Made by a program: the position numbers and the translations under genes. From Asticcacaulis tiandongensis (GTDB lineage Bacteria > Pseudomonadota > Alphaproteobacteria > Caulobacterales > Caulobacteraceae): DNA of 64,000 nucleotides. Under the pieces are notes generated by a model. The model searched no databases and was not told the origin of the DNA. It saw only the letters and a program-made list of their open reading frames with translations. The stretch lies in contig NZ_SSBC01000019.1 of NCBI RefSeq assembly GCF_006475605.1, positions 1 to 64,000 on the forward strand, written 5' to 3'. Positions 1-64,000 of this stretch are shown in pieces; the first letter of the stretch is position 1, and each line of letters starts with the position of its first letter.

Positions 1-216
1 CCGCTCCAAATTCTCAGTCAAGTCCTTATTTTAAAAATGTTTTTCAACACCAAAACCAGAAACTTAACCCCGCCAGATCCAACACCTCAAAGGCACCGTC
101 TCCGCCAGAGCGGCGTAACTACGCCCCCACACATACAGAGTCAAATGCTATCTTCACAAAAACGCAACAATCAACAGGCAATGCGAAATCAGGCGCATAT
201 TGTCGGTTTTCCTGCC

Positions 217-873
217 TTAATGCGTCTCACGAAACAGAATATTGTTCTCAAGGTGGATATGTTCAAGCAGATCATCCCGCAATGCCTCAAGTCCCTTATA
301 TAGGGTTCGCCAGGTTCCGCAGGCCTCAGGTGGCGCCTGAAGATCATGACTTTGCATCAATATGGTTTGCAGAGCCTCCCCATGTTGAACATGCTCCATC
401 TGCATGACGCGGATAGGCCCTTCGGCCATAGCGCGCCGATTCTGACGCAACAGCGGGAACAGCACCTCTTCTTCCTTCAGCATATGAAAGTGCAGGTCTT
501 CACCTGTGGCCAGCAAAAGGTCAGCCAGACCATGCGGACAGAGCGGATGCTCGGCATGGGAACGTTCCACCCGCTCCGCCATACTGATCAGGTGCGGAAT
601 ATCCATCCGGTGCTTTTCGTGGAAATGCTCAAGGATATGATCGATAAGCTCACCACTATCGACATTACGCCAGTCCCGTAGTGGCGGCTGCGTCCGCGCC
701 TGCGTTTCCAGTGCGTTATTAATGACCTCAATATCTGCACCCGCCATGCGCGACGCCAGCGACAGGCTGAGTTGACCTTCATGACAAAAGTCCAGATTGT
801 GCGCCCGTAATATGATTATTGCATTTGGCACTTCACAGACGATATCGCTTAAGGACTTGTCTTTCAGGTTCAT
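217..873 (-). CDS. ric: Iron-sulfur cluster repair di-iron protein (RIC/YtfE/ScdA family)
   Basis: This 218-residue protein matches the full length of the YtfE/RIC family, cytosolic proteins that repair Fe-S centres damaged by nitric oxide. Residues 1-60 form the short ScdA_N domain and the rest is a hemerythrin-like four-helix bundle. By alignment from memory with E. coli YtfE, the di-iron ligands are all present (H85, H130, E134, H161, H205, E209). The N-terminal motif, normally Cys-Cys-Gly-Gly, reads C30-H31-E32-G33 here, so the second cysteine is missing, and the C-terminal Phe-Pro-Arg is altered. The gene lies 94 nt downstream of mobA on the same strand but has its own perfect Fnr-type box 55-68 nt before its ATG, which fits induction during anaerobic nitrate respiration, when nitrite and NO accumulate. 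Family assignment is secure; the effect of the lost cysteine is unknown. Confidence 0.93.
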   Translation of the reverse strand: MNLKDKSLSDIVCEVPNAIIILRAHNLDFCHEGQLSLSLASRMAGADIEVINNALETQARTQPPLRDWRNVDSGELIDHILEHFHEKHRMDIPHLISMAERVERSHAEHPLCPHGLADLLLATGEDLHFHMLKEEEVLFPLLRQNRRAMAEGPIRVMQMEHVQHGEALQTILMQSHDLQAPPEACGTWRTLYKGLEALRDDLLEHIHLENNILFRETH

Positions 874-927
874 GTCGCCTCCGTAGATATAAGGCGATCA
901 CTATGTGCGCCGCACCCGTCCTCAGAC

Positions 928-941
928 TTGATGCGGATCAA
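928..941. promoter_or_regulatory. Fnr/Anr-type box upstream of ric
   Basis: The sequence TTGATGCGGATCAA is a perfect TTGAT-N4-ATCAA palindrome 55-68 nt upstream of the ric start codon and just past the end of mobA. It matches the classical Fnr consensus exactly. It is the first of four such boxes in the window. Confidence 0.8.
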
Positions 942-966
942 GCCCGACCTGAGCCGGATTGTCGCA

Positions 967-1524
967 TCACCCGGGCAATAGATAGGTCTCTATATCCTGC
1001 GGCCGGTTGAAGTTGCGCAGGGCCTCAGGCTTTAGCGCCTCAAGCCTGCGCGTCACAAGACCCGCGATCAGCCCCTTCACCGACCCCTTGTCTCCGGCGG
1101 CTATGCGCTCAAGCTGCGCATGGCAATAGGCCTTAAGGGCCGCATCAAACCTTAGGCATAACGGCAAGGGCAGGTCACCGAAAACCACTGCCTGTGCGTC
1201 ACCTAACCCCTCCGGCAAAACGCTTAATATATGGCCTTCCAGAAGCGGCATATCGACAGGCACAAATAACAAGGCGTCAACCGCGTCTTCGATGTGCAGA
1301 ATACAGCTGCATATAGCGGCCGCAGGCCCCCGCCCCTCAACCCTGTCCGGCACGGACGGATAGCCGTCGCGTTCGCCACTAACATATATATTCTCTGCAC
1401 CGGCATCGCGCAGGGTCCGGGCCGTGTGATCGAGCCAGCTATGGCCCTGCCACATCAGACCCGCCTTATCCTGCCCCATGCGGCTTGACTTACCGCCGCA
1501 CAATATAACGCCGGATATGCGCAT
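967..1524 (-). CDS. mobA: Molybdenum cofactor guanylyltransferase MobA
   Basis: MobA joins GMP from GTP to Mo-molybdopterin, giving the MGD form of the cofactor needed by NarG. The N-terminus has the signature ILCGGKSSRMGQDKA of this nucleotidyltransferase family, and a V-D-M-P-L segment lies mid-protein. Residue count from the chosen ATG is 185, normal for MobA. This ATG overlaps the moaE stop codon as TGATG, a typical translational coupling, and sits directly before the glycine-rich motif; an upstream in-frame start would add 12 residues that do not look like MobA. It is the last gene of the moa operon. Confidence 0.93.
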   Translation of the reverse strand: MRISGVILCGGKSSRMGQDKAGLMWQGHSWLDHTARTLRDAGAENIYVSGERDGYPSVPDRVEGRGPAAAICSCILHIEDAVDALLFVPVDMPLLEGHILSVLPEGLGDAQAVVFGDLPLPLCLRFDAALKAYCHAQLERIAAGDKGSVKGLIAGLVTRRLEALKPEALRNFNRPQDIETYLLPG

Positions 1525-1985
1525 CAGGGATTTTCGACCAGCGACGTGCCATCCAGCCATTCACTGTCGCCGCTGAGATAATGTTCTTTCTTCCACACCG
1601 GCACACGCTTTTTCAGTTCTTCGATCAGATAACGCGACGCCTCATAGGCCGGGGCACGGTGAGGTGAACCCACGGCGATGATGACGCTGATACCGCCAAT
1701 CGGCAGGTAGCCTTTGAAATGCTCGATATAGAGCCGCAGATCAGGGCCGAACTGCGCCTGTGCCTCGACACAGATTTCACCCATCACGGTTTCCGCCAGA
1801 GGTGCGAAGGCATCATAGCTGACGCCGGACACCGGCTTATTGAGATTGTGATTACGCACGCGCCCGACAAACAAAAGCGCGGCACCATTTTCTCCGGCAT
1901 CGACAAAGGCCGAGGCCTTTTCCAGAGACAGATGCGTTTCCCGCACGCAAACATGTATGGATCGGGTATCCGGAGACTGGGACAT
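1524..1985 (-). CDS. moaE: Molybdopterin synthase catalytic subunit MoaE
   Basis: MoaE is the large subunit of molybdopterin synthase and transfers sulfur from thiocarboxylated MoaD to cyclic pyranopterin monophosphate. The 153-residue protein shows the family core V-G-S-P-H-R-A-P-A-Y followed by E-E-L-K-K-R-V-P-V-W-K-K-E, which contains the catalytic lysines. It begins 3 nt after the moaD stop and ends overlapping mobA. Length and motifs are normal. Confidence 0.95.
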   Translation of the reverse strand: MSQSPDTRSIHVCVRETHLSLEKASAFVDAGENGAALLFVGRVRNHNLNKPVSGVSYDAFAPLAETVMGEICVEAQAQFGPDLRLYIEHFKGYLPIGGISVIIAVGSPHRAPAYEASRYLIEELKKRVPVWKKEHYLSGDSEWLDGTSLVENP

Positions 1986-1988
1986 CCT

Positions 1989-2246
1989 TTACCCTCCCGA
2001 AACCGGCGGCAGCAGCACCAGCTGCGCCGAGGTGTCAAACACATGCGCCGACGATAGTACCTGCTGCGCATCCGCCAGCGCTGACACCTTCAGCAGATCA
2101 GAGGCCGCCGGATCAAGCGCTTCGGCAATCGCCGCCTTAACCGCCGCCATGCCCGCCCCCGCCGCAAGCGTCAGGCGCAATGGCCCCGTGCGCTCATATT
2201 TGCGAAAGGCCCCGAAAAAGCTGATCTCAAGTTCGATCTTCTGCAT
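1989..2246 (-). CDS. moaD: Molybdopterin synthase sulfur-carrier subunit MoaD
   Basis: This small ubiquitin-like protein (85 residues) ends in the Pro-Val-Ser-Gly-Gly tail whose terminal glycine becomes the thiocarboxylate used by MoaE. I chose the ATG at 2246 because it lies one base after the moeA stop codon and starts the beta-grasp strand MQKIELEISFFGAF; the open frame continues upstream only inside moeA. Confidence 0.92.
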   Translation of the reverse strand: MQKIELEISFFGAFRKYERTGPLRLTLAAGAGMAAVKAAIAEALDPAASDLLKVSALADAQQVLSSAHVFDTSAQLVLLPPVSGG

Positions 2247-2247
2247 A

Positions 2248-3453
2248 TTACTCGCCCACCTCAAACAAGGACGTCGCGTCATAAAGAAACGCCTCGACCG
2301 CCTCACCGGCCTCATAGGTTTTCGCCGCTTCAGGTAAGGCGATATAGCCATGCCCCTGCGCCAGCGATTTCAGCTTGAACGATTCCTGCCCATCAAGCAC
2401 CTCGGCCCTCAGACCGTCAGGCGTCAGTTCAAAACCTGCCTTCAGAAACTGGTACAGTCCATTGCCCTTAACGACCGGTGCTTTCAGCTTCGCCACAAGT
2501 GGCCGCTCACGTCCAAGGCCCGATAGCTGACGCACCAGGGCCTGCACAAAAAACCGCCAGCCCACCGCTGCCGCCACCGGATTACCGGGCAAACCAAAAT
2601 AGAAATGCCCCTGCGGCAAACGCGCAAACAGGATCGGCTTACCCGGCCGCAGATTAATCCGGTGAAAGACGATCTCCGCCCCCAGTGCCTTCAGGGCTTC
2701 CGGCACAAAGTCCTTTTCGCCTTTGGATACCGCACCGGTCGTTATAATGATCGACGGCGTTTTAATCGCCTGAATGGCTGCCACCAAATTTTGCGCCTCA
2801 TCACGGATAATCCCGCCGTCATGCGCCACAAGCCCCGCTCGTCTGGCGGCCGCCAGCAGGTAAGGCCCGTTGGAATTATGGATCATGGCCTCAGACAGAT
2901 TACCGCCATCCGACAATTCATTCCCCGTGCTGAAGACATGAACATCCGGCAGGGTTATCACCGAAACCTCCCGCACCCCCAGCGCCGCCAGAAGCGCCAG
3001 CTTTTCCGGCGTTACAGATTCTCCGGCATTCAGAACGGCCTCGCCCTGAGCCACATCTTCACCGGCTTCGCGGATATTGGCCCCCGCCGCAGGAATATGT
3101 GCAAACACCACACTCTGACCGCTGACTTCGGCCTGCTCGATGGGGATCACGGCATCATAGGCTGATGACACCAAAGCGCCCGTCATGATGCGCACCACCG
3201 GTGCCTGATCGGTCGGCGTCACATCACCCGCCGCCACGGTCGCCCCAATCTCACTGGCCTGACCGGCGGCAACCTCAGTGCGCTTGATCGCAAACCCGTC
3301 CATGGCCGAATTACGAAACGGCGGCAGGTTTAGCGACGCGACCACATCTTCCGCCAGAATCTGACCCAGAGCGTCACTCAACGATACGGTGCGTGCGGCG
3401 GCCCTGACCGCATTCGCCGCAATCAGATCTATGGCTTCGTTATAACTGATCAT
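2248..3453 (-). CDS. moeA: Molybdopterin molybdenumtransferase MoeA
   Basis: MoeA inserts molybdate into adenylylated molybdopterin. The 401-residue protein has normal length and domain order: an N-terminal region with LPPFRNSAMDGFA, the central MPT-binding domain with STGNEL and TTGAVSKGEKD, the LPGNPVAA motif, and a C-terminal beta domain. Its ATG overlaps the end of the upstream moaC-mogA gene by 4 nt, and moaD begins right after its stop, so all are translated from one message. Confidence 0.95.
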   Translation of the reverse strand: MISYNEAIDLIAANAVRAAARTVSLSDALGQILAEDVVASLNLPPFRNSAMDGFAIKRTEVAAGQASEIGATVAAGDVTPTDQAPVVRIMTGALVSSAYDAVIPIEQAEVSGQSVVFAHIPAAGANIREAGEDVAQGEAVLNAGESVTPEKLALLAALGVREVSVITLPDVHVFSTGNELSDGGNLSEAMIHNSNGPYLLAAARRAGLVAHDGGIIRDEAQNLVAAIQAIKTPSIIITTGAVSKGEKDFVPEALKALGAEIVFHRINLRPGKPILFARLPQGHFYFGLPGNPVAAAVGWRFFVQALVRQLSGLGRERPLVAKLKAPVVKGNGLYQFLKAGFELTPDGLRAEVLDGQESFKLKSLAQGHGYIALPEAAKTYEAGEAVEAFLYDATSLFEVGE

Positions 3454-4439
3454 TTGCCCTCTCCGTTCATGATGCGGATCAGGTGCGGAATCAGCTCAGG
3501 CAAAAGCGCCGACAGGCCTTCCTTCACGGCACGCGGACTACCCGGCAAGGTGACGATCAGGCTCTCCCCGATCTGACCACCGACCGCACGGCTGCTCCAG
3601 GACAGAGGCGTATATTTTGCGCCGTCGCTGCGCAGCAATTCGCCAATACCCTCAATTGACCGGTCAAACAAAGGCGTCAGAGTATCGGGCGTCACATCAC
3701 GCGGCGCCACACCCGTCCCGCCGGTACAGACAATCAGATGCGGCTTACGACTATGGGCCAGATCAGTAACCGTGGCGCTTAAGGTCGCCGGTTCATCGGG
3801 GATCAGCCGATAATCGGTGACCTCCGCCCCATGTTCGCTCAGTATGTCTTTAATGGCTTCACCGGAGGCATCTTCATAGACACCGGCATGGGCACGATCA
3901 CTTAAGGTGACCACCGCCACACGTCGCCCGCTCAGAACCTTTGGGGCCGGCGGATCAATCAGATTGCGCACCTCATCAGACACCCCATCGGGATGCAGCC
4001 ATACCCCGCTCTTGCCGCCGCGTTTGGCCAAAAGCCTGATATCGGAAATCAACAAGGCCGGCTCAACCATCTTGGTCAGATCCCAAAGCGTCAGAAGCGC
4101 CGCATTAACCCCGGCCAGCGCCTCCATCTCGACACCGGTTTTCGCATGAGCCGCCGCAATGCAGGTAACCCTGACGCTATGGGTTTCGGGTTCCGGCTCC
4201 GGGATGATCTCGACATGATCCAGCCCCAGCGGATGACAGAAGATAATGGTGTCGTGGGCGCGCTTGGCGCCCTGAATGCCCGCAATCTGACAGGCCGACA
4301 GGACATCACCCTTGGGCAGGGTTTTGTTGATGATGCGCTCAAAGGCTTCCGGTGAGGTGCTGAAGCGGCCTTCGGCAATGGCGACCCGGTGCGTGACAGG
4401 CTTCGCGCCCACGTCAATCATGCGATAGGGCAGGCTCAT
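3450..4439 (-). CDS. moaC: Bifunctional MoaC-MogA/MoaB fusion (cyclic pyranopterin synthase plus molybdopterin adenylyltransferase)
   Basis: Residues 1 to about 153 are MoaC, which with MoaA makes cyclic pyranopterin monophosphate: YRMIDVGAKPVTHRVA, the catalytic lysine in K-G-D-V, C-H-P-L, and D-L-T-K are present. After a short linker, residues 170-329 are a MogA/MoaB domain with VVTLSDRA, TGGTG and LPGSPRAVKEG, which adenylylates molybdopterin before MoeA acts. Two non-consecutive steps of the pathway are thus in one chain; fusions of this kind are known in bacteria. It lies 2 nt after moaA and overlaps moeA. Confidence 0.93.
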   Translation of the reverse strand: MSLPYRMIDVGAKPVTHRVAIAEGRFSTSPEAFERIINKTLPKGDVLSACQIAGIQGAKRAHDTIIFCHPLGLDHVEIIPEPEPETHSVRVTCIAAAHAKTGVEMEALAGVNAALLTLWDLTKMVEPALLISDIRLLAKRGGKSGVWLHPDGVSDEVRNLIDPPAPKVLSGRRVAVVTLSDRAHAGVYEDASGEAIKDILSEHGAEVTDYRLIPDEPATLSATVTDLAHSRKPHLIVCTGGTGVAPRDVTPDTLTPLFDRSIEGIGELLRSDGAKYTPLSWSSRAVGGQIGESLIVTLPGSPRAVKEGLSALLPELIPHLIRIMNGEGK

Positions 4440-4441
4440 GC

Positions 4442-5416
4442 TTATCCTCCGATAGAAGCCAGATGCGGCGTCAGGCCGGTTACACCCTGCCCCAGATTAT
4501 GCGAACGGGTCTTGTAGCTCAAAAGATCAGTAATCCGCTGCGTCAGCTCATTACGCTGATCGGCACTTTGCAGATATGGCCGCAGCCCATAGCCAAACTC
4601 GCCGAACAGACACAGCCTGAGATCGCCCCTTGCCGTGACGCGCAAGCGGTTACAGGTTGTGCAGAAATCCTTGGAATAGGGGGCAATGATACCGATACGC
4701 CCGCCATGATCAGGATGACCATATTCAAGTGCCGGACCACCAGTGGCGCTGCGCGGCAGGGGCGCAAACCCCTCTGCCGTAAGATAGGCCTGCAAGACCT
4801 CGCCACTCAGATGGTGTTTCCTGAAATAGTCGCCATTATCGCCGGTCTGCATCAGTTCGATAAAGCGGATGCTGATATCCTCACGCCGCGCCAGCGCCAC
4901 AAAGTCGGGCCACTCATCGTCATTGACGCCCTTGATCAGCACGCAGTTGATCTTGATCGGCTTGATCCCCGCCTTACGCGCCAGATCTATACCCTCAAGG
5001 ATGTCCTTGAGCTTGTCATGGCCGGTGATGCGGTGAAACTTGTCGGCCTGAAGACTGTCGATACTGACATTAAGCGCGTTAATGCCTGAATCCGCGAAAA
5101 TACCCGCCTGTGTCTTCAGATTATAGCCATTAGTGGTCATGGCCAGGGTCTCAATGCGCCCCAGCGCCGAGATGGCCGACGCAATGGTCGGGATGTCACG
5201 CCTCAGGGTCGGCTCCCCACCTGTCAGGCGCACCTTGCGCACCCCCAGATCGGCAAAGCCGCTCACCAGCCGGATGATTTCATCAGCCGACAGAAAATCG
5301 CTTACGCCCGTTTTCTTGTAACCGTCCGGCAGGCAGTAGCTGCAACGAAAGTTGCAGGCCTCTGTCACGGACAGCCTGAGATAGGGGAACGAACGCCCCA
5401 GCAGGTCTTCCAGCAC
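4442..5416 (-). CDS. moaA: GTP 3',8-cyclase MoaA (radical SAM)
   Basis: MoaA converts GTP to 3',8-cyclo-GTP, the first step of molybdenum cofactor synthesis. The radical-SAM cysteines are C21, C25 and C28 (C-N-F-R-C-S-Y-C), the SAM-binding T-G-G-E-P follows, and a second cluster motif CTTCNRLR with a further Cys lies near residues 252-270. The chain ends in Gly-Gly, as MoaA proteins do. The start is GTG, preceded by AAGGA at about 8 nt spacing. It heads the operon moaA - moaC/mogA - moeA - moaD - moaE - mobA and has a Fnr-type box about 160 nt upstream. Confidence 0.95.
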   Translation of the reverse strand: MLEDLLGRSFPYLRLSVTEACNFRCSYCLPDGYKKTGVSDFLSADEIIRLVSGFADLGVRKVRLTGGEPTLRRDIPTIASAISALGRIETLAMTTNGYNLKTQAGIFADSGINALNVSIDSLQADKFHRITGHDKLKDILEGIDLARKAGIKPIKINCVLIKGVNDDEWPDFVALARREDISIRFIELMQTGDNGDYFRKHHLSGEVLQAYLTAEGFAPLPRSATGGPALEYGHPDHGGRIGIIAPYSKDFCTTCNRLRVTARGDLRLCLFGEFGYGLRPYLQSADQRNELTQRITDLLSYKTRSHNLGQGVTGLTPHLASIGG

Positions 5417-5572
5417 GCAAACACATCCTTTTCAAACACGGAGGATGCAACGGTTTCCCGCAACACCGGATACCCTTGGATTAAGGTATGGCCCGCCACC
5501 ATATACATGAGGCACTTAGGACGAACGGGCTTCGGACGTTGATACAGTACAGTTGTATAGCGGTTTCACGAC

Positions 5573-5586
5573 TTGATACAGATCAA
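5573..5586. promoter_or_regulatory. Fnr/Anr-type box upstream of moaA
   Basis: TTGATACAGATCAA is a perfect TTGAT-N4-ATCAA palindrome in the 200-nt gap between the regulator gene and moaA, 157-170 nt before the moaA start. It is well placed to activate the cofactor operon when oxygen is low; the promoter itself is not obvious. Confidence 0.75.
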
Positions 5587-5616
5587 TAGTCTGTAAAACA
5601 TCGTCGATCTTGGTGA

Positions 5617-7260
5617 TCAGACATCCGGATTAGGGCATTCCGGTGTCTCATGGCGCTCACATCGCGCCGCCGTCTCCATATCGCAGTAGTTACACAGCGC
5701 AAAAACATCCGGCAGATGGATCTCATTACGATCTATATCGATGCCCTGCTCCTTAAGGGTTTGCAGAGCGCGCGAAAAGGTTTCCGGCTTCATCCCGAGA
5801 TATCCGGCAATCAGCGACTTGTCATAGGGCAATTTGAAATTGAGCGTCCGCTCCCCGTGATCGAGCATCTCATTGAGCAGGAACCGCCCCACACGCTGGG
5901 TGACGGATTTCAGCGTCAACTGCTCAAACTGGGTCATCATGGCCTGAGACCGGTCAGCGATACAGGACATCATATTCATGGCCAGCACCTGATCGCCCTG
6001 AAGCTTTTCGCGCATGATCGAGGCCGGTATAGATAGCAGCTGGGTGTTTTCAATGGCCTGCGCATTGACCGGCAACAGCGCATTGCTGAATATGGCCGTC
6101 TCCAGCATGGCATCGCCGGACTTCACGATCTGAAGAATCGATTCCTGCCCGTCAACATTGCCCTTATAGAGCTTCACCCAGCCACTGAGCACAATATAGA
6201 ACCGCAAGGCCTGCTCGCCCTGCATGAAGATCATCGCCCCCTTGTCATAGTGATGAACACGGGAAAACTTCATGATGTCCTTAAGCAACTCAGGTCTGAT
6301 ACCGGCAAACAGCGGCAGCAGACTTAACCGCTCAAAATGTGCATCGCCGGTGCCTGATATCACTTCGGGGGCGCGCCCCGCCTGCGGTTTGGCTTCGGGC
6401 TCCGGTTTTGCCTCAGGCGGCGCGGTCACCGCATCGCGCATCATATCCTTGAGCAGCACCTGACCAATCTCATAGAGACGGTCCATCTTTTCGGTAAAAA
6501 GTTCAAACCACTGGTTGGCATCAAAGGCCTCAAGCAAACGTGCGCCCGTACTCTGCTCAAGCGCCTGATTGAGCGTCCGCACTTTCTGAAACGCCGAATG
6601 TTCCTCATAAAGCGCCTTGACCATGACCCGCGTATCTTCGTCACACAGGCTGAGGAACATCCGCTCATAGGCCTGCTGCTTGGCGATGATATAATCCAAT
6701 AAGCCCCGCGCCTCGCTCAGGGCGCCGGCATTTTGCAGCAGATAACCGCCCAAGGCCCGCTGACGCCCGACATGTTCTTTCCACTGCATAAAGCTCATGA
6801 ATGCCGAGACACGCGCCGGATTATTCGCCGGATCAAAGACCGCTAACTCCTGCACAATATCGATGGCCGGCGCAATAATCTCACGCGTATAGAAGACATG
6901 CGCCTCCGCCGGATCAATCAGGCGCGAAACGATATATTTGCGTCTGGCCCCCAGATAATGCACCGCGCTTAACAAAGGCTCGATATTGGCGCTCTGCTTT
7001 TTGGGCAGCGCCCCCAAAGCCACCGCCGACCGGTCAGTGATATAGAACTGATTTTCCAGAAACTCGCTGAAATCGCTGCCCTGACTGCGCAGGAACAGGG
7101 CCGCCGCACCACGCTCTTTCTGGGCGTCGTGGATGAAGCGACACAGGTCGTTTAAGGCAGTCTCAGTCATGGAACGGTGCAGGTCTGTTTGTTCTTTTAT
7201 AAGCATAGTAATACCACTGTTCCGGGCATGGCCAAGACACGTTTGCCCTTCCATGAACAT
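5617..7260 (-). CDS. Nitrate/nitrite-sensing (NIT) domain fused to a Crp/Fnr-family transcription regulator
   Basis: This 547-residue protein joins two modules. Residues about 35-270 are helical and carry NIT-domain hallmarks (Q-K-E-R-G-A-A at 47-53 and V-G-R-Q-R-A-L-G-G at 164-172); NIT domains are predicted nitrate/nitrite receptors. A Pro/Glu/Lys-rich linker (278-305) leads to a Crp-type effector domain (308-425), dimer helix and winged helix. The recognition helix reads K-P-E-T-F-S-R (491-497), the E-x-x-S-R pattern that in Fnr contacts TTGAT, rather than the E-x-x-G-R of Crp. There are no N-terminal Fnr cluster cysteines; instead four cysteines follow the winged helix (C523, C526, C534, C542). 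The gene sits between the moa operon and ubiTUV with matching boxes on both sides. Start is uncertain: 7260 or an internal ATG at 7206. The role as nitrate-responsive activator is inferred. Confidence 0.85.
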   Translation of the reverse strand: MFMEGQTCLGHARNSGITMLIKEQTDLHRSMTETALNDLCRFIHDAQKERGAAALFLRSQGSDFSEFLENQFYITDRSAVALGALPKKQSANIEPLLSAVHYLGARRKYIVSRLIDPAEAHVFYTREIIAPAIDIVQELAVFDPANNPARVSAFMSFMQWKEHVGRQRALGGYLLQNAGALSEARGLLDYIIAKQQAYERMFLSLCDEDTRVMVKALYEEHSAFQKVRTLNQALEQSTGARLLEAFDANQWFELFTEKMDRLYEIGQVLLKDMMRDAVTAPPEAKPEPEAKPQAGRAPEVISGTGDAHFERLSLLPLFAGIRPELLKDIMKFSRVHHYDKGAMIFMQGEQALRFYIVLSGWVKLYKGNVDGQESILQIVKSGDAMLETAIFSNALLPVNAQAIENTQLLSIPASIMREKLQGDQVLAMNMMSCIADRSQAMMTQFEQLTLKSVTQRVGRFLLNEMLDHGERTLNFKLPYDKSLIAGYLGMKPETFSRALQTLKEQGIDIDRNEIHLPDVFALCNYCDMETAARCERHETPECPNPDV

Positions 7261-7332
7261 ATTTCCGTGTTCGCCGCCATGCGGTCAGATGCCATGGGCG
7301 CATTTGCCGCGGCCCACCGTTTTTAACCGCAT

Positions 7333-7346
7333 TTGATCTGGATCAA
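7333..7346. promoter_or_regulatory. Fnr/Anr-type box between the NIT-Crp regulator and ubiT
   Basis: TTGATCTGGATCAA is a perfect palindrome located between two divergent genes, about 73 nt from the regulator start and about 63 nt before the ubiT ATG. One site could therefore serve autoregulation and activation of ubiTUV. Confidence 0.8.
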
Positions 7347-7408
7347 TGGGTCGCCGCCCCCCGCCGCCTATTTCGTTGCGGCAGTATGACGAAACCCGTG
7401 ACCCACAA

Positions 7409-8077
7409 ATGACCCAGATACCCGAGCCCTCCAGAGAGCCCTCCAGACCAGAGAGCGGCAAACTGCTGCTGATGGGCCTTGGCCTGTCACTGCTCCCCAG
7501 ACCTCTGTTGCAAGCCCTGGCCGATCACCTGTGCGGACTGATCAATCATCGCCATCCGGCCTTGCGTTCACGCCTCGCTCAGGCCGAAGGGCGGCGCTTT
7601 CATTTCTGCCTCGAAGATCTGGGTTTTGATGCGGTCATGCACATCCACCAAAACCGCCTGTCGCTGAAACTGACCGAAAAGGGACAGATCACCGTCGCAG
7701 ATGTACAGCTGAAGGGGCAGAGCCAGCGCCTTCTGGAACTGATGCAGGGCGAAAGCGACGGCGACGCCCTGTTCTTCGCCCGCGACCTTGCGGTGTCCGG
7801 CGATACCGAAGCCCTCGTCAGTCTGCGCAATGCCCTCGAAAGTGAAACCATCGACCTGAAAGCCCTGGCGCTCGACAGTCTGGGGCATCTCGGCCAACCG
7901 GCGCGCGCGGCATTCAGCCGTACCGAAGCCCTGATCACCCGCAAATCTACTGACATCGACCGCCTGTGGCAGGCCCTGACCCGCCCCCTCGATCAGCGCC
8001 TGAGCCGTCAGGCCCGCCAGATCGCTACCCTTGAAACCCGCCTTGCCCAGCTTGAGAAGATCAGGGTCAAACCATGA
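7409..8077 (+). CDS. ubiT: Anaerobic ubiquinone biosynthesis accessory factor UbiT (SCP2 domain)
   Basis: UbiT is an SCP2/sterol-carrier-like lipid-binding protein that works with UbiU and UbiV in oxygen-independent ubiquinone synthesis. The protein (222 residues) has the SCP2-type core around residues 40-130 (R-F-H-F-C-L-E-D-L-G-F, then G-D-A-L-F-F-A-R-D-L). Its stop overlaps the ubiU start as ATGA. I chose the ATG at 7409; an earlier ATG at 7346 lies inside the Fnr box and would put regulatory DNA in the coding sequence. It is longer than E. coli UbiT, with a predicted coiled C-terminal tail. Assignment rests on the SCP2 core plus the U32 neighbours. Confidence 0.88.
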   Translation: MTQIPEPSREPSRPESGKLLLMGLGLSLLPRPLLQALADHLCGLINHRHPALRSRLAQAEGRRFHFCLEDLGFDAVMHIHQNRLSLKLTEKGQITVADVQLKGQSQRLLELMQGESDGDALFFARDLAVSGDTEALVSLRNALESETIDLKALALDSLGHLGQPARAAFSRTEALITRKSTDIDRLWQALTRPLDQRLSRQARQIATLETRLAQLEKIRVKP

Positions 8078-9066
8078 ATGCCGCACGCCTTGAAATCATC
8101 TGCCCCGCAGGCACACCCGCCGCCCTGACCACCGCCGTCGATGAAGGGGCCGATGCCGTCTATCTGGGTTTTCGCGACGCGACCAATGCCCGTAATTTTC
8201 CGGGACTGAACTTTTCCCGCGACGAGCTTGCGGCCGCCATTGCCTATGCCCGCCCGCGTGGCACCGAAATTTTCATCGCCATCAACACCTTTGCGCAGGC
8301 CGGTCACGAAGCCCTGTGGCGACAGGCGGTGGATGACGCCGTCCGCATCGGGGCCGACGCGCTCATTCTGGCTGACACAGGTCTTCTGGCCTATGCGCGT
8401 GACAAACACCCTGACGCCCGCCTGCATCTCTCGGTACAGGCCTCGGCCTCGACGGCCCAGAGCATCCGTTTTTACACCCGACGCTTCGGTGTGCGACGGG
8501 TGGTACTGCCGCGTGTACTGACGCTTAAGGAAATCAAGGCCCTCAACGACGACATAGAGGTGGAAACCGAGATCTTTGCCTTTGGCGGCATGTGCCCGAT
8601 GGCAGAGGGACGTTGTTCCTTGTCCTCCTATATTACCGGCAAATCGCCCAACCGCGATGGTGTCTGCTCGCCTGCCAGCCATGTCGCCTATCTGCCCGAA
8701 GACGACGACCTGACCACGCAACTTGGCGGCTTTACTATTAACCGCTTCGCCGCCGATGAGCGCGCCGGTTACCCCACCCTGTGCAAGGGCCGTTTCAGGG
8801 CGCAGGATCACGTCTCCTATATTTTTGAAGACCCCGTCAGCCTTAATGTGCTCGACCGTTTACCGGAAATCGTCGCCTCCGGCGTCACCGCCCTCAAGAT
8901 CGAGGGCCGTCAGCGCGGCAAGGCCTATGTCCGCGAAGTGGTGCGCAGCTTCCGTCAGGGCGTTGATGCCTTCTACGCCCAAACCCCTGCCCCCCCAAGC
9001 GACCTGTCCCGCCTCAGCGAAGGCCAGTCCGTCACCGGCGGCGCGTACGAAAGGCAATGGCGATGA
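8074..9066 (+). CDS. ubiU: Ubiquinone hydroxylase subunit UbiU (peptidase U32 family, [4Fe-4S])
   Basis: UbiU and UbiV form a heterodimer that hydroxylates the quinone ring without O2. The protein (330 residues) is a TIM-barrel U32 member with cysteines C174, C181, C198 and C237, spaced exactly as the four cluster ligands of E. coli UbiU. Genes ubiT, ubiU and ubiV overlap end to start. Placement beside nar genes fits ubiquinone supply for nitrate reductase during growth without oxygen, since the usual flavin hydroxylases need O2. Confidence 0.94.
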   Translation: MNAARLEIICPAGTPAALTTAVDEGADAVYLGFRDATNARNFPGLNFSRDELAAAIAYARPRGTEIFIAINTFAQAGHEALWRQAVDDAVRIGADALILADTGLLAYARDKHPDARLHLSVQASASTAQSIRFYTRRFGVRRVVLPRVLTLKEIKALNDDIEVETEIFAFGGMCPMAEGRCSLSSYITGKSPNRDGVCSPASHVAYLPEDDDLTTQLGGFTINRFAADERAGYPTLCKGRFRAQDHVSYIFEDPVSLNVLDRLPEIVASGVTALKIEGRQRGKAYVREVVRSFRQGVDAFYAQTPAPPSDLSRLSEGQSVTGGAYERQWR

Positions 9067-9950
9067 CACCCTCCCTGTCCTTAGGCCCCTTGCTTTATAA
9101 CTGGTCGCCGGAAAAGGCGCGGGACTTTTACCTGCGTATCGCCGACGAAAGCGACATAGAACGCGTGTTTTTAGGCGAAGTCGTCTGCTCCAAGCGCGAA
9201 CCCTTTCATGCCGCCTACTGGCCGGAGGTCATTGAGCGCCTTGAGGCCTCAGGCAAGCAGGTCATCCTGTCGACGCTGGCCCTGGTCGCCACCCCGCGTG
9301 AGATCAAAAGCCTGATGAGCCTTAAGTCTGAGGCCGATTATCTGATTGAAATCAACGACCTGACCCTGCTTGAGGACTGGGACAACCGGCCCTTCGCGCT
9401 TGGGCCCTATGTCAATGTCTATAACGAAGCCACCCTTAAGGTCTTTGAGGACATGGGGGCCACACGCGTCACCTTGCCGTTTGAACTGACGCGGGACACT
9501 CTGGCCATTCTGGGTAAGGCTGCCACCTCGGCCCTTGAGGTACAGGTCTATGGCCGCCTGCCTCTGGCCATTTCCGCCCGCTGCTACCACGCCCGCGCCT
9601 TTAAGCTGCATAAGGATGGCTGTCAGTTCGTCTGCGACCGCCACCCCGATGGCATGGCCGTCGATACATTGGACGGCCAGCCCTTTCTCACGGTCAATGG
9701 CACCCAGACCCAATCCATGACCTGCGCCAATCTCATTCAGGAACTCCCTGACCTGATGCAGATGGGCATAGGCGGTTTTCGCCTGTCGCCACAGGATGTC
9801 GATATGGTGGCGATTGCCCGCGCTTTCCGTCAGGTCATCACCGGCGATATCGACCCCGCCGAAGCCTTTTCCCGCATGGAAACCGGTGATTTCGCCTATG
9901 CCAACGGCTTCTTCCACGGTGTCGAAGGTCGGCATCTGAAGCGGGCCTGA
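9063..9950 (+). CDS. ubiV: Ubiquinone hydroxylase subunit UbiV (peptidase U32 family, [4Fe-4S])
   Basis: UbiV is the partner of UbiU. The 295-residue protein has the four expected cluster cysteines: C42, then C174, C187 and C191, with the same spacing as in E. coli. The ATG at 9063 overlaps the ubiU stop as ATGA and has AAGG 8 nt upstream; an alternative ATG six bases earlier is too close to that ribosome-binding site. It is the last gene of the ubiTUV unit. Confidence 0.94.
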   Translation: MTPSLSLGPLLYNWSPEKARDFYLRIADESDIERVFLGEVVCSKREPFHAAYWPEVIERLEASGKQVILSTLALVATPREIKSLMSLKSEADYLIEINDLTLLEDWDNRPFALGPYVNVYNEATLKVFEDMGATRVTLPFELTRDTLAILGKAATSALEVQVYGRLPLAISARCYHARAFKLHKDGCQFVCDRHPDGMAVDTLDGQPFLTVNGTQTQSMTCANLIQELPDLMQMGIGGFRLSPQDVDMVAIARAFRQVITGDIDPAEAFSRMETGDFAYANGFFHGVEGRHLKRA

Positions 9951-9959
9951 AACCGCCAC

Positions 9960-9973
9960 TTGATCTGGATCAA
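9960..9973. promoter_or_regulatory. Fnr/Anr-type box upstream of the narK-narGHJI cluster
   Basis: TTGATCTGGATCAA, inside a longer 24-nt palindrome spanning about 9955-9978, lies just after the ubiV stop and 123-136 nt before the first nitrate transporter gene. Its 14-nt core is identical to the box before ubiT. Confidence 0.82.
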
Positions 9974-10095
9974 GTGGCCATACGCCACTTGCAACCCGTT
10001 CTCAGGCAAAAGATTTTACGGTTGACCTCCATCAAACCCCTGACTTGCCCGCCATGACATAAGGGCGGTGACCAAACCCTCTGGTGGAGCCTCAC

Positions 10096-11430
10096 ATGGC
10101 CATTTCCGATCCTGTCAAACCGGCTGCGGCCAAAGGCGGGCAAACTGCCGCCCTCAGCCTGACCACCCTTGCCTTCACCATAAGCTTTGCCGTCTGGACG
10201 ATCTTCGCCATCATCGGCGTTCAGATCAAACAGGATATGGGCCTGAGCGACACCCAGTTCAGCCTTTTGATCGGCACCCCGATCCTGACCGGCTCGCTGA
10301 TTCGCCTGACGACCGGCATCTGGGCTGATCAGTATGGCGGGCGTCCGGTGATGTTTATCTCCATGATTGCCGCTGCCGCCTGCACCTGGCTTCTGATCTA
10401 TGCCGATACCTATGCGCTGCTGCTCCTGACCGCCCTTGGGGTCGGTATCGCCGGTGGCACTTTTGTGGTCGGCGTCTCCTATATCTCCAAGTGGTACGAC
10501 AAGGCCCATCAGGGTACCGCGCTCGGCATATTCGGCATGGGCAATGTCGGCTCAGCCGTGACCAAGATTTTCGCCCCCTTTGTCATGATCGCCTTCGGCT
10601 GGCATGCCGTGGCCCAGATCTGGGCGGTTGCCCTGCTGGTCATGGCGGTCGTCTTCTGGGTCTTCACCAAGGACGAGCCTGAGCTGCGCGAGCGCAAGGC
10701 GGCAGGCCGCAAGGCCAAATCCACCCGCGAAGCGCTGGCCCCCCTGAAAAACCTTCAGGTCTGGCGTTTCTCCACCTATTACTTCTTCGTCTTCGGCGGC
10801 TATGTTGCGCTGGCCCTGTGGTTGCCGCGCTATTACGTCGGGGCCTACGACATGGACATCGCCCATGCCGGTCTGCTGGCCGCCAGCTTCTCGGTCGCCG
10901 GTTCCATGTTCCGCGCTATCGGCGGCTATCTGTCCGATAAGATCGGCGCCCGTAAGGTCATGTACATGACCTTCATCGTCTGCGTCGTCTGCTGCTTCAT
11001 CCTCAGCTATCCGGCCACCGACTATGTTGTTCACGGCATCGAAGGCGACATCCGCTTCTCCTTAAGTCTTGGCTTCTGGCCGTTCACCGTCGTCGTCTTT
11101 GTGCTGGGCCTGTTCATGTCCTTCGGCAAGGCCGCGATCTATAAGCACATCCCCGTCTATTACCCTGATAATGTCGGCTCGGTGTCCGGCATAGTCGGTC
11201 TGGTTGGCGGACTGGGCGGCTTCTTCCTGCCGCTGGGCTTCGGGATACTCAACGACCTGACCAATGTCTGGACCAGTTGCTTCATGCTGATGTTCATACT
11301 GGTCGCCATCGCCCTGACCTGGATGCACCTCGCCATACAGCGCATGGAAAAACAGCGCCATCCCGAACTGCGCGGCCCCAAATTCTTCCCCGAACTCGAC
11401 ACCGCCGCACACAACCGTCGCCCCTCCTGA
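10096..11430 (+). CDS. narK: MFS nitrate/nitrite transporter (NarK1-like)
   Basis: This 444-residue inner-membrane protein has about twelve hydrophobic segments of the major facilitator superfamily and the nitrate-signature-like glycine-rich segments (GVGIAGGTFVVGVSYISKWY; GLVGGLGGFFLPLGFG). It belongs to the nitrate/nitrite porter family; the sequence style fits the NarK1 (nitrate/proton symport) branch. The ATG at 10096 has GGTGGAG 6 nt upstream; a GTG at 10084 is a weaker choice. It is followed 25 nt later by a second carrier of the same family, then narGHJI. Direction of transport is inferred. Confidence 0.9.
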   Translation: MAISDPVKPAAAKGGQTAALSLTTLAFTISFAVWTIFAIIGVQIKQDMGLSDTQFSLLIGTPILTGSLIRLTTGIWADQYGGRPVMFISMIAAAACTWLLIYADTYALLLLTALGVGIAGGTFVVGVSYISKWYDKAHQGTALGIFGMGNVGSAVTKIFAPFVMIAFGWHAVAQIWAVALLVMAVVFWVFTKDEPELRERKAAGRKAKSTREALAPLKNLQVWRFSTYYFFVFGGYVALALWLPRYYVGAYDMDIAHAGLLAASFSVAGSMFRAIGGYLSDKIGARKVMYMTFIVCVVCCFILSYPATDYVVHGIEGDIRFSLSLGFWPFTVVVFVLGLFMSFGKAAIYKHIPVYYPDNVGSVSGIVGLVGGLGGFFLPLGFGILNDLTNVWTSCFMLMFILVAIALTWMHLAIQRMEKQRHPELRGPKFFPELDTAAHNRRPS

Positions 11431-11455
11431 CCTCTTCACTCACAGAGCACCTCTC

Positions 11456-12784
11456 ATGTCCCGCTCCCTGACCGACAAACAGGCCCTTGATCTCTGGAAC
11501 CCCGAAGACGACGCCTTCTGGGCCGCCAAGGGCAAGGCCATTGCCACCCGCAACCTGTGGATTTCGATCTTCTGCCTGTTTCTGGCCTTTGCCACATGGA
11601 TGATCTTTTCCGTCGTGGCGGTGAACCTCAACAGTGCCGGTTTCAATTTCACACAGGCACAGCTGTTCACCCTGCTGGCCATGCCCGGCCTTTCGGGTGC
11701 CATCATGCGCATCTTCTGCTCGTTCATCGTGCCGATCGTCGGCGGGCGCAACTGGACGGTCTTCAGCACCGCCTTGCTGCTTATCCCCGCCATCGGCATC
11801 GGCATGGCCGTGCAGAACCCTGAGACTTCCTATACCACCATGCTTCTGCTGGCCCTGTCCTGTGGCTTCGGGGGGGGAAACTTTTCCTCCTCCATGTCCA
11901 ATATCAGCTTCTTTTTCCCGAAAAAGGCACAAGGGGCCGCACTCGGCCTCAATGCCGGTCTCGGCAATCTGGGGGTCAGCGCCGTGCAGTTTGTCGTGCC
12001 TCTGGTCATCGGCTTTGCCGCCTTCGGTGCTCTGGGGGGCAACGCTCAAACCCTTGTAAAAGAAGGCGTTGAAAAGACCGTCTGGCTGCAAAATGCCGGT
12101 TTCGTTCTGGTCGTCCCGATCATTCTCGCTGTGCTGGCCGCCGCGTTTGGCATGAACAACCTGAAATGCGCCAATGCGCCTCTGTCAGAACAGCTGGTGA
12201 TCTTCAAACGCAAGCACATGTACCTGACGACCTGGCTTTACATCATGTCGTTCGGCTCTTTCATCGGCTATTCGGCCGCCTTCCCCCTTCTGTTGAAATC
12301 ACAGTTCGTTGAGGTCAACGCCCTGCAACTGGCCTTTATCGGTCCGCTGCTCGGTGCCCTGATCCGTCCCGTTGGCGGCATAGTCTCCGATAAGGTTGGC
12401 GGTGCCTCGGTGACCCTGTGGTCGCTGATCCTGATGATCGCTGCCGCCTTAGGTGTGGTGTGGTTCATTCAGGACGAGACCCGTAATTTCATAGGCTTTT
12501 TCATCGCCTTCATGGTGCTGTTCACCGCCTCAGGCATCGCCAACGGTTCAGTGTTCCGCATGATCGGCGTCATCTTCCCGCCGAAGGAAAAAGCACCGGT
12601 TCTGGGCTTTTCCGGCGCGGTCGCCGCCTTCGGTGCCTTCTATATCCCCAAAGCTTTCGGCTGGTCCATCGAGGCCACCGGCCACGCCGACGCCGCCCTT
12701 TATGGCTTCGTCATCTACTACCTGACCTGTGTTGCCGTCCTTTATGGCTGGTACTTAGGCAAACGCGCTGAAATCAAGTGCTAA
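11456..12784 (+). CDS. narK2: MFS nitrate/nitrite antiporter (NarK2-like)
   Basis: A second nitrate/nitrite porter of 442 residues with about twelve membrane segments. Conserved features include a nitrate-signature-type stretch (SCGFGGGNFSSSMSNISFFF) and an N-terminal cytosolic lead rich in Asp/Trp typical of NarK/NarU. It differs clearly from its neighbour. In Paracoccus the two types are fused into one protein; here they are separate adjacent genes. The likely role is nitrate import coupled to nitrite export in support of NarGHI. Confidence 0.9.
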   Translation: MSRSLTDKQALDLWNPEDDAFWAAKGKAIATRNLWISIFCLFLAFATWMIFSVVAVNLNSAGFNFTQAQLFTLLAMPGLSGAIMRIFCSFIVPIVGGRNWTVFSTALLLIPAIGIGMAVQNPETSYTTMLLLALSCGFGGGNFSSSMSNISFFFPKKAQGAALGLNAGLGNLGVSAVQFVVPLVIGFAAFGALGGNAQTLVKEGVEKTVWLQNAGFVLVVPIILAVLAAAFGMNNLKCANAPLSEQLVIFKRKHMYLTTWLYIMSFGSFIGYSAAFPLLLKSQFVEVNALQLAFIGPLLGALIRPVGGIVSDKVGGASVTLWSLILMIAAALGVVWFIQDETRNFIGFFIAFMVLFTASGIANGSVFRMIGVIFPPKEKAPVLGFSGAVAAFGAFYIPKAFGWSIEATGHADAALYGFVIYYLTCVAVLYGWYLGKRAEIKC

Positions 12785-12829
12785 AAACAATAATAAACAA
12801 GCACTTAAAATTACTGAGGAATAAGTAAA

Positions 12830-15800
12830 ATGAGCCATTTTATCGACAAACTCACCTTTTTCCGGCGTGAGCGCGAAGACTTTTCCAACGGCCACGGCCA
12901 GAAGACCGATCAGTCGCGTGAGTGGGAAAAAGGCTATCGCAGCCGCTGGCAGCACGACAAGGTCGTGCGCTCCACCCACGGCGTCAACTGCACCGGATCG
13001 TGCAGCTGGAAGATCTACGTCAAGAACGGTCTGGTGACCTGGGAAACCCAGCAAACCGATTATCCGCGCACCCGTCCGGACATGCCGAACCACGAGCCCA
13101 GAGGCTGCGCCCGCGGGGCCAGCTATTCGTGGTATCTCTACAGCGCCAACCGCCTGAAATATCCGCTGGTGCGTTCGCGCCTGCTCAAAAGCTGGCGCAA
13201 GGCCAAGGCCCTTCACGGTGATCCGGTCACCGCATGGGCCTCGATTGTCACCGATGACGCCAAGCGCAAGGATTACCAGAAGGTGCGCGGTTTGGGCGGT
13301 TTCGTGCGCTCAAGCTGGGATGAGGTCAATGAGATCATCGCCTCGGCCAATATCCACACCATCGAGGCCCACGGCCCTGACCGCATCATCGGCTTCTCGC
13401 CCATTCCGGCCATGTCGATGGTCTCCTATGCTTCCGGCGCGCGTTACCTGTCGCTGATCGGCGGCGTCTGCACCAGCTTCTATGACTGGTACTGCGACCT
13501 GCCGCCCGCCAGCCCCCAGACATGGGGTGAACAAACCGACGTGCCCGAAAGTGCCGACTGGTATAATTCAAGCTTTATTATCGCATGGGGCTCAAACGTT
13601 CCTCAGACCCGTACACCGGACGCCCACTTCTTCACCGAGGTGCGTTACAAGGGTACCAAGACGGTCGCCGTTACCCCTGACTATTCCGAAGTCGCCAAGC
13701 TGGCCGATATCTGGATGCACCCGAAACAGGGCACCGACGCAGCCATGGCGCTGGCTATGGGCCACGTCATCCTCAGCGAATGGCACCTGAAGGGCAAGAG
13801 CGACTATTTCGACGACTATTGCCGCAGCTTTACCGACATGCCCTTCCTTGTAAAACTTGAGGAAAAGAACGGCTACCTTCAGCCGGCAGGCATGGTGCGG
13901 GCGTCCGATTTCAAGGACGGCCTCGGTATGGAAAACAATGCCGACTGGAAGCCGGTACTGGTCTGCGGGCGTGAGGAAAAAGTCCGCGTCCCCAATGGCA
14001 CCATCGGTTCACGCTGGGGTCAGGACGGCAAGTGGAACCTTGAACCGCGTGACGAGAAAACCGGCGATGATATCTGGCCGCTTCTGTCGCTGATCGATCA
14101 TAGCCAGCGTGACGTCAAATCGGTTGCCTTCCCCTATTTCGGTCATCAGGCCCCTGAGACCTTCAACGCCACCGACCATGCCGAGGTGCTGGAACGCAAC
14201 ATCCCCGTCATTCCGCTCGAACTGAACGAGGGTAAGGTCTATGTCGCCAGCGTCTATGACCTGTTTGTCGCCAACTATGGCGTTGATCGCGGTCTGGGCG
14301 GGGCCAATGTCGCCACAAGCTTCGACGATGATGTCCCCTACACCCCCGCCTGGCAGGAAAAGATCACCGGCGTCAAGCGCGAGCATGTAATCAATGTCGC
14401 CCGTCAGTTCGCTGAAAACGCCCATAAGACTCATGGCCGGTCCATGGTCATTGTCGGAGCCGGTCTGAACCACTGGTATCACATGGACATGATCTACCGT
14501 GCCATCATCAATATGCTGGTGATGTGCGGCTGTATCGGTAAATCCGGCGGCGGCTGGAGCCACTATGTCGGTCAGGAAAAGCTGCGTCCGCAAACCGGCT
14601 GGGCACCGCTGGCCTTCGCCACCGACTGGAGCCGTCCGCCGCGTCAGCAAAACGGCACCTCTTTCTTCTATGCCCACACCGACCAGTACCGCTATGAGCG
14701 CGTGAAGATGGATGAAATCCTCTCGCCTCTGGCCGACACGGCCGAGTGGAACAATCTGTCGATGATCGACTGTAATGTGCGGGCCGAACGCATGGGCTGG
14801 CTGCCGTCTGCACCGCAGATGGAAACCAACCCGCTTGAGATCGGGCGCGCTGTGCAGGCGTCGGGTCAAAGCGCCGGTGATTATGTGGCTCAGGGCCTGA
14901 AGAACCGTGACCTGAAACTGTCGTGCCACGATCCGGACAACCCCGCCAACTGGCCCCGCAACATGTTCGTCTGGCGCTCGAATATTCTTGGTTCCAGCGG
15001 TAAGGGCCATGAATATTTCCTCAAGCATTTTCTGGGGACACAGAACGGCATTCAGGGCAAGGAACTGGGGGCCGAAGGCGAGCAACTGCCCTCCGAAGTC
15101 GTCTGGCACGACGAAGCGCCGGAAGGCAAACTTGACCTTCTGGTAACGCTCGATTTCCGCATGTCCACCACCTGCGTCTATTCCGATATCGTGTTGCCAA
15201 CCGCCACATGGTACGAAAAAGCCGACCTCAATACCTCGGACATGCACCCCTTCATCCACCCGCTCTCTGCGGCCGTCGATCCGGCATGGGAATCGCGCTC
15301 GGACTGGGACATCTATAAGGGTCTGGCCAAAAAATTCTCGGAACTGTGCGAAGGCCATCTGGGCATCGAGCAGGATGTGGTCTTAAACCCCATCAAGCAC
15401 GATACCGCCAATGAACTGGCGCAGGGCCTTGAGCCGCAGGACTGGTACAAGGGCGAATGCGAACCGATCCCCGGCAAGACCATGCCCACGGTCACACTGG
15501 TCGAACGTGACTATCCCAATATCTACAAAAAATTCACCTCGCTTGGGCCGTTACTGTCAAAGCTCGGCAATGGCGGCAAGGGCATTGGCTGGAACACCGA
15601 AGCTGAACTGAAAATCCTCGGGGACATGAACTACCGTGTCACCGAAGACGGCATCAGTCAGGGCCTGCCCAAGATCGACAGTGCCATTGACGCTGCCGAA
15701 GTCATCATGACCCTTGCGCCGGAAACCAATGGCCATGTGGCGGTAAAGGCATGGGCGGCGCTGTCCAAAACCACGGGCCGCGACCATACCCATCTGGCGG

Positions 15801-16606
15801 TTGCGCGTGAGGACGAACATATCCGTTACCGTGACATTCAGGCCCAGCCGCGCAAGATCATTTCCTCACCGACCTGGAGCGGTATTGAGTCCGAACACGT
15901 CAGCTATACGGCGGGTTACACCAACGTCCATGAACTGATCCCCTGGCGCACCCTGACCGGCCGTCAGCAGCTTTATCAGGATCACAAATGGATGCGGGCC
16001 TTTGGCGAATCCTTATGTGTCTATAAGCCGCCGATTGACCTTAAGACGACCAAACCGGTGATCGAGAAGCTCGGCAAGGGCCGCAAGCAGGTGGTGCTGA
16101 ACTTCATCACGCCGCACCAGAAGTGGGGCATCCACTCGACCTATTCGGACAACCTTCTGATGCTCACCCTGTCACGCGGCGGGCCTATCATCTGGATGTC
16201 GGAAATCGACGCGCAGAAAATCGGCGTCGTCGATAATGACTGGATCGAAGCCTACAACACCAATGGCGCCATCACGGCGCGTGCGGTGGTTTCCCAGCGC
16301 GTCCCCGAAGGCATGGTCATGATGTACCACGCTCAGGAAAAGATCATCAACGTACCGGGCTCCGAAATCACCGGCACACGCGGCGGCATCCACAATTCGG
16401 TCACCCGCATTGTGCCCAAGCCCACCCACATGATCGGCGGCTATGCGCAGCTGGCCTATGACTTCAACTATTACGGCACCGTAGGTTCCAACCGCGATGA
16501 GTTCGTCATCCTGCGCAAGATGAAAAAGGTCGAATGGATGAACGAGGAAAACTACCCCAAGGGCGAGATGCCGACACTTGAAACTCTGACAGAGAAAGGC
16601 GCCTGA
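12830..16606 (+). CDS. narG: Respiratory nitrate reductase alpha subunit NarG
   Basis: NarG is the cytosolic catalytic subunit that reduces nitrate to nitrite at a Mo-bisMGD centre. At 1258 residues it is full length. The N-terminal FS0 [4Fe-4S] motif is present with H50, C54, C58 and C93, and the region with the Mo-ligating aspartate (WYNSSFIIAWGSNVPQTRTP) is intact. The sequence is very close in style to E. coli NarG. An Arg-Arg pair at residues 12-13 is the usual vestigial Tat-like start. The ribosome-binding site is GAGGAATAAG. It leads narGHJI with 2 nt before narH. Confidence 0.98.
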   Translation: MSHFIDKLTFFRREREDFSNGHGQKTDQSREWEKGYRSRWQHDKVVRSTHGVNCTGSCSWKIYVKNGLVTWETQQTDYPRTRPDMPNHEPRGCARGASYSWYLYSANRLKYPLVRSRLLKSWRKAKALHGDPVTAWASIVTDDAKRKDYQKVRGLGGFVRSSWDEVNEIIASANIHTIEAHGPDRIIGFSPIPAMSMVSYASGARYLSLIGGVCTSFYDWYCDLPPASPQTWGEQTDVPESADWYNSSFIIAWGSNVPQTRTPDAHFFTEVRYKGTKTVAVTPDYSEVAKLADIWMHPKQGTDAAMALAMGHVILSEWHLKGKSDYFDDYCRSFTDMPFLVKLEEKNGYLQPAGMVRASDFKDGLGMENNADWKPVLVCGREEKVRVPNGTIGSRWGQDGKWNLEPRDEKTGDDIWPLLSLIDHSQRDVKSVAFPYFGHQAPETFNATDHAEVLERNIPVIPLELNEGKVYVASVYDLFVANYGVDRGLGGANVATSFDDDVPYTPAWQEKITGVKREHVINVARQFAENAHKTHGRSMVIVGAGLNHWYHMDMIYRAIINMLVMCGCIGKSGGGWSHYVGQEKLRPQTGWAPLAFATDWSRPPRQQNGTSFFYAHTDQYRYERVKMDEILSPLADTAEWNNLSMIDCNVRAERMGWLPSAPQMETNPLEIGRAVQASGQSAGDYVAQGLKNRDLKLSCHDPDNPANWPRNMFVWRSNILGSSGKGHEYFLKHFLGTQNGIQGKELGAEGEQLPSEVVWHDEAPEGKLDLLVTLDFRMSTTCVYSDIVLPTATWYEKADLNTSDMHPFIHPLSAAVDPAWESRSDWDIYKGLAKKFSELCEGHLGIEQDVVLNPIKHDTANELAQGLEPQDWYKGECEPIPGKTMPTVTLVERDYPNIYKKFTSLGPLLSKLGNGGKGIGWNTEAELKILGDMNYRVTEDGISQGLPKIDSAIDAAEVIMTLAPETNGHVAVKAWAALSKTTGRDHTHLAVAREDEHIRYRDIQAQPRKIISSPTWSGIESEHVSYTAGYTNVHELIPWRTLTGRQQLYQDHKWMRAFGESLCVYKPPIDLKTTKPVIEKLGKGRKQVVLNFITPHQKWGIHSTYSDNLLMLTLSRGGPIIWMSEIDAQKIGVVDNDWIEAYNTNGAITARAVVSQRVPEGMVMMYHAQEKIINVPGSEITGTRGGIHNSVTRIVPKPTHMIGGYAQLAYDFNYYGTVGSNRDEFVILRKMKKVEWMNEENYPKGEMPTLETLTEKGA

Positions 16607-16608
16607 TC

Positions 16609-18132
16609 ATGAAGGTACGCGCACAAATCGGCATGGTGCTTAATCTGGACAAGTGCATCGGCTGTCACACCTGTTCGGTCACCTGCAAGAACGTCTGGAC
16701 CTCGCGTCAGGGCGTCGAATATGCCTGGTTCAACAATGTCGAAACCAAACCCGGTGTCGGCTATCCCAATGACTGGGAAAATCAGGCTCGCTGGAAAGGC
16801 GGCTGGGCCCGCAAACCTTCGGGCAAGATCGAACCGAAGCAGGGCGGCAAATGGCGTACCCTCGCCAATATCTTCTCTAACCCCAATATGCCCTCGATCG
16901 ACGACTATTATGAACCCTTCACCTTCGACTACGAGCACCTGCATAAGTCGCCCGAGGCCAAGACCATGCCAACGGCCCAGCCGGTATCGGTCATCACTGG
17001 CAAGAAGATGAAGAAGGTGATCAGCGGCCCGAACTGGGAAGAAATTCTTGGTGGCGAGTTTGAAAAACGCTCAAAGGACAAGAACTTCGACCACGTGCAG
17101 AAGGACATTTACGGGCAGTTTGAAAACACCTTCATGATGTACCTGCCGCGTCTGTGCGAGCACTGCCTCAATCCGGCCTGCGTCGCCGCCTGTCCGTCAG
17201 GGGCCATCTATAAGCGCGAGGAAGACGGCATCGTACTGATCGATCAGGATAAATGCCGCGGCTGGCGCATGTGTGTCTCGGCCTGCCCCTACAAGAAGAT
17301 CTACTACAACTGGGAATCGGGCAAATCCGAGAAGTGTACCTTCTGCTATCCGCGCATCGAAGCCGGTGAGCCGACCGTCTGTTCGGAAACCTGCGTCGGG
17401 CGCATCCGCTATCTTGGCGTGCTTCTGTATGATGCCGACCGTATCGAAGAGGCCGCGGCCACCAAGGACGAAGAGAACCTCTATCAGGCCCAGCTTGATA
17501 TCTTCCTCGATCCCTTCGACCCCGAAGTCATCAAGGCCGCCAAGGCCGAAGGCATCCCCGACAGCTGGCTTGAGGCCGCGAAGATTTCGCCGGTCTACAA
17601 GATGGCTATCGACTGGAAGATCGCCTTCCCGCTGCACCCCGAATACCGCACCATGCCTATGGTCTGGTACGTGCCGCCCCTGTCACCCATTCAGAACGCG
17701 GCCACCTCAGGCGATGTCGGCATGAACGGCATTATCCCTGACGTGAAATCGCTGCGCATCCCGCTGAAATACCTCGCCAACCTCCTGACGGCGGGTGAGG
17801 AACGGCCGGTGCGTATCGCGCTGGAACGGATGCTGGCCATGCGCGCCTTTATGCGCGGACGCCATGTGGACGGCGTGGAACTGGAAGACCTCCTGACCCG
17901 CACCGGCCTCAACCGCGCCAAGGTCGAAGAAATGTACCGCTATCTGGCCATCGCCAATTACGAAGACCGCTTCGTTATTCCGACCTCACATAAGGAATAT
18001 GCCGAAGAAGCCTTCGACATGCGCTCCGATTGCGGGTTCTCGTTCGGCAATGGCTGCTCCGGCGGTGACAATAAGGTCAACCTGTTCGCTTCACCTAAGC
18101 GTAAAAACCTGTTCGGAGGCACCCATGCTTAA
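16609..18132 (+). CDS. narH: Respiratory nitrate reductase beta subunit NarH
   Basis: NarH (507 residues) carries electrons from NarI haems to NarG through four Fe-S clusters. The cysteine groups are visible: CIGCHTCSVTC near the N-terminus, then CEHCLNPACVAACP, a C-R-G-W-R-M-C group in which Trp replaces one cysteine (the [3Fe-4S] site), and CTFCYPR with later cysteines. Its end overlaps narJ by 8 nt. Confidence 0.98.
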   Translation: MKVRAQIGMVLNLDKCIGCHTCSVTCKNVWTSRQGVEYAWFNNVETKPGVGYPNDWENQARWKGGWARKPSGKIEPKQGGKWRTLANIFSNPNMPSIDDYYEPFTFDYEHLHKSPEAKTMPTAQPVSVITGKKMKKVISGPNWEEILGGEFEKRSKDKNFDHVQKDIYGQFENTFMMYLPRLCEHCLNPACVAACPSGAIYKREEDGIVLIDQDKCRGWRMCVSACPYKKIYYNWESGKSEKCTFCYPRIEAGEPTVCSETCVGRIRYLGVLLYDADRIEEAAATKDEENLYQAQLDIFLDPFDPEVIKAAKAEGIPDSWLEAAKISPVYKMAIDWKIAFPLHPEYRTMPMVWYVPPLSPIQNAATSGDVGMNGIIPDVKSLRIPLKYLANLLTAGEERPVRIALERMLAMRAFMRGRHVDGVELEDLLTRTGLNRAKVEEMYRYLAIANYEDRFVIPTSHKEYAEEAFDMRSDCGFSFGNGCSGGDNKVNLFASPKRKNLFGGTHA

Positions 18133-18787
18133 GACCTGTAAGGCGCTGGGCATTTTCCTGCGCTACCCTGATACAGACTGGGCAGAACATGCCATTGATC
18201 TGTGCGATCTCATCGAAGCGGAGGGCCGGATCAAACCGGCCCAGTTGCGCGGTCTCAAACATCTGGCGCAGACCGTGACCACTGACCTGTTTGACGCACA
18301 GGAAACCTATGTCGCGACCTTTGACCGCGTACGGTCACTGTCGCTGCATCTGTTTGAGCATGTGCATGGCGAATCGCGTGATCGCGGGCAGGCGATGATC
18401 GACCTGATCGAGCTTTATGAGGCCAAGGGCCTGATGCCGCCGACCAATGAACTGCCGGACTACCTGCCAATGTTCCTTGAATATCTGTCCCACACGCAGG
18501 AAGGCGAGGCCCACGAAAGCCTGAAAGACATCGCCCATATCCTTGAAGCGATCTCCCGCCGCCTCAAGGATCGCCAAAGCCCTTACGGCGCGGTGTTCGA
18601 TGCGCTTCTGACGCTGGCGGGCCAACGGGCAGTTGCCGGTAATCACACCCTGATCGGTGGCAAACCGGAAGAGGCTTCCTCAAAGGAAATGGATGCCGAT
18701 TTCACGGACATAGACAGCCTGTGGGAAGACCCGATGGTTGATTTTCTGGGGGCGAAAGCCCCGCAATCCGGCGCAGCGTGCGGATAA
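18125..18787 (+). CDS. narJ: Nitrate reductase assembly chaperone NarJ
   Basis: NarJ is a dedicated cytosolic chaperone of the TorD/NarJ class that helps insert the molybdenum cofactor into NarG. The 220-residue protein has the family motif NELPDYLPMFLEYLS near residues 107-121 and a helical composition. The ATG at 18125 falls inside the end of narH, a usual arrangement; the frame is open further upstream but only within narH. NarI follows 12 nt downstream. Confidence 0.94.
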   Translation: MLKTCKALGIFLRYPDTDWAEHAIDLCDLIEAEGRIKPAQLRGLKHLAQTVTTDLFDAQETYVATFDRVRSLSLHLFEHVHGESRDRGQAMIDLIELYEAKGLMPPTNELPDYLPMFLEYLSHTQEGEAHESLKDIAHILEAISRRLKDRQSPYGAVFDALLTLAGQRAVAGNHTLIGGKPEEASSKEMDADFTDIDSLWEDPMVDFLGAKAPQSGAACG

Positions 18788-18799
18788 GGGAGGTCCGTT

Positions 18800-19492
18800 A
18801 TGATGGATCATTACTATACATTCTTCTTCGGGGTTTACCCCTATATCTGCCTCAGCGTCTTAGCCATCGGCACCCTGATCCGCTATGATCGGGAACCCTA
18901 TACCTGGAAGGCCTCCTCCTCGCTCCTGCTGGCCGACAAGGGCCTGCGCATCGGCAATGTCATGTTTCACATCGGTGTCCTGTTTATCTTTGGCGGACAT
19001 CTGGTGGGCCTGCTTACCCCGCACTGGGTCTATGCGCCCTTCATCACCGCCGAACAGAAACAGCTGGTGGCCATTACGGCGGGTGGCATTGCCGGTATCA
19101 TCGGCTTTATCGGCCTGACCCTGCTGGTGTTCCGTCGCCTGCTGGTCGCCCGCATCCGTCAGACCAGTTCTTTCAGTGATATCGCCATCCTCCTGATTCT
19201 ATGGGTGCAGATCACACTTGGGCTTCTGACCATCCCCTTCTCGCTCGGTCACCATGACGCGACCCTGATGCTTAACCTGTGTGACTGGGCGCAGGGCATA
19301 TTCACCTTCCGTCCGGGGGCGTCTGATTTCATCGTCGGTGTCGAATGGCCATTCCAGCTGCATATCATCCTGGGCCTGACCATCTTCCTGCTGTTCCCCT
19401 TCACCCGCCTTGTGCACATGCTGAGTGCGCCGGTGCAGTACGTTTTCCGCCCCTATCAGATCGTGCGCAGCCGCATGGCCCGCAGGTCATAA
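18800..19492 (+). CDS. narI: Respiratory nitrate reductase gamma subunit NarI (di-haem cytochrome b)
   Basis: NarI anchors the complex and oxidises quinol. The 230 residues form about five membrane helices, with haem-ligand histidines in MFHIGVLFIFGGHL and in the C-terminal helices (L-H-I-I-L-G and R-L-V-H-M-L). Length and ending (SAPVQYVFRPYQIVRSR) are standard. A good ribosome-binding site GGGAGG precedes its start. Confidence 0.97.
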   Translation: MMDHYYTFFFGVYPYICLSVLAIGTLIRYDREPYTWKASSSLLLADKGLRIGNVMFHIGVLFIFGGHLVGLLTPHWVYAPFITAEQKQLVAITAGGIAGIIGFIGLTLLVFRRLLVARIRQTSSFSDIAILLILWVQITLGLLTIPFSLGHHDATLMLNLCDWAQGIFTFRPGASDFIVGVEWPFQLHIILGLTIFLLFPFTRLVHMLSAPVQYVFRPYQIVRSRMARRS

Positions 19493-19504
19493 GGAGTTAT
19501 ATCC

Positions 19505-19975
19505 ATGCCCATCTATGTCAACGAAGTGGAAATCACCGACGAACAGGTGCTGCGCGAAATGCAGCACCACCCGGCCCCCGATCAGCCCTCGGCCCTGCAA
19601 ATGGCCGCCGAAGCCCTGACGGTGCGTGAACTGCTTTTGCAGGCCTATGTCCGCGAAGGGCTGGGGACACGCGAAGACGATCCGACGGCTGAACCCGTAG
19701 CCGATGATGCCCGTATTGATGCACTTCTCGAAAAGGTCATCACCGTTCCGGTGGCCGAAGAAGAGCATCTGCGGCGCTATTATGAAAACAACCGCCAGCA
19801 ATTTGTCTGGGACGGCGAAGCCCTCAGCTTTGAGGACGCCCGCCAGACCATTACCGATTACCTGACCGGCACAAACTGGCTTCAGGCGGTTTCGCAATAC
19901 ATCAAGATTCTGGCCGGTCGGGCAAAGCTGGTCGGCATAGAGCTTGAGTGCGCTGATTCGCCACTTGTACAATAA
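19505..19975 (+). CDS. Rotamase-less remnant of the nar-linked parvulin (PpiC/NifM-type) protein
   Basis: Many nar operons end with a NifM/PpiC-type peptidyl-prolyl isomerase of roughly 270-290 residues. This 156-residue protein keeps that family's N-terminal helical part (residues 1-100, through R-R-Y-Y-E-N-N-R-Q-Q-F) and its C-terminal part (about 107-156: ITDYL...W..AVSQYIKILAGRA, ending SPLVQ). The parvulin catalytic domain that should lie between them is absent. The frame is intact and the join is clean, with RBS AAGGAG before the ATG. It may keep a chaperone-like role for the nitrate reductase, or be decaying. The comparison with full-length relatives is from memory, not from a search. 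Confidence 0.75.
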   Translation: MPIYVNEVEITDEQVLREMQHHPAPDQPSALQMAAEALTVRELLLQAYVREGLGTREDDPTAEPVADDARIDALLEKVITVPVAEEEHLRRYYENNRQQFVWDGEALSFEDARQTITDYLTGTNWLQAVSQYIKILAGRAKLVGIELECADSPLVQ

Positions 19976-19992
19976 AACCCGTAAGCGTGATG

Positions 19993-20026
19993 ATAGTCTG
20001 GCCTTCGATACCGGAGGCCAGACTAT
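19993..20026 (+). terminator. 12-bp perfect hairpin after the nar operon
   Basis: Arms 19993-20004 (ATAGTCTGGCCT) and 20015-20026 pair perfectly around a 10-nt loop, between the parvulin-like gene and nnrS. No T-run follows, so it is either a Rho-assisted end, an mRNA-stability hairpin, or an operator. Confidence 0.5.
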
Positions 20027-20056
20027 ACGAGAAGACTGAAAATACGAGAAGACTGA
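20025..20056 (+). repeat. Tandem 15-nt duplication carrying the nnrS ribosome-binding site
   Basis: ATACGAGAAGACTGA occurs at 20025-20039 and again at 20042-20056, separated by two A residues. Each copy contains GAGAAG; the second is correctly spaced from the nnrS ATG at 20058. The first copy's opening bases overlap the downstream arm of the hairpin. Confidence 0.8.
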
Positions 20057-20057
20057 C

Positions 20058-21215
20058 ATGCCCCGTTTTGCCCTGTTCAACTATGGCTTTCGTCCCTTCT
20101 TCCTGCTGTCGGGGCTCTTTGCGCTCGTGGCGCTGGGCTATTTCGTCTGTCTGACGGCAGGGCTTGACCTGCCGTTTTTCAGCCGCCTTGACCCTATCGC
20201 CTGGCATCAGCATGAAATGACCTTCGGTTATGGCATGGCGGTCGTCACCGGCTTCCTGTTTACCGCTGTCGCCAACTGGACAGGGCAGAAAACCCCCAGA
20301 GGCTGGTGGCTGGGGCTGATTGTTGCCGCATGGATCATGGGACGCATCGCCGTCTTTGCCTCCGACCTTCTGCCCCTGTGGCTGGCGGTTGTCATGGACG
20401 CGGGATTCAGCCTTCTGGTCATTGCCGGCATTGCCCCTGCCCTGATCAAGGGTGGCAATAGGCGCAATTTCTTCTTTATTGTTCTTCTACTGTTGCTCGG
20501 CGGTGCCAATCTTCTGATGTGGACGGGCTATCGCGTAATCGGCTTCACCGCCGGTCTCAATATCCTGTTGCTGATGATCGTGATCATCGGCGGACGCGTC
20601 ATGCCGATGTTCACCGAACGCCCGCTGGGTCTGATTCTGAAACGCGATCCGCGCATTGACCGTATTACCCTGATCACCACGGTTCTGGCGCTGACTGGCG
20701 AAGTCATCTCCCTGTTCTACCCCCCCCTTGGCGGGCCAATCCTTGGGATATTCTTCCTGCTCGCGGCCTTAAGCAATCTCTGGCGCCTCAGCCAGTGGCA
20801 GTCCCTGAAAACCCTCAAACTGCCGCTCGTCTGGGTGCTGCATGCCGCCTATGCATGGATCATCATAGGCTTCGCCCTCAAAGGCTTCATTCATCTCGGC
20901 ATGGATATCTGGTCAGGGGCGGCAACCCACGCTTTGACGGTCGGCGGCTTAGGCGTCATGACACTGGGCTTCATGGCCCGCGTCGCGCTTGGCCATACCG
21001 GCCGACCACTGGTGGTCGGCCTGCCTATGACCATTGCCTTCATTGCCCTCAATCTGGCCGCCATACTGCGCGCCCTGCTGATTCTTGTTTTCCCCGATCA
21101 GTTCCTGCGTCTGGCCGAAGCCGCCGGTGCGCTATGGCTGGTGGCGTTTATCCTGTTCCTATGGGTCTATGTGCCCATCCTTATCGCGCCCCGCGCCGAC
21201 GGACGTCCTGATTAA
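20058..21215 (+). CDS. nnrS: NnrS family membrane haem protein
   Basis: NnrS proteins are multi-helix haem and copper membrane proteins linked to denitrification, where they relieve nitrosative stress. The 385-residue sequence starts with F-N-Y-G-F-R-P-F-F-L and has the W-H-Q-H-E-M-T-F-G-Y-G motif near residue 54, both hallmarks, with about twelve hydrophobic segments. It follows the nar genes, separated by a hairpin, and suits the ric gene at the other end of the island: both defend against NO by-products of nitrate respiration. Confidence 0.93.
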   Translation: MPRFALFNYGFRPFFLLSGLFALVALGYFVCLTAGLDLPFFSRLDPIAWHQHEMTFGYGMAVVTGFLFTAVANWTGQKTPRGWWLGLIVAAWIMGRIAVFASDLLPLWLAVVMDAGFSLLVIAGIAPALIKGGNRRNFFFIVLLLLLGGANLLMWTGYRVIGFTAGLNILLLMIVIIGGRVMPMFTERPLGLILKRDPRIDRITLITTVLALTGEVISLFYPPLGGPILGIFFLLAALSNLWRLSQWQSLKTLKLPLVWVLHAAYAWIIIGFALKGFIHLGMDIWSGAATHALTVGGLGVMTLGFMARVALGHTGRPLVVGLPMTIAFIALNLAAILRALLILVFPDQFLRLAEAAGALWLVAFILFLWVYVPILIAPRADGRPD

Positions 21216-21238
21216 ACACAAGCCTTTTCCAGCTTCAT

Positions 21239-21278
21239 ACTCCCCGGGCCGTACAGGGGATAGGTTCGGGGGAGGGTG
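21239..21278. repeat. Degenerate double-hairpin repeat between nnrS and the GH28 gene
   Basis: A C-T-C-C-C-C start and a GGGGGAGGGTG end resemble the extragenic repeat family seen at 22941, 26198 and elsewhere, but internal pairing is poor. It lies between convergent genes. Confidence 0.4.
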
Positions 21279-21284
21279 ATAACC

Positions 21285-22904
21285 CTACCCCTGCACCACT
21301 CCACTCACGCGTACATTCTTCGCCCGCACAGACACAACGGCCCGATCCACGGCTTGCGGCGACCTTAAGCCCTCAACCGTCACGCCATCAGCACTGTCAA
21401 TGGCAATCGCCGGACGCTGATCAGGCCGCTCGACCTCAAACGAGACATCCTTGACCCGCACATTGTTGGCATGACGAATATAAAGCCCGTGCGCCGGCAG
21501 CGTGCCCATGAAACTCGGCTCAAGGCTCGACTTACGCCGCTCAGGGATTTCACGTGCCGCGTCCGCCGCCGTACCCCCGCCTTGCGAGACAATGCGGATA
21601 TTACTGATCTCGACATCCTCGATGCGCTTTTCCGGAATGCCGACAATGCCTGACGTATAAAGCCCGTGCACACCGGTCGCTTCAATGTCTTTGATCACCA
21701 CGCGCCGCACAGACGCAATGCCTGCCGTTTTCGGTGCGCGATTACGCGCCGACAACCTTACAAAGAACGGATGATTGACCGTGTCTTTCAGGCGGATGTT
21801 CTCAAAGCGCACGTCCTCCAGCACCCCGCCGTCAATGGCCCCCATCTGGATGCCGCGCCCGTGCTCGCACAGACAATCCTCATAGACGATATTGCGGAAA
21901 CCGGCGACCGAGTCGGTCCCCAGCTTCAGCCGTCCGAACGGCCCGACATCATCCGGCCCCATATAGGGCGACGGTTGCGGATTCCCCGCCACGACACTGC
22001 CCATCAGATAGCCTGAGGTATGACAGCCCTTCACCACCACATCCTCACAGAAGACAGGCTTCTCATAGGCAAAGCTCGACTTCATGACGATACCGTCATC
22101 CTTGGGGGTATTGACGCGACAATTTAGGATCTCCGCGCCTTTGCAGCAATCCAGATCAATCCCGTCACGGTCGGTGTCAAGCAACAGGTTCTCGGCCTTA
22201 ATGCCTTCACAGCCCATAAAGAACAGGGCAAAATGCCCGCCTTGCAGAATGGTGAAATCCTTGACGACAATATTGCGGCAGCTCTTGAACGCCACCGCAT
22301 GCGGGGCACGTCCCTCATAGGCGGCCTCGCGCGGATCAACCAGCCTTGCCGCGTGCGGATCAAGCCCGCGCGATGAGGCCGAGACAAAGCCCTTGATCCC
22401 ATGCCAGCGCGGCGCAGGCCCTTCACGATCAAGCCCGCGACCATAGATCATGCCCTTGCCGATCACCGCCACATTGGTCGCCTCAAGCCCGTAGATCAGA
22501 CTGTTGCGGAAATGGCTGACGCCGTAATCCTGAAACTGCTCGTCATACACCCCTTCCGGCAGGTCATAGTGATGCCCATGCACATCGGGATTGGCCGCCT
22601 CAATCAGCGCCCCCTCTGACAACAGCAGCGTGATATTGTCATAAAGCCGGATCGAGAAACTTAAATAATGGCCCTTCGGCACCACCACCGTACCACCACC
22701 AGCCTTGACGGCCTCGGCAATCGCGGCATTGATCGCCGGTGAATCGATGGTCTTGCCGTCACCTTTGGCACCGAATTTCGTAACATCGAAAAACCCGCTC
22801 AGCGACCCGTTGGCCCTGACAATTGACGGGGCGGCGGCAAAGGCCGCACCGGTCCCCAACAGAACAAACCGGCGACTGAACTCAGCCTTGTGATACACAT
22901 CCAT
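21285..22904 (-). CDS. Tat-exported GH28 family pectinase (polygalacturonase-like)
   Basis: This 539-residue protein begins with a twin-arginine signal (F-S-R-R-F-V-L-L-G near residue 9, then an Ala-rich segment), so it is probably exported folded to the periplasm. The mature part opens with FDVTKFGAKGDGKTIDSPAI, the standard entry of GH28 right-handed beta-helix enzymes. Central repeats include D-R-D-G-I-D-L-D and N-T-P-K-D-D-G-I, where GH28 catalytic aspartates sit. The substrate is likely galacturonan or rhamnogalacturonan oligosaccharide, given the rhamnose genes next door. Exact linkage and mode cannot be read from sequence. Confidence 0.88.
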   Translation of the reverse strand: MDVYHKAEFSRRFVLLGTGAAFAAAPSIVRANGSLSGFFDVTKFGAKGDGKTIDSPAINAAIAEAVKAGGGTVVVPKGHYLSFSIRLYDNITLLLSEGALIEAANPDVHGHHYDLPEGVYDEQFQDYGVSHFRNSLIYGLEATNVAVIGKGMIYGRGLDREGPAPRWHGIKGFVSASSRGLDPHAARLVDPREAAYEGRAPHAVAFKSCRNIVVKDFTILQGGHFALFFMGCEGIKAENLLLDTDRDGIDLDCCKGAEILNCRVNTPKDDGIVMKSSFAYEKPVFCEDVVVKGCHTSGYLMGSVVAGNPQPSPYMGPDDVGPFGRLKLGTDSVAGFRNIVYEDCLCEHGRGIQMGAIDGGVLEDVRFENIRLKDTVNHPFFVRLSARNRAPKTAGIASVRRVVIKDIEATGVHGLYTSGIVGIPEKRIEDVEISNIRIVSQGGGTAADAAREIPERRKSSLEPSFMGTLPAHGLYIRHANNVRVKDVSFEVERPDQRPAIAIDSADGVTVEGLRSPQAVDRAVVSVRAKNVRVSGVVQG

Positions 22905-22940
22905 CTGGCATTTCCCTTTTTCTTTTTAAACGCTTCACAT

Positions 22941-22990
22941 CCTCCCCTGTTTACGGGGGAGGTGGCCAGCTTGTCTGGCCGGAGGGGGGT
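22941..22990. repeat. Double-hairpin extragenic repeat, copy A
   Basis: The first hairpin pairs C-T-C-C-C-C with G-G-G-G-A-G around TGTTTACG; the second pairs GGCCAG with CTGGCC around CTTGT; a G-A-G-G-G-G-G-G tail follows. It sits between the GH28 and SDR genes. Similar repeats are common between genes in alphaproteobacteria. Confidence 0.75.
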
Positions 22991-23013
22991 GTCTTACTAT
23001 TTGCTCCCCCCAC

Positions 23014-23865
23014 TCAAAACCCGCTGACCGCACCCCCATCTACCGCCAATACCTGACCGGTGACATAACCTGCCGCCGGAGACGCCAGATAAACCATGGC
23101 CCAGCCAATATCCTCAGGCGTTCCAAACCGCTTCATCGGGATACGCCCGTTGATCTTCGCCACCCGCGCCGGATCTTTCGCCGTCGCGCTCTGAAACAAG
23201 GGCGTATCGATCCAGCCGGGAGCCACCGCATTGACTCTGATGCCCTCTGGAGCCAGCTCACCGGCCAGACCGCGCACCATACCCGTCAGGGCCGACTTCG
23301 CCGCCGTATAACCGATGACTTCCGGCACCCCCAGAAATGACGCCATTGACGCGACAAACAGCACCGAGCCACGCGTCTTTGCCAGCTGATCGACAAAGGC
23401 TCGCGTCAGGGCATAGGCCCCCGTGACATGAATATCATTGATCGCCTGAAACTCAGGGACCGTCATCTCGCGGATCGGCTTTTTGATTGTCCGTCCGGCA
23501 TTATTGATCAGCACCGACACCGGCCCATGTAACCGCTCAACCTCGACCGCAAACCCTTCCGCGCGATCAAAGTCCGTCACATCAAAAACCATCCCCGCAA
23601 CCGCCTCCGCATCATATACCCCTGGCTTTGCCGGGGGGAAACCGGCGCCTGCGCCGGAGGGGGGCATCTCATTCCCGCGCAACCCCTCAATCGCCGCGTC
23701 AATCTTCGCCTGAGATGTCCCCGTAATCGTCACCTTCGCGCCAACCGCAAGACAGCACCGCGCCGTCGCCAGCCCCAGACCGCTGGTCGCACCGGTAATC
23801 ACTACATGCTGCCCCCTCAGACCAAACATGTTCACGCCCAAAGGGGATGATTGCGTCGCTTGCAT
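23014..23865 (-). CDS. SDR oxidoreductase, candidate L-rhamnose 1-dehydrogenase, with an in-frame repeat-derived insert
   Basis: A classical short-chain dehydrogenase of 283 residues: TGATSGLG (24-31) for nucleotide binding, D-V-T-D at 95-98, NNAG at 121-124, catalytic S172 and Y186-x-x-x-K190, and a V-D-G-G-A ending. RBS AAGGAG sits 4 nt before the ATG. Divergence from a lactonase and RhaT suggests it oxidises L-rhamnose to the lactone, but other sugars are possible. Residues about 66-85 (EMPPSGAGAGFPPAKPGVYD) are a Gly/Pro/Ala-rich insert between a helix and the strand leading to D-V-T-D. That DNA is a copy of the double-hairpin repeat found between genes here. The frame and all catalytic motifs are intact. 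Confidence 0.85.
   Translation of the reverse strand: MQATQSSPLGVNMFGLRGQHVVITGATSGLGLATARCCLAVGAKVTITGTSQAKIDAAIEGLRGNEMPPSGAGAGFPPAKPGVYDAEAVAGMVFDVTDFDRAEGFAVEVERLHGPVSVLINNAGRTIKKPIREMTVPEFQAINDIHVTGAYALTRAFVDQLAKTRGSVLFVASMASFLGVPEVIGYTAAKSALTGMVRGLAGELAPEGIRVNAVAPGWIDTPLFQSATAKDPARVAKINGRIPMKRFGTPEDIGWAMVYLASPAAGYVTGQVLAVDGGAVSGF
23618..23665. repeat. Double-hairpin repeat, copy B, inside the SDR coding sequence
   Basis: The first stem is C-C-C-C-T-G-G-C/G-C-C-G-G-G-G around TTT; the second is a perfect C-C-G-G-C-G-C/G-C-G-C-C-G-G around CT; then A-G-G-G-G-G-G. Order, spacing and tail match copies A and C. It is read in frame on the minus strand as about 20 extra residues. Confidence 0.8.
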
Positions 23866-23883
23866 AGACTCTCCTTATATCAT

Positions 23884-23900
23884 AATATGTATTACCTATT
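23884..23900. promoter_or_regulatory. Candidate rhamnose-regulon operator, site 1
   Basis: AATATGTATTACCTATT has 7-nt half sites AATATGT/ACCTATT with a 3-nt centre, 19 nt before the SDR start codon. It matches 15 of 17 positions of a site just before the rhamnosidase gene, suggesting one regulator binds both. Confidence 0.45.
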
Positions 23901-24102
23901 GGCCGGATAAACGCAACCCCTCACCCACCTCAAACCTTCAAATAGCGGATAAAGGCCTCGCCAAACGTCTATGGGTTAAGACCTGTGCCCGCACCCCCGC
24001 TTCACCCGCAAAAATGACGCCGAAATCGTCGTTTTTTGCCCCTTTTTCACACTCACCCACACCGATTTTTCGGCAAAACCGCCCGCTACGGGGACAGATG
24101 CG

Positions 24103-24150
24103 TTGACAGCTTGTCTCATATAGTAAACATATGACCGATATAATGAGACA
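24103..24150 (+). promoter_or_regulatory. TTGACA element and 8-bp inverted repeat before the lactonase gene
   Basis: TTGACA at 24103-24108 resembles a -35 box. TGTCTCAT (24112-24119) and ATGAGACA (24143-24150) form an inverted repeat with a 23-nt AT-rich middle where a -10 box would lie. A repressor bound to both arms would cover the promoter of the gene at 24193. Confidence 0.45.
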
Positions 24151-24192
24151 CAGGCCCCTTAAGGGCTACAGGCACACACAGGAAAGCGCACC

Positions 24193-25089
24193 ATGGCCAT
24201 AAAGCGTTTCGTTGACGCCCATGTTCACTTCTGGGACCTGTCCCACCTCCGTTACGACTGGTTATCCCCGCCGTTTTCCGATACCGGCCCCAATGGCAAT
24301 GTCTCGATCATTGCCCATAATTACGGGGTCGCTGACTATCTGTCTGACCTTGCCGGAATCACTGTCGAAGGGGCGGTGCATATTGATGCCGGTGCCCGCG
24401 CCGATCAGGCGCTTCTGGAAACCGAATGGCTGCAAAAAAAGGCCGACACCGAAGGATTTCCGTCGGCCATCGTCGCCTATGCCGCCCTTAACGAAGCCGG
24501 TGCCGAGGCCCTTCTGGCGCAGCATGTGGCGCACAAAAACGTGCGCGGCATCCGTCAGATTCTCAACTGGCACCCCGACGCCAACCTGACCTACACGCAA
24601 CGTGACCTGCTCAAAGACGACGCCTTTCACACAGGTTATGCCCTGCTCGGGAAATATAACCTCTCCTTCGACCTGCAACTCTACCCCAATCAGATGACCG
24701 ACGCCGCAGCACTAGCCGCAAAGCATCCGGATATCCCCGTCATCATCAACCATCTCGGCATGCCCGTTGACCGCTCACCGGGCGGGATCGGCTTCTGGGA
24801 GCAGGGCATGAGACAGCTTGCCGCCCTGCCGCATGTCTCGGTCAAGATATCCGGTCTCGGCTTTGGTGACCGTAACTGGTCAATCAACAGCGCGCGCGAC
24901 ATCATACTGAAAACCATAGAGATTTTTGGAACGGATCGGGCGATGTTCGCCTCTGATTTCCCGACCGACAAACTGTTTGCCAACTATAAAAACCAACTGG
25001 CCGTTTTCGATGAACTGACCTCCGACCTCAGCGAGACTGAGCGCGATAATCTGTTCGCCGCCAATGCCTTACGTATCTACAGGATCTAG
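24193..25089 (+). CDS. Amidohydrolase-2 family sugar lactonase, candidate L-rhamnono-lactonase
   Basis: This 298-residue metal-dependent TIM-barrel hydrolase (L-fuconolactonase/L-rhamnonolactonase type) has D-A-H-V-H-F-W near the N-terminus, an N-H-L-G-M motif around residue 192, and S-D-F-P near residue 255, the expected metal-binding positions. It would open the aldonolactone made by the divergent dehydrogenase. It lies 3 nt before rhaT, so the two are co-transcribed. Activity on L-rhamnonolactone is inferred from neighbours; L-fucono- or galactonolactone are alternatives. Confidence 0.82.
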   Translation: MAIKRFVDAHVHFWDLSHLRYDWLSPPFSDTGPNGNVSIIAHNYGVADYLSDLAGITVEGAVHIDAGARADQALLETEWLQKKADTEGFPSAIVAYAALNEAGAEALLAQHVAHKNVRGIRQILNWHPDANLTYTQRDLLKDDAFHTGYALLGKYNLSFDLQLYPNQMTDAAALAAKHPDIPVIINHLGMPVDRSPGGIGFWEQGMRQLAALPHVSVKISGLGFGDRNWSINSARDIILKTIEIFGTDRAMFASDFPTDKLFANYKNQLAVFDELTSDLSETERDNLFAANALRIYRI

Positions 25090-25092
25090 GAA

Positions 25093-26181
25093 ATGACCCC
25101 CAATCCCCTTATCGGCGTCTTCTTTCACTGGCTCGGCGGTCTCGCTTCCGCCAGCTTCTATGTGCCCTATAAACGCATCCGTTTCTGGTCGTGGGAAATC
25201 TTCTGGCTGACCGGCGGCATCTTCTCGTGGTTGCTGGCACCGTGGCTGTTTGCCTCGATCCAAACCAATGATTTGCTTGGTGTTTTATCGTCACAGTCCG
25301 GCAACACCCTGTTCTGGTGCTTCTTCTGGGGCCTGCTCTGGGGCTTTGGCGGCCTGACCTTCGGCCTGACCATGCGTTATCTGGGCTTAAGCCTCGGCAT
25401 GGCCCTGATCATGGGCCTGACCACGGTTATAGGCACCCTCGGCGGGCCTATTTTTAACGGCACTTTGGGCGGCATCCTCGCTACCACCAGCGGTCAGGTC
25501 GTCATGGCCGGTATCGTCTTTGTGCTTCTGGGCATCGCCATTGTCGCCATGGCAGGCAACCAGAAAGAAAAAGAATTCCGCCACGACTCCAGTGCTCAGG
25601 ACGTCGCCGGACGCGGGGAATTCAACCTGAAAAAAGGCGTCGCCATCGCCATTTTCTCCGGCGTCATGTCGTCGTGTTTCGCCTTTGGCCTTGAGGCCGG
25701 TGCGCCTATCCGCGAAGCCTCCGCCGCCGCAGGCACAGGGCCGCTCTGGGTCGGCCTGCCGGTGCTTTGCGTCGTGCTGCTCGGGGGTCTGACGACCAAC
25801 CTGATCTGGTGCGCCTATCTGATTATTAAGAACAAATCTGCCCGCGAATGGGTCGGTGAAGTTAAGGGCGGCGAAGGCAAAAAAGCGCCTCTGGCCCTGA
25901 ACTACTTCCTTGCCGCACTGGCCGGTACGCTCTGGTACTTCCAGTTCTTCTTCTACACCATGGGTGAAAGCCAGATGGGCGCCTACGGCTTCTCCAGCTG
26001 GACGCTGCACATGGCCTCGATCATCCTGTTCTCGACTCTTTGGGGCTTCTTCCTCAAGGAATGGAAAGGTACCTCGTCAAAGACACAGCTCACCGTCTGG
26101 GCCGGTATCGCTTCGCTTCTGGCAGCAACCGTCATTATCGGTATCGGCAATATGCTGGCCGGTGGCGGTGGCGGACACTAA
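25093..26181 (+). CDS. rhaT: L-rhamnose/proton symporter RhaT
   Basis: The 362-residue membrane protein has about ten hydrophobic segments and a start (MTPNPLIGVFFHWLGGLASA) plus F-Y-V-P-Y-K-R-I characteristic of RhaT, a drug/metabolite-superfamily member that imports L-rhamnose with protons. It follows the lactonase by 3 nt and precedes the rhamnosidase gene, so release, import and early catabolism are grouped. Confidence 0.92.
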   Translation: MTPNPLIGVFFHWLGGLASASFYVPYKRIRFWSWEIFWLTGGIFSWLLAPWLFASIQTNDLLGVLSSQSGNTLFWCFFWGLLWGFGGLTFGLTMRYLGLSLGMALIMGLTTVIGTLGGPIFNGTLGGILATTSGQVVMAGIVFVLLGIAIVAMAGNQKEKEFRHDSSAQDVAGRGEFNLKKGVAIAIFSGVMSSCFAFGLEAGAPIREASAAAGTGPLWVGLPVLCVVLLGGLTTNLIWCAYLIIKNKSAREWVGEVKGGEGKKAPLALNYFLAALAGTLWYFQFFFYTMGESQMGAYGFSSWTLHMASIILFSTLWGFFLKEWKGTSSKTQLTVWAGIASLLAATVIIGIGNMLAGGGGGH

Positions 26182-26197
26182 TCCCCTGTCCCCATAC

Positions 26198-26247
26198 TCC
26201 CCTAGCTTGCTGGGGGAGGTGTCCGGCCATGCCGGACAGAGGGGGGT
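26198..26247. repeat. Double-hairpin extragenic repeat, copy C
   Basis: The first stem is C-T-C-C-C-C-T-A-G-C with G-C-T-G-G-G-G-G-A-G; the second is a perfect GTCCGGC/GCCGGAC around CAT; the tail is AGAGGGGGG. It starts 17 nt after rhaT and may act as its transcript end. Best-preserved copy in the window. Confidence 0.8.
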
Positions 26248-26323
26248 TCTTACTTCCTTTCAGTACCGATAAATCAAAGGGCGCGGGCAGGCTTATCCTC
26301 CCGCGCCTTTTCTCTTGCCTCAG

Positions 26324-26340
26324 AATATGTATGACGTATT
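26324..26340. promoter_or_regulatory. Candidate rhamnose-regulon operator, site 2
   Basis: AATATGTATGACGTATT, 30 nt before the rhamnosidase ATG, agrees with the site at 23884 at 15 of 17 positions. Half sites AATATGT and ACGTATT form a pseudo-palindrome, consistent with a dimeric regulator such as a GntR-family protein. Confidence 0.45.
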
Positions 26341-26369
26341 ATGATGAAAATCATAATGAGAGAAACGCC

Positions 26370-29300
26370 ATGACAAACGCGATATCCGCTACGGGCTTTA
26401 ACCGCCGCCATTTCCTTGCCGCCACCGGAATAGCCGCCGGTATCGGGGCCACGACCGCTCAGGCGCGTGCGCAAAAAGCAGGGTTCGGCGTCACGGATTT
26501 ACGCGCTGAACATACGGTTGACCTGCTGGGTACCGATGTGCGCCAGCCGCGCCTGTCATGGCGTCTGACCGGCTCAGACCGCGGCCTGAAACAGGTAAGC
26601 TACCGCATCCGCGCCGCCTCCACACCTGACACCTCTGCCGCCAATCTCTGGGATTCCGGCGTCATAGAAGGCGACCAGAGTTTTGATATCCTCTATGCCG
26701 GAAAGCCCCTTGTCATCGGTCAGCGCGTCTGGTGGTCAGTGGAGGTCACCGACGCCAAAGGCCGCATCGCCAGCGCCCAACCGGCATGGTTTGAAACGGG
26801 TTTCCTCTCCCCTTCTGACTGGCAGGCCGACTGGATCATTGCCGAAGACGCACTGGCCGAAGGCGACCGCCGCGCCGGTCTGAAATGGATCTGGGCCGAT
26901 AAGGCGCTCGATAACCGGCCCCATGCGTTCCGCCTTGACTTCGACGCGCCGCAAACCCTTGCCAAAGCGGAGGTTTTCGTTGCCGGAAAGGACTGGATCA
27001 GGGGCGTCTGGGCCAATGGTGAACAGCTCCCGACACCCGATCAACTGGTGCCGAACTGGGGCACACTGGTGCCGGTACCGGCCAAAATCACGGCCGGAAA
27101 AAACAGCGTCTGCGTCCTCGTTGAAGCCGAAACCACTGGCTTTTTTCCGGTCGATGGCGGGGCTTTCGCGGCACTTATCCGCCTGCACCTGAACGACGGT
27201 ACAATCATCCGTTACGTCAGCGACTTCAACTGGAAGGTAAACCCGACTCCACCGGCCAACTGGCACGCTGCGGATTTTAATCCCACCCGCTGGGTCAATG
27301 CGCAAAAATCCGGTTCCGACGCGCAAAACGACCCGCGCCCCGCTGAACCCGCCATGTTGCTGCGCACCGAATTCACGCCGCAAAAACAGGTGGTTACTGC
27401 CCGCCTCTATGCCACAGCGCTGGGCGCTTTTGAGGCCCGCCTCAATGGCCACAAGGTCGGCAAGGCCTATCTGACACCGGAAATCAGCGTCGCGGACTCG
27501 CATATTTTCTACAATATTTTTGACGTCACCGAACAGGTCAGAAACGGCCCCAATGCGCTCGGTTTTATCGTTGGCGACGGCTTCTATGCCACCGCCTTCG
27601 GATGGCGTCTGGAACGCTATGGCTTTGGCCCTGCACCGCGCCGGTTGCTGGCCCAGCTAAGGCTCGACTATGCCGACGGCACGTCCGAATGGGTAAAGAC
27701 CGGCCCCGACTGGCGCATCGGGAAATCCCCGCTGATCACCTCTGAAATCTATGACGGCGAAGTCTATGATGCGCGCCTCGAAACCCCTGACTGGGACAAG
27801 GTTGGCTTCAATGCCACCCACTGGCCGCAGGTGCATGTCGGTCAGGCCTATGACGGCGACATTCTCCCCCTGACCAGCCCCCTGCTTGAGCAAATCGGCA
27901 CCCGCCGCGCCACCATCAGCCAGCCTAAACCCGGCATCTATGTGCTGGATTTCGGGCAAAATTTCTCCGGCTGGGTGCGCCTTAAGGTCAATGGCCAGTC
28001 CGGCCAGACCGTCAAGCTGAAATTCGCTGAAATATTAGGCGCAGACGGTGAAGTCGACATGGCCAATCTGCGTATGGCCAAGTGCACCGACTACTATACC
28101 CTGAAGGGCGATCCGGCAGGCGAGGTCTATGAACCGACCTTCACCTATCACGGTTTCAGATATGTGCAGGTCGAAGGTTTCCCCGGCACGCCAAGGCCCG
28201 CCGACATCGAAGGGATTGTCATCTCCAGCGCCTGTAAGGAAACCGGCACCGTCAAATTTGACAAGGCCCCGCTCATTCAGAAATTCTGGGAAAATGCCCT
28301 GTGGAGCCAGCGCTCCAACTTCTTCTGTGTGCCAACCGACTGCCCGCAGCGTGACGAGCGCATGGGCTGGATGGGCGACATTCAGATCTTCCTGGATGCC
28401 GCCGCCTTCAATATGGAGGTCGATCCGTTTATCCGCCGCTTCCTTATCGAGGCCCGCGCGGCGCAACGTCCTGATGGGGGCTATCCGATCGTTGTACCGC
28501 AACCGCAATCCTTCCCCGATGTAGTGACGCAAGGGTGGTCAGAAGCCGGTCTGATCCTGCCCTATATGCTATGGAAGCGGTATGGCGACACGCCGGTCAT
28601 CGAAGAAAACTGGGACGCGATGACCAAATGGATGGACTTCCTTATCGGTCACAATCCCGATCATATCTGGCGTAAGGAACGCGGACTTGATCTCGGGGAC
28701 TGGCTGTCCGTCGATGCCATTAAGCCCGATGACGAAACGACACCGCGCATCCTGTGTGCCACCGCCTTCTGGGCCTTTTCCGCTGACCTGATGCGTGAAA
28801 TGGCCGAGATCACCGGACGCACCACTGAGGTTGAGAAATACGCTGATCTGCGTCAGAAAATCGGCGCCGCCTATGCCCGTGAATTTATTGATTCTAATGG
28901 CAAATGTGGCAATGGCAGCCAGACCTCGCAAATCCTGTCGCTCTACTTCGGACTTGTGCCTGACGCGCTCAAACCCGCCGCCACAAAGGTGCTGACCGAC
29001 GAAATCCGTGGTCGCGGCATGAAGCTTTCGACGGGCTTTTTAGGCACGCCCTATATCCTCGATGTGCTGGCCGATAATGGTCAGTATGACGTGGTGTCCG
29101 GCCTGCTGTTGCAACGTGAGCGACCCTCATGGGGCTATATGCCACTTAAGGGTGCGACCACCATGTGGGAACGCTGGGACTCCGACACGGGTGATCTCGC
29201 CATGAATTCCTATAACCACTACGCCTTTGGCGCGGTGATCGGATTCATGTATCGCCGTCTGGCGGGCATAGATACCGCTGCCGCAGGCTTCCGGCGCATC

Positions 29301-29582
29301 CGCGCCGCGCCGCTTTATCTGCCCGATGTTGGTGACGTCAGCGCCACCTATCAGTCGGTTCTGGGTGAAATCAAAACATCCGTGCGCGGCAATGCCGGTG
29401 GCCTCAAAGCCTTTGACCTGACTATTCCCGCAGGCACTACCGCCGAAGTCATATTGCCTCAGGGCCAATGGCGCGAAGGCGGACGCGCCGTTACCGCACA
29501 TAAGGAGGTTGCGGTTCTGGCGCAAACGGGCGGCTATGTAACCCTTGAGGTTGGTTCCGGCAGCTACCGCTTCTCGGCCTAG
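26370..29582 (+). CDS. Tat-exported GH78 alpha-L-rhamnosidase
   Basis: This 1070-residue enzyme starts with a twin-arginine signal (F-N-R-R-H-F-L-A-A) and an Ala-rich segment, then the family's N-terminal beta domains, the (alpha/alpha)6 barrel and a C-terminal beta domain. The catalytic-domain signature T-D-C-P-Q-R-D-E-R-M-G-W-M-G-D near residue 670 is intact. It removes terminal L-rhamnose from pectic or flavonoid glycosides in the periplasm. I chose the ATG at 26370 because it begins the signal peptide and has AGAGAAA upstream; the longer open frame runs back through the repeat and rhaT. Confidence 0.93.
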   Translation: MTNAISATGFNRRHFLAATGIAAGIGATTAQARAQKAGFGVTDLRAEHTVDLLGTDVRQPRLSWRLTGSDRGLKQVSYRIRAASTPDTSAANLWDSGVIEGDQSFDILYAGKPLVIGQRVWWSVEVTDAKGRIASAQPAWFETGFLSPSDWQADWIIAEDALAEGDRRAGLKWIWADKALDNRPHAFRLDFDAPQTLAKAEVFVAGKDWIRGVWANGEQLPTPDQLVPNWGTLVPVPAKITAGKNSVCVLVEAETTGFFPVDGGAFAALIRLHLNDGTIIRYVSDFNWKVNPTPPANWHAADFNPTRWVNAQKSGSDAQNDPRPAEPAMLLRTEFTPQKQVVTARLYATALGAFEARLNGHKVGKAYLTPEISVADSHIFYNIFDVTEQVRNGPNALGFIVGDGFYATAFGWRLERYGFGPAPRRLLAQLRLDYADGTSEWVKTGPDWRIGKSPLITSEIYDGEVYDARLETPDWDKVGFNATHWPQVHVGQAYDGDILPLTSPLLEQIGTRRATISQPKPGIYVLDFGQNFSGWVRLKVNGQSGQTVKLKFAEILGADGEVDMANLRMAKCTDYYTLKGDPAGEVYEPTFTYHGFRYVQVEGFPGTPRPADIEGIVISSACKETGTVKFDKAPLIQKFWENALWSQRSNFFCVPTDCPQRDERMGWMGDIQIFLDAAAFNMEVDPFIRRFLIEARAAQRPDGGYPIVVPQPQSFPDVVTQGWSEAGLILPYMLWKRYGDTPVIEENWDAMTKWMDFLIGHNPDHIWRKERGLDLGDWLSVDAIKPDDETTPRILCATAFWAFSADLMREMAEITGRTTEVEKYADLRQKIGAAYAREFIDSNGKCGNGSQTSQILSLYFGLVPDALKPAATKVLTDEIRGRGMKLSTGFLGTPYILDVLADNGQYDVVSGLLLQRERPSWGYMPLKGATTMWERWDSDTGDLAMNSYNHYAFGAVIGFMYRRLAGIDTAAAGFRRIRAAPLYLPDVGDVSATYQSVLGEIKTSVRGNAGGLKAFDLTIPAGTTAEVILPQGQWREGGRAVTAHKEVAVLAQTGGYVTLEVGSGSYRFSA

Positions 29583-29629
29583 AGTAACCAGATATGTGAT
29601 CACAAAGACGTCTTGCCGGAAAGGGTGAA

Positions 29630-29656
29630 CTATGGTTCCACTTAAGCGAACCATAG
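29630..29656. promoter_or_regulatory. 9-bp inverted repeat upstream of the aminotransferase
   Basis: CTATGGTTC (29630-29638) and GAACCATAG (29648-29656) are perfect complements with a 9-nt spacer, ending 11 nt before the GTG/ATG start region of the next gene. It could be a dimeric-repressor site or an RNA hairpin covering the translation start. Confidence 0.45.
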
Positions 29657-29666
29657 GACATCTGCC

Positions 29667-31001
29667 GTGACGACACCCCTTTCCAATACGCCTTCGCTTG
29701 ATCATTTCTGGATGCCGTTTACGGCCAATCGCCAGTTTAAACAAAGTCCGCGACTGCTGGTGGCGGCACACGGTATGCACTACACCGCTGACGATGGCCG
29801 CACCGTGCTTGATGGTACGTCCGGCCTGTGGTGCGTTAATGCCGGTCATGGCCGCAAACCCATCACAGAGGCCCTGTCGCGTCAGGCGCAGACCCTTGAT
29901 TTCGCCCCGACCTTCCAGATGGGTCACCCGATTGCCTTTGAATTTGCCGAGCGTCTGGCCGACATTGCGCCCACCGGTACAGGCGGCAAGCTCGACCGGA
30001 TTTTCTTCACCAATTCCGGTTCGGAATCCGTCGATACGGCGCTGAAGATCGCCATCGCCTATCAACGCACCATCGGTCAGGGCACACGCACCCGCTTTGT
30101 CGGGCGTGAAAAAGCCTATCATGGCGTAGGCTTCGGCGGCATTTCGGTCGGCGGTCTGGTCAACAACCGCCGCGTCTTCCCGCAACTGGGCGGCGTCGAT
30201 CACCTGCGCCACACCCATGACCTGAGCCGCAACGCCTTCAGTCCTGACCTGCCCGAACATGGTGCCGATCTGGCCGATGATCTTGAACGGATTGTCGCGC
30301 TGAACGGTGCCGAAACCATCGCCGCTGTCATTGTTGAACCTGTGGTTGGCTCAGCCGGTGTTCTGCTGCCACCCAAGGGCTATCTGCAACGCCTGAGGGA
30401 CATCGCCACTAAACACGGCATCCTGCTGATATTCGACGAAGTGATTACCGGTTTCGGGCGTCTGGGTTCTGCCTTCGCGGCTGATCATTTCGGCGTTACC
30501 CCCGATATGGTCACCACCGCCAAGGGCCTGACCAACGGCGTCATTCCCATGGGCGCAGTCTTCACCAGCCGCCCGATACATGATGCCCTGATGAGCGGGC
30601 CTGAAAGCGCGATTGAGCTTTTCCACGGCTATACCTATTCCGGCCATCCGATCGCCTGCGCCGCAGGGCTTGCTACCCTTGATGTCTATGAAGCCGAAGG
30701 TCTTCTGAACCGCGCCACTGAGATCGAATCCTACTGGCGTGACGCCATCCACAGCCTCAAGACCGCCAAACACATTATTGACACCCGCGCTATTGGCCTT
30801 ATGGCCGGTATCGAATTACAATCGCGCCCTGACGCCATTGGCCAACGCGCCTATGATGTCTTTGTCGATTGCTTCAATAAGGGCCTGCTGATCCGTGTCA
30901 CCGGCGACACTATTGCCCTGTCGCCGCCACTGATCATTGAACCCCATCAGATTCATGAGATCGTCTCAGTTCTCGGCGACGCCATCAACCGCGCCGCCTG
31001 A
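29667..31001 (+). CDS. Class III aminotransferase (omega-amino acid:pyruvate type)
   Basis: This 444-residue PLP enzyme resembles beta-alanine/omega-amino acid:pyruvate aminotransferases. Features include LDHFWMPFTANRQFK at the start, N-S-G-S-E-S, Y-H-G-V-G-F, the PLP-binding IFDEVITGFGR, and the catalytic lysine in T-T-A-K-G-L-T-N-G. It lies between rhamnose and oligosaccharide genes without an obvious metabolic link; it is convergent with the GH94 gene, 3 nt apart. The preferred amino donor is unknown. Confidence 0.88.
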   Translation: MTTPLSNTPSLDHFWMPFTANRQFKQSPRLLVAAHGMHYTADDGRTVLDGTSGLWCVNAGHGRKPITEALSRQAQTLDFAPTFQMGHPIAFEFAERLADIAPTGTGGKLDRIFFTNSGSESVDTALKIAIAYQRTIGQGTRTRFVGREKAYHGVGFGGISVGGLVNNRRVFPQLGGVDHLRHTHDLSRNAFSPDLPEHGADLADDLERIVALNGAETIAAVIVEPVVGSAGVLLPPKGYLQRLRDIATKHGILLIFDEVITGFGRLGSAFAADHFGVTPDMVTTAKGLTNGVIPMGAVFTSRPIHDALMSGPESAIELFHGYTYSGHPIACAAGLATLDVYEAEGLLNRATEIESYWRDAIHSLKTAKHIIDTRAIGLMAGIELQSRPDAIGQRAYDVFVDCFNKGLLIRVTGDTIALSPPLIIEPHQIHEIVSVLGDAINRAA

Positions 31002-31004
31002 CAA

Positions 31005-33299
31005 TCAGACCACCTCCACCTCAACCCGACAGTCCCGCACAGGCAGTATATCGCCGTCGAGTGACACCCCATCGACCCTAAGCGAAGGCCGGTCGCCACG
31101 CCGGATATGGATGTCATAGGTCACGCCCCTGAACTGTCGCTTAACCCGCGCTTCCGGCCAATGTGCGGGCAGGTTCGGCCTGATCTGCAACCCCTCAGCC
31201 GTCCCCTTAAGACCAAACAGCTCCTCGATGACAATGCGGTAAACCCACGCCGCCGTACCGGTATTAAACAGCTGCGATGACCGGCCCGCCGTCTGCGGAT
31301 GCTCACGAAAGGCCCCGCGATAATAGTTGGGTACAAACACCGGAATCTGGCCGCGCTGAAGGTAATCCGCCTCACCTGGCCCCGTCAGCATGCGACGCAA
31401 AATATCAAAGCCCTTATCGATATGTCCGGTCTGATAGAGGCTATAGATATAGAACGCCGCCGCATGGTTATAGACCGAGCCGTTTTCCGCCGCCCCCGCC
31501 GATTTCTGCGTCAGCCGCCCGACATCTTCACGCATGGCCGTATAGGGTGCCCCAAGCATCTCAACGCCATAAGGCGTCTCAAGACGGGATTCGACTGCCG
31601 CCAGTATCTTATCCGTCTGGGCCCGATCCGCTGCACCGGACAGAAGCGCAAAGCTTTGCGGATTAAGATAAATTGCCCCCTCAGCATCGGTTTTTACACC
31701 AAACGCCGTCCCGTCATCCGTAATGCCACGCGCAAACCAGTCCCCGTCCCACAGGTGACTATTGACCGCCCTGTTGATCTCATCGGCCCGTAAGGCCCAC
31801 TGGCCCTCACCAACGATCTTCGCCCACAGATCACAGGCATAGGCCACCGCCACACTGAGCCAGCCGGACACCCCGCGTCCTTTGTAGCCGACCATATTCA
31901 TCGGGTCGTTCCAGTCGCCCTGATCGATGAAACTTAAGCCCCGTTCATCACGCGTCACCCACAGATGGATCAGCGCCGCCTCAAGCCGGTCACGCACCTT
32001 GCGCCCTTCGACGACCACATCAAGCAGCGCGTAATCACCCGTCTCACTGAGATAGGCTTCGCACCACATAAACAGCCACACGCAATGATCCGTATGCGGC
32101 ACCTGATTTATGTAGCTGAACTCGGCTTCGGCATAGAGCTTGATACCATCTGGCATGGCCCCATCTTCGTGCTGCTGTGACAAAGCATATAAAAACGCGT
32201 CCCGCGCCTTTTCCGGCTGGACATAGACCATGCCCATAGCGTCCTGCACAAAATTGCGCGTCTGAGGGTCGGTCGTCAGGCGGTTAGTGTCGCCATGATA
32301 ATAGACCTGTCGCGCCAGCCAGTGATTGACGAATTCATCAAGATGCGCATCCGGCGTCTCAATGCTCAGGACGCCCGCCCCTTCGGCCAGATAAGCTTTG
32401 TAATCGGCCTCAGCCTGTTCAAACGCCCCATCTGCAAACCAGCGTTCGCGCACAGCGGCGATCTCGGCCTCGTCCTTGGCGGGGCCAAACAACAGGCGGT
32501 TGTCAAAGGCCTCACCGTCGGCCAGCGTCACCTCAAACTCAAGGATACAGGCGGGCGTCTCATAGACTGCGACACCGCCCCGTAATCCCTCACGCACCCC
32601 GTCGGGGTTCATCAGGCCGCCCTCACCTTCAAAGACCTCCTGCCGCGCTTCAAACCCGTCCGGTGTCACAGCGCTCAACAGGAACGTCTTATCCTTGAAA
32701 TCCTTGTTTTTGAAATAGTCAGCCACCTTCTGATAGGGCGTGACGCACGTACCGACGATACCCCCCAGTTCCGGCTCGTATTTCGCCGACTGGTTCATCC
32801 AGCTCATGAACCCAAGCGGGAAATAGACAAACAGGCTTAAATGCCGCGTACGCCCCGACCGGTTTTCAAGCCCCAGCGACCATAGCTCCACCACCTCATC
32901 CACCGGCAGACGCAAATTAAGCCGCCCCGCAAGGCCGTCTTTTTCCGTCTCCCACGTCAGGTCATGTGGCGTCTGCGTGAAGGCAAACCGGTCCGGCGTC
33001 TGGCGCACGGGTTCATGCGGCAATGAGAAAACCTCGCCCGTATCGCGATCCTTCACATAGACAAACCGCCCCGGATGGTGGGCGAAATAGGCTTGTTCCG
33101 GCAGGATGAAGGTCTTGGCCTGAATGACCGGCGCATGGGCATAACGCGCCGGTTCCGGTTGCATGAACATAGCCGTGACATAGCCCCGCGCCGATGCATG
33201 CAGCATCATCTTGCGGTTCCATAAAAACCCCGAAGCGCGTGGCAGAGCGGTCGGCGACCGAAGCGTACACACACCGTCTTTGAACGTAATCAGTGACAT
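31005..33299 (-). CDS. GH94 family glycoside phosphorylase
   Basis: The 764-residue protein shows GH94 organisation: an N-terminal beta-sandwich (to about 300), then an (alpha/alpha)6 barrel with the general-acid motif GDWND at 461-465, followed by A-E-N-G-S-V-Y-N-H-A and T-G-T-A-A-W-V-Y. GH94 enzymes split beta-linked disaccharides with phosphate to give a sugar 1-phosphate. It lacks a signal peptide, so it acts in the cytosol on a sugar imported by the adjacent GPH symporter (3 nt upstream). At 764 residues it is close to cellobiose/chitobiose phosphorylases, but the acceptor specificity cannot be read from sequence. Confidence 0.88.
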   Translation of the reverse strand: MSLITFKDGVCTLRSPTALPRASGFLWNRKMMLHASARGYVTAMFMQPEPARYAHAPVIQAKTFILPEQAYFAHHPGRFVYVKDRDTGEVFSLPHEPVRQTPDRFAFTQTPHDLTWETEKDGLAGRLNLRLPVDEVVELWSLGLENRSGRTRHLSLFVYFPLGFMSWMNQSAKYEPELGGIVGTCVTPYQKVADYFKNKDFKDKTFLLSAVTPDGFEARQEVFEGEGGLMNPDGVREGLRGGVAVYETPACILEFEVTLADGEAFDNRLLFGPAKDEAEIAAVRERWFADGAFEQAEADYKAYLAEGAGVLSIETPDAHLDEFVNHWLARQVYYHGDTNRLTTDPQTRNFVQDAMGMVYVQPEKARDAFLYALSQQHEDGAMPDGIKLYAEAEFSYINQVPHTDHCVWLFMWCEAYLSETGDYALLDVVVEGRKVRDRLEAALIHLWVTRDERGLSFIDQGDWNDPMNMVGYKGRGVSGWLSVAVAYACDLWAKIVGEGQWALRADEINRAVNSHLWDGDWFARGITDDGTAFGVKTDAEGAIYLNPQSFALLSGAADRAQTDKILAAVESRLETPYGVEMLGAPYTAMREDVGRLTQKSAGAAENGSVYNHAAAFYIYSLYQTGHIDKGFDILRRMLTGPGEADYLQRGQIPVFVPNYYRGAFREHPQTAGRSSQLFNTGTAAWVYRIVIEELFGLKGTAEGLQIRPNLPAHWPEARVKRQFRGVTYDIHIRRGDRPSLRVDGVSLDGDILPVRDCRVEVEVV

Positions 33300-33302
33300 G
33301 AC

Positions 33303-34649
33303 TTAGACACTCTCACGACGACGCAGCAACTCAGTGGTCACGGCTTCCATTTTGGTACGATTAAGACCATAGAAGGCCAGAATGAGCACCGACAACAGAG
33401 CCACCGCCGCTGGCGCCAGACTCATCAGAAGCCTTAGGGTCTGCTGTGACTCCTCTGTCTGGCTGGCATTGGCGACATAGCCTACCGCTGTCAGCGCTCC
33501 ACCGATAACAAAGGACGCAAGCGCGCCCCCCAGTTTCTGCGAAAAGGTTGCCGCCGCATAGGTCATGGCCGTCGCCCGTCTACCGGTCTTGTATTCCGTA
33601 TAGTCAGCCGTATCGGCATACATCGAAAACGACAGCGGCGACTTCGGCCCCAGACACAGACCAATCAATATCTGAACGGCAAACATCAGCCCGATCTGAT
33701 CCGCCGGAATGAAGAAGAAGGTGGCTGAAAATACGGCCACCAGTCCCATCAGAACCATCAGCAATATCTTCTTGTCGACAAAACGCGTCAGCACCGGCGT
33801 CAGCAAGGCCCCCGTCGCCAGCGCAATGCCATAGACCGTCAGGAACGGACCGATCAGGTCTTCGCGTTCGGCGACATAGCGCATGAAATAGGCTGATGTG
33901 CTCATACGCAGCGTAATGGTCACCATGATCACCAGTGAGATGACAAACAACACCATCCACGGCCCGTTGCGCGTCAGATCAGCAATGTCACTGAACGGGC
34001 TGGTTTTCTGACCGGCGGGCGGGCTGATACGTTCGCGCGTATTCAGAAACAACACCGCCATGATCGCACAGGCCGCCATGCCATAGACGGCCATGGTCAG
34101 GGGCCAGCCTTCGGTGCCGCCGCCAAAGAATTTCACCAGATGCGGCGTGCAATAGGTAACAATCGTGCCGCCTAAAAATCCGCCGAAAAAGCGAAACCCG
34201 TTAAGCGTGGCGCGTTGCTGGCCATCGGCACTCATCACCCCCGACAGGGCGCTATAGGGGATATTGCCGATCGTATAGGCCAGCATCAGCAGGTTAAAAC
34301 AAACATAGGCATAGACCAGCTTGGCGGCATGATCGAGATCAGGCGTATAGAAGGTCAGGGTCCCCATCACCGCCAGCGGAAAAATCCCGCCGAGGATATA
34401 GGGTCTGAAGCGACCATATTTTGTCTGCGTCCGGTCGGCTATGGCCCCCATCAAGGGATCGGTAAAGGCATCGAGCAGGCGACTGACCAGCATCAGCGTA
34501 CCGGCCTCAACCGGCGTAATCCCGAAGACATCGGTGAAAAAATAAAGCCCGAAGGCCGAGATCATCGTCCAGTAGAAATTATAACCGAGATCCCCGAAGC
34601 CATAGCTTACCTTTTCGCGTAAGCTGAGCTTTTGCCCCTGTACTGTCAT
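33303..34649 (-). CDS. GPH-family sugar:cation symporter
   Basis: The 448-residue membrane protein has about twelve segments and the glycoside-pentoside-hexuronide signature at the start (L-R-E-K-V-S-Y-G-F-G-D-L-G-Y-N) followed by D-A-F-T-D-P-L-M-G. It is first in a two-gene operon with the GH94 phosphorylase, so it likely imports that enzyme's disaccharide. The operon diverges from a LacI gene. Confidence 0.9.
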   Translation of the reverse strand: MTVQGQKLSLREKVSYGFGDLGYNFYWTMISAFGLYFFTDVFGITPVEAGTLMLVSRLLDAFTDPLMGAIADRTQTKYGRFRPYILGGIFPLAVMGTLTFYTPDLDHAAKLVYAYVCFNLLMLAYTIGNIPYSALSGVMSADGQQRATLNGFRFFGGFLGGTIVTYCTPHLVKFFGGGTEGWPLTMAVYGMAACAIMAVLFLNTRERISPPAGQKTSPFSDIADLTRNGPWMVLFVISLVIMVTITLRMSTSAYFMRYVAEREDLIGPFLTVYGIALATGALLTPVLTRFVDKKILLMVLMGLVAVFSATFFFIPADQIGLMFAVQILIGLCLGPKSPLSFSMYADTADYTEYKTGRRATAMTYAAATFSQKLGGALASFVIGGALTAVGYVANASQTEESQQTLRLLMSLAPAAVALLSVLILAFYGLNRTKMEAVTTELLRRRESV

Positions 34650-34718
34650 GATGTGCCGCCCTGTTTTTTATCATTTATTGTTGTCTTGTTTCGTCGCAGA
34701 AAAGCAAACAAAATAAGC

Positions 34719-34736
34719 CATGTCAACGTTGTCATG
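34719..34736. promoter_or_regulatory. LacI-type operator between the GPH/GH94 operon and its regulator
   Basis: CATGTCAACGTTGTCATG is an 18-bp near-perfect palindrome (one mismatched pair) with a central CpG in AACGTT, the shape expected of LacI/GalR-family sites. It lies 70 nt before the symporter start and 82 nt before the LacI gene. Confidence 0.55.
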
Positions 34737-34745
34737 ACTTGTGCC

Positions 34746-34768
34746 CTATCCCCTTGCTTAGGGGGTAG
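34746..34768. repeat. Single hairpin resembling half of the double-hairpin repeat
   Basis: C-T-A-T-C-C-C-C pairs with G-G-G-G-G-T-A-G around TTGCTTA. The loop and G-run recall the first hairpin of the repeat family; the second hairpin is missing. Confidence 0.35.
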
Positions 34769-34817
34769 ACAGATAAGGGCGAAGGCTGGTACCTTTTTAT
34801 CTGATAAATAAAAGCTT

Positions 34818-35870
34818 TTGTCAGATAATAAAAAGTTCCAACGCACCTTGCCACGCCTGACCATTATTGACCTTGCCCAAAGAGCAGGCGTTTCGCCCAA
34901 GACGATTTCGCGTGTCCTCAACAAGGAACCGGGCGTCCGGGCCGACAAGCGCGAACTGATCGAGCGCCTGATCACTGAGACCGGCTTTAAGCCCAATCCC
35001 GCCGCCCGCGCCCTTCAGGGGTCACGCAGCTATATGATCGGGCTGATTTTTGAACGCCCCGTTACCCACTATTACCAGCATGAACTTCAGATGGGTGCCC
35101 TGAGCGCCTGCCGTCAGGCGGGATACCATCTGGTGATCGAAGGTCTGGCTGAGCTCAGACCGCACGGCATGGACTATCTGAAACAAAGGCTGATCACCTC
35201 ACGCTTTGACGGCGTCATCCTGCCGCCGCCCGTGGGCGATGACCTTGAGATCATGGCGTTGTTTGATGACCTCAAGGTCCCCTATGTGCGGATTTCACCA
35301 ACCACGGAAATCGAGAACAGCCCTCAGGTCTATATTGATGACGAACAGGCCGCCTTTGACGCCACCTCATGGCTGATTGGTCTGGGTCACCGGCGTCTGG
35401 CCTATATTGAAAACCTGAAAGGCGGCGGATCGAACCTGCGCCGCAAGGCCGGTTTTTTACGCGCCATGACGCATCACGGCCTTGAGTTGCACCCCGAATG
35501 GGTGATGCGCGGTGACCCTGAGGTCAATAACGGATTTGATGAGGCCGAGGCCCTGCTGTCCATGCCGGATCGCCCGACGGCCATCTTCGCCGCCGCGGAC
35601 TATATTGCCTTTGGTGCCCTTGCCGCCGCCGCAAAGCTCAAACTTTCCGTTCCTGATGATGTCAGCATCGTAGGCTTTGACAATGCACCTACCGCCTCAA
35701 GCGTCTGGCCGCCCCTGACCAGTGTGCATCAACCGATGAACGATCTGGGCGAAGCGGCGACACGTCTGCTGATAGACCGCCTTGAGGGCCGCGACGTGTC
35801 CACCTCTCAGCAGCTAGAATACCACCTCGTCCGGCGGGCCTCCGCCGCCGCACCCCCGATTACAGTGTGA
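34818..35870 (+). CDS. LacI family transcription regulator
   Basis: This 350-residue regulator has the LacI helix-turn-helix and hinge (LTIIDLAQRAGVSPKTISRV from residue 14, then N-P-A-A-R-A-L-Q) and a periplasmic-binding-like effector domain ending with the usual S-V-H-Q-P-M-N-D-L-G. No ATG precedes the helix-turn-helix; the start must be TTG at 34818 or TTG at 34848, so translation may be weak. A TTATCTGATAA palindrome at 34797-34807 sits just upstream of the first TTG. It diverges from the GPH/GH94 operon, its probable target, and is followed 5 nt later by a mutarotase gene. Confidence 0.88.
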   Translation: MSDNKKFQRTLPRLTIIDLAQRAGVSPKTISRVLNKEPGVRADKRELIERLITETGFKPNPAARALQGSRSYMIGLIFERPVTHYYQHELQMGALSACRQAGYHLVIEGLAELRPHGMDYLKQRLITSRFDGVILPPPVGDDLEIMALFDDLKVPYVRISPTTEIENSPQVYIDDEQAAFDATSWLIGLGHRRLAYIENLKGGGSNLRRKAGFLRAMTHHGLELHPEWVMRGDPEVNNGFDEAEALLSMPDRPTAIFAAADYIAFGALAAAAKLKLSVPDDVSIVGFDNAPTASSVWPPLTSVHQPMNDLGEAATRLLIDRLEGRDVSTSQQLEYHLVRRASAAAPPITV

Positions 35871-35875
35871 CTCCC

Positions 35876-36229
35876 ATGCCCCAGACCCAACGTAAATGCT
35901 TCGCCGTTGACCTCCACGATGAGGACGACAAGATCGCCCGCTACAAGGCCTGGCATAAGGCCGGTGCCGTACCTGCCGCCGTTACCGCTGCCATTCGTGC
36001 CGATGATATCCGCGAACTGGAAATCTGGTGCGTGGGCGACCGCATGTTTCTGCTCATGGAACAGGGGCAGGATTTCGATCCGGTGGCCAAGGCCGCGCGT
36101 GACAAGGACAATGCCGACGTCAGGGCCTGGGACGCACTGATGGCCAGCTTTCAGAAACCCCTGCCCTTTGCGCCGGATCAGACATGGGTGGAAATGGAAC
36201 GCATCTATGCCCTGTCGGAACAACCCTGA
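35876..36229 (+). CDS. L-rhamnose mutarotase family protein
   Basis: This 117-residue protein belongs to the RhaM/RhaU-like mutarotase family, small cytosolic dimers that interconvert sugar anomers. It shows Y-K-A-W-H-K-A-G-A-V-P, R-E-L-E-I-W and the tail W-V-E-M-E-R-I-Y, with His and Trp at expected active-site positions. L-fucose mutarotases of this fold are alternatives. I took the ATG six bases past the LacI stop; a GTG overlapping the stop is less likely. Confidence 0.82.
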   Translation: MPQTQRKCFAVDLHDEDDKIARYKAWHKAGAVPAAVTAAIRADDIRELEIWCVGDRMFLLMEQGQDFDPVAKAARDKDNADVRAWDALMASFQKPLPFAPDQTWVEMERIYALSEQP

Positions 36230-36328
36230 TCTTCGGGCTTTCCTTATTTGACAATAGATTTTGCCCCCGAAAACAGGCATGGTTTCTCAGCCTCTTGATC
36301 TCACCCCTTTTGAAACGACGCGTACCTC

Positions 36329-37048
36329 ATGAAAGCCGATAACCAGAAGCTTTACCAGCCGATCATCGCCGCCCTTCAGGCCGACATCGCCGCCGGACAT
36401 TTCGTCAAAGGCGGACGCCTGCCGCCTGAGCGAGTGCTGGTTGAGCGTTTTCAGGTCAGTCGCCTGACCGTGCGCGAAGCCATGATCGGCATGGAAATCT
36501 TAGGTCTGGTCGAAGCCCGTCGCGGCTCAGGCGTCTATGTGATCGCCTCGCCCGAAGAGGCGCTGAAACCCTCCGACCTTGATATCGGTGCCTTTGAACT
36601 GACACTGGCGCGTCAGCTGATCGAAGGCGAAACCGCCGCCCTTGCCGCCACAACCGCCACCCCCGAAGACGTCGCCGAGTTAGAGCAGGTGCTGCAACGG
36701 ATGGAAGACAAAAGCCACCTCGGGGTGACGCTCGATACCGAAGCCGAAGACCGTGAATTCCACATGGCCATCGCCCGTCTGACGCGCAACGAGGCGCTGG
36801 TCTTTGTCGTGCGCTCCCTGTGGGATATCCGCGACCATTCACCGCTGTGTATCGAAATTCTGCGCCGGTCGCGCTCGGCAGGGGTCACGCCGGTTATCGA
36901 AGAACACCGCGCTATCTATACGGCCATTGCCGCCCGCGATCCGCATGCGGCGCGTAAGGCCATGCACGACCATCTGGGACGCGTCATCGACAACCTGTTA
37001 CGCGTTACCGAGGCCGAAGACTCAGACACCCGCAAGGTATCTGCCTGA
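36329..37048 (+). CDS. GntR/FadR family regulator (FCD domain)
   Basis: The 239-residue protein has an N-terminal GntR winged helix ([20 protein letters not shown]) and a C-terminal FCD domain with metal-binding-type residues (D-R-E-F-H-M-A-I near 150 and later H residues). It lies 100 nt before the D-mannonate dehydratase gene on the same strand, like UxuR/ExuR-type regulators of hexuronate use. Control of that gene is inferred. Confidence 0.88.
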
Positions 37049-37102
37049 TTTTGCAAGGTCTGCGCTGCATTTCAACTTGCTATTGGAGCAGGCCTCGAAT
37101 AT

Positions 37103-37113
37103 TGGTCTGATAA
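37103..37113. promoter_or_regulatory. FadR/GntR-like half-palindrome before the mannonate dehydratase
   Basis: TGGTCTGATAA fits the FCD-GntR consensus T-N-G-T-N3-A-C-N-A except for T instead of C. It lies 36-46 nt before the ATG. A single weak match, offered as the likely site of the preceding regulator. Confidence 0.35.
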
Positions 37114-37148
37114 CTTTTGCTGTCTGCCATCTTATCAGGGCCTTCCCC

Positions 37149-38372
37149 ATGTCGTCTGTTGTCGCCAAAATCGTATCTGCCAAGGTTATCGTCACCTGCC
37201 CGGGGCGTAACTTCGTCACGCTCAAGATCGAAACGGATCAGGGCGTCTATGGGATCGGCGACGCCACGCTCAATGGCCGTGAGCTGTCGGTTGTTGCCTA
37301 CCTCGAAGAACACGTCATTCCGAACCTGATCGGCAAGGATGCCCAGCGCATCGAAGACATCTGGCAGTTCCTTTATCGCGGGGCTTACTGGCGTCGCGGG
37401 CCGGTGACCATGTCGGCTATTGCCGCCGTCGATACAGCGCTGTGGGACATCAAGGGCAAGATCGCCGGCCTGCCGGTCTATCAGCTTCTGGGGGGCCGCT
37501 CACGCGATGGCGTTCTGGTCTATGGCCACGCCAATGGCTCCGATATTTCGCACACCTCCGAAGAGGTCGCCCGCTATAAGGAAATGGGCTACCGCGCCAT
37601 CCGCGCCCAGTCAGGCATTCCGGGCGTCAAAGGCGCATACGGCGTTGGTCGCGGCTCGATGTACTATGAACCTGCCGACAGCACCCTGCCCGAAGAAACC
37701 GTATGGAACACCCGTTCCTACCTTAACTACACGCCAAAGCTGTTTGAAAAACTGCGTCTGGATCACGGCGATGAGATCGAACTGCTGCACGATGTGCACC
37801 ACCGCCTGACGCCGCTTGAGGCCGCGCAACTCGGCAAATCCCTTGAGCCTTACAAGCTGTTCTGGATGGAAGATTCCACACCGGCGGAAAATCAGGAAGC
37901 CTTCAAACTGATCCGTCAGCACACCACCACCCCTCTGGCGGTCGGTGAAATCTTCAACACCATCTGGGACTGCAAAGACCTCATTCAGAACCAGCTGATC
38001 GACTATATCCGCACCACGGTTGTCCATGCGGGCGGCATCACGCACCTGCGCCGTATTGCCGATCTGGCCTCGCTCTATCAGGTTCGCACCGGCAGCCACG
38101 GCGCGACCGACTTGTCACCGGCCTGCATGGGCGCAGCCCTGCATTTTGATACATGGGTGCCGAACTTCGGTATTCAGGAATATATGCGTCACACGCCGGA
38201 AACCGATGAGGTCTTCCCGCATGACTACAGCTTCGCTGACGGCTATCTGAAAATCGGCGACACCCCCGGCCACGGCGTCGATATCGACGAAAAGCTGGCG
38301 GCGAAATACCCTTACGAGCCAAAGCAATTGCCTATCGCCCGCCTGACCGACGGCACGCTCTGGAACTGGTAA
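37149..38372 (+). CDS. manD: D-mannonate dehydratase, enolase superfamily (ManD)
   Basis: This 407-residue protein converts D-mannonate to 2-keto-3-deoxy-D-gluconate, a step in D-glucuronate breakdown. It has the mandelate-racemase subgroup fold; ManD hallmarks include the R-A-Q-S-G-I-P-G segment, [14 protein letters not shown], the metal-binding D-V-H-H-R-L, M-E-D and V-G-E, and the W-N-W end. The ATG at 37149 begins the conserved domain and has AGGG upstream; the longer open frame overlaps the regulator. A clear terminator follows. Confidence 0.93.
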
Positions 38373-38375
38373 AGC

Positions 38376-38410
38376 AAAAACCTCCCGAAGACGGCTTCGG
38401 GAGGTTTTTT
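38376..38410. terminator. Bidirectional terminator between manD and dgt
   Basis: CCTCCCGAAG (38381-38390) and CTTCGGGAGG (38395-38404) form a 10-bp stem with loop ACGG, flanked by A5 on the left and T6 on the right, so it works for both convergent genes. Confidence 0.92.
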
Positions 38411-38414
38411 GAAT

Positions 38415-39743
38415 TTAAGCGCCCAGTGTGTCCGCCACCTTGACGGCATAGCGATCCGTCATGCCCGATACAAAATCCGTCAGGGCATGAACGGCATCGT
38501 AGGGCGTATCCACCCCGTCAAGATCAAGATGGAACGCGCGGACCAACTGCTTATGATAGGGGGACAAGCCCTCCCGATCCCAGCCGCTACGTTCCAGATC
38601 ATCCAGCACCGGCATCAGCCCGTTCATGATACGCCAGATGACATTACGGCCGTAAATTTCCAGCTCCGTCTTGCGCGGTGCATTAAAAATACGGTCGCGG
38701 GCAATCTGCTTGATGGCGGCGAATTCGTCAGCCTTATCCGACACCTCAATCAACGATTTTGAGAAACTGCCGTCCATCAGCGCATCGTAATGAACCTTGA
38801 ACGCCTCAACGCAGGCGGTAATCGCGCCGGTTATCGCCTGCGCCCGAAGAACCGATATCTCCGCCGAGGGTGACTTTTGGGTGCTAGGCTTATTACGGCG
38901 GGCAAATAAAGACGCCAATGACTCGCTGGCCTGCGCAAAACTGACATCGCCGCTGACGAAGGCGTCTTCCATGTCCATGATATTATAACAAATATCATCC
39001 GCCGCCTCCATCAGGAAGACCAACGGGTGCCGCCGCCACCATGTCCCCTGCGGCGTGGTTTCTGACGGCAGCCCCAGTTCCGCCGCGACCTGCGCGAACA
39101 TTTCGGCATCATTGTCAAACAGGCCGTATTTTTTCAGTCCGCAATAGGTATCCGGTCGGGCATGGCTGACATTGGCCGTGGCCGGATATTTGGTGAAGGC
39201 CCCCAACACCCCAAGGCTCAGACGCATCCCGCCTTCATTGACGTACATCTCGGTACGCGCCACGATACGAAAGCCCTGCGCATTGCCTTCAAAGGCCTTG
39301 AATGCCTGATGAAAGCGCGGCTCAAGGGCCTTTAATATCCCCTGAGGCTGCACCAGCTTTTCAGCAAACCAGTTACCGATCGCCGCCTCACCGGAATGGC
39401 CAAAAGGCGGATTACCGATATCGTGCGCCAGACAGGCCGCCTGAACAATACCGGCGATCTTGTCTCTCTGGGCGATATTGATACGCCCCTCATCGACCAG
39501 CCATTGCCCGACCTCGATCCCCAGAGAGCGCCCGACACTGGCCACTTCGATACTGTGGATCAGCCGGTGATGAATATGGTCGTTGTCATAGAGCGGATGC
39601 ACCTGCGTCTTGTTGGCCAGACGGCGAAATGGCGCGGAAAAGGTAATCCGGTCCATGTCCTGCATGTACATGGGACGGCCCGGCCGCTCGGCATAGTCCG
39701 GTGACATCAGCCGCGTCGTGTTCAACAGTCTGTCCCAGTCCAT
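38415..39743 (-). CDS. dgt: Deoxyguanosinetriphosphate triphosphohydrolase family protein
   Basis: This 442-residue HD-domain enzyme of the dGTPase family hydrolyses dNTPs to deoxynucleosides and triphosphate. The metal ligands appear in H-H-R-L-I-H-S-I-E-V, L-A-H-D-I-G-N-P-P-F-G-H-S-G-E and a later E-A-A-D-D-I-C-Y. A strong GGAGG lies 5 nt before the ATG. It is not functionally tied to its neighbours. Confidence 0.92.
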   Translation of the reverse strand: MDWDRLLNTTRLMSPDYAERPGRPMYMQDMDRITFSAPFRRLANKTQVHPLYDNDHIHHRLIHSIEVASVGRSLGIEVGQWLVDEGRINIAQRDKIAGIVQAACLAHDIGNPPFGHSGEAAIGNWFAEKLVQPQGILKALEPRFHQAFKAFEGNAQGFRIVARTEMYVNEGGMRLSLGVLGAFTKYPATANVSHARPDTYCGLKKYGLFDNDAEMFAQVAAELGLPSETTPQGTWWRRHPLVFLMEAADDICYNIMDMEDAFVSGDVSFAQASESLASLFARRNKPSTQKSPSAEISVLRAQAITGAITACVEAFKVHYDALMDGSFSKSLIEVSDKADEFAAIKQIARDRIFNAPRKTELEIYGRNVIWRIMNGLMPVLDDLERSGWDREGLSPYHKQLVRAFHLDLDGVDTPYDAVHALTDFVSGMTDRYAVKVADTLGA

Positions 39744-39864
39744 ATCGCCTCCGTAAGACCCGCACCTACCCCGAACCAGACAGGAATAATCGGGGAAACA
39801 TATCGATTCTTTTCACACCTCTACCGTCATATGGACGTCCATAGTCAGAAAGGCAAACAGCGCG

Positions 39865-40761
39865 ATGAGCATCAGGTACAGGCTGGGATGTAGGCTTACC
39901 TATGACGTAAGGCAACCCGCCGTCTTTATCTTTAACATTCAGGTCGCCGCCCTAAGGCGTCACACCCACCTGAACGAACAGTTGCGCCTTACCCCTGACT
40001 TGGCCACCGACCACTATATCGTACCGGATTACCATAACCGCTACCTCAGGGTTCACGCACCCGTTGGCCCCTTAAGCCTCGACTATCAGGCCGAGGTTAC
40101 GCTGCACCCCTTTCGCGCCGATCCGTCACAGATCAATGAAACGCCGGTGAGTAAGCTTCCGCTCTATTGCGTGCCCTATCTGCTGCCCTCGCGTTTTGTG
40201 CCGTCCGATCGTCTGGCCGGTTTCGCGCGCAAGGAATTCGGCCACCTGCATCGCGGCTATAGCCGCGTCACCGCCATCTGCAACTGGCTCTTTGAGCATA
40301 TTGATTACCGCTTCGGGGCGTCCGATTCCCAGACTACCGCCGCCGAAAGCCTGATCCGTCGCGCCGGTGTCTGCCGCGACTTTGCCCATCTGGGGATCGC
40401 CTTCTGCCGCGCGCTGGAAATCCCCGCCCGTTACGTCAGTTGCTATGCGTTCGGCCTTAAACCCAATGACTTTCACGCGGTTTTTGAAGCCTATCTCGAC
40501 GGACGCTGGTGGCTGTTTGACGCCACGCGCATGGCTCCGCTTGACGGCCTGATCCGCATTGGGGCTGGGCGCGACGCCGCCGAAATCGCCCTAAGTTCCG
40601 ATTTCAGCGGTGCGGTGGTTCACGGCCTGACCGATATCCATATCGAGCGCCTTGATGCCTTGCCCGAAGGTTTTACGCGCACCACCGACGCCATTTCCAC
40701 AGACGATGCTGCCCTTGAACTGCCGCAAGATGAACCGGTTATGAACGAATTGCGGCCATAG
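39865..40761 (+). CDS. Transglutaminase-like protein
   Basis: The 298-residue protein has an N-terminal beta-rich domain (1-110) and a transglutaminase-like core with the catalytic triad C170 (A-G-V-C-R-D-F), H204 (N-D-F-H-A-V-F-E-A-Y) and D219 (L-F-D-A-T-R). No signal peptide is evident. Such proteins often act as proteases or amide hydrolases of unknown substrate; the function here is unknown. Confidence 0.85.
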   Translation: MSIRYRLGCRLTYDVRQPAVFIFNIQVAALRRHTHLNEQLRLTPDLATDHYIVPDYHNRYLRVHAPVGPLSLDYQAEVTLHPFRADPSQINETPVSKLPLYCVPYLLPSRFVPSDRLAGFARKEFGHLHRGYSRVTAICNWLFEHIDYRFGASDSQTTAAESLIRRAGVCRDFAHLGIAFCRALEIPARYVSCYAFGLKPNDFHAVFEAYLDGRWWLFDATRMAPLDGLIRIGAGRDAAEIALSSDFSGAVVHGLTDIHIERLDALPEGFTRTTDAISTDDAALELPQDEPVMNELRP

Positions 40762-40941
40762 CCTTCTGCGAATGTGACGGCTGCGACATATTGCGTAGCA
40801 AAAACCACACACTCGGGGTCATGTGTCTGACAAATGCGGCTATTTGCCGAAAGGTGCGACGGAAGACGTACTTTTGCGCGTAAACACTCGCATACACCTT
40901 TTACGTTGAAAACAAACAAGAAGAAGACTCCTGTGCCAGCC

Positions 40942-43302
40942 ATGACCCTTACGCCAAGCCGTAATCTTCGCTACCTGTCCTGTTCGGTAGCCGTCAGTGC
41001 CCTGATGGCCTTCGCCCCCGCAGCACTGGCACAGTCCGCTCCCTCTCAGGCAACTCCGGCTCCAGCGGCTCAGGCTCAGGCTCCGGCCACACAGGGTAAC
41101 GCTATTGCCACTCAGCCTGCGGCATCGGCACAATCTGCGCCTCAGCCAGAACAGCCGCCCCAGACGGCGGCACCCTCCAATGCCGATGATATTGACGAAA
41201 TCACCACCGTCACCGTTGCCGGTCAGCGTCCGCGCAACCGTATCGACCGCGAAGTCTATGACCCCAAGGACGATCCTGACACCCCGATCTCAAGCGCAGC
41301 GGATGCGCTCAATAAGGCCCCCGGCGTCAATGTCGATCCCGAAGGCAATATTACGCTTCGTGGCAAGGAAGGCGTACAGGTTCTGATCGACGGCAAGCCT
41401 TCGGTCATGACGCAGGGCGAAATGCGCGCCGCCACCCTGCAATCCATGTCCGCTGACGATATCGATTCCATCGAAGTCATTACCAATCCGTCGGCTGAAT
41501 TTGGCGCCGAAGGCGGGTCGGGTATCATCAACCTTGTGATGAAGCGCAACCGCCGTCCAGGTAAGACGCTCGGCATCAATTTTGGTGGTGGCTCTGATGA
41601 CAGCCGCAACGCCAGCCTGTCCGCCGCCTACAACAGCGGCCGCTCAACCCTGTCCGGTGGCCTGAACTACCGCGAAATGAACCGCGAAAGCGAAAGCAAC
41701 ACCATCCGCGAACGCTATAACCCCAATACCGACACGACTACGCGCGGCGAAAGCAGCAGCAGCGGCAAGAACCAGATGACCAATTCCGGTGTGTCGGCTG
41801 GCTGGGACATCAATGTCAACGACAATGACAGCATTGGCGTTCAGGCGCAGTTCAACAAAATGGACCGCGACAGCCGCTCGATGAACACCAGCACCGACTT
41901 CAATGCTGCCGGAGATCCGTCCAACGCCTTCACCAGTGAGCGCGTCTCGAGCGGTGAACGTCAGAACGGCTCTTTCCGCTTTAATTTCAATCACAAGGGC
42001 GATCAGGACGGCGAAACCTTCAAGACCGATATTCGTCTGTCAAAGTCAGAAAACACAGACGATTCGATGACGACGCAGCTCTACAGCGTCGGCACGCGTC
42101 CGGATAACCGCACCCAGCAACAACGCTATGATGAAAACGAAGCCATCAATATCAGCGTTGACTATAAACGCCGCATCGGTGACGGCGAACTGGCCGTCGG
42201 CGGTGAATTTGATGTCGGCAAGAACACCTATGACAACCTCTATTACGACGTTGATCTGGCGAATGGTGACCGCACCCTCAATACGATCCGCAGCAACCGC
42301 TTCATCCTCGATCAGGATGAAACCGAAGCCTATGTCACCTATCAGGTGCCCGTAGGCACTAAATGGACGGTGCTCGGCGGTCTTCGGGTCGAACACACCG
42401 AAATCACCATCAATCAGGTCACGACAAACCTGCACCGTACCAACAGCTACACCAAGCTGCACCCCAGCCTGCACCTCAGCTATTATCTGACCGACAACAG
42501 CAAGCTGCGCTTCTCCTATTCGAACCGCATCCGTCGTCCGGGCGCCAACCAGCTCAATCCGTTTATTGTCTATCATAACGAAGAAAACGCCTCGTCCGGT
42601 AACCCTGACCTTAAGCCGCAAACCACCCATTCGTTTGAAGGCGGGTACGAATACAACAAGGACGGCCGAACCTTCACCTTGCGCGGCTTCTACCGCAAGG
42701 ACGAAGATACCTTTGTTGAACGCAGCTACTATATCGACAACAACACCGTCCTCCTGACCACGCGTGAAAACGGTGGCGAAGGTCAGTCCGGCGGTATCGA
42801 AATCGCCCTGAACGGCAAGGTCACCGATAAGCTCAATATCGATCTGCGCGGCACCTTAAGCTATGACGAGCTCAATACCCGCCGTGGCGGTGTTGATATC
42901 AAATCCGACGCCACCTCGGTCAATGGCCGCGCACGCCTCGACTACCGCCTGACACCGGCGGATCGCGTACAGCTGATGATCAACGCTCAGGGCAAGCAAC
43001 TGACCGGTCAGGGCTATAATGATCCGGTCTATACGGCGGACCTCAGCTACAGCCACCGCTTCTCAAACAAGCTGTCGATGAACCTCCGCGTGCAGGATCT
43101 GTTCGATTCCGGTGAGCGCAAGCGCGTGATCCAGACCGAAACCCTGAACCAGACCTCCTACAGCAACTGGGGCGGCCGTACCTTCTATATCGGCTTCTCG
43201 ATCAACCCGTTTGCCCGCACGGCACCGACCAATAGTGACGATATGGGCGGCGGTCGCATGCGCGGCCCCGGCGGTGGCGGTTTCGGCGGCGGCCCACGGT
43301 AA
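40942..43302 (+). CDS. TonB-dependent outer-membrane receptor
   Basis: The 786-residue protein has a signal peptide, a Pro/Gln/Ala-rich periplasmic lead (to about 80), a TonB-box-like acidic stretch (D-E-I-T-T-V-T-V), a plug domain (L-N-K-A-P-G-V-N-V, V-L-I-D-G-K-P-S, I-E-V-I-T-N-P-S-A-E) and a 22-strand-type barrel. Unusually the barrel's end is followed by a roughly 25-residue Gly/Arg-rich tail, so the usual C-terminal aromatic residue is not last. The ATG at 40942 starts the signal peptide; upstream codons look non-coding. The ligand is unknown; it stands alone between promoter and terminator. Confidence 0.9.
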   Translation: MTLTPSRNLRYLSCSVAVSALMAFAPAALAQSAPSQATPAPAAQAQAPATQGNAIATQPAASAQSAPQPEQPPQTAAPSNADDIDEITTVTVAGQRPRNRIDREVYDPKDDPDTPISSAADALNKAPGVNVDPEGNITLRGKEGVQVLIDGKPSVMTQGEMRAATLQSMSADDIDSIEVITNPSAEFGAEGGSGIINLVMKRNRRPGKTLGINFGGGSDDSRNASLSAAYNSGRSTLSGGLNYREMNRESESNTIRERYNPNTDTTTRGESSSSGKNQMTNSGVSAGWDINVNDNDSIGVQAQFNKMDRDSRSMNTSTDFNAAGDPSNAFTSERVSSGERQNGSFRFNFNHKGDQDGETFKTDIRLSKSENTDDSMTTQLYSVGTRPDNRTQQQRYDENEAINISVDYKRRIGDGELAVGGEFDVGKNTYDNLYYDVDLANGDRTLNTIRSNRFILDQDETEAYVTYQVPVGTKWTVLGGLRVEHTEITINQVTTNLHRTNSYTKLHPSLHLSYYLTDNSKLRFSYSNRIRRPGANQLNPFIVYHNEENASSGNPDLKPQTTHSFEGGYEYNKDGRTFTLRGFYRKDEDTFVERSYYIDNNTVLLTTRENGGEGQSGGIEIALNGKVTDKLNIDLRGTLSYDELNTRRGGVDIKSDATSVNGRARLDYRLTPADRVQLMINAQGKQLTGQGYNDPVYTADLSYSHRFSNKLSMNLRVQDLFDSGERKRVIQTETLNQTSYSNWGGRTFYIGFSINPFARTAPTNSDDMGGGRMRGPGGGGFGGGPR

Positions 43303-43329
43303 TTTTTTACACTCAGATTATGTCTGATC

Positions 43330-43354
43330 GGGAGGCCTCTGGCCTCCCTTTTTT
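43330..43354 (+). terminator. Rho-independent terminator after the TonB-dependent receptor
   Basis: GGGAGGCC and GGCCTCCC form an 8-bp stem with loop TCT, followed by six T residues, 28 nt past the stop codon. Confidence 0.93.
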
Positions 43355-43432
43355 ATGGCTGTATGTCCATTGACCTTATCCATGTAAGACGCCTAAACTC
43401 CTGAAAACAAAGGGTGTTGAGGGGGATATCTG

Positions 43433-44281
43433 ATGATAAGGCAGGTTTTAGCTACATTGGCAGCCCTCCTGCTCATAGGGCTTTATATGTACCCTATTGC
43501 GCAGATCATGATCTCTGATCCGGCCAACCCCGCCTTCGATTTGCAAACCATGGTGCCCGAAGCGGATATGGAGCGGGTAAGGGCCGACTACACCACATTT
43601 GTCAGCGGAGACCTGAGCGAACTGCAAGCCCGCATGGATTCCAGTCTGCGCACACCGGAAACACTGACCCAGCTTACGACCATGCGCGAGATGTTACCCG
43701 AAGGGGTGCCTGCCCCGGCCAGACTGATCAATATGAACTGGCGTCTTGTAGAATCCACAAATGGCTCAAGGCGCATGACCGAACTTGTCGTGGCATACGA
43801 CTATCCCGACAAAACCGTTCTGTTTACTGCCGCCTATACTGAACAGGCAGCTGGTGTCACGATCAACCGAATGTTTCTCCAGCCCGACGCCGGATCATTG
43901 CTCCAAACCCATAGGGTAGGTTTTGACCAGCTATCCCCGCCCCATATCCTATTCATAACGCTCTATCTGATTATCATGACCATAACCGTATGGGCACTGT
44001 ATAGCTGCCTTATGACCACGGGCCTTAAGTGGAAATGGGCATGGGCCATATTCATCCTTATTGGCATCGGCTCGGTGTCATTTCAGTGGAGCGGCGGCGC
44101 ATTGACCCACATACAACCCCTTTTCATAAGATTGCCGTCAGCCGCAATTTCGCAGATGTTCTTCCAAAGTGCGGTGGTTCATTTCAGCCTCCCTCTGGGT
44201 GCTGTTCTCTTCCTGTTGCGACGGTTTAAATCCCGCAAGGCCGCGCCCGTTACCCTGACCCAGGACGAACCTGCGACCTGA
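43433..44281 (+). CDS. Membrane protein of unknown function
   Basis: I do not recognise this 282-residue protein. It has an N-terminal membrane segment (about residues 4-26), a roughly 140-residue soluble, probably periplasmic region with a beta-rich middle (M-T-E-L-V-V-A-Y-D-Y), then three membrane segments near 170-195, 203-220 and 240-263, and a short basic cytosolic tail. GAGGGGG precedes the ATG. Its codon use is less GC-rich than that of its neighbours. It stands alone between a terminator and the pectate lyase promoter. Confidence 0.7.
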   Translation: MIRQVLATLAALLLIGLYMYPIAQIMISDPANPAFDLQTMVPEADMERVRADYTTFVSGDLSELQARMDSSLRTPETLTQLTTMREMLPEGVPAPARLINMNWRLVESTNGSRRMTELVVAYDYPDKTVLFTAAYTEQAAGVTINRMFLQPDAGSLLQTHRVGFDQLSPPHILFITLYLIIMTITVWALYSCLMTTGLKWKWAWAIFILIGIGSVSFQWSGGALTHIQPLFIRLPSAAISQMFFQSAVVHFSLPLGAVLFLLRRFKSRKAAPVTLTQDEPAT

Positions 44282-44346
44282 TTTTCATACGCCAATTCCC
44301 TACAGCACCCCTTTTTATTCATGAATAAAACTATTTTTACGCGCGG

Positions 44347-44363
44347 GTTTCCAAGCTGGAAAC
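44347..44363. promoter_or_regulatory. 17-bp palindrome upstream of the pectate lyase
   Basis: GTTTCCAAGCTGGAAAC consists of perfect 7-nt arms around AGC, 46-62 nt before the pectate lyase ATG. It is a plausible repressor site for pectin-dependent control; the regulator is not known. Confidence 0.4.
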
Positions 44364-44408
44364 GTGGTGCTACCGATAGCTTAAGCAAAGAATATAAGAG
44401 GAAATGCC

Positions 44409-45698
44409 ATGTTACGTCGTACCCTGCTCACAGGCCTTGGTCTGCTGCCCTTTATTGCGCCCGTCTCTGCCCTTGCGGCCCAGATTGGCGTCAACACCCC
44501 CTTCCCGCCCCTGAGCCGTGAACGCATCAACCAGCTGCCCGCCTCAGAACGTCAGGCATGGCTCGACTACCTGACGCGCTCGCAGACGCAGATGGACGCC
44601 GACAAGGCCGCCTTACGGGCGGAACGTGTGGGTCTGACCGCCTACCCTGCCCCGCCCAAGGACGGTAACGGTGTCAACACCATGCCGCTCGATAAACCCG
44701 ACGACTGGTACGGCTCCGACGAAGCCAAACTCATCACCGCCAATATCATCAGCTTCCAGACCCCTGCCGGTGGCTGGGGCAAAAACCAGCCGCGCAATGC
44801 CCCGCCGCGTGAACGCGGGCAGCTTTATGTCATCGACGAAAACCGCCAACCGCCAATCGATGATTTCGACAATCCCCCCGACCCGCGCTGGCACTATGTC
44901 GGCACCACCGACAATGGCGCGACCATCCACGAAACCCGCTTCCTCGCCCGCGTCGTTGCGACCACCGGAGACGAAGCCGCCAAGGCCAGCGCCCTCAAGG
45001 CCCTGAACTATTTCCTGAATGCGCAATTCCCCAATGGCGGCTGGCCACAGGTCTGGCCGCTTGAGGGGGGCTATCACGACGCCCTGACCTATAACGACAA
45101 TGCTATGATATCGGTCACCGCCCTTGTTGGCGACGCCGGACGTACCGAAGGTGATTTTGCCTTTGTACCGCCTGAAATGCGCGCGCGCCTTCTGAAGGCC
45201 GAACAAAAAGGCACAGAGATTTTCCTCAAAACGCAGGTGGTCATCAACGGCAAACCCACCCTATGGGCACCGCAATATGATGCCCTGACCCTGACGCCCT
45301 GCTCGGCGCGCAACTATGAAATGCCCGCCCTAAGCTCGACCGACAGCGGGTCTGTGCTTGTCTATCTGATGCAGCATCCTGACCCGTCACAGGAAATGAA
45401 AGCGGCCATTCACACCGGCATAGCCATGCTGAAATCTCTGGCCATCGAAGGCATGGACTTCACCTTCGCAGAAGACGTAGGTGCCCGCCGCCTTATCCCC
45501 AAACCTGACGCCGCCCCCATCTGGGGCCGCTACCTTGACCTTAAGACCCTGCAACCCATTTTCGGTGCGCGCTCCAAAGCCATCTATGATGATATTGCCG
45601 ATGTCGAAACCGGCGCGCGCAAAGGCTACGCCTGGTACAGCCGTGCCCCGCAACGCGCGCTTGATGCCTATGTGGCATGGTCAGCAAAACATCCATGA
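44409..45698 (+). CDS. pelA: Pectate lyase family PL10 (PelA-like)
   Basis: This 429-residue enzyme has an N-terminal signal peptide and an alpha/alpha-toroid fold typical of PL10 pectate lyases, with N-I-I-S-F-Q-T-P-A-G-G-W-G-K-N, D-N-G-A-T, L-N-A-Q-F-P-N-G-G-W-P-Q and Y-N-D-N-A-M as signatures. It cleaves polygalacturonate by beta-elimination outside the cytosol and complements the GH28 pectinase at 21.3-22.9 kb. Confidence 0.93.
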   Translation: MLRRTLLTGLGLLPFIAPVSALAAQIGVNTPFPPLSRERINQLPASERQAWLDYLTRSQTQMDADKAALRAERVGLTAYPAPPKDGNGVNTMPLDKPDDWYGSDEAKLITANIISFQTPAGGWGKNQPRNAPPRERGQLYVIDENRQPPIDDFDNPPDPRWHYVGTTDNGATIHETRFLARVVATTGDEAAKASALKALNYFLNAQFPNGGWPQVWPLEGGYHDALTYNDNAMISVTALVGDAGRTEGDFAFVPPEMRARLLKAEQKGTEIFLKTQVVINGKPTLWAPQYDALTLTPCSARNYEMPALSSTDSGSVLVYLMQHPDPSQEMKAAIHTGIAMLKSLAIEGMDFTFAEDVGARRLIPKPDAAPIWGRYLDLKTLQPIFGARSKAIYDDIADVETGARKGYAWYSRAPQRALDAYVAWSAKHP

Positions 45699-45719
45699 AG
45701 CAAAGGTGGCTGAAGAAGC

Positions 45720-46574
45720 CTACTCCCCCTCCAGCCACTTCTCCGTCCAGCCAAACTCCGCTGAGATGGCCCGCGCCGTCGCTATGACCTCGGCAATGAG
45801 CGCCTGCATGCGGTCGTCATCCATATATTGCGCGGCACTCGACAAACTGAGCGCGCCAATAATGCGGTTGCCCATATCGCGGATCGGTGCGGCGACGCAG
45901 CGGATACGGTCTTCGTTTTCTTCAAGGTCGAAGCTGTAGCCCCCCTCGGCATAGGTTTTCATACGCTTCAGCCATTCCGCACGCCCGACCATATAGCCCG
46001 GATGTGTCATGGATTCCGCATCATAGACCGCCGCCCATTGTTCCGGCGTTTCATCAAGCAACAGCGCCTTGCCCAATCCTGTCGACCGCAAGGGATGACG
46101 ATCCCCGACACGCGAAGAAATCTCGACCCGACGCCCGCCCGGCACCTTATCGAGATAAAGCGCCTGATCGCCGTCGCGTATCCCCAGATGCACCGTATCA
46201 CTGGTGGCATGGGCCAGATTGACCAGATAGTCATGCGCCGTCCGCGTCAGGCTCATCTGACGTGACGCCTGATGTCCCAGTTCAAGCAGCTTCGGCCCTA
46301 ACGAATAGCCGACGCGCGGCGTAAAATTCAGAAAGCGCTGATCCACCAAGGTTGACGCCAGCCGGTGTGCCGTCGAACGCGTAAGCCCCAGCGCTTCCGA
46401 AATCGCCTGTACCGTGACATGACCATCCGACACCGCTGAAATCACATCCAGCCCGCGCACAAGGGTCTGCGTCCCTGCTAAGGGTTTGGCATCATCAGTC
46501 TTCGTCTCGTCCAGCCTGTCTTTCACCTTGTGTACCTTGTAACCCTGTGGACTGCGTGCCTCAGTGGTGCACAT
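45720..46574 (-). CDS. IclR family transcription regulator
   Basis: An IclR-type protein with an N-terminal winged helix (T-L-V-R-G-L-D-V-I then V-Q-A-I-S-E-A-L-G-L-T-R-S-T-A-H-R) and the effector domain (S-R-V-G-D-R-H-P-L-R-S-T-G-L-G-K-A-L-L, G-Y-S-F-D-L-E-E-N). The start is uncertain: ATG at 46574 or a TTG at 46598, with a 35-40-residue leader of low complexity before the helix-turn-helix in either case. It diverges from L-rhamnonate dehydratase and likely controls that operon. Confidence 0.88.
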   Translation of the reverse strand: MCTTEARSPQGYKVHKVKDRLDETKTDDAKPLAGTQTLVRGLDVISAVSDGHVTVQAISEALGLTRSTAHRLASTLVDQRFLNFTPRVGYSLGPKLLELGHQASRQMSLTRTAHDYLVNLAHATSDTVHLGIRDGDQALYLDKVPGGRRVEISSRVGDRHPLRSTGLGKALLLDETPEQWAAVYDAESMTHPGYMVGRAEWLKRMKTYAEGGYSFDLEENEDRIRCVAAPIRDMGNRIIGALSLSSAAQYMDDDRMQALIAEVIATARAISAEFGWTEKWLEGE

Positions 46575-46728
46575 TTGCGTGCGCTTCGGGATTCCCAATT
46601 GACGCTGTTTTCATCATTATATAAGACGCATATCTAAATATTGGGACAAGTTCAACCGGTTCCGACCGGCGGCACAATGCCCTAAGGAGACAACAGCGGC
46701 CCAACCGCTTTTTTCAAGATGTGAGATT

Positions 46729-47916
46729 ATGGCAAGATTTCCTAAAATCAAACAGGTTCGCGCCTATGTGATGCGCGGTGCAGGTGCGGACTATCACGAT
46801 CAGGGCGAAGGCCACTGGATCGATAACCACATTGCAACATCGATGGGCCGTTACCCGGAATACCGCCAGAGCCGCCAAAGCTTCGGCATCAACGTGCTTG
46901 GCACGCTGGTCGTTCAGATCGAAGCCGAAGACGGCACGACAGGTTTCGCGGTCACCACCGGTGGTGAGCCTGCGGCCTATATGGTCGAAAAGCACTTTGC
47001 CCGCTTCCTCGAAGGCCGCTGCCCGTCCGAATACGAAAAGATCTGGGATCAGATGTATTTCGGTTCACAATATTATGGCCGTAAGGGCATTGTCGTAAAC
47101 GCCATCTCCGGCGTTGACCTTGCGCTTTGGGACCTGCTGGGTCGCCTGCGTCAGGAGCCTGTCTATTCGATGCTCGGCGGTGCCGTGCGTGATGAGCTTC
47201 AGTTCTACGCCACCGGCGCACGTCCTGATCTGGCCAAGGAAATGGGCTTTATCGGCGGCAAGATGCCTCTGTATCACGGCCCGATCGAAGGCGAAGAAGG
47301 CCTGAAGAAGAACGTCGAGCTGATTGCCGACATGCGTTCAAAGGTCGGCGACGACTTCTGGCTGATGTATGACTGCTGGATGGCGCTTGACGTCAACTAT
47401 GCCACCAAGCTGGCCATCAAGTGCCACGAATATGGCCTGAAGTGGATCGAAGAAGCGATCAACCCTGACGACTACTGGGGTTATCAGCAACTGCGCCGCA
47501 ACGTGCCCAAGGGTATGCTGGTCACCACCGGTGAGCATGAATCAACCCGTTGGGGCTTCAAGATGCTGCTGGAAATGGGCTGCGCCGACATCATTCAGCC
47601 GGACGTCGGCTGGTGTGGTGGTATCACCGAAATGCTGAAAATCTCGGCTCTGGCTGACGCGCATGGCGCGCTGGTCGTTCCGCACGGCTCATCGGTCTAC
47701 AGCTACCACTTCGTCATCACCCGTCACAATTCCCCCTTCGCCGAGTTCCTGATGATGGCCCCTAAGGCCGACCACGTGGCCCCGATGTTCCACCCGCAAT
47801 TGCTGGGTGAGCCGGTGCCGGAAAAGGGCCGCATGAAGGTGTCTGCCCTCGATAAGCCGGGCTTCGGTGTTGAACTGAACCCTGACGTTGAGCTGTACCG
47901 TCCTTACGAACACTAA
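46729..47916 (+). CDS. rhmD: L-rhamnonate dehydratase RhmD
   Basis: This 395-residue enolase-superfamily enzyme dehydrates L-rhamnonate to 2-keto-3-deoxy-L-rhamnonate. Long stretches agree with E. coli RhmD as I recall it, for example [46 protein letters not shown] and V-P-H-G-S-S-V-Y-S. It heads a three-gene operon with an FAH-family hydrolase and an SDR. Confidence 0.96.
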
Positions 47917-47932
47917 CCCTTTATAATCCCTT

Positions 47933-47982
47933 CCCTTCTCCCCAAAGGGGGAGAAGGTGGCCCGCAAGGGCCGGATGAGGGG
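47933..47982. repeat. Double-hairpin extragenic repeat, copy D
   Basis: CCCTTCTCCCC pairs with GGGGGAGAAGG around AAA, then GGCCC with GGGCC around GCAA, ending in G-G-A-T-G-A-G-G-G-G. This variant differs from copies A-C in its tail. It sits within the rhm operon between rhmD and the hydrolase gene. Confidence 0.75.
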
Positions 47983-48006
47983 CACGTTACACAAAGGAAT
48001 TCCCTT

Positions 48007-48882
48007 ATGGTAAAAATCGTCCGTTACGGCCCGAAGGGTCAGGAAAAACCCGGTCTGGTCGACTCAGAAGGCCAGATCCGCGATCTGTCGGGTGTGGTGT
48101 CTGACATCACCACCGAAGAAGTTCGTCTGTCGAAGCTGAAAGTCCTCAAGGACATCAATCCCGCCACCCTGCCACTCGTCGAAGGTCAGCAGCGTTTTGG
48201 CGTGCCGATCAGCAATATCGGCAAGATCATCGCTATCGGCCTGAACTATGCCGACCATGCCGCTGAATCGAACCTGCCCGTGCCGCCTGAGCCTATCTAT
48301 TTCACCAAGGCGATCACCTCGCTGTGTGGTGCTAATGACGACGTCATCAAGCCACGCGACGCCACGAAGCTCGACTGGGAAGTCGAACTCGGCGTCATCA
48401 TCGGCAAGACCATGCGTTACGTCGATCAAAAAGACGCGCTGGATCACGTTGCCGGCTACGTGCTGGTCAACGACGTTTCCGAGCGCGCCTTCCAGAAAGA
48501 GCGCGGCACGCAGTGGGTCAAGGGTAAGGGCTGCGACACCTTCTGCCCGACCGGCCCGTGGGTTCTGACGGCTGATGAAATCGGCGATCCGCAAGACCTC
48601 GACATGTTCCTGGACGTCAACGGTGTGCGTATGCAGACCGGCAACACCAGGACGCAAATCTTCCCGGTCGCCGAAGCGCTTGCCTATGTGTCGCGCTTCG
48701 TGACCCTGCAACCGGGCGATCTGGTTATCACCGGCACCCCTCCGGGCGTGGGCGAAGGCAAGAAGCCTGAGCCTATCTATTTGCAGGAAGGCGACAAGAT
48801 TCATCTTGGCGTCTCGAAACTGGGTGAACAGCGCCAGACGGTTGTGCCGTTCTCGCTCGAAGGTCTGGAGATCATTGACTAA
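48007..48882 (+). CDS. FAH-family hydrolase, candidate 2,4-diketo-3-deoxy-L-rhamnonate hydrolase
   Basis: The 291-residue protein has the fumarylacetoacetate-hydrolase fold: I-G-L-N-Y-A-D-H-A-A-E-S, the metal-binding E-V-E-L-G-V-I-I-G, V-N-D-V-S-E-R, and T-G-T-P-P-G-V-G. In Sphingomonas-type rhamnose pathways a relative (LRA6) splits 2,4-diketo-3-deoxy-L-rhamnonate to pyruvate and L-lactate. Position between rhmD and an SDR supports that role. Its stop overlaps the SDR start (TAATG). Confidence 0.85.
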   Translation: MVKIVRYGPKGQEKPGLVDSEGQIRDLSGVVSDITTEEVRLSKLKVLKDINPATLPLVEGQQRFGVPISNIGKIIAIGLNYADHAAESNLPVPPEPIYFTKAITSLCGANDDVIKPRDATKLDWEVELGVIIGKTMRYVDQKDALDHVAGYVLVNDVSERAFQKERGTQWVKGKGCDTFCPTGPWVLTADEIGDPQDLDMFLDVNGVRMQTGNTRTQIFPVAEALAYVSRFVTLQPGDLVITGTPPGVGEGKKPEPIYLQEGDKIHLGVSKLGEQRQTVVPFSLEGLEIID

Positions 48883-49628
48883 TGACTTACACAAATCGCT
48901 TTGAAAATCGCTCCGCCATCATCACCGGCGGCGCTTCGGGTCTGGGCAAGGAAACCGCGAAACGCATCGTCGCCGAAGGCGGCAAGGTCGTTCTGTGGGA
49001 CCTGAATGCCGCTGCCCTTGAGGCCGCTCAGGCGGAAACCGGCGCGTCCGGCACGGTCGCCCTCGACATCTCGAACCCCGAAGCCGTTAAGGCCGGTGCG
49101 GCTCAGTCCAAGGAAATCCTTGGCAAGATCGACATTCTGGTCTGCTCGGCTGGCATCACTGGCGCCACGGTTCCGGTGTGGGAATTCCCGCTCGACAGCT
49201 GGCAGCGCGTGATCGACATCAACCTCAATGGTCTGTTCTACTGCAACCGTGAAGTTGTGCCCTACATGCTGGAAAACGGCTATGGCCGTATCGCCAACAT
49301 CGCTTCGGTCGCCGGCAAGGAAGGCAACCCGAACGCCTCGGCCTATTCGGCCTCCAAAGCAGGCGTCATCGGCTTCACCAAGTCGCTGGGCAAGGAACTG
49401 GCCGGCAAGGGCGTGATCGTCAATGCTCTGACACCCGCCACCTTTGAATCCCCCATTCTGGCGCAACTGCCGCAGTCGCAAGTCGACTACATGCGTTCGA
49501 AAATCCCGATGGGCCGTCTCGGCTTCGTTGAAGAGTCCGCTTCGATGGTCACCTTCATGGTGTCCGAAGAATGCTCGTTCACCACGGCGTCGACCTTCGA
49601 CACCTCCGGTGGCCGCACCACCTTCTAA
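48882..49628 (+). CDS. SDR oxidoreductase, candidate 2-keto-3-deoxy-L-rhamnonate 4-dehydrogenase
   Basis: A 248-residue classical SDR with T-G-G-A-S-G-L-G-K-E, C-S-A-G-I-T-G where N-N-A-G is usual, the catalytic Ser in N-I-A-S-V-A-G-K, and Y-x-x-x-K (Y-S-A-S-K). Translational coupling to the FAH hydrolase fits the LRA5 step, oxidation at C4 before the diketo acid is hydrolysed. Activity is inferred from context. Confidence 0.85.
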   Translation: MTYTNRFENRSAIITGGASGLGKETAKRIVAEGGKVVLWDLNAAALEAAQAETGASGTVALDISNPEAVKAGAAQSKEILGKIDILVCSAGITGATVPVWEFPLDSWQRVIDINLNGLFYCNREVVPYMLENGYGRIANIASVAGKEGNPNASAYSASKAGVIGFTKSLGKELAGKGVIVNALTPATFESPILAQLPQSQVDYMRSKIPMGRLGFVEESASMVTFMVSEECSFTTASTFDTSGGRTTF

Positions 49629-49635
49629 ACCTTTT

Positions 49636-49720
49636 CCTTCTCCCCTATGGGGTTTAACTAGCAAACGATCCAGTGAATCGTTTGCTAGTTATGGGTGGTC
49701 ATTTATGACCAGATGAGGGG
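49636..49720. repeat. Double-hairpin repeat, copy E, apparently interrupted by a second palindrome
   Basis: The left part CCTTCTCCCC-TAT-GGGG and the right part GGTGGTCA-TTTA-TGACCAGATGAGGGG match copy D. Between them lies AACTAGCAAACGAT (49656-49669), loop 49670-49676, and its exact complement (49677-49690), a 14-bp perfect stem absent from the other copies. Confidence 0.7.
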
Positions 49721-49741
49721 CCTTAGCCCGTATCAATTTTA

Positions 49742-49774
49742 AACCCCTGCCTGTTCCCACAGGCAGGGGTTTTT
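49742..49774 (+). terminator. Terminator of the rhmD operon
   Basis: AACCCCTGCCTG (49742-49753) pairs with CAGGCAGGGGTT (49760-49771) around TTCCCA, followed by a short T-run. It ends the three-gene rhm operon. Confidence 0.85.
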
Positions 49775-49830
49775 CTCTGCCCGCAGACATGGCAAATTCC
49801 ACACCAGAATTTTTGAACAAACACGCTTGC

Positions 49831-49849
49831 GCCTGCCCCAGGGGCAGGC
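49831..49849. promoter_or_regulatory. 19-bp palindrome before the MerR-family gene
   Basis: GCCTGCCCC-A-GGGGCAGGC is a perfect palindrome 32-50 nt upstream of the MerR start codon; it may be an autoregulatory site or a leader hairpin. Confidence 0.4.
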
Positions 49850-49880
49850 CTGATAGAGGCGGTGTCCGGAGACAGACCCT

Positions 49881-50675
49881 ATGACCAACAAACCCCACCG
49901 CTACCTGAGCCTGACTGAAACCGCCCGCCGCTTTGGCATCAGCCCCAAGGCCTTACGCCTCTATGAGGCCAGAGGCCTTGTCATCCCTGAACGCACAGCG
50001 GCAGACTGGCGCGTTTATGGCCCGCTTCAGATCACCCGACTGCAACAGGTCATCGCCCTCAAAAGCTTTGGCCTGTCGCTGGGGCGCATAGGCGAACTGA
50101 TGTCAGGCCGCACAGCGGGGCTGGATGATTTCCTTGCCCTGCACGAAGCCCTGCTGACGCAACAGCGAGAAAGCATCGAGCGTGCGCTTCAACTGGTAAA
50201 GGCGGCACGTACAAAGCTTGGTGAAACAGGTCACCTCTCGTCGGACGAACTCATTGATTTGACAAGGAACACCGTCATGACCAACCCCGATAGCCTGAAA
50301 AACACCTATGAAAGCCTTGCGGCCAAATATCTGACCCCCGAAGACCATAAGACCCTTGAGGCTAACGGCTTTGCCGGTATGGATCAGCCTGATGCGACAT
50401 GGGACAGCCTGAACCTTGAAGCCAAGAACCTTATCCTGACCCATGCCGCACCGGATTCCGACGAAGCGGTGGATCTGGCCGTTCGCTGGATGGCTCAGGT
50501 TAATAAGGCGACCGGCAACAACCCTCAGCTTAATCTGAAACTGCGTGATCTTGCCCGCGAAGCATTGGAAACCCAAGCCTTTGCCGACGCGTCCCCATCA
50601 TCGCTCACCATTACGGACTATATTCAGAAAGCCTATGCAGCGGCGATTGATCGGGGGCTTATGCCACGCCCATAA
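49881..50675 (+). CDS. MerR family regulator with a TipAS-like C-terminal domain
   Basis: The 264-residue protein has a MerR winged helix (SLTETARRFGISPKALRLYE, then R-V-Y-G-P-L-Q-I-T-R-L), a dimer helix, and a C-terminal helical region (130-264) of the kind that binds small molecules in TipA-like proteins. Such regulators often respond to antibiotics or stress compounds. A GGAG lies upstream of the ATG and a strong terminator follows. Its target is not apparent. Confidence 0.85.
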   Translation: MTNKPHRYLSLTETARRFGISPKALRLYEARGLVIPERTAADWRVYGPLQITRLQQVIALKSFGLSLGRIGELMSGRTAGLDDFLALHEALLTQQRESIERALQLVKAARTKLGETGHLSSDELIDLTRNTVMTNPDSLKNTYESLAAKYLTPEDHKTLEANGFAGMDQPDATWDSLNLEAKNLILTHAAPDSDEAVDLAVRWMAQVNKATGNNPQLNLKLRDLAREALETQAFADASPSSLTITDYIQKAYAAAIDRGLMPRP

Positions 50676-50680
50676 AAAAA

Positions 50681-50708
50681 GCCTCCCTGTTTTTGCAGGG
50701 AGGCTTTT
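50681..50708. terminator. Bidirectional terminator between the MerR and GntR genes
   Basis: GCCTCCCTG (50681-50689) and CAGGGAGGC (50696-50704) form a 9-bp stem; A7 lies on the left and T4 on the right, serving both convergent genes. Confidence 0.92.
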
Positions 50709-50710
50709 AT

Positions 50711-51505
50711 TCATTTCCCAATCCGGTTCGGGCGGCGCTTCAACCATGACCCCTGAATGTGGTCGCGCATCGCCTTGGCGGCCCCATCGGGATCGCGGCG
50801 CAAAATAGCATCCGCAATCAGTTCATGCGCCTCATGCGTCGCCTTGATATGCTCGACATTCAGCTTGCCCGAATAGGTGATGTTTTTCAGCGCCTTACCC
50901 TGAATAGTGCCAATGATCGCCTTCGACAGGCGGTCACCGGAAATATCCATCAGTATATCATGCAGCACCACATCCTCATGCACATAGGCGGCGGGCGTCT
51001 CGATCAGACCTTTAAGTTTTTTCATCTGCGCCGTCAGCGCCGCCGCATCCGCAGGCGTCAGATTACGCGCCGCCTTGGCGCACATCGACGCCTCAAGCGC
51101 GGTACGGATTTCGACCAGATTATCCAGATAGCTCAGGCCGTCCTCGCGCTGGAACAAGGCCCCCAGCACCATAGGGTCAAGCAGGTTCCAGTGCGTATCA
51201 TCCTGAATGATCGTACCGCGTCCCTGCTGACTGACGACCAGTCCTTTTTCCGTCAACGCCGTCGTCGCTTCGCGCACCACGGTGCGGCTGACCTCGTACA
51301 TGTCACACAGAACATTTTCCGGCGGCAGGGCGGAGCCTACCGGATAGACTTCGGTAACAATCGCGGTCACCAGATCTTCGACCACGGCAACCGCCAGACG
51401 CGGACGACGGCGGGGTTGTCTCAGGGCTTGGGCAGACGCAGATGTCAAGACACGTAACCTCAGTAGAAAAAAACAATCGTCTCGCGAATCGCGAACAAAG
51501 TCCAT
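50711..51505 (-). CDS. GntR family regulator (FCD domain)
   Basis: A FadR-type regulator: winged helix with A-L-P-P-E-N-V-L-C-D-M-Y-E-V-S-R-T-V-V-R-E, then an FCD domain (V-E-I-R-T-A-L-E-A, D-V-V-L-H-D-I-L, H-E-A-H). The first ATG gives 264 residues with an odd leader; a TTG at 51448 with GAGG 9 nt upstream is a likely alternative. It sits close to the rhamnose genes and could be the regulator of the shared sites at 23884 and 26324, but this is speculation. Confidence 0.85.
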   Translation of the reverse strand: MDFVRDSRDDCFFLLRLRVLTSASAQALRQPRRRPRLAVAVVEDLVTAIVTEVYPVGSALPPENVLCDMYEVSRTVVREATTALTEKGLVVSQQGRGTIIQDDTHWNLLDPMVLGALFQREDGLSYLDNLVEIRTALEASMCAKAARNLTPADAAALTAQMKKLKGLIETPAAYVHEDVVLHDILMDISGDRLSKAIIGTIQGKALKNITYSGKLNVEHIKATHEAHELIADAILRRDPDGAAKAMRDHIQGSWLKRRPNRIGK

Positions 51506-51570
51506 CCCTATAGCCTAAGACGCGACCATCACAAAGTCACATGTCATACCATCATAATTTTGTCGTTATT

Positions 51571-52722
51571 TCAAAATAGCGCCCGCGCCCTGATCAACCC
51601 CTCAAGCCCCCGCTGCAAGGTCGCATCCGACTTACAAAAGCACAACCGCACCACCGACATCGATGCCCCACCTTCACTGCAAAAAGCATCCATCGGAATG
51701 GTCGCCACACCGGCCTCATGCACCGCCCTCAGCGCAAAATCCGACGCGCTGACCGCAATCCCTGAGCCCTTCAGATCGATATTAAGAAAATAGGTGCCAT
51801 CCGCCGGAAGCGTGACAAACCCCGCCGCCTCAAGCCCGTCTCTCAGAAAATCCCGTGACGCCTGAAGCGCATTTCGGGCCTCAATAAACCGGCTGTCCGC
51901 CAGCCCCAACCCAAAGGCCACCCCCGCCTGTAACGCAGGTGGCGTGGTAAAGGTCAGAAACTGATGCGCCTTGGCAATCTGGGTAATCAGCGGTGCGGCC
52001 GCACAGACAAACCCGACCTTCCAGCCGGTCAGGGCAAAAATCTTGCCCGCCGAACCGATCTTGATTCCCTGATCCGGCAGGACGTTCAGCACACTGATAT
52101 GTTCACGCCCATCAAAGACCGTCTCTTCCCACACCTCATCGGAAATCACATAGGCTTCATGCGCCGTGACAAAACCCGCCAGCAAATCCCAGTCTTCCCG
52201 CGACAACATACGCGTGGTCGGATTATTCGGCGTGGTGATCATCACCGCCTTTGTGCGTGGCGTGAAGGCCGCCGTCAGCATGGCCTCATCAAAGCGCCAG
52301 TCGGGCGGGCTTAAGCGCACCGAGACGCACACACCGCCTGCCCGCTCAATCAGCGGCTTATAGGCATCATACATCGGCTCGAAAACAATGACCTCATCGC
52401 CTTCGGAGATCAGCGCAAAAATCGCCGCCGCTATGGCCTCGGTCGCCCCTGAGGTGATCAGCACATTATGCGCTGCCTCAAGGTTCAACCCCTGCCGCCG
52501 CCCGTAAAACTCCGCCACCGCCCCAAGCAGCACCGGCATCCCCTTCATGGGCGGATACTGGTTGGATGCTTCCATTAAGGCGCGCGCGGCTTCACGACGC
52601 ACTTCGGGGAAACCGTCCGTCTCCGGAAAGCCCTGCCCCAGATTGACCGCGCCCAGTTGCGTGGCCAGACCGGACATGGTCGTAAAGATCGTCGTGCCAA
52701 GGGCAGAATAGACAGGGTTCAT
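51571..52722 (-). CDS. Class I/II aminotransferase (kynurenine/methionine aminotransferase-like)
   Basis: This PLP-dependent enzyme (383 residues) has A-V-N-L-G-Q-G-F-P, T-S-G-A-T-E-A-I, T-P-N-N-P-T-T, the Y-V-I-S-D-E-V-W region, and the lysine in S-A-G-K-I-F-A-L-T-G-W-K-V-G. It resembles YbdL/kynurenine-oxoglutarate aminotransferases. I chose the ATG at 52722, which has GGAG 6 nt upstream, over one 11 codons earlier. It lies 36 nt after the GH16 gene on the same strand. Confidence 0.88.
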   Translation of the reverse strand: MNPVYSALGTTIFTTMSGLATQLGAVNLGQGFPETDGFPEVRREAARALMEASNQYPPMKGMPVLLGAVAEFYGRRQGLNLEAAHNVLITSGATEAIAAAIFALISEGDEVIVFEPMYDAYKPLIERAGGVCVSVRLSPPDWRFDEAMLTAAFTPRTKAVMITTPNNPTTRMLSREDWDLLAGFVTAHEAYVISDEVWEETVFDGREHISVLNVLPDQGIKIGSAGKIFALTGWKVGFVCAAAPLITQIAKAHQFLTFTTPPALQAGVAFGLGLADSRFIEARNALQASRDFLRDGLEAAGFVTLPADGTYFLNIDLKGSGIAVSASDFALRAVHEAGVATIPMDAFCSEGGASMSVVRLCFCKSDATLQRGLEGLIRARALF

Positions 52723-52758
52723 GGAAGCTCCGTTCAGAGCCTCCATCATAGGCACAGT

Positions 52759-53691
52759 TTACAGTTTCTGATACACCCGCACATAATCGATTTCAAAAGT
52801 GCGCGGGAAAATCGTATCATCGACCGGCCCGGCCATATCGCCGCCAATCGCCATATTCAGCAAAAGATACATCGGCTTGTCAAAAGGCCACTGGGCATTG
52901 CCCGTACCGGCATTGGCGTAGGTATGGTATTTCTCACCATCAATAAAGAAGTCGATCTTCGCGTCCGTCCATTCGATCTGGAAATTATGGAAGGCGCTAC
53001 AGGCCTCAGGCAGGGCTTTTTCGGCACCCACGCCCCATGTGCCAAAAGTCGAGCGGTTATGGATGGTGCCGAACACCTTGTTGGGCGTCTGACCGACATG
53101 TTCCATGATGTCGATTTCCCCGCCATCAGGCCAGCCCGCCGTCGTCCCCAGCATCCAGATCGCCGGCCATGTCCCGACGCCGCACGGCATTTTGGCGCGA
53201 ATTTCATAGAAGCCGTAGGTGAATTCGCGCTTGCCCCGCGTAATCAGCCGCGCCGACGTATAGGCCTGCCCCCCATGATCGGCCGCCGTGATCGTCTCCT
53301 TAAAGGCGGTGATCTTCAGCACACCGCCTTCAGTTTTTGAATTTTCCGCACGGCGCACGGCATAATACTGCTTTTCGTTATTATACCAGCCGGTGCGATT
53401 AGCCTCGGTATCATAAAGCCAGTTGCTTTCGTCCGGCAAACCTTCAGCATTGAATTCATCCGACCACACCAGATTATATCCCGCAGGCACCTGACCGGAA
53501 TGCGTCACCGACGTCGAAGACGATGATGACGCGCTTGAGGAAGATGACGACGAAGAGGATGAAGACGACGATGAAGACGGGGGCGGCGAAACCGTGCCAC
53601 CTCCCGAACCGCCTGAACTACCGCCGCCACAGGCGGAAACCGGCACAATCGCCGCAGCAAACAACAGCGTTGCCCATTTGAATGTCGACAT
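52759..53691 (-). CDS. GH16 family beta-glucanase-like lipoprotein
   Basis: This 310-residue protein has a lipoprotein signal (V-S-A-C, Cys21), a Gly-rich then near-continuous Ser linker (about residues 39-62) encoded by TCN triplets, and a GH16 jelly-roll domain with catalytic E192 and E197 in G-E-I-D-I-M-E-H. It likely tethers to the outer membrane and cuts beta-1,3(4)-glucans; agarose-type substrates are less likely. It follows the GH20 gene by 33 nt on the same strand. Confidence 0.92.
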   Translation of the reverse strand: MSTFKWATLLFAAAIVPVSACGGGSSGGSGGGTVSPPPSSSSSSSSSSSSSSSASSSSSTSVTHSGQVPAGYNLVWSDEFNAEGLPDESNWLYDTEANRTGWYNNEKQYYAVRRAENSKTEGGVLKITAFKETITAADHGGQAYTSARLITRGKREFTYGFYEIRAKMPCGVGTWPAIWMLGTTAGWPDGGEIDIMEHVGQTPNKVFGTIHNRSTFGTWGVGAEKALPEACSAFHNFQIEWTDAKIDFFIDGEKYHTYANAGTGNAQWPFDKPMYLLLNMAIGGDMAGPVDDTIFPRTFEIDYVRVYQKL

Positions 53692-53724
53692 CGATATCTC
53701 CCTGTTATTTATTTTTACGGCGCT

Positions 53725-56304
53725 TTATTGCCCGACGCTGACCGTGCGACCCGCGCGTTTACCATCCGGCGTGCGGGCGCGAATATCGACCTTACCCGTT
53801 ACCGCCACAGGGCCTTTATAGGCCTGCCATGACCCGCCCTGCGTGCGATATTCGATCCCGAGACCGGGGAACTCCGTCACCGCCAGAAGCTTGCCATTTT
53901 CGATCTTTGCCCCGACCGGTGCCAGACGATAGGCAATGCCATCGCGGTCAAGCAGTCGGTGATGCGCCGCCGCGCGTACCTTAAAGCCCTGCCAGTCCTT
54001 AAGCTGTGCCGTGCGATCCAGCCGGTTGTCTGCCGGATCATAGGACGCCCCCGGCTGATAAGGCATTTCCCACTCAGCCGTGCGCCAGGCGCGTTCCGAA
54101 AGCGCCAGAAGACGCGGGAACAGCATATATTCGCTCGCCGCATCGGTGCGGATGGTTTCCGACCATAGCTGCGCCTGAAAACCGGTTATCCGGCGGTCAG
54201 CCTCACGCGGGGTCTTGTCCTCAAGTGGCAGGAACTGCCCTTTGATATTATGGATCAGATAGGCATTGGCCGGCAGATTTTCCGGCTGATAGCTGAACAC
54301 CTTATAGGTGTCGGTAACCCGTGAGGACCAGTCATAGCCGCGCTCATCCGGATCAGGCGCATAGGGGTTATCGAAATAGGTGACATCCGGCGTCGAAATA
54401 ACGATTTCCCAGCCATGATTGCCCTGTGTATGCGCCTCACCAATCGCGCCGGTGTGCAACATGCCCCAGATATTTGACTGAACGTTTTTCGGCATTTTGG
54501 CCGCATCCGTATGGCCCATGCCGTCGCTCCAGCCTGCCGCCACGATATTACGCGCCGCCAGCCCCTGCGATACCTTTTCGATAAACAGCCCCCCAAGCTG
54601 CTTCGGCTCCAGACCGGTTTCGGCCATTAAGGCCTTACAGGCCGGTGACTCAACCCAGGCCCCCGCCGTTTCATCCGCACCAATATGATAACGCGTCAAA
54701 GGCTGCCCTGCTGTCTCATGCATGGCCACCACCTCATCGATCACCTTATCAAGGAAGCGATAGGTCGCCGGAATACAGACATTCAGCGTATTATCCGTAT
54801 AGGTCTGAATGCTCTTATATTGGGTGGTGTCTTCAGGCTCCACAAGGCGATAAAGATTAGCCTCTTCCGGCTTGCCTTCCGCCATCAGGCGACGATACCG
54901 CGCCTCCATAGACTGTACGGCGGCGCGGCTATGGCCCGGCATGTCAAACGACGGTAGCACCTGAATGTGACGCGCATCGGCATAGCGCACCAGTTCGATA
55001 TAATCTTCCTGTGAGAGGAATCCGTTGACCACGCCGGTCCCTTCGGGGCCAGCCCCCAGTTGCGGCAACAGGCAGGTATCTTCCTTCGGGTCGTGGCAAC
55101 GCTTGGCCCCGACCTCGGTCAGTTCCGGCAGGGCCTTGATCTCAAGCCGCCAGCCCTCGTCTTCGCCCAGATGCAGGTGCAGACGGTTGAGCTTATAAAC
55201 CGCCATCTGGTCGATGGTTTTCAGCAGGAATTCTTTGGAATGGAAATTACGCGCCACATCAATATGCAGGCCCCGGAAACCGAGACGCGGCACATCCGTG
55301 ATTTCCAGCGGCTTCAGGCTTCCGCCTTCATGGGCGATCTGCTGCCCCAGAGACCGCAAGGCATGCGACGCTCCCGCGGCATCGGCGGCGGTAATGTCTA
55401 TGCGATTGCCTGACGCCTTGACGCTGTAACTTTCAGCGGCACCGGAATTAGCATCAAGCGTAATATTAAGCGCGGGGCCTGAACCAAAGCCGCCGACGCC
55501 GGAACGGCTTAAGTAATCCAGTCCGGTTTGAACCTCGGCCTGCCCAAGACCTTTAAGGCTCAGGGTGACACCGCCCTTAAGCTCCAGCGCCTTTCCGCTC
55601 AGGCGCGTGATTTTTGCCGGTTGCGGGATAATGACAAATTCAGACGGCGCAACATCAGCCGAGCGCGCCATAATCTGGTCATAGGCTCGTTCCGGCGTCA
55701 GCCAGACAATCTGGTCATCTGCATCTGAGGTCGCCAGTTTCGCCTCGTCGGTCATGGGTGCAACAAACGGCAGATATTCGATGCCGGTTTCAGGATCAAT
55801 CGCCGCCCGCGTGGCCTCGATCACACGCGCCTCAAGCCCCTCAGACGCGACATAGATATTCGGCATAGGATAATAGCGCGAATAATAGTTGCCACGGCTG
55901 AGAAGTTTCAGAACATAGGTCTTACCGCCCTCAAGCTTCGCCCCCGCCTTGGGTGTAAACCGGTTGAGGTCGCCATTGATCCATTGCCAGTCGAACTGAT
56001 CACTGGTCACTTCAACGATGGGCGCGACATGGGAAATATAGAATGACCAGTCGCCGTCACCGGAAAACCCTTCGGGCAGGGTCAGGCTGATTTCCCCGAG
56101 GAAACATCTGCCGTCATCGGCACATTTAGTATTGCGATTATCGAGAATGGTGTGGACATAACCAGTCTTCGCCCCCAGCAGATCAAGGTCAGCCTGCGAT
56201 GCCGCCTGCACCCCTGAGGCCATCAGAAAAACGGTCGCCATACCCGTCAATCCCAAGGATTTAAAGCTATTGCGCATCAGGCGCTGGGGGGCAGAATGCC
56301 GCAT
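53725..56304 (-). CDS. GH20 beta-N-acetylhexosaminidase
   Basis: The 859-residue exported enzyme has a signal peptide, an N-terminal carbohydrate-binding-like domain of the hexosaminidase family (about 35-200), a GH20b domain, the catalytic TIM barrel with the D-E pair in H-I-G-A-D-E-T-A-G-A-W, and a C-terminal beta domain. It releases GlcNAc from chitin oligosaccharides or glycans. RBS GGGAG lies about 8 nt before the ATG. It pairs with the GlcNAc kinase and deaminase genes at the right end. Confidence 0.93.
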   Translation of the reverse strand: MRHSAPQRLMRNSFKSLGLTGMATVFLMASGVQAASQADLDLLGAKTGYVHTILDNRNTKCADDGRCFLGEISLTLPEGFSGDGDWSFYISHVAPIVEVTSDQFDWQWINGDLNRFTPKAGAKLEGGKTYVLKLLSRGNYYSRYYPMPNIYVASEGLEARVIEATRAAIDPETGIEYLPFVAPMTDEAKLATSDADDQIVWLTPERAYDQIMARSADVAPSEFVIIPQPAKITRLSGKALELKGGVTLSLKGLGQAEVQTGLDYLSRSGVGGFGSGPALNITLDANSGAAESYSVKASGNRIDITAADAAGASHALRSLGQQIAHEGGSLKPLEITDVPRLGFRGLHIDVARNFHSKEFLLKTIDQMAVYKLNRLHLHLGEDEGWRLEIKALPELTEVGAKRCHDPKEDTCLLPQLGAGPEGTGVVNGFLSQEDYIELVRYADARHIQVLPSFDMPGHSRAAVQSMEARYRRLMAEGKPEEANLYRLVEPEDTTQYKSIQTYTDNTLNVCIPATYRFLDKVIDEVVAMHETAGQPLTRYHIGADETAGAWVESPACKALMAETGLEPKQLGGLFIEKVSQGLAARNIVAAGWSDGMGHTDAAKMPKNVQSNIWGMLHTGAIGEAHTQGNHGWEIVISTPDVTYFDNPYAPDPDERGYDWSSRVTDTYKVFSYQPENLPANAYLIHNIKGQFLPLEDKTPREADRRITGFQAQLWSETIRTDAASEYMLFPRLLALSERAWRTAEWEMPYQPGASYDPADNRLDRTAQLKDWQGFKVRAAAHHRLLDRDGIAYRLAPVGAKIENGKLLAVTEFPGLGIEYRTQGGSWQAYKGPVAVTGKVDIRARTPDGKRAGRTVSVGQ

Positions 56305-56429
56305 TATGTCACTCCCGTAATATCATCTTTCGGGTATTTGCGGGGCAATTGACAAAAAAATCAAGCCGTAAATGTCAGATTTGATATAGATTGGTATTTT
56401 TTTGGTTCTTACCATAACGCTTGCCGCAT

Positions 56430-56456
56430 AAAAAATCCCCGCCGTTTCCGGCAGGG
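56430..56456 (-). terminator. Terminator of the lipoprotein-TonB receptor operon
   Basis: On the minus strand CCCTGCCG pairs with CGGCGGGG around GAAA, followed by A and six T residues. It lies 120 nt after the receptor stop codon. The rest of the 271-nt gap (56305-56575) holds repeat copy F and no gene. Confidence 0.8.
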
Positions 56457-56479
56457 ATCAAACTATAGCGGCCTCTCTT

Positions 56480-56538
56480 CTCCCTCCTGCTTAGCGGGAG
56501 GGTGGCGTTTGCGCCAAGGGCGCAAATGACGGGAGGGT
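56480..56538. repeat. Double-hairpin extragenic repeat, copy F
   Basis: C-C-C-T-C-C pairs with G-G-G-A-G-G-G around TGCTTAGC; a second stem lies in GCGTTTGCGCCAAGGGCGCAAATG; the end is GGGAGGGT. It sits downstream of the TonB-dependent receptor. Confidence 0.65.
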
Positions 56539-56575
56539 CTCTTGCGGGTTACACAAATACACCCTCCGCCAGACC

Positions 56576-59197
56576 CTAGAAATCGGTCGACAGGCTGAAG
56601 GATACGCTCTGACCGAGCTTGTAGTGATTGATATTCACCTTGCCATTGCGATCCTGATATTCCTCATAGTCCGTATCCAGAAGGTTACGCACTTCAAAGC
56701 CGAAGTTCAGGTCACGACCAAAGGCGTCAAAGCCCTTGCGATAGACGAAATCAAGCATGGCCCCCGGCTTTTGCATATAGTCAGGATAACCCGGCTTGCC
56801 ACGAGCCGAAATACGCTCGGACACATAGGTCAGTAGAAGCGTCGCCGTCGAATTGGCCTCGCTGTCCTGCCAGCCAAATTGCAGATTGGCGACATGATCA
56901 GACTGCCCCTGAAGGCGCGACCCGTCGATGATATAGTTCAAAGCCGGCGTCGGCAGGCCCTTGTTGGCCGCCGTATAGACCACATCACTGCCTGAGGCCG
57001 AAACCTCAGAATCTGTCCAGGTGTAGTTCGCCGCCACCAGCCAGCGCTTGGTGTCAAAGAACGCCCCGCTCACAGGTGAGTCAAACAGACCCTTATAGTC
57101 AAACTCAAGGCCATAGAGCGTGGCTTCCGGCGCATTGATATAGGACTGCTGGCCTTCGCCGGAACCGGTATCAAGGATGGTGGCCTCAACCGGCTTGTCC
57201 AGCTTCTTGTAGAAGAAACCCGAGGTGAAATGCACGCCCGCATCATAGTACCACTCATAGCGGACATCGAAATTGGTGATTTCGGTGTCCTTCAGATACG
57301 GGTTACCGGCAAACAGACGATCCTGCTCCGGATCAAGATACTGCTGCGGTGCCAGTTCGCGGAACTGCGGACGACCAATGGTCTTGGAGATACCTCCGCG
57401 CAGTTGCATGTTATCGCGGAAATTCCATGTCACGGTCGCCGAAGGCAGGACATAGCTTTCCTCGAACGGGTCAATAACATCCGGTGTCGGGTCATTGGCA
57501 AACAGCGACAGCACCGCAATCTCCTGCGTCGCCTTTTCATACCTGAGACCCGCCGCCAGCCGCACCAGAGGCACGACCTCGATATCAGCCTTCACAAAGG
57601 CCGCATCAACTTTCAGGCTACCCTCATAGGCTGCGGCCCCGTCAGAGCCGGTCACTTCAGTCAGCACCAGACGATCCGGCCCGATATTGAAATCGGCCAG
57701 CAGAAAATCAACGCGGGTATATTGTGCCTGAGCGGGCAGTGAGCCGAGATAGCTGAACTGACGGCTTTCGGCGGCGCGGATGTTTTCCAGACGGTCATAG
57801 CCACCGCTGATATTGCCGGTACGGCCATTGCCGAAATCGACGTCACGCGTCAGGGTGAACCCCGCACTGGTCACTTCATCGGTCAGGTTCGAGAAGTCGG
57901 TACGGTTACGTACACGCGACGCGTCATGATACCAAAGGCCTTCGCGATCCTGAGCGTAGGTGATGGTCTTTTCGTAAGGCACATCACGCGTGGTGCGCGC
58001 ATAGGAGGCCCGCCAGTTGAGTTTCCATACATCCGAAAGCTGATGCGTGCCGGTCAGTTGTGTCGTCGCCAGTTGGCGCGCATACCATCCGGTCTGATCA
58101 CGGCGACGCTCTTCACCGGCCCCACCGCTGTAACCTTCGCGCACCTGCGTACGCTTGGTGGTGTTGCGGATAAACAGGTTCGTCCACTGGATGTTGTGGC
58201 CGTCGCGCACAAACCCGAGACCCAGCAAGCCGTTCAGGCTGACATTGTTTTCGGTCGTGGCATAGTCATAGTCATCATAGACATGCAGGGCATTTTCCTG
58301 ATCGATCTCACCGGTTTGCTGAATGCCCGTACGCGTCTTCCAGCCATTGGAAAAATCAACAAGACCGATCAGGCCCAGTTCGCCACCCGCAACCTCAAAG
58401 CCACGCCCACCCGACAGGTTAAAGCTGAAATTGGCCGGAATCGCATCGCTCTGCTGAATGAGATTGAGCGGCGCATTGGTCAGGCTGTGACCGATTTTCT
58501 GAAGCTCGGCATCAGTGAAATTACCCGACGAAATACGCTTGCCGGTTTTCAGGGCATTACGCAATTCCGAAGGCAGACCGCGTGTGCCGTCATCAAAACC
58601 GATCGGATCCGTATCAGACCCGTAGTGGGTGAAACCGTCCTTGAAGGTGGTTTCCGAATTCCCGCTGGTGCCGATACCGATGCTCAGAAACGGCTCGCGC
58701 GGGGTGGTTATGGTACGCAGATCAACCACACCACCGCCAAATTCCCCCCAGTAATCCGCCGAATGGGTCTTTTGCACCGATACGCGTTGCAGGATTGAGG
58801 CGGGGAACAGATCCAGCGGCACCACCCGTTGCAAAGGCTCAGGCGACGGCAGCGGCGATCCGTTCAGAAGTGCGGACGAATAACGCTCGCCCAGACCGCG
58901 CACATAGATAAAGCGCCCTTCGACAAGGCTCAGACCCGTCACGCGCGTCAGCGCGGCGGCAGCAGAATCATCACCGGTGCGCTTCAGGTCTTCGTTGGTC
59001 AGGATCGAGGTGACTTCGGCGGTGCGGCGCATGGTATTGGGCACATTGCGCCCGCGCACGACCACTTCGGTGACCTCATCTACCTGTTCGGCCGCGTTGT
59101 CCGCCGCTACGGTTTCATTGGCATAGGCGGGCAAGGCCACACCCAGCGCTGTGGTCGCCAGCAGAAGGCTGCAAAGCGACGAAATATTCGTTCTCAT
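56576..59197 (-). CDS. TonB-dependent outer-membrane receptor
   Basis: This 873-residue receptor has a signal peptide, a TonB-box-like V-D-E-V-T-E-V-V-V at about 39-47, a plug domain (R-G-L-G-E-R-Y, N-G-S-P-L-P-S-P-E-P, G-E-F-G-G-G-V-V-D-L-R-T) and a barrel ending in Phe, as expected for outer-membrane insertion. It lies 101 nt downstream of a lipoprotein gene on the same strand; the pairing suggests a receptor plus surface ligand-binding partner. The ligand is unknown; glycans are plausible from the nearby GH20, GH16 and GlcNAc genes. Confidence 0.92.
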   Translation of the reverse strand: MRTNISSLCSLLLATTALGVALPAYANETVAADNAAEQVDEVTEVVVRGRNVPNTMRRTAEVTSILTNEDLKRTGDDSAAAALTRVTGLSLVEGRFIYVRGLGERYSSALLNGSPLPSPEPLQRVVPLDLFPASILQRVSVQKTHSADYWGEFGGGVVDLRTITTPREPFLSIGIGTSGNSETTFKDGFTHYGSDTDPIGFDDGTRGLPSELRNALKTGKRISSGNFTDAELQKIGHSLTNAPLNLIQQSDAIPANFSFNLSGGRGFEVAGGELGLIGLVDFSNGWKTRTGIQQTGEIDQENALHVYDDYDYATTENNVSLNGLLGLGFVRDGHNIQWTNLFIRNTTKRTQVREGYSGGAGEERRRDQTGWYARQLATTQLTGTHQLSDVWKLNWRASYARTTRDVPYEKTITYAQDREGLWYHDASRVRNRTDFSNLTDEVTSAGFTLTRDVDFGNGRTGNISGGYDRLENIRAAESRQFSYLGSLPAQAQYTRVDFLLADFNIGPDRLVLTEVTGSDGAAAYEGSLKVDAAFVKADIEVVPLVRLAAGLRYEKATQEIAVLSLFANDPTPDVIDPFEESYVLPSATVTWNFRDNMQLRGGISKTIGRPQFRELAPQQYLDPEQDRLFAGNPYLKDTEITNFDVRYEWYYDAGVHFTSGFFYKKLDKPVEATILDTGSGEGQQSYINAPEATLYGLEFDYKGLFDSPVSGAFFDTKRWLVAANYTWTDSEVSASGSDVVYTAANKGLPTPALNYIIDGSRLQGQSDHVANLQFGWQDSEANSTATLLLTYVSERISARGKPGYPDYMQKPGAMLDFVYRKGFDAFGRDLNFGFEVRNLLDTDYEEYQDRNGKVNINHYKLGQSVSFSLSTDF

Positions 59198-59298
59198 ATT
59201 GGGTAAACCTTTTGCTGGTCGGTAAAAACAGGGCCGAAGGCGGCGGACTTTCCCCGTATTACGGGAACCGTCACACCGCCCTTACAGACCAGAGCTGC

Positions 59299-60777
59299 TT
59301 AACAGACTGTCCCGTCGAGATCGCAGGTCCAGCCCTTCCACCAGTTGTCGTTGCCGTCCTTGACCGCACCGATGTAACCGACGTTCTGGAAGAAGGTGCC
59401 GCTTAAGGTCACCGGCGTCACACCGTTCTCGTTAGACCCATTGGTGAAGCCCGACAGGGTCGAGGTGCCGGCAGCGGTGTTATTGGTACCTGCATCAAAC
59501 AGAGCCTGAATGCCCGTCGCGCCAATTCCCGACGAAGAGGTCGAGAACGGCTTGGTGCCGCAGGACAGATGTACGCCATTGAAAGTCGGAGCGGTTCCCG
59601 CACCGACGACGCGGATACAGGCCGCAGCCGACGGGTTCTGAACCACGATCACCGAGTTAAAGAGACCGAGCTTCGTATCCGAGTTCAGCTCCAGACCTTC
59701 GTTCGACTTGGTCGAGCGGCTGATCAGGGTGGCATTGGCAATCTTTGGGTGCGACAGCAAGCTCTTGTTACCGGCGCTCGACATTTCGAACATGCGGTCA
59801 CCGCCGTTTTCGCGCTGACGCAGGATCATGAACTGGACATAGCCACCTTCATCACCGGCGCCATAACCGCCCCAACCGTTATCCGTATCGAAGCTGTCAT
59901 CGTCATTGCCGGTCAGGACGATATATTTCAGATTGACCGTACCCCCGAACATTTCGATGCCGTCATCCGACGAATTGTGAACCTGGATGTACTCGGCAAC
60001 CGTACCCGTACCGACACCGGCGAAGGTGATGCCGTTCAGTTCCTTGTCAGGCTGAACTTCAAAGCCCGAATGCTGAACGCGAACATATTTCAGGATGCCG
60101 GAATTATCGGTCGGTGTATTACCGCCGTATACGGCGTTAGCGCCTTCAACCTGACCTTCGGAACAGGCGACGTTCGGCGGCGTTACACCGGCCGGACAAA
60201 CATTGGTTGGTGCGCGACCCGCCAGAACCAGACCACCCCATTGGCCGATCGAGTCAACATTGGTCGTGCGCTCAACGCTTTGCTTGGATGTGAAGATGAT
60301 CGGGTCGGTCGCCGTACCTTCGGCGAAGATTTGCGAACCGCGCTGAACGATCATGAAATCGCTGCCGCTCGAACCAAAGATCTTAACGCCTGGCTCAACC
60401 GTCAGGATCGCCTTGGAACCACCGGGCAGAACGCTGTCCGGGTTCGGGCCCATGTCCACACCGACCGATACGCGGCCCGAAAGCGAATAGATAACGCCCG
60501 GCAATTTTTTAAGCACCAGATTACCATTGATCTGGTTCGGCAACTGACAGTTACGCAGACCCGCGATGACGCCGACATTGCTCAGACCGGTCGGGCAGTC
60601 TGCCGCCGCACCGGACGAATCCGAAGAACCTGACGAACCCGAGCTTGAGCCGCCACCACCGATAAAACCGCCTTCCCCCGGAGACGCCACCTTGTCGGCC
60701 CCGAAACAGCCCGCCAGCGCTACCGCTGCTGCGAAGCCCATCAGTCCCATACGCACTTTTGTTGATTTCGTCAGCAT
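59299..60777 (-). CDS. Putative surface lipoprotein, beta-helix-like, partner of the TonB-dependent receptor
   Basis: The 492-residue protein has a lipoprotein signal (A-L-A-G-C, Cys at about residue 24), a Gly/Ser-rich linker, and a long beta-strand-rich body with motifs like L-T-V-E-P-G-V-K-I-F-G, G-Q-W-G-G-L-V-L-A-G and S-D-D-G-I-E-M-F-G-G that suggest a right-handed beta-helix. Four or more Cys in the body may form disulfides. The ATG at 60777 has GGAG 8 nt upstream; the longer frame adds 34 unlikely residues. I know of similar lipoproteins next to TonB receptors but no proven function. Confidence 0.8.
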   Translation of the reverse strand: MLTKSTKVRMGLMGFAAAVALAGCFGADKVASPGEGGFIGGGGSSSGSSGSSDSSGAAADCPTGLSNVGVIAGLRNCQLPNQINGNLVLKKLPGVIYSLSGRVSVGVDMGPNPDSVLPGGSKAILTVEPGVKIFGSSGSDFMIVQRGSQIFAEGTATDPIIFTSKQSVERTTNVDSIGQWGGLVLAGRAPTNVCPAGVTPPNVACSEGQVEGANAVYGGNTPTDNSGILKYVRVQHSGFEVQPDKELNGITFAGVGTGTVAEYIQVHNSSDDGIEMFGGTVNLKYIVLTGNDDDSFDTDNGWGGYGAGDEGGYVQFMILRQRENGGDRMFEMSSAGNKSLLSHPKIANATLISRSTKSNEGLELNSDTKLGLFNSVIVVQNPSAAACIRVVGAGTAPTFNGVHLSCGTKPFSTSSSGIGATGIQALFDAGTNNTAAGTSTLSGFTNGSNENGVTPVTLSGTFFQNVGYIGAVKDGNDNWWKGWTCDLDGTVC

Positions 60778-60979
60778 CCTGCAATCTCCAACGTTTGCTT
60801 TTAAAACGGCACGTCGGAGCGTCTTGCCTACCCCCACACGTAACCCGGTTGTGCGGCTTATAAGGAGGCTGTGTGACACTAAGCCGAAACTAATGTGACA
60901 GATTTGTGCAGGTGGTCAGGCGGCACGGTTTAATGGCGCGCTTGTGTTGACAAAGACACAGGATGACGGACTGCAAGGC

Positions 60980-61016
60980 AAAAAAAAGCGGCCCCCAAAC
61001 TGAGAGCCGCTGGCAT
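60980..61016 (-). terminator. Minus-strand terminator with no assigned upstream gene
   Basis: On the minus strand AGCGGC pairs with GCCGCT around a 13-nt loop and is followed by eight T residues. No recognised gene lies immediately upstream on that strand, which implies an unannotated short transcript. Confidence 0.6.
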
Positions 61017-61019
61017 AGG

Positions 61020-61211
61020 TTAGGGCGTCCCGCACGAGGGAAGCGCGGTAAATGCCCATGCATAAACAGAGCCATCCGAACAAATTCGGATAAGGTACAC
61101 GTCAGAAAAGGTCGCATACCGGATAGCGGTGCTACGAACGTAACAATACCTATATATTACCACTAAATGAGTCAAGGCGCATTTTTTATCGCCATATAAT
61201 AACCAATGCAA
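61020..61211 (-). other. Possible small gene or small RNA ending at the terminator
   Basis: A 63-codon open frame ends 4 nt before the terminator hairpin. Its second half (I-R-I-C-S-D-G-S-V-Y-A-W, ending L-P-S-C-G-T-P) has a two-cysteine, exported-protein look, but the start codon lacks a ribosome-binding site. TTGACT at 61170-61175 (minus) could be a -35 box for a transcript that begins inside the frame. The transcript would contain the hairpin ATCCGAA-N4-TTCGGAT. Whether it is peptide or RNA cannot be decided from sequence. Confidence 0.25.
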
Positions 61212-61412
61212 CGACAGGCCCTGGCAAAATCACCCCTCAGGCCTTAACACTTTGAACAACCATTATTACGTTGAATACAATGTATTTTTTTCCCACCCAC
61301 ACATGAAGACCTCTTTAAACTCAGTCCCACCATAAAAACGCCACTTGTGTTTTTTCAAAATTCAGGCAATACCAAATATAATAATTGGCCTTATAAACAA
61401 TGGAAACGCTAC

Positions 61413-62333
61413 GTGACCGGCACATCCGTAAACTGGTTTATCGGCATTGACGGCGGCGGCACCGGCTGCCGCGCCCGCCTGCGCGATCGTTCAGGCCGCG
61501 TTCTGGGGCAGGGCAAGGGCGGCGCCGCCAATATCCGTCTCGGCCTGCCCACCGCCTGGAGCCATATGCTTGAGGCCATAGATCAGGCCCTGTCTGAGGC
61601 CGGTCTGAGGCGCGATATCTTTCCTGAAACCGCGCTCGGCCTCGGGCTGGCGGGCATTACCACTTCTGACGATGCTCGCCGCGCCATAGAATCTGGCCCG
61701 GACTTCGGCTTTGTGAATGCCGCCTCGGATGGCCATGCCGCCTGTCTGGGGGCCTTTGGCGGTAAGGACGGAGCCATACTGATTACCGGCACCGGCAGCG
61801 CCGGTTACGCATGGGTGGCACAAACCGCCCATTGCATTGGCGGCTGGGGGTTTGAAGTCAATGACGACGGTTCCGCCGCAGTCATGGGCCGCGAAGCCGT
61901 GCGCATCGCGCTGCACGGTTTTGACGGCATAGGCCCGCAAAGCGCCTTCAGCCGCGCCATTATCGACCATCTTGGCGGACACCCGTCACAGGTCGTGGCC
62001 TTTGCCACCACCGCCAGACCGGCCCATTACGGCGCACTGGCCCCGATCATCATGGCCCATGCCGCCAAAGGCGACGCGCTGGCCGTCACTCTGGTTCAGG
62101 ACGCCGCACAGGCACTGGGCAAATATATCCGGCGACTGAGCGATCTTGGGGCACCGGATATCTGCCTGATGGGCGGCATGGCCGCACCCCTGACGCCGTG
62201 GTTATCGCCCTGGGCGCGCGCCAGCCTGTCACAACCGCTCAATGACGCGGTTGACGGGGCGCTGCAACTGGCGGCGGGTGCCCCCAACGGGCTTGACGCG
62301 TCACACATAAAACAGACGGAGGCGATGATATGA
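61413..62333 (+). CDS. N-acetylglucosamine kinase-like protein (BadF/BadG/BcrA ATPase family)
   Basis: A sugar kinase of the ASKHA fold with W-F-I-G-I-D-G-G-G-T-G-C, the phosphate-2 motif L-I-T-G-T-G-S-A-G-Y and D-D-G-S. From GTG at 61413, which has GGAAA upstream, it is 306 residues; an ATG at 61347 would add 22 residues of unlikely, Asn-rich sequence. It would phosphorylate GlcNAc released by the GH20 enzyme. Its end overlaps the CutC-like gene by 4 nt and a deaminase gene follows. Confidence 0.85.
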   Translation: MTGTSVNWFIGIDGGGTGCRARLRDRSGRVLGQGKGGAANIRLGLPTAWSHMLEAIDQALSEAGLRRDIFPETALGLGLAGITTSDDARRAIESGPDFGFVNAASDGHAACLGAFGGKDGAILITGTGSAGYAWVAQTAHCIGGWGFEVNDDGSAAVMGREAVRIALHGFDGIGPQSAFSRAIIDHLGGHPSQVVAFATTARPAHYGALAPIIMAHAAKGDALAVTLVQDAAQALGKYIRRLSDLGAPDICLMGGMAAPLTPWLSPWARASLSQPLNDAVDGALQLAAGAPNGLDASHIKQTEAMI

Positions 62334-63085
62334 GCCTGTGTCTCGAAGTCGCCGTCGATAGCCCGTCAGGTTTCAAAGCCGCCATCGCCGGTGGCGCGCA
62401 TCGCATTGAACTGTGCGCCGCCCTAAGCGTCGGCGGGCTTACCCCCTCCCCCGGCCTGATGCGTCTGGCGGCAGAAACCGCCACACCGGTCAGGGCCATG
62501 ATCCGCCCGCGTATCGGCGGCTTTGTCTATACGCCGACCGAATATGATGTCATGCGCCGTGACATTGACGCCGTGCGCGAAGCGGGCCTTGCCGGTATTG
62601 TCATCGGGGCCAACCGCCTGACCGGTGAACTTGACGAAGACCTGCTGCGTCGGCTGGCCGATCACGCGCAGGGTCTGGAAATTGCCCTGCACCGCGCCAT
62701 TGACCTGACGCCTGATCCTCTGGCGGCACTGGAAACCGCTATCGAACTGCGGTTTAACACCATTCTGACCTCTGGCCGCGCCCCAAAAGCCATCGACGGC
62801 CTTGAGACACTGACGGCGCTCAATCGTCAGGCCGCCGACCGTATCGAAATCATGCCCGGCGGCGGCATTAACGCCGATAACGCCCAAAGGCTCGTTGAAA
62901 CTACCGGCGTGACATGGCTGCACGCCTCCTGTTCCGAACCCCTGCCCGTCATCGACAAGGCCGATGTCAGTCTGGGTTTCATTACCCCCGACGCCCGCGA
63001 CACCAGCCATACCGCCGTCCTGCGCCTGACGCAGGTGCTCGGCGACCTGTCGCGCTTGTCGAAGCCCGAAGCACACACCATTTAG
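62330..63085 (+). CDS. cutC: CutC family protein
   Basis: The 251-residue TIM-barrel protein has the CutC start L-E-V-A-V-D-S, R-I-E-L-C-A-A-L-S-V-G-G-L-T-P-S, M-I-R-P-R-G-like I-R-P-R-I-G-G-F-V-Y, and L-T-S-G-R-A. CutC was first linked to copper handling, but here it is translationally coupled to GlcNAc kinase and precedes a GlcN-6-P deaminase-like gene, so a sugar-metabolic role is more likely in this organism. Confidence 0.88.
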   Translation: MSLCLEVAVDSPSGFKAAIAGGAHRIELCAALSVGGLTPSPGLMRLAAETATPVRAMIRPRIGGFVYTPTEYDVMRRDIDAVREAGLAGIVIGANRLTGELDEDLLRRLADHAQGLEIALHRAIDLTPDPLAALETAIELRFNTILTSGRAPKAIDGLETLTALNRQAADRIEIMPGGGINADNAQRLVETTGVTWLHASCSEPLPVIDKADVSLGFITPDARDTSHTAVLRLTQVLGDLSRLSKPEAHTI

Positions 63086-63100
63086 GAAAGACAGAATACT

Positions 63101-64000
63101 GTGATTACGGATACGATTGATATGACCGGGACCCTGATGTTCTCCGAGGCCCGCGAAGGCGGCGAAGCGGTCGCGCGTTTCCTTGAACGTAACGCCGACA
63201 CGCTGAAAACCCTTGCGGCACACCTTAAGGCCCACCCGCCACAAGTCGTCATCACCTGTGCACGCGGCTCATCCGATCATGCCTCGACCTATGGCAAATA
63301 TCTCATCGAAACCCTGATCGGAGTACCCGTCGCCTCCGCCGCCCTGTCGGTATCGTCTGTTTTTGCCGCCAAACCACAGGCGGCGAATGCTCTGGTCATC
63401 GCCGTCTCGCAATCAGGCCGCAGCCCCGACCTTCTGACGACCGTCGAAGCCTATAAGGCAGCCGGAGCCTATGTCGTGGCGCTGGTCAATGACGAAACCG
63501 CCCCTCTGGTCGGTTTGGCCGACACCGTGCTCCCCTTAAATGCCGGACCTGAAAAATCGGTCGCCGCCACCAAATCCTATATTGTGTCTCTGGCCGCCTA
63601 TGCCGCCATTGTCGCTGAATGGAGCAACAACCAAAGCCTGAAGGACGGCCTGAAGGCCCTGCCCGCACAACTGAAAACCGCTTTTGATGCTGACTGGAGC
63701 GCCGCCCTGCCGACCTTTGAGGCCGCCACCAACCTGTTCATCATCGGACGCGGCTACAGCTTCGGCGTCGCTCAGGAAGCGGCGCTCAAGCTTAAGGAAA
63801 CCTGCGCCCTGCATGCCGAGGCCTTTTCGTCCGCCGAAGTGCGCCACGGCCCGATGGCCATTGTCCGCGAAGGCTTCCCCATACTGGCATTGGCCACCTC
63901 AGATACGGCGGGTGATGGCGTGCGCGAAGCGGCCACAGAATTTGCCGGTCGCGATGCCGATGTCTGGCTTGCCGATACACAGAACACACCAGCCCTCAAG
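63101..64000 (+). CDS. SIS-domain glucosamine-6-phosphate deaminase-like protein (NagB-II), partial
   Basis: The frame starts at GTG 63101 (or ATG 63122) after AGGAAAG, and stays open to the window edge, giving 300 codons. It has two SIS domains: the first with C-A-R-G-S-S-D-H-A-S and S-Q-S-G-R-S-P-D, then K-S-Y-I-V-S-L-A, the second starting F-I-I-G-R-G-Y-S-F-G-V-A-Q-E-A-A-L-K-L-K-E with H-G-P-M-A. This is the NagB-II/GlmS-isomerase-like family that deaminates GlcN-6-P. Only the C-terminal end is missing. It completes kinase - CutC - deaminase. Confidence 0.9.
   Translation, partial: MITDTIDMTGTLMFSEAREGGEAVARFLERNADTLKTLAAHLKAHPPQVVITCARGSSDHASTYGKYLIETLIGVPVASAALSVSSVFAAKPQAANALVIAVSQSGRSPDLLTTVEAYKAAGAYVVALVNDETAPLVGLADTVLPLNAGPEKSVAATKSYIVSLAAYAAIVAEWSNNQSLKDGLKALPAQLKTAFDADWSAALPTFEAATNLFIIGRGYSFGVAQEAALKLKETCALHAEAFSSAEVRHGPMAIVREGFPILALATSDTAGDGVREAATEFAGRDADVWLADTQNTPALK

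Follow-up and report, generated by a model that had tools for sequence, protein, structure and literature searches.

The stretch analysed here, referred to as the window, comprises 64,000 nucleotides at the start of contig NZ_SSBC01000019.1 of Asticcacaulis tiandongensis and carries a nar island. The island runs from a hemerythrin-type RIC-like protein through mobA, moaE, moaD, and moeA (these four named by inspection), a moaC-mog fusion, and moaA, to a NIT-CRP regulator, SCP2/U32 genes, and two narK genes, followed by narG, narH, narJ, narI, a short parvulin gene, and nnrS. The fusion gene (3450–4439, reverse strand) encodes a single 329-aa protein in which MoaC is joined to a MoCF/Mog-type domain. 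The regulator (5617–7260, reverse strand) is a 547-aa protein that combines a nitrate/nitrite-sensing NIT domain (PF08376, 2e-29) with a cNMP-binding and HTH domain of CRP type, and is possibly a one-component nitrate sensor-activator of the island. The SCP2-like gene and the two U32-peptidase genes lie in series at 7346–9950 on the forward strand, adjoining nar, and presumably resemble ubiT-ubiU-ubiV of oxygen-independent ubiquinone synthesis.

The nitrate reductase genes all lie on the forward strand. narG (12830–16606) was assigned from its translation and comparison with relatives, and narH (16609–18132) from its translation, with a position that agrees with narH of relatives; narJ, the assembly chaperone (18122–18787, start approximate), and narI, the gamma subunit (18800–19492), were assigned from family matches. 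Directly downstream of narI and on the same strand lies a gene of 156 codons (19505–19975), the short nar-linked parvulin without a rotamase domain. Its ATG at 19505 follows the end of narI at 19492 with a spacing of 12 nt, and a Shine-Dalgarno-like AAGGAG (19490–19495, forward strand, identified from the sequence) overlaps the narI stop codon; the open reading frame with a good ribosome-binding site that had been proposed from the letters is thus real. Between the short gene and nnrS (20058–21215, forward strand; PF05940, 6.7e-100) there is a strong, perfect 15-bp hairpin with no T-run (19993–20025, forward strand; z −5.5 versus shuffles), which possibly marks the end of the nar transcription unit.

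The short protein corresponds to residues ~1–100 of full-length nar-operon parvulins joined to residues ~204–258. According to the alignments, its N-terminal chaperone lobe (residues 1–100; 19505–19804) carries the family signature EMQHHPA at residues 18–24, and the C-terminal part (residues 108–156; 19826–19972) consists, in the alignment and an AlphaFold2 model, of a long helix (109–139) and a C-terminal tail. The two are connected by a junction at about residues 101–107 (VWDGEAL; 19805–19825), where ~102 aa of parvulin domain are missing in frame by alignment (the full-length protein L038 has 258 aa, the short one 156). In a multiple alignment with full-length relatives, the sequences match along their whole length apart from a single block, the parvulin domain, whose limits run from just past a conserved 'RF' to just ahead of 'GxxLPFexV' at the start of the C-terminal helix. 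The same arrangement is seen in genome G066, where one 284-aa ORF is matched by the query in two pieces (1–100 and 103–156) with ~107 aa between them. The sequence-only reading, that the N- and C-terminal flanks of a PpiC-type protein are joined with the rotamase domain cleanly absent and the frame kept, is therefore borne out by the alignment.

The flank similarity far exceeds chance expectation. In phmmer searches, 92 of 93 full-length proteins matched the short protein at E<1e-3 (Z=1e6), with a best value of 1.9e-30, and shuffled and reversed controls of this search gave no match at E<10. The window protein thus shares with the nar-operon PpiC/parvulin family the homologous flanks and the EMQxHPA motif as well as its position after narI, and lacks the rotamase domain with the catalytic His/Cys/His. 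A scan of 77 family members gave PF00639 matches for 57, equal to the number of full-length forms; no rotamase match was obtained for the window ORF in the Pfam scan, and the protein is therefore regarded as a derived relative of the family and not as a PPIase. Weak Pfam/NCBIfam matches of the window protein to SgrA_ig-like (0.02) and ArrA (0.07) were taken as chance. H107, C151, and H196 (L038 numbering), which we take to be the parvulin catalytic positions, were invariant in all 57 full-length proteins examined; full-length proteins therefore carry the residue set of an active isomerase.

AlphaFold2 predicted a compact fold for the short protein from a 77-sequence alignment (mean pLDDT 92.5, pTM 0.83). 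In the model, short strands and helices make up the N lobe, and a tight turn at the former parvulin-domain site leads into a 31-residue C-terminal helix, whereas in the full-length model the parvulin domain is inserted between the N lobe and that helix. The top VIA-align matches were Cj1289 (Z 11.3), LIC12922 (10.3), and the SurA core (~10), with an overlap of ~125–140 residues, nearly the whole model, although helical models can reach Z 10–11 by common arrangement. Foldseek against the PDB likewise placed SurA cores first, with probability 1.0 and weak E-values (best 0.02), and the closest relatives of known structure in a PDB profile search were PEB4, HP0175, and SurA. The kinship with the parvulin family indicated by the sequence comparisons is independent of these structural Z values. 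The predicted structure thus shows the N lobe and C-terminal helix of a SurA-type chaperone core, but the N-terminus (MPIYVNEVEITDEQ) has by inspection no hydrophobic leader of the kind expected for periplasmic export, and the protein was not classed as SurA for this reason.

The short form is widespread and not confined to a single strain. We used 20 distinct intact short forms, each with narI directly upstream. They include a second species of the window's genus (G017, 60% identity) and other families of its order; among other alphaproteobacterial families, the form occurs in f146, f46, and f183 as well as in Kordiimonadaceae and Emcibacteraceae MAGs, and among Gammaproteobacteria in two MAGs, one of Lysobacterales and one of Xanthomonadales. 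Among 60 genomes of the window's order that gave a strong match, about 12 carry it (approximately one-fifth), a count that may be biased upward because short forms were used to build the profile; in samples of the wider class and phylum, the share was below one-tenth. Four other species of the window's genus have the full-length protein and a NarI of a different clade, so the window's nar operon is probably a separate acquisition. Nar parvulins occur on large plasmids too, and a Microbulbifer MAG carries two divergent full-length copies within 5 kb (L053, 1118–1960 and 4872–5774, forward strand). No description of a rotamase-less nar parvulin was found in the open-access literature.

The short gene is under purifying selection. 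Nei-Gojobori omega was 0.07–0.22 for short-form pairs with usable dS; full-length pairs gave 0.03–0.17 over their flanks, and NarI gave 0.01–0.16. For the window/G017 pair, synonymous sites were saturated (pS 0.80) at a dN of 0.31, a further indication of constraint. Per-column conservation was correlated between the short forms and the full-length flanks (r 0.74); E18, Q20, H22, A34, and L38 did not vary among the 20 short forms and were invariant or nearly so in the full-length forms. Because omega is close to that of the full-length flanks and the conserved columns are kept, the short gene does not appear to be decaying.

These values bear directly on the view that a decaying remnant, en route to loss, is being tolerated because the nar parvulin can be dispensed with. 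Such a view would fit the finding that 52.3% of nar operons in denitrifying Proteobacteria have ppiC and about half do not (PMC4464133), and the nearly neutral effect of the P. stutzeri parvulin gene in one fitness assay of unstressed denitrifying growth (−0.3, versus −1.8 to −2.4 for narGHI; PMC5554334). It would also fit a more eroded, 110-aa version in a Competibacteraceae contig (L054, 1966–2295, forward strand), which lacks the rotamase domain and parts of both flanks and may be a decaying copy. However, omega is well below 1, old clades at 60–66% identity keep frame, length, and conserved columns, and none of the 20 short-form sequences contains a stop codon or frameshift; we consider a remnant quite improbable.

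The domain was probably lost at least twice independently. In a flank-only tree with the junction columns removed, the short forms require three changes, of which the starred branches force at least two. One group (g3) consists of eight short forms in family f3 placed among full-length forms of the same genera. A single origin for all short forms was rejected on this tree (p-AU 0.031; a post hoc test on a quick tree), and the breakpoints are of two types, with g3 also lacking a ~7-residue linker that g1 and g2 keep; two origins are deduced from this rejection and from the difference in breakpoints. Groups g1 and g2 (the window's group) could form one clade in both the flank and NarI trees. In the NarI tree, the short forms fall into three supported clades (98*, 97*, and 99*), and one clade for all of them was not rejected (p-AU 0.237). 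The short-form clades coincide with NarI clades, that is, the short forms are co-inherited with their nar lineages.

The trees are unrooted, and counts of changes therefore cannot separate gain from loss, which leaves room for the reverse history, with the short form ancestral and the parvulin domain inserted later in the full-length form. We regard this as very unlikely, given that SurA, PEB4, HP0175, and PrsA also have the parvulin domain between an N lobe and a C-terminal part, that full-length proteins have a much wider distribution, and that the eight-member f3 short clade lies among full-length forms.

The recurrent loss, the selection, and the stable SurA-core-like predicted fold together argue for a function of the flanks themselves: in the nar short forms, they are worth keeping without the isomerase. 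Of the earlier proposal that the flanks have their own function in nitrate reductase maturation, the first part is thus supported, and the second is suggested by operon linkage and NarI co-inheritance. For any nar parvulin, short or full-length, no biochemical data or study of its role were found in the open-access literature. Insertions in Psest_3482, the nar-cluster parvulin gene of P. stutzeri RCH2, cost fitness under chromate, and the authors of that study grouped the gene with nar and Moco genes in chromate fitness (PMC5554334); in unstressed growth the effect is only −0.3.

In our preferred interpretation, which we hold to be probable, the short protein is a cytoplasmic, isomerase-free, SurA-core-like holdase or docking factor for nitrate reductase assembly. 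The inserted parvulin domain would have been cut out in frame from a nar-operon PpiC protein, leaving the two-part SurA-type core. Working beside NarJ and independently of ATP, the product would then be a dedicated holdase or docking factor: the conserved N-lobe surface around EMQHHPA would bind NarG/NarH in nascent or apo form, or else the interface of NarGH with NarI, and the protein would no longer catalyse prolyl isomerisation. NarGHI of these lineages may fold without a catalyst, or another cytoplasmic PPIase may help.

A loss of the substrate proline alongside the domain would be a simple explanation of how the isomerase became unnecessary. In a scan of NarG, NarH, NarJ, and NarI with partial NarG coverage and one g3 NarG, no proline conserved in operons with the full-length gene had disappeared from all three short groups: Met replaces NarH P125 in g1 only, and at a few NarG positions g1 and/or g2 have a residue other than proline, whereas the single g3 NarG has Pro. 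Because no NarGHJI proline is lost in step in all three groups, this simple explanation is not supported.

Another explanation is that the short protein is a targeting half that brings an isomerase supplied in trans, such as trigger factor or a cytoplasmic FKBP or cyclophilin. Separable halves are seen in NifM, whose N part binds NifH and whose PPIase part does the chemistry (PMC12691677). However, the genome yielded only two further parvulin-domain genes, and the products of both are apparently exported. One, a SurA-like ORF, has a hydrophobic leader and lies immediately before a pdxA-like ORF; the other, a lipoprotein-like ORF, is flanked by secA-like and argJ-like ORFs (all names by inspection). 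We judge a partner in trans to be unlikely.

Beyond the holdase or docking factor itself, a broader generalisation can be offered tentatively, at slightly less than even confidence: the short forms may constitute an isomerase-free class of dedicated nitrate reductase chaperones with at least two origins by precise parvulin excision, in which the widespread nar parvulin depends essentially on its core, with the isomerase required by the NarGHI of some lineages only. As natural core-only variants, they separate two possible functions of nar parvulins, chaperone and isomerase, and they are ready reagents for asking whether nitrate reductase assembly needs prolyl isomerisation, as NifM-independent NifH was for the corresponding question in nitrogenase.

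Among known systems, the closest is the full-length nar PpiC, exemplified by Psest_3482 and, we presume, by PA3871 of P. aeruginosa. It shares the place after narI, the N lobe with the EMQ-HPA motif, and the C-terminal helix, and differs in its parvulin domain of ~102–107 aa, as seen in 57 aligned proteins other than Psest_3482. NarJ and other REMP chaperones are also dedicated helpers encoded in the nar operon, but they belong to a different family, and narJ is separately present in the window. The nearest functional analogue is NifM, the nitrogenase Fe-protein maturase, likewise a PpiC-type helper of one metalloenzyme with a client-binding N part; the window protein gave no match to NCBIfam TIGR02933 (NifM), which was matched by 57 of the 77 members, again the number of full-length forms. 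The N-terminal region of NifM binds its client NifH, but most of the activity comes from the C-terminal PPIase domain, and function is not restored by the N part on its own (PMC12691677), a dependence that sets NifM apart from the short nar protein.

The SurA-like chaperones (Cj1289, PEB4, PPIase-free alphaproteobacterial SurA, and the engineered SurA core) resemble the short protein in the predicted N lobe and C-terminal helix and in the absence of a PPIase. SurA differs in being periplasmic with outer-membrane protein clients, whereas the nar short protein has no visible signal peptide, shares only ~11–12% identity with the SurA core, and carries a nar-specific motif. The chaperone function of SurA is reported to survive removal of both parvulin domains (Behrens 2001, as cited in PMC2635482). 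Natural loss also has a precedent, since SurA proteins of Alphaproteobacteria contain at most one PPIase domain and may contain none (PMC2635482). PPIase-free parvulin chaperones are thus already known from SurA; judged against the open-access literature, what is new is that this occurs in nar, that it has recurred, and that the short forms are inherited together with nar lineages.
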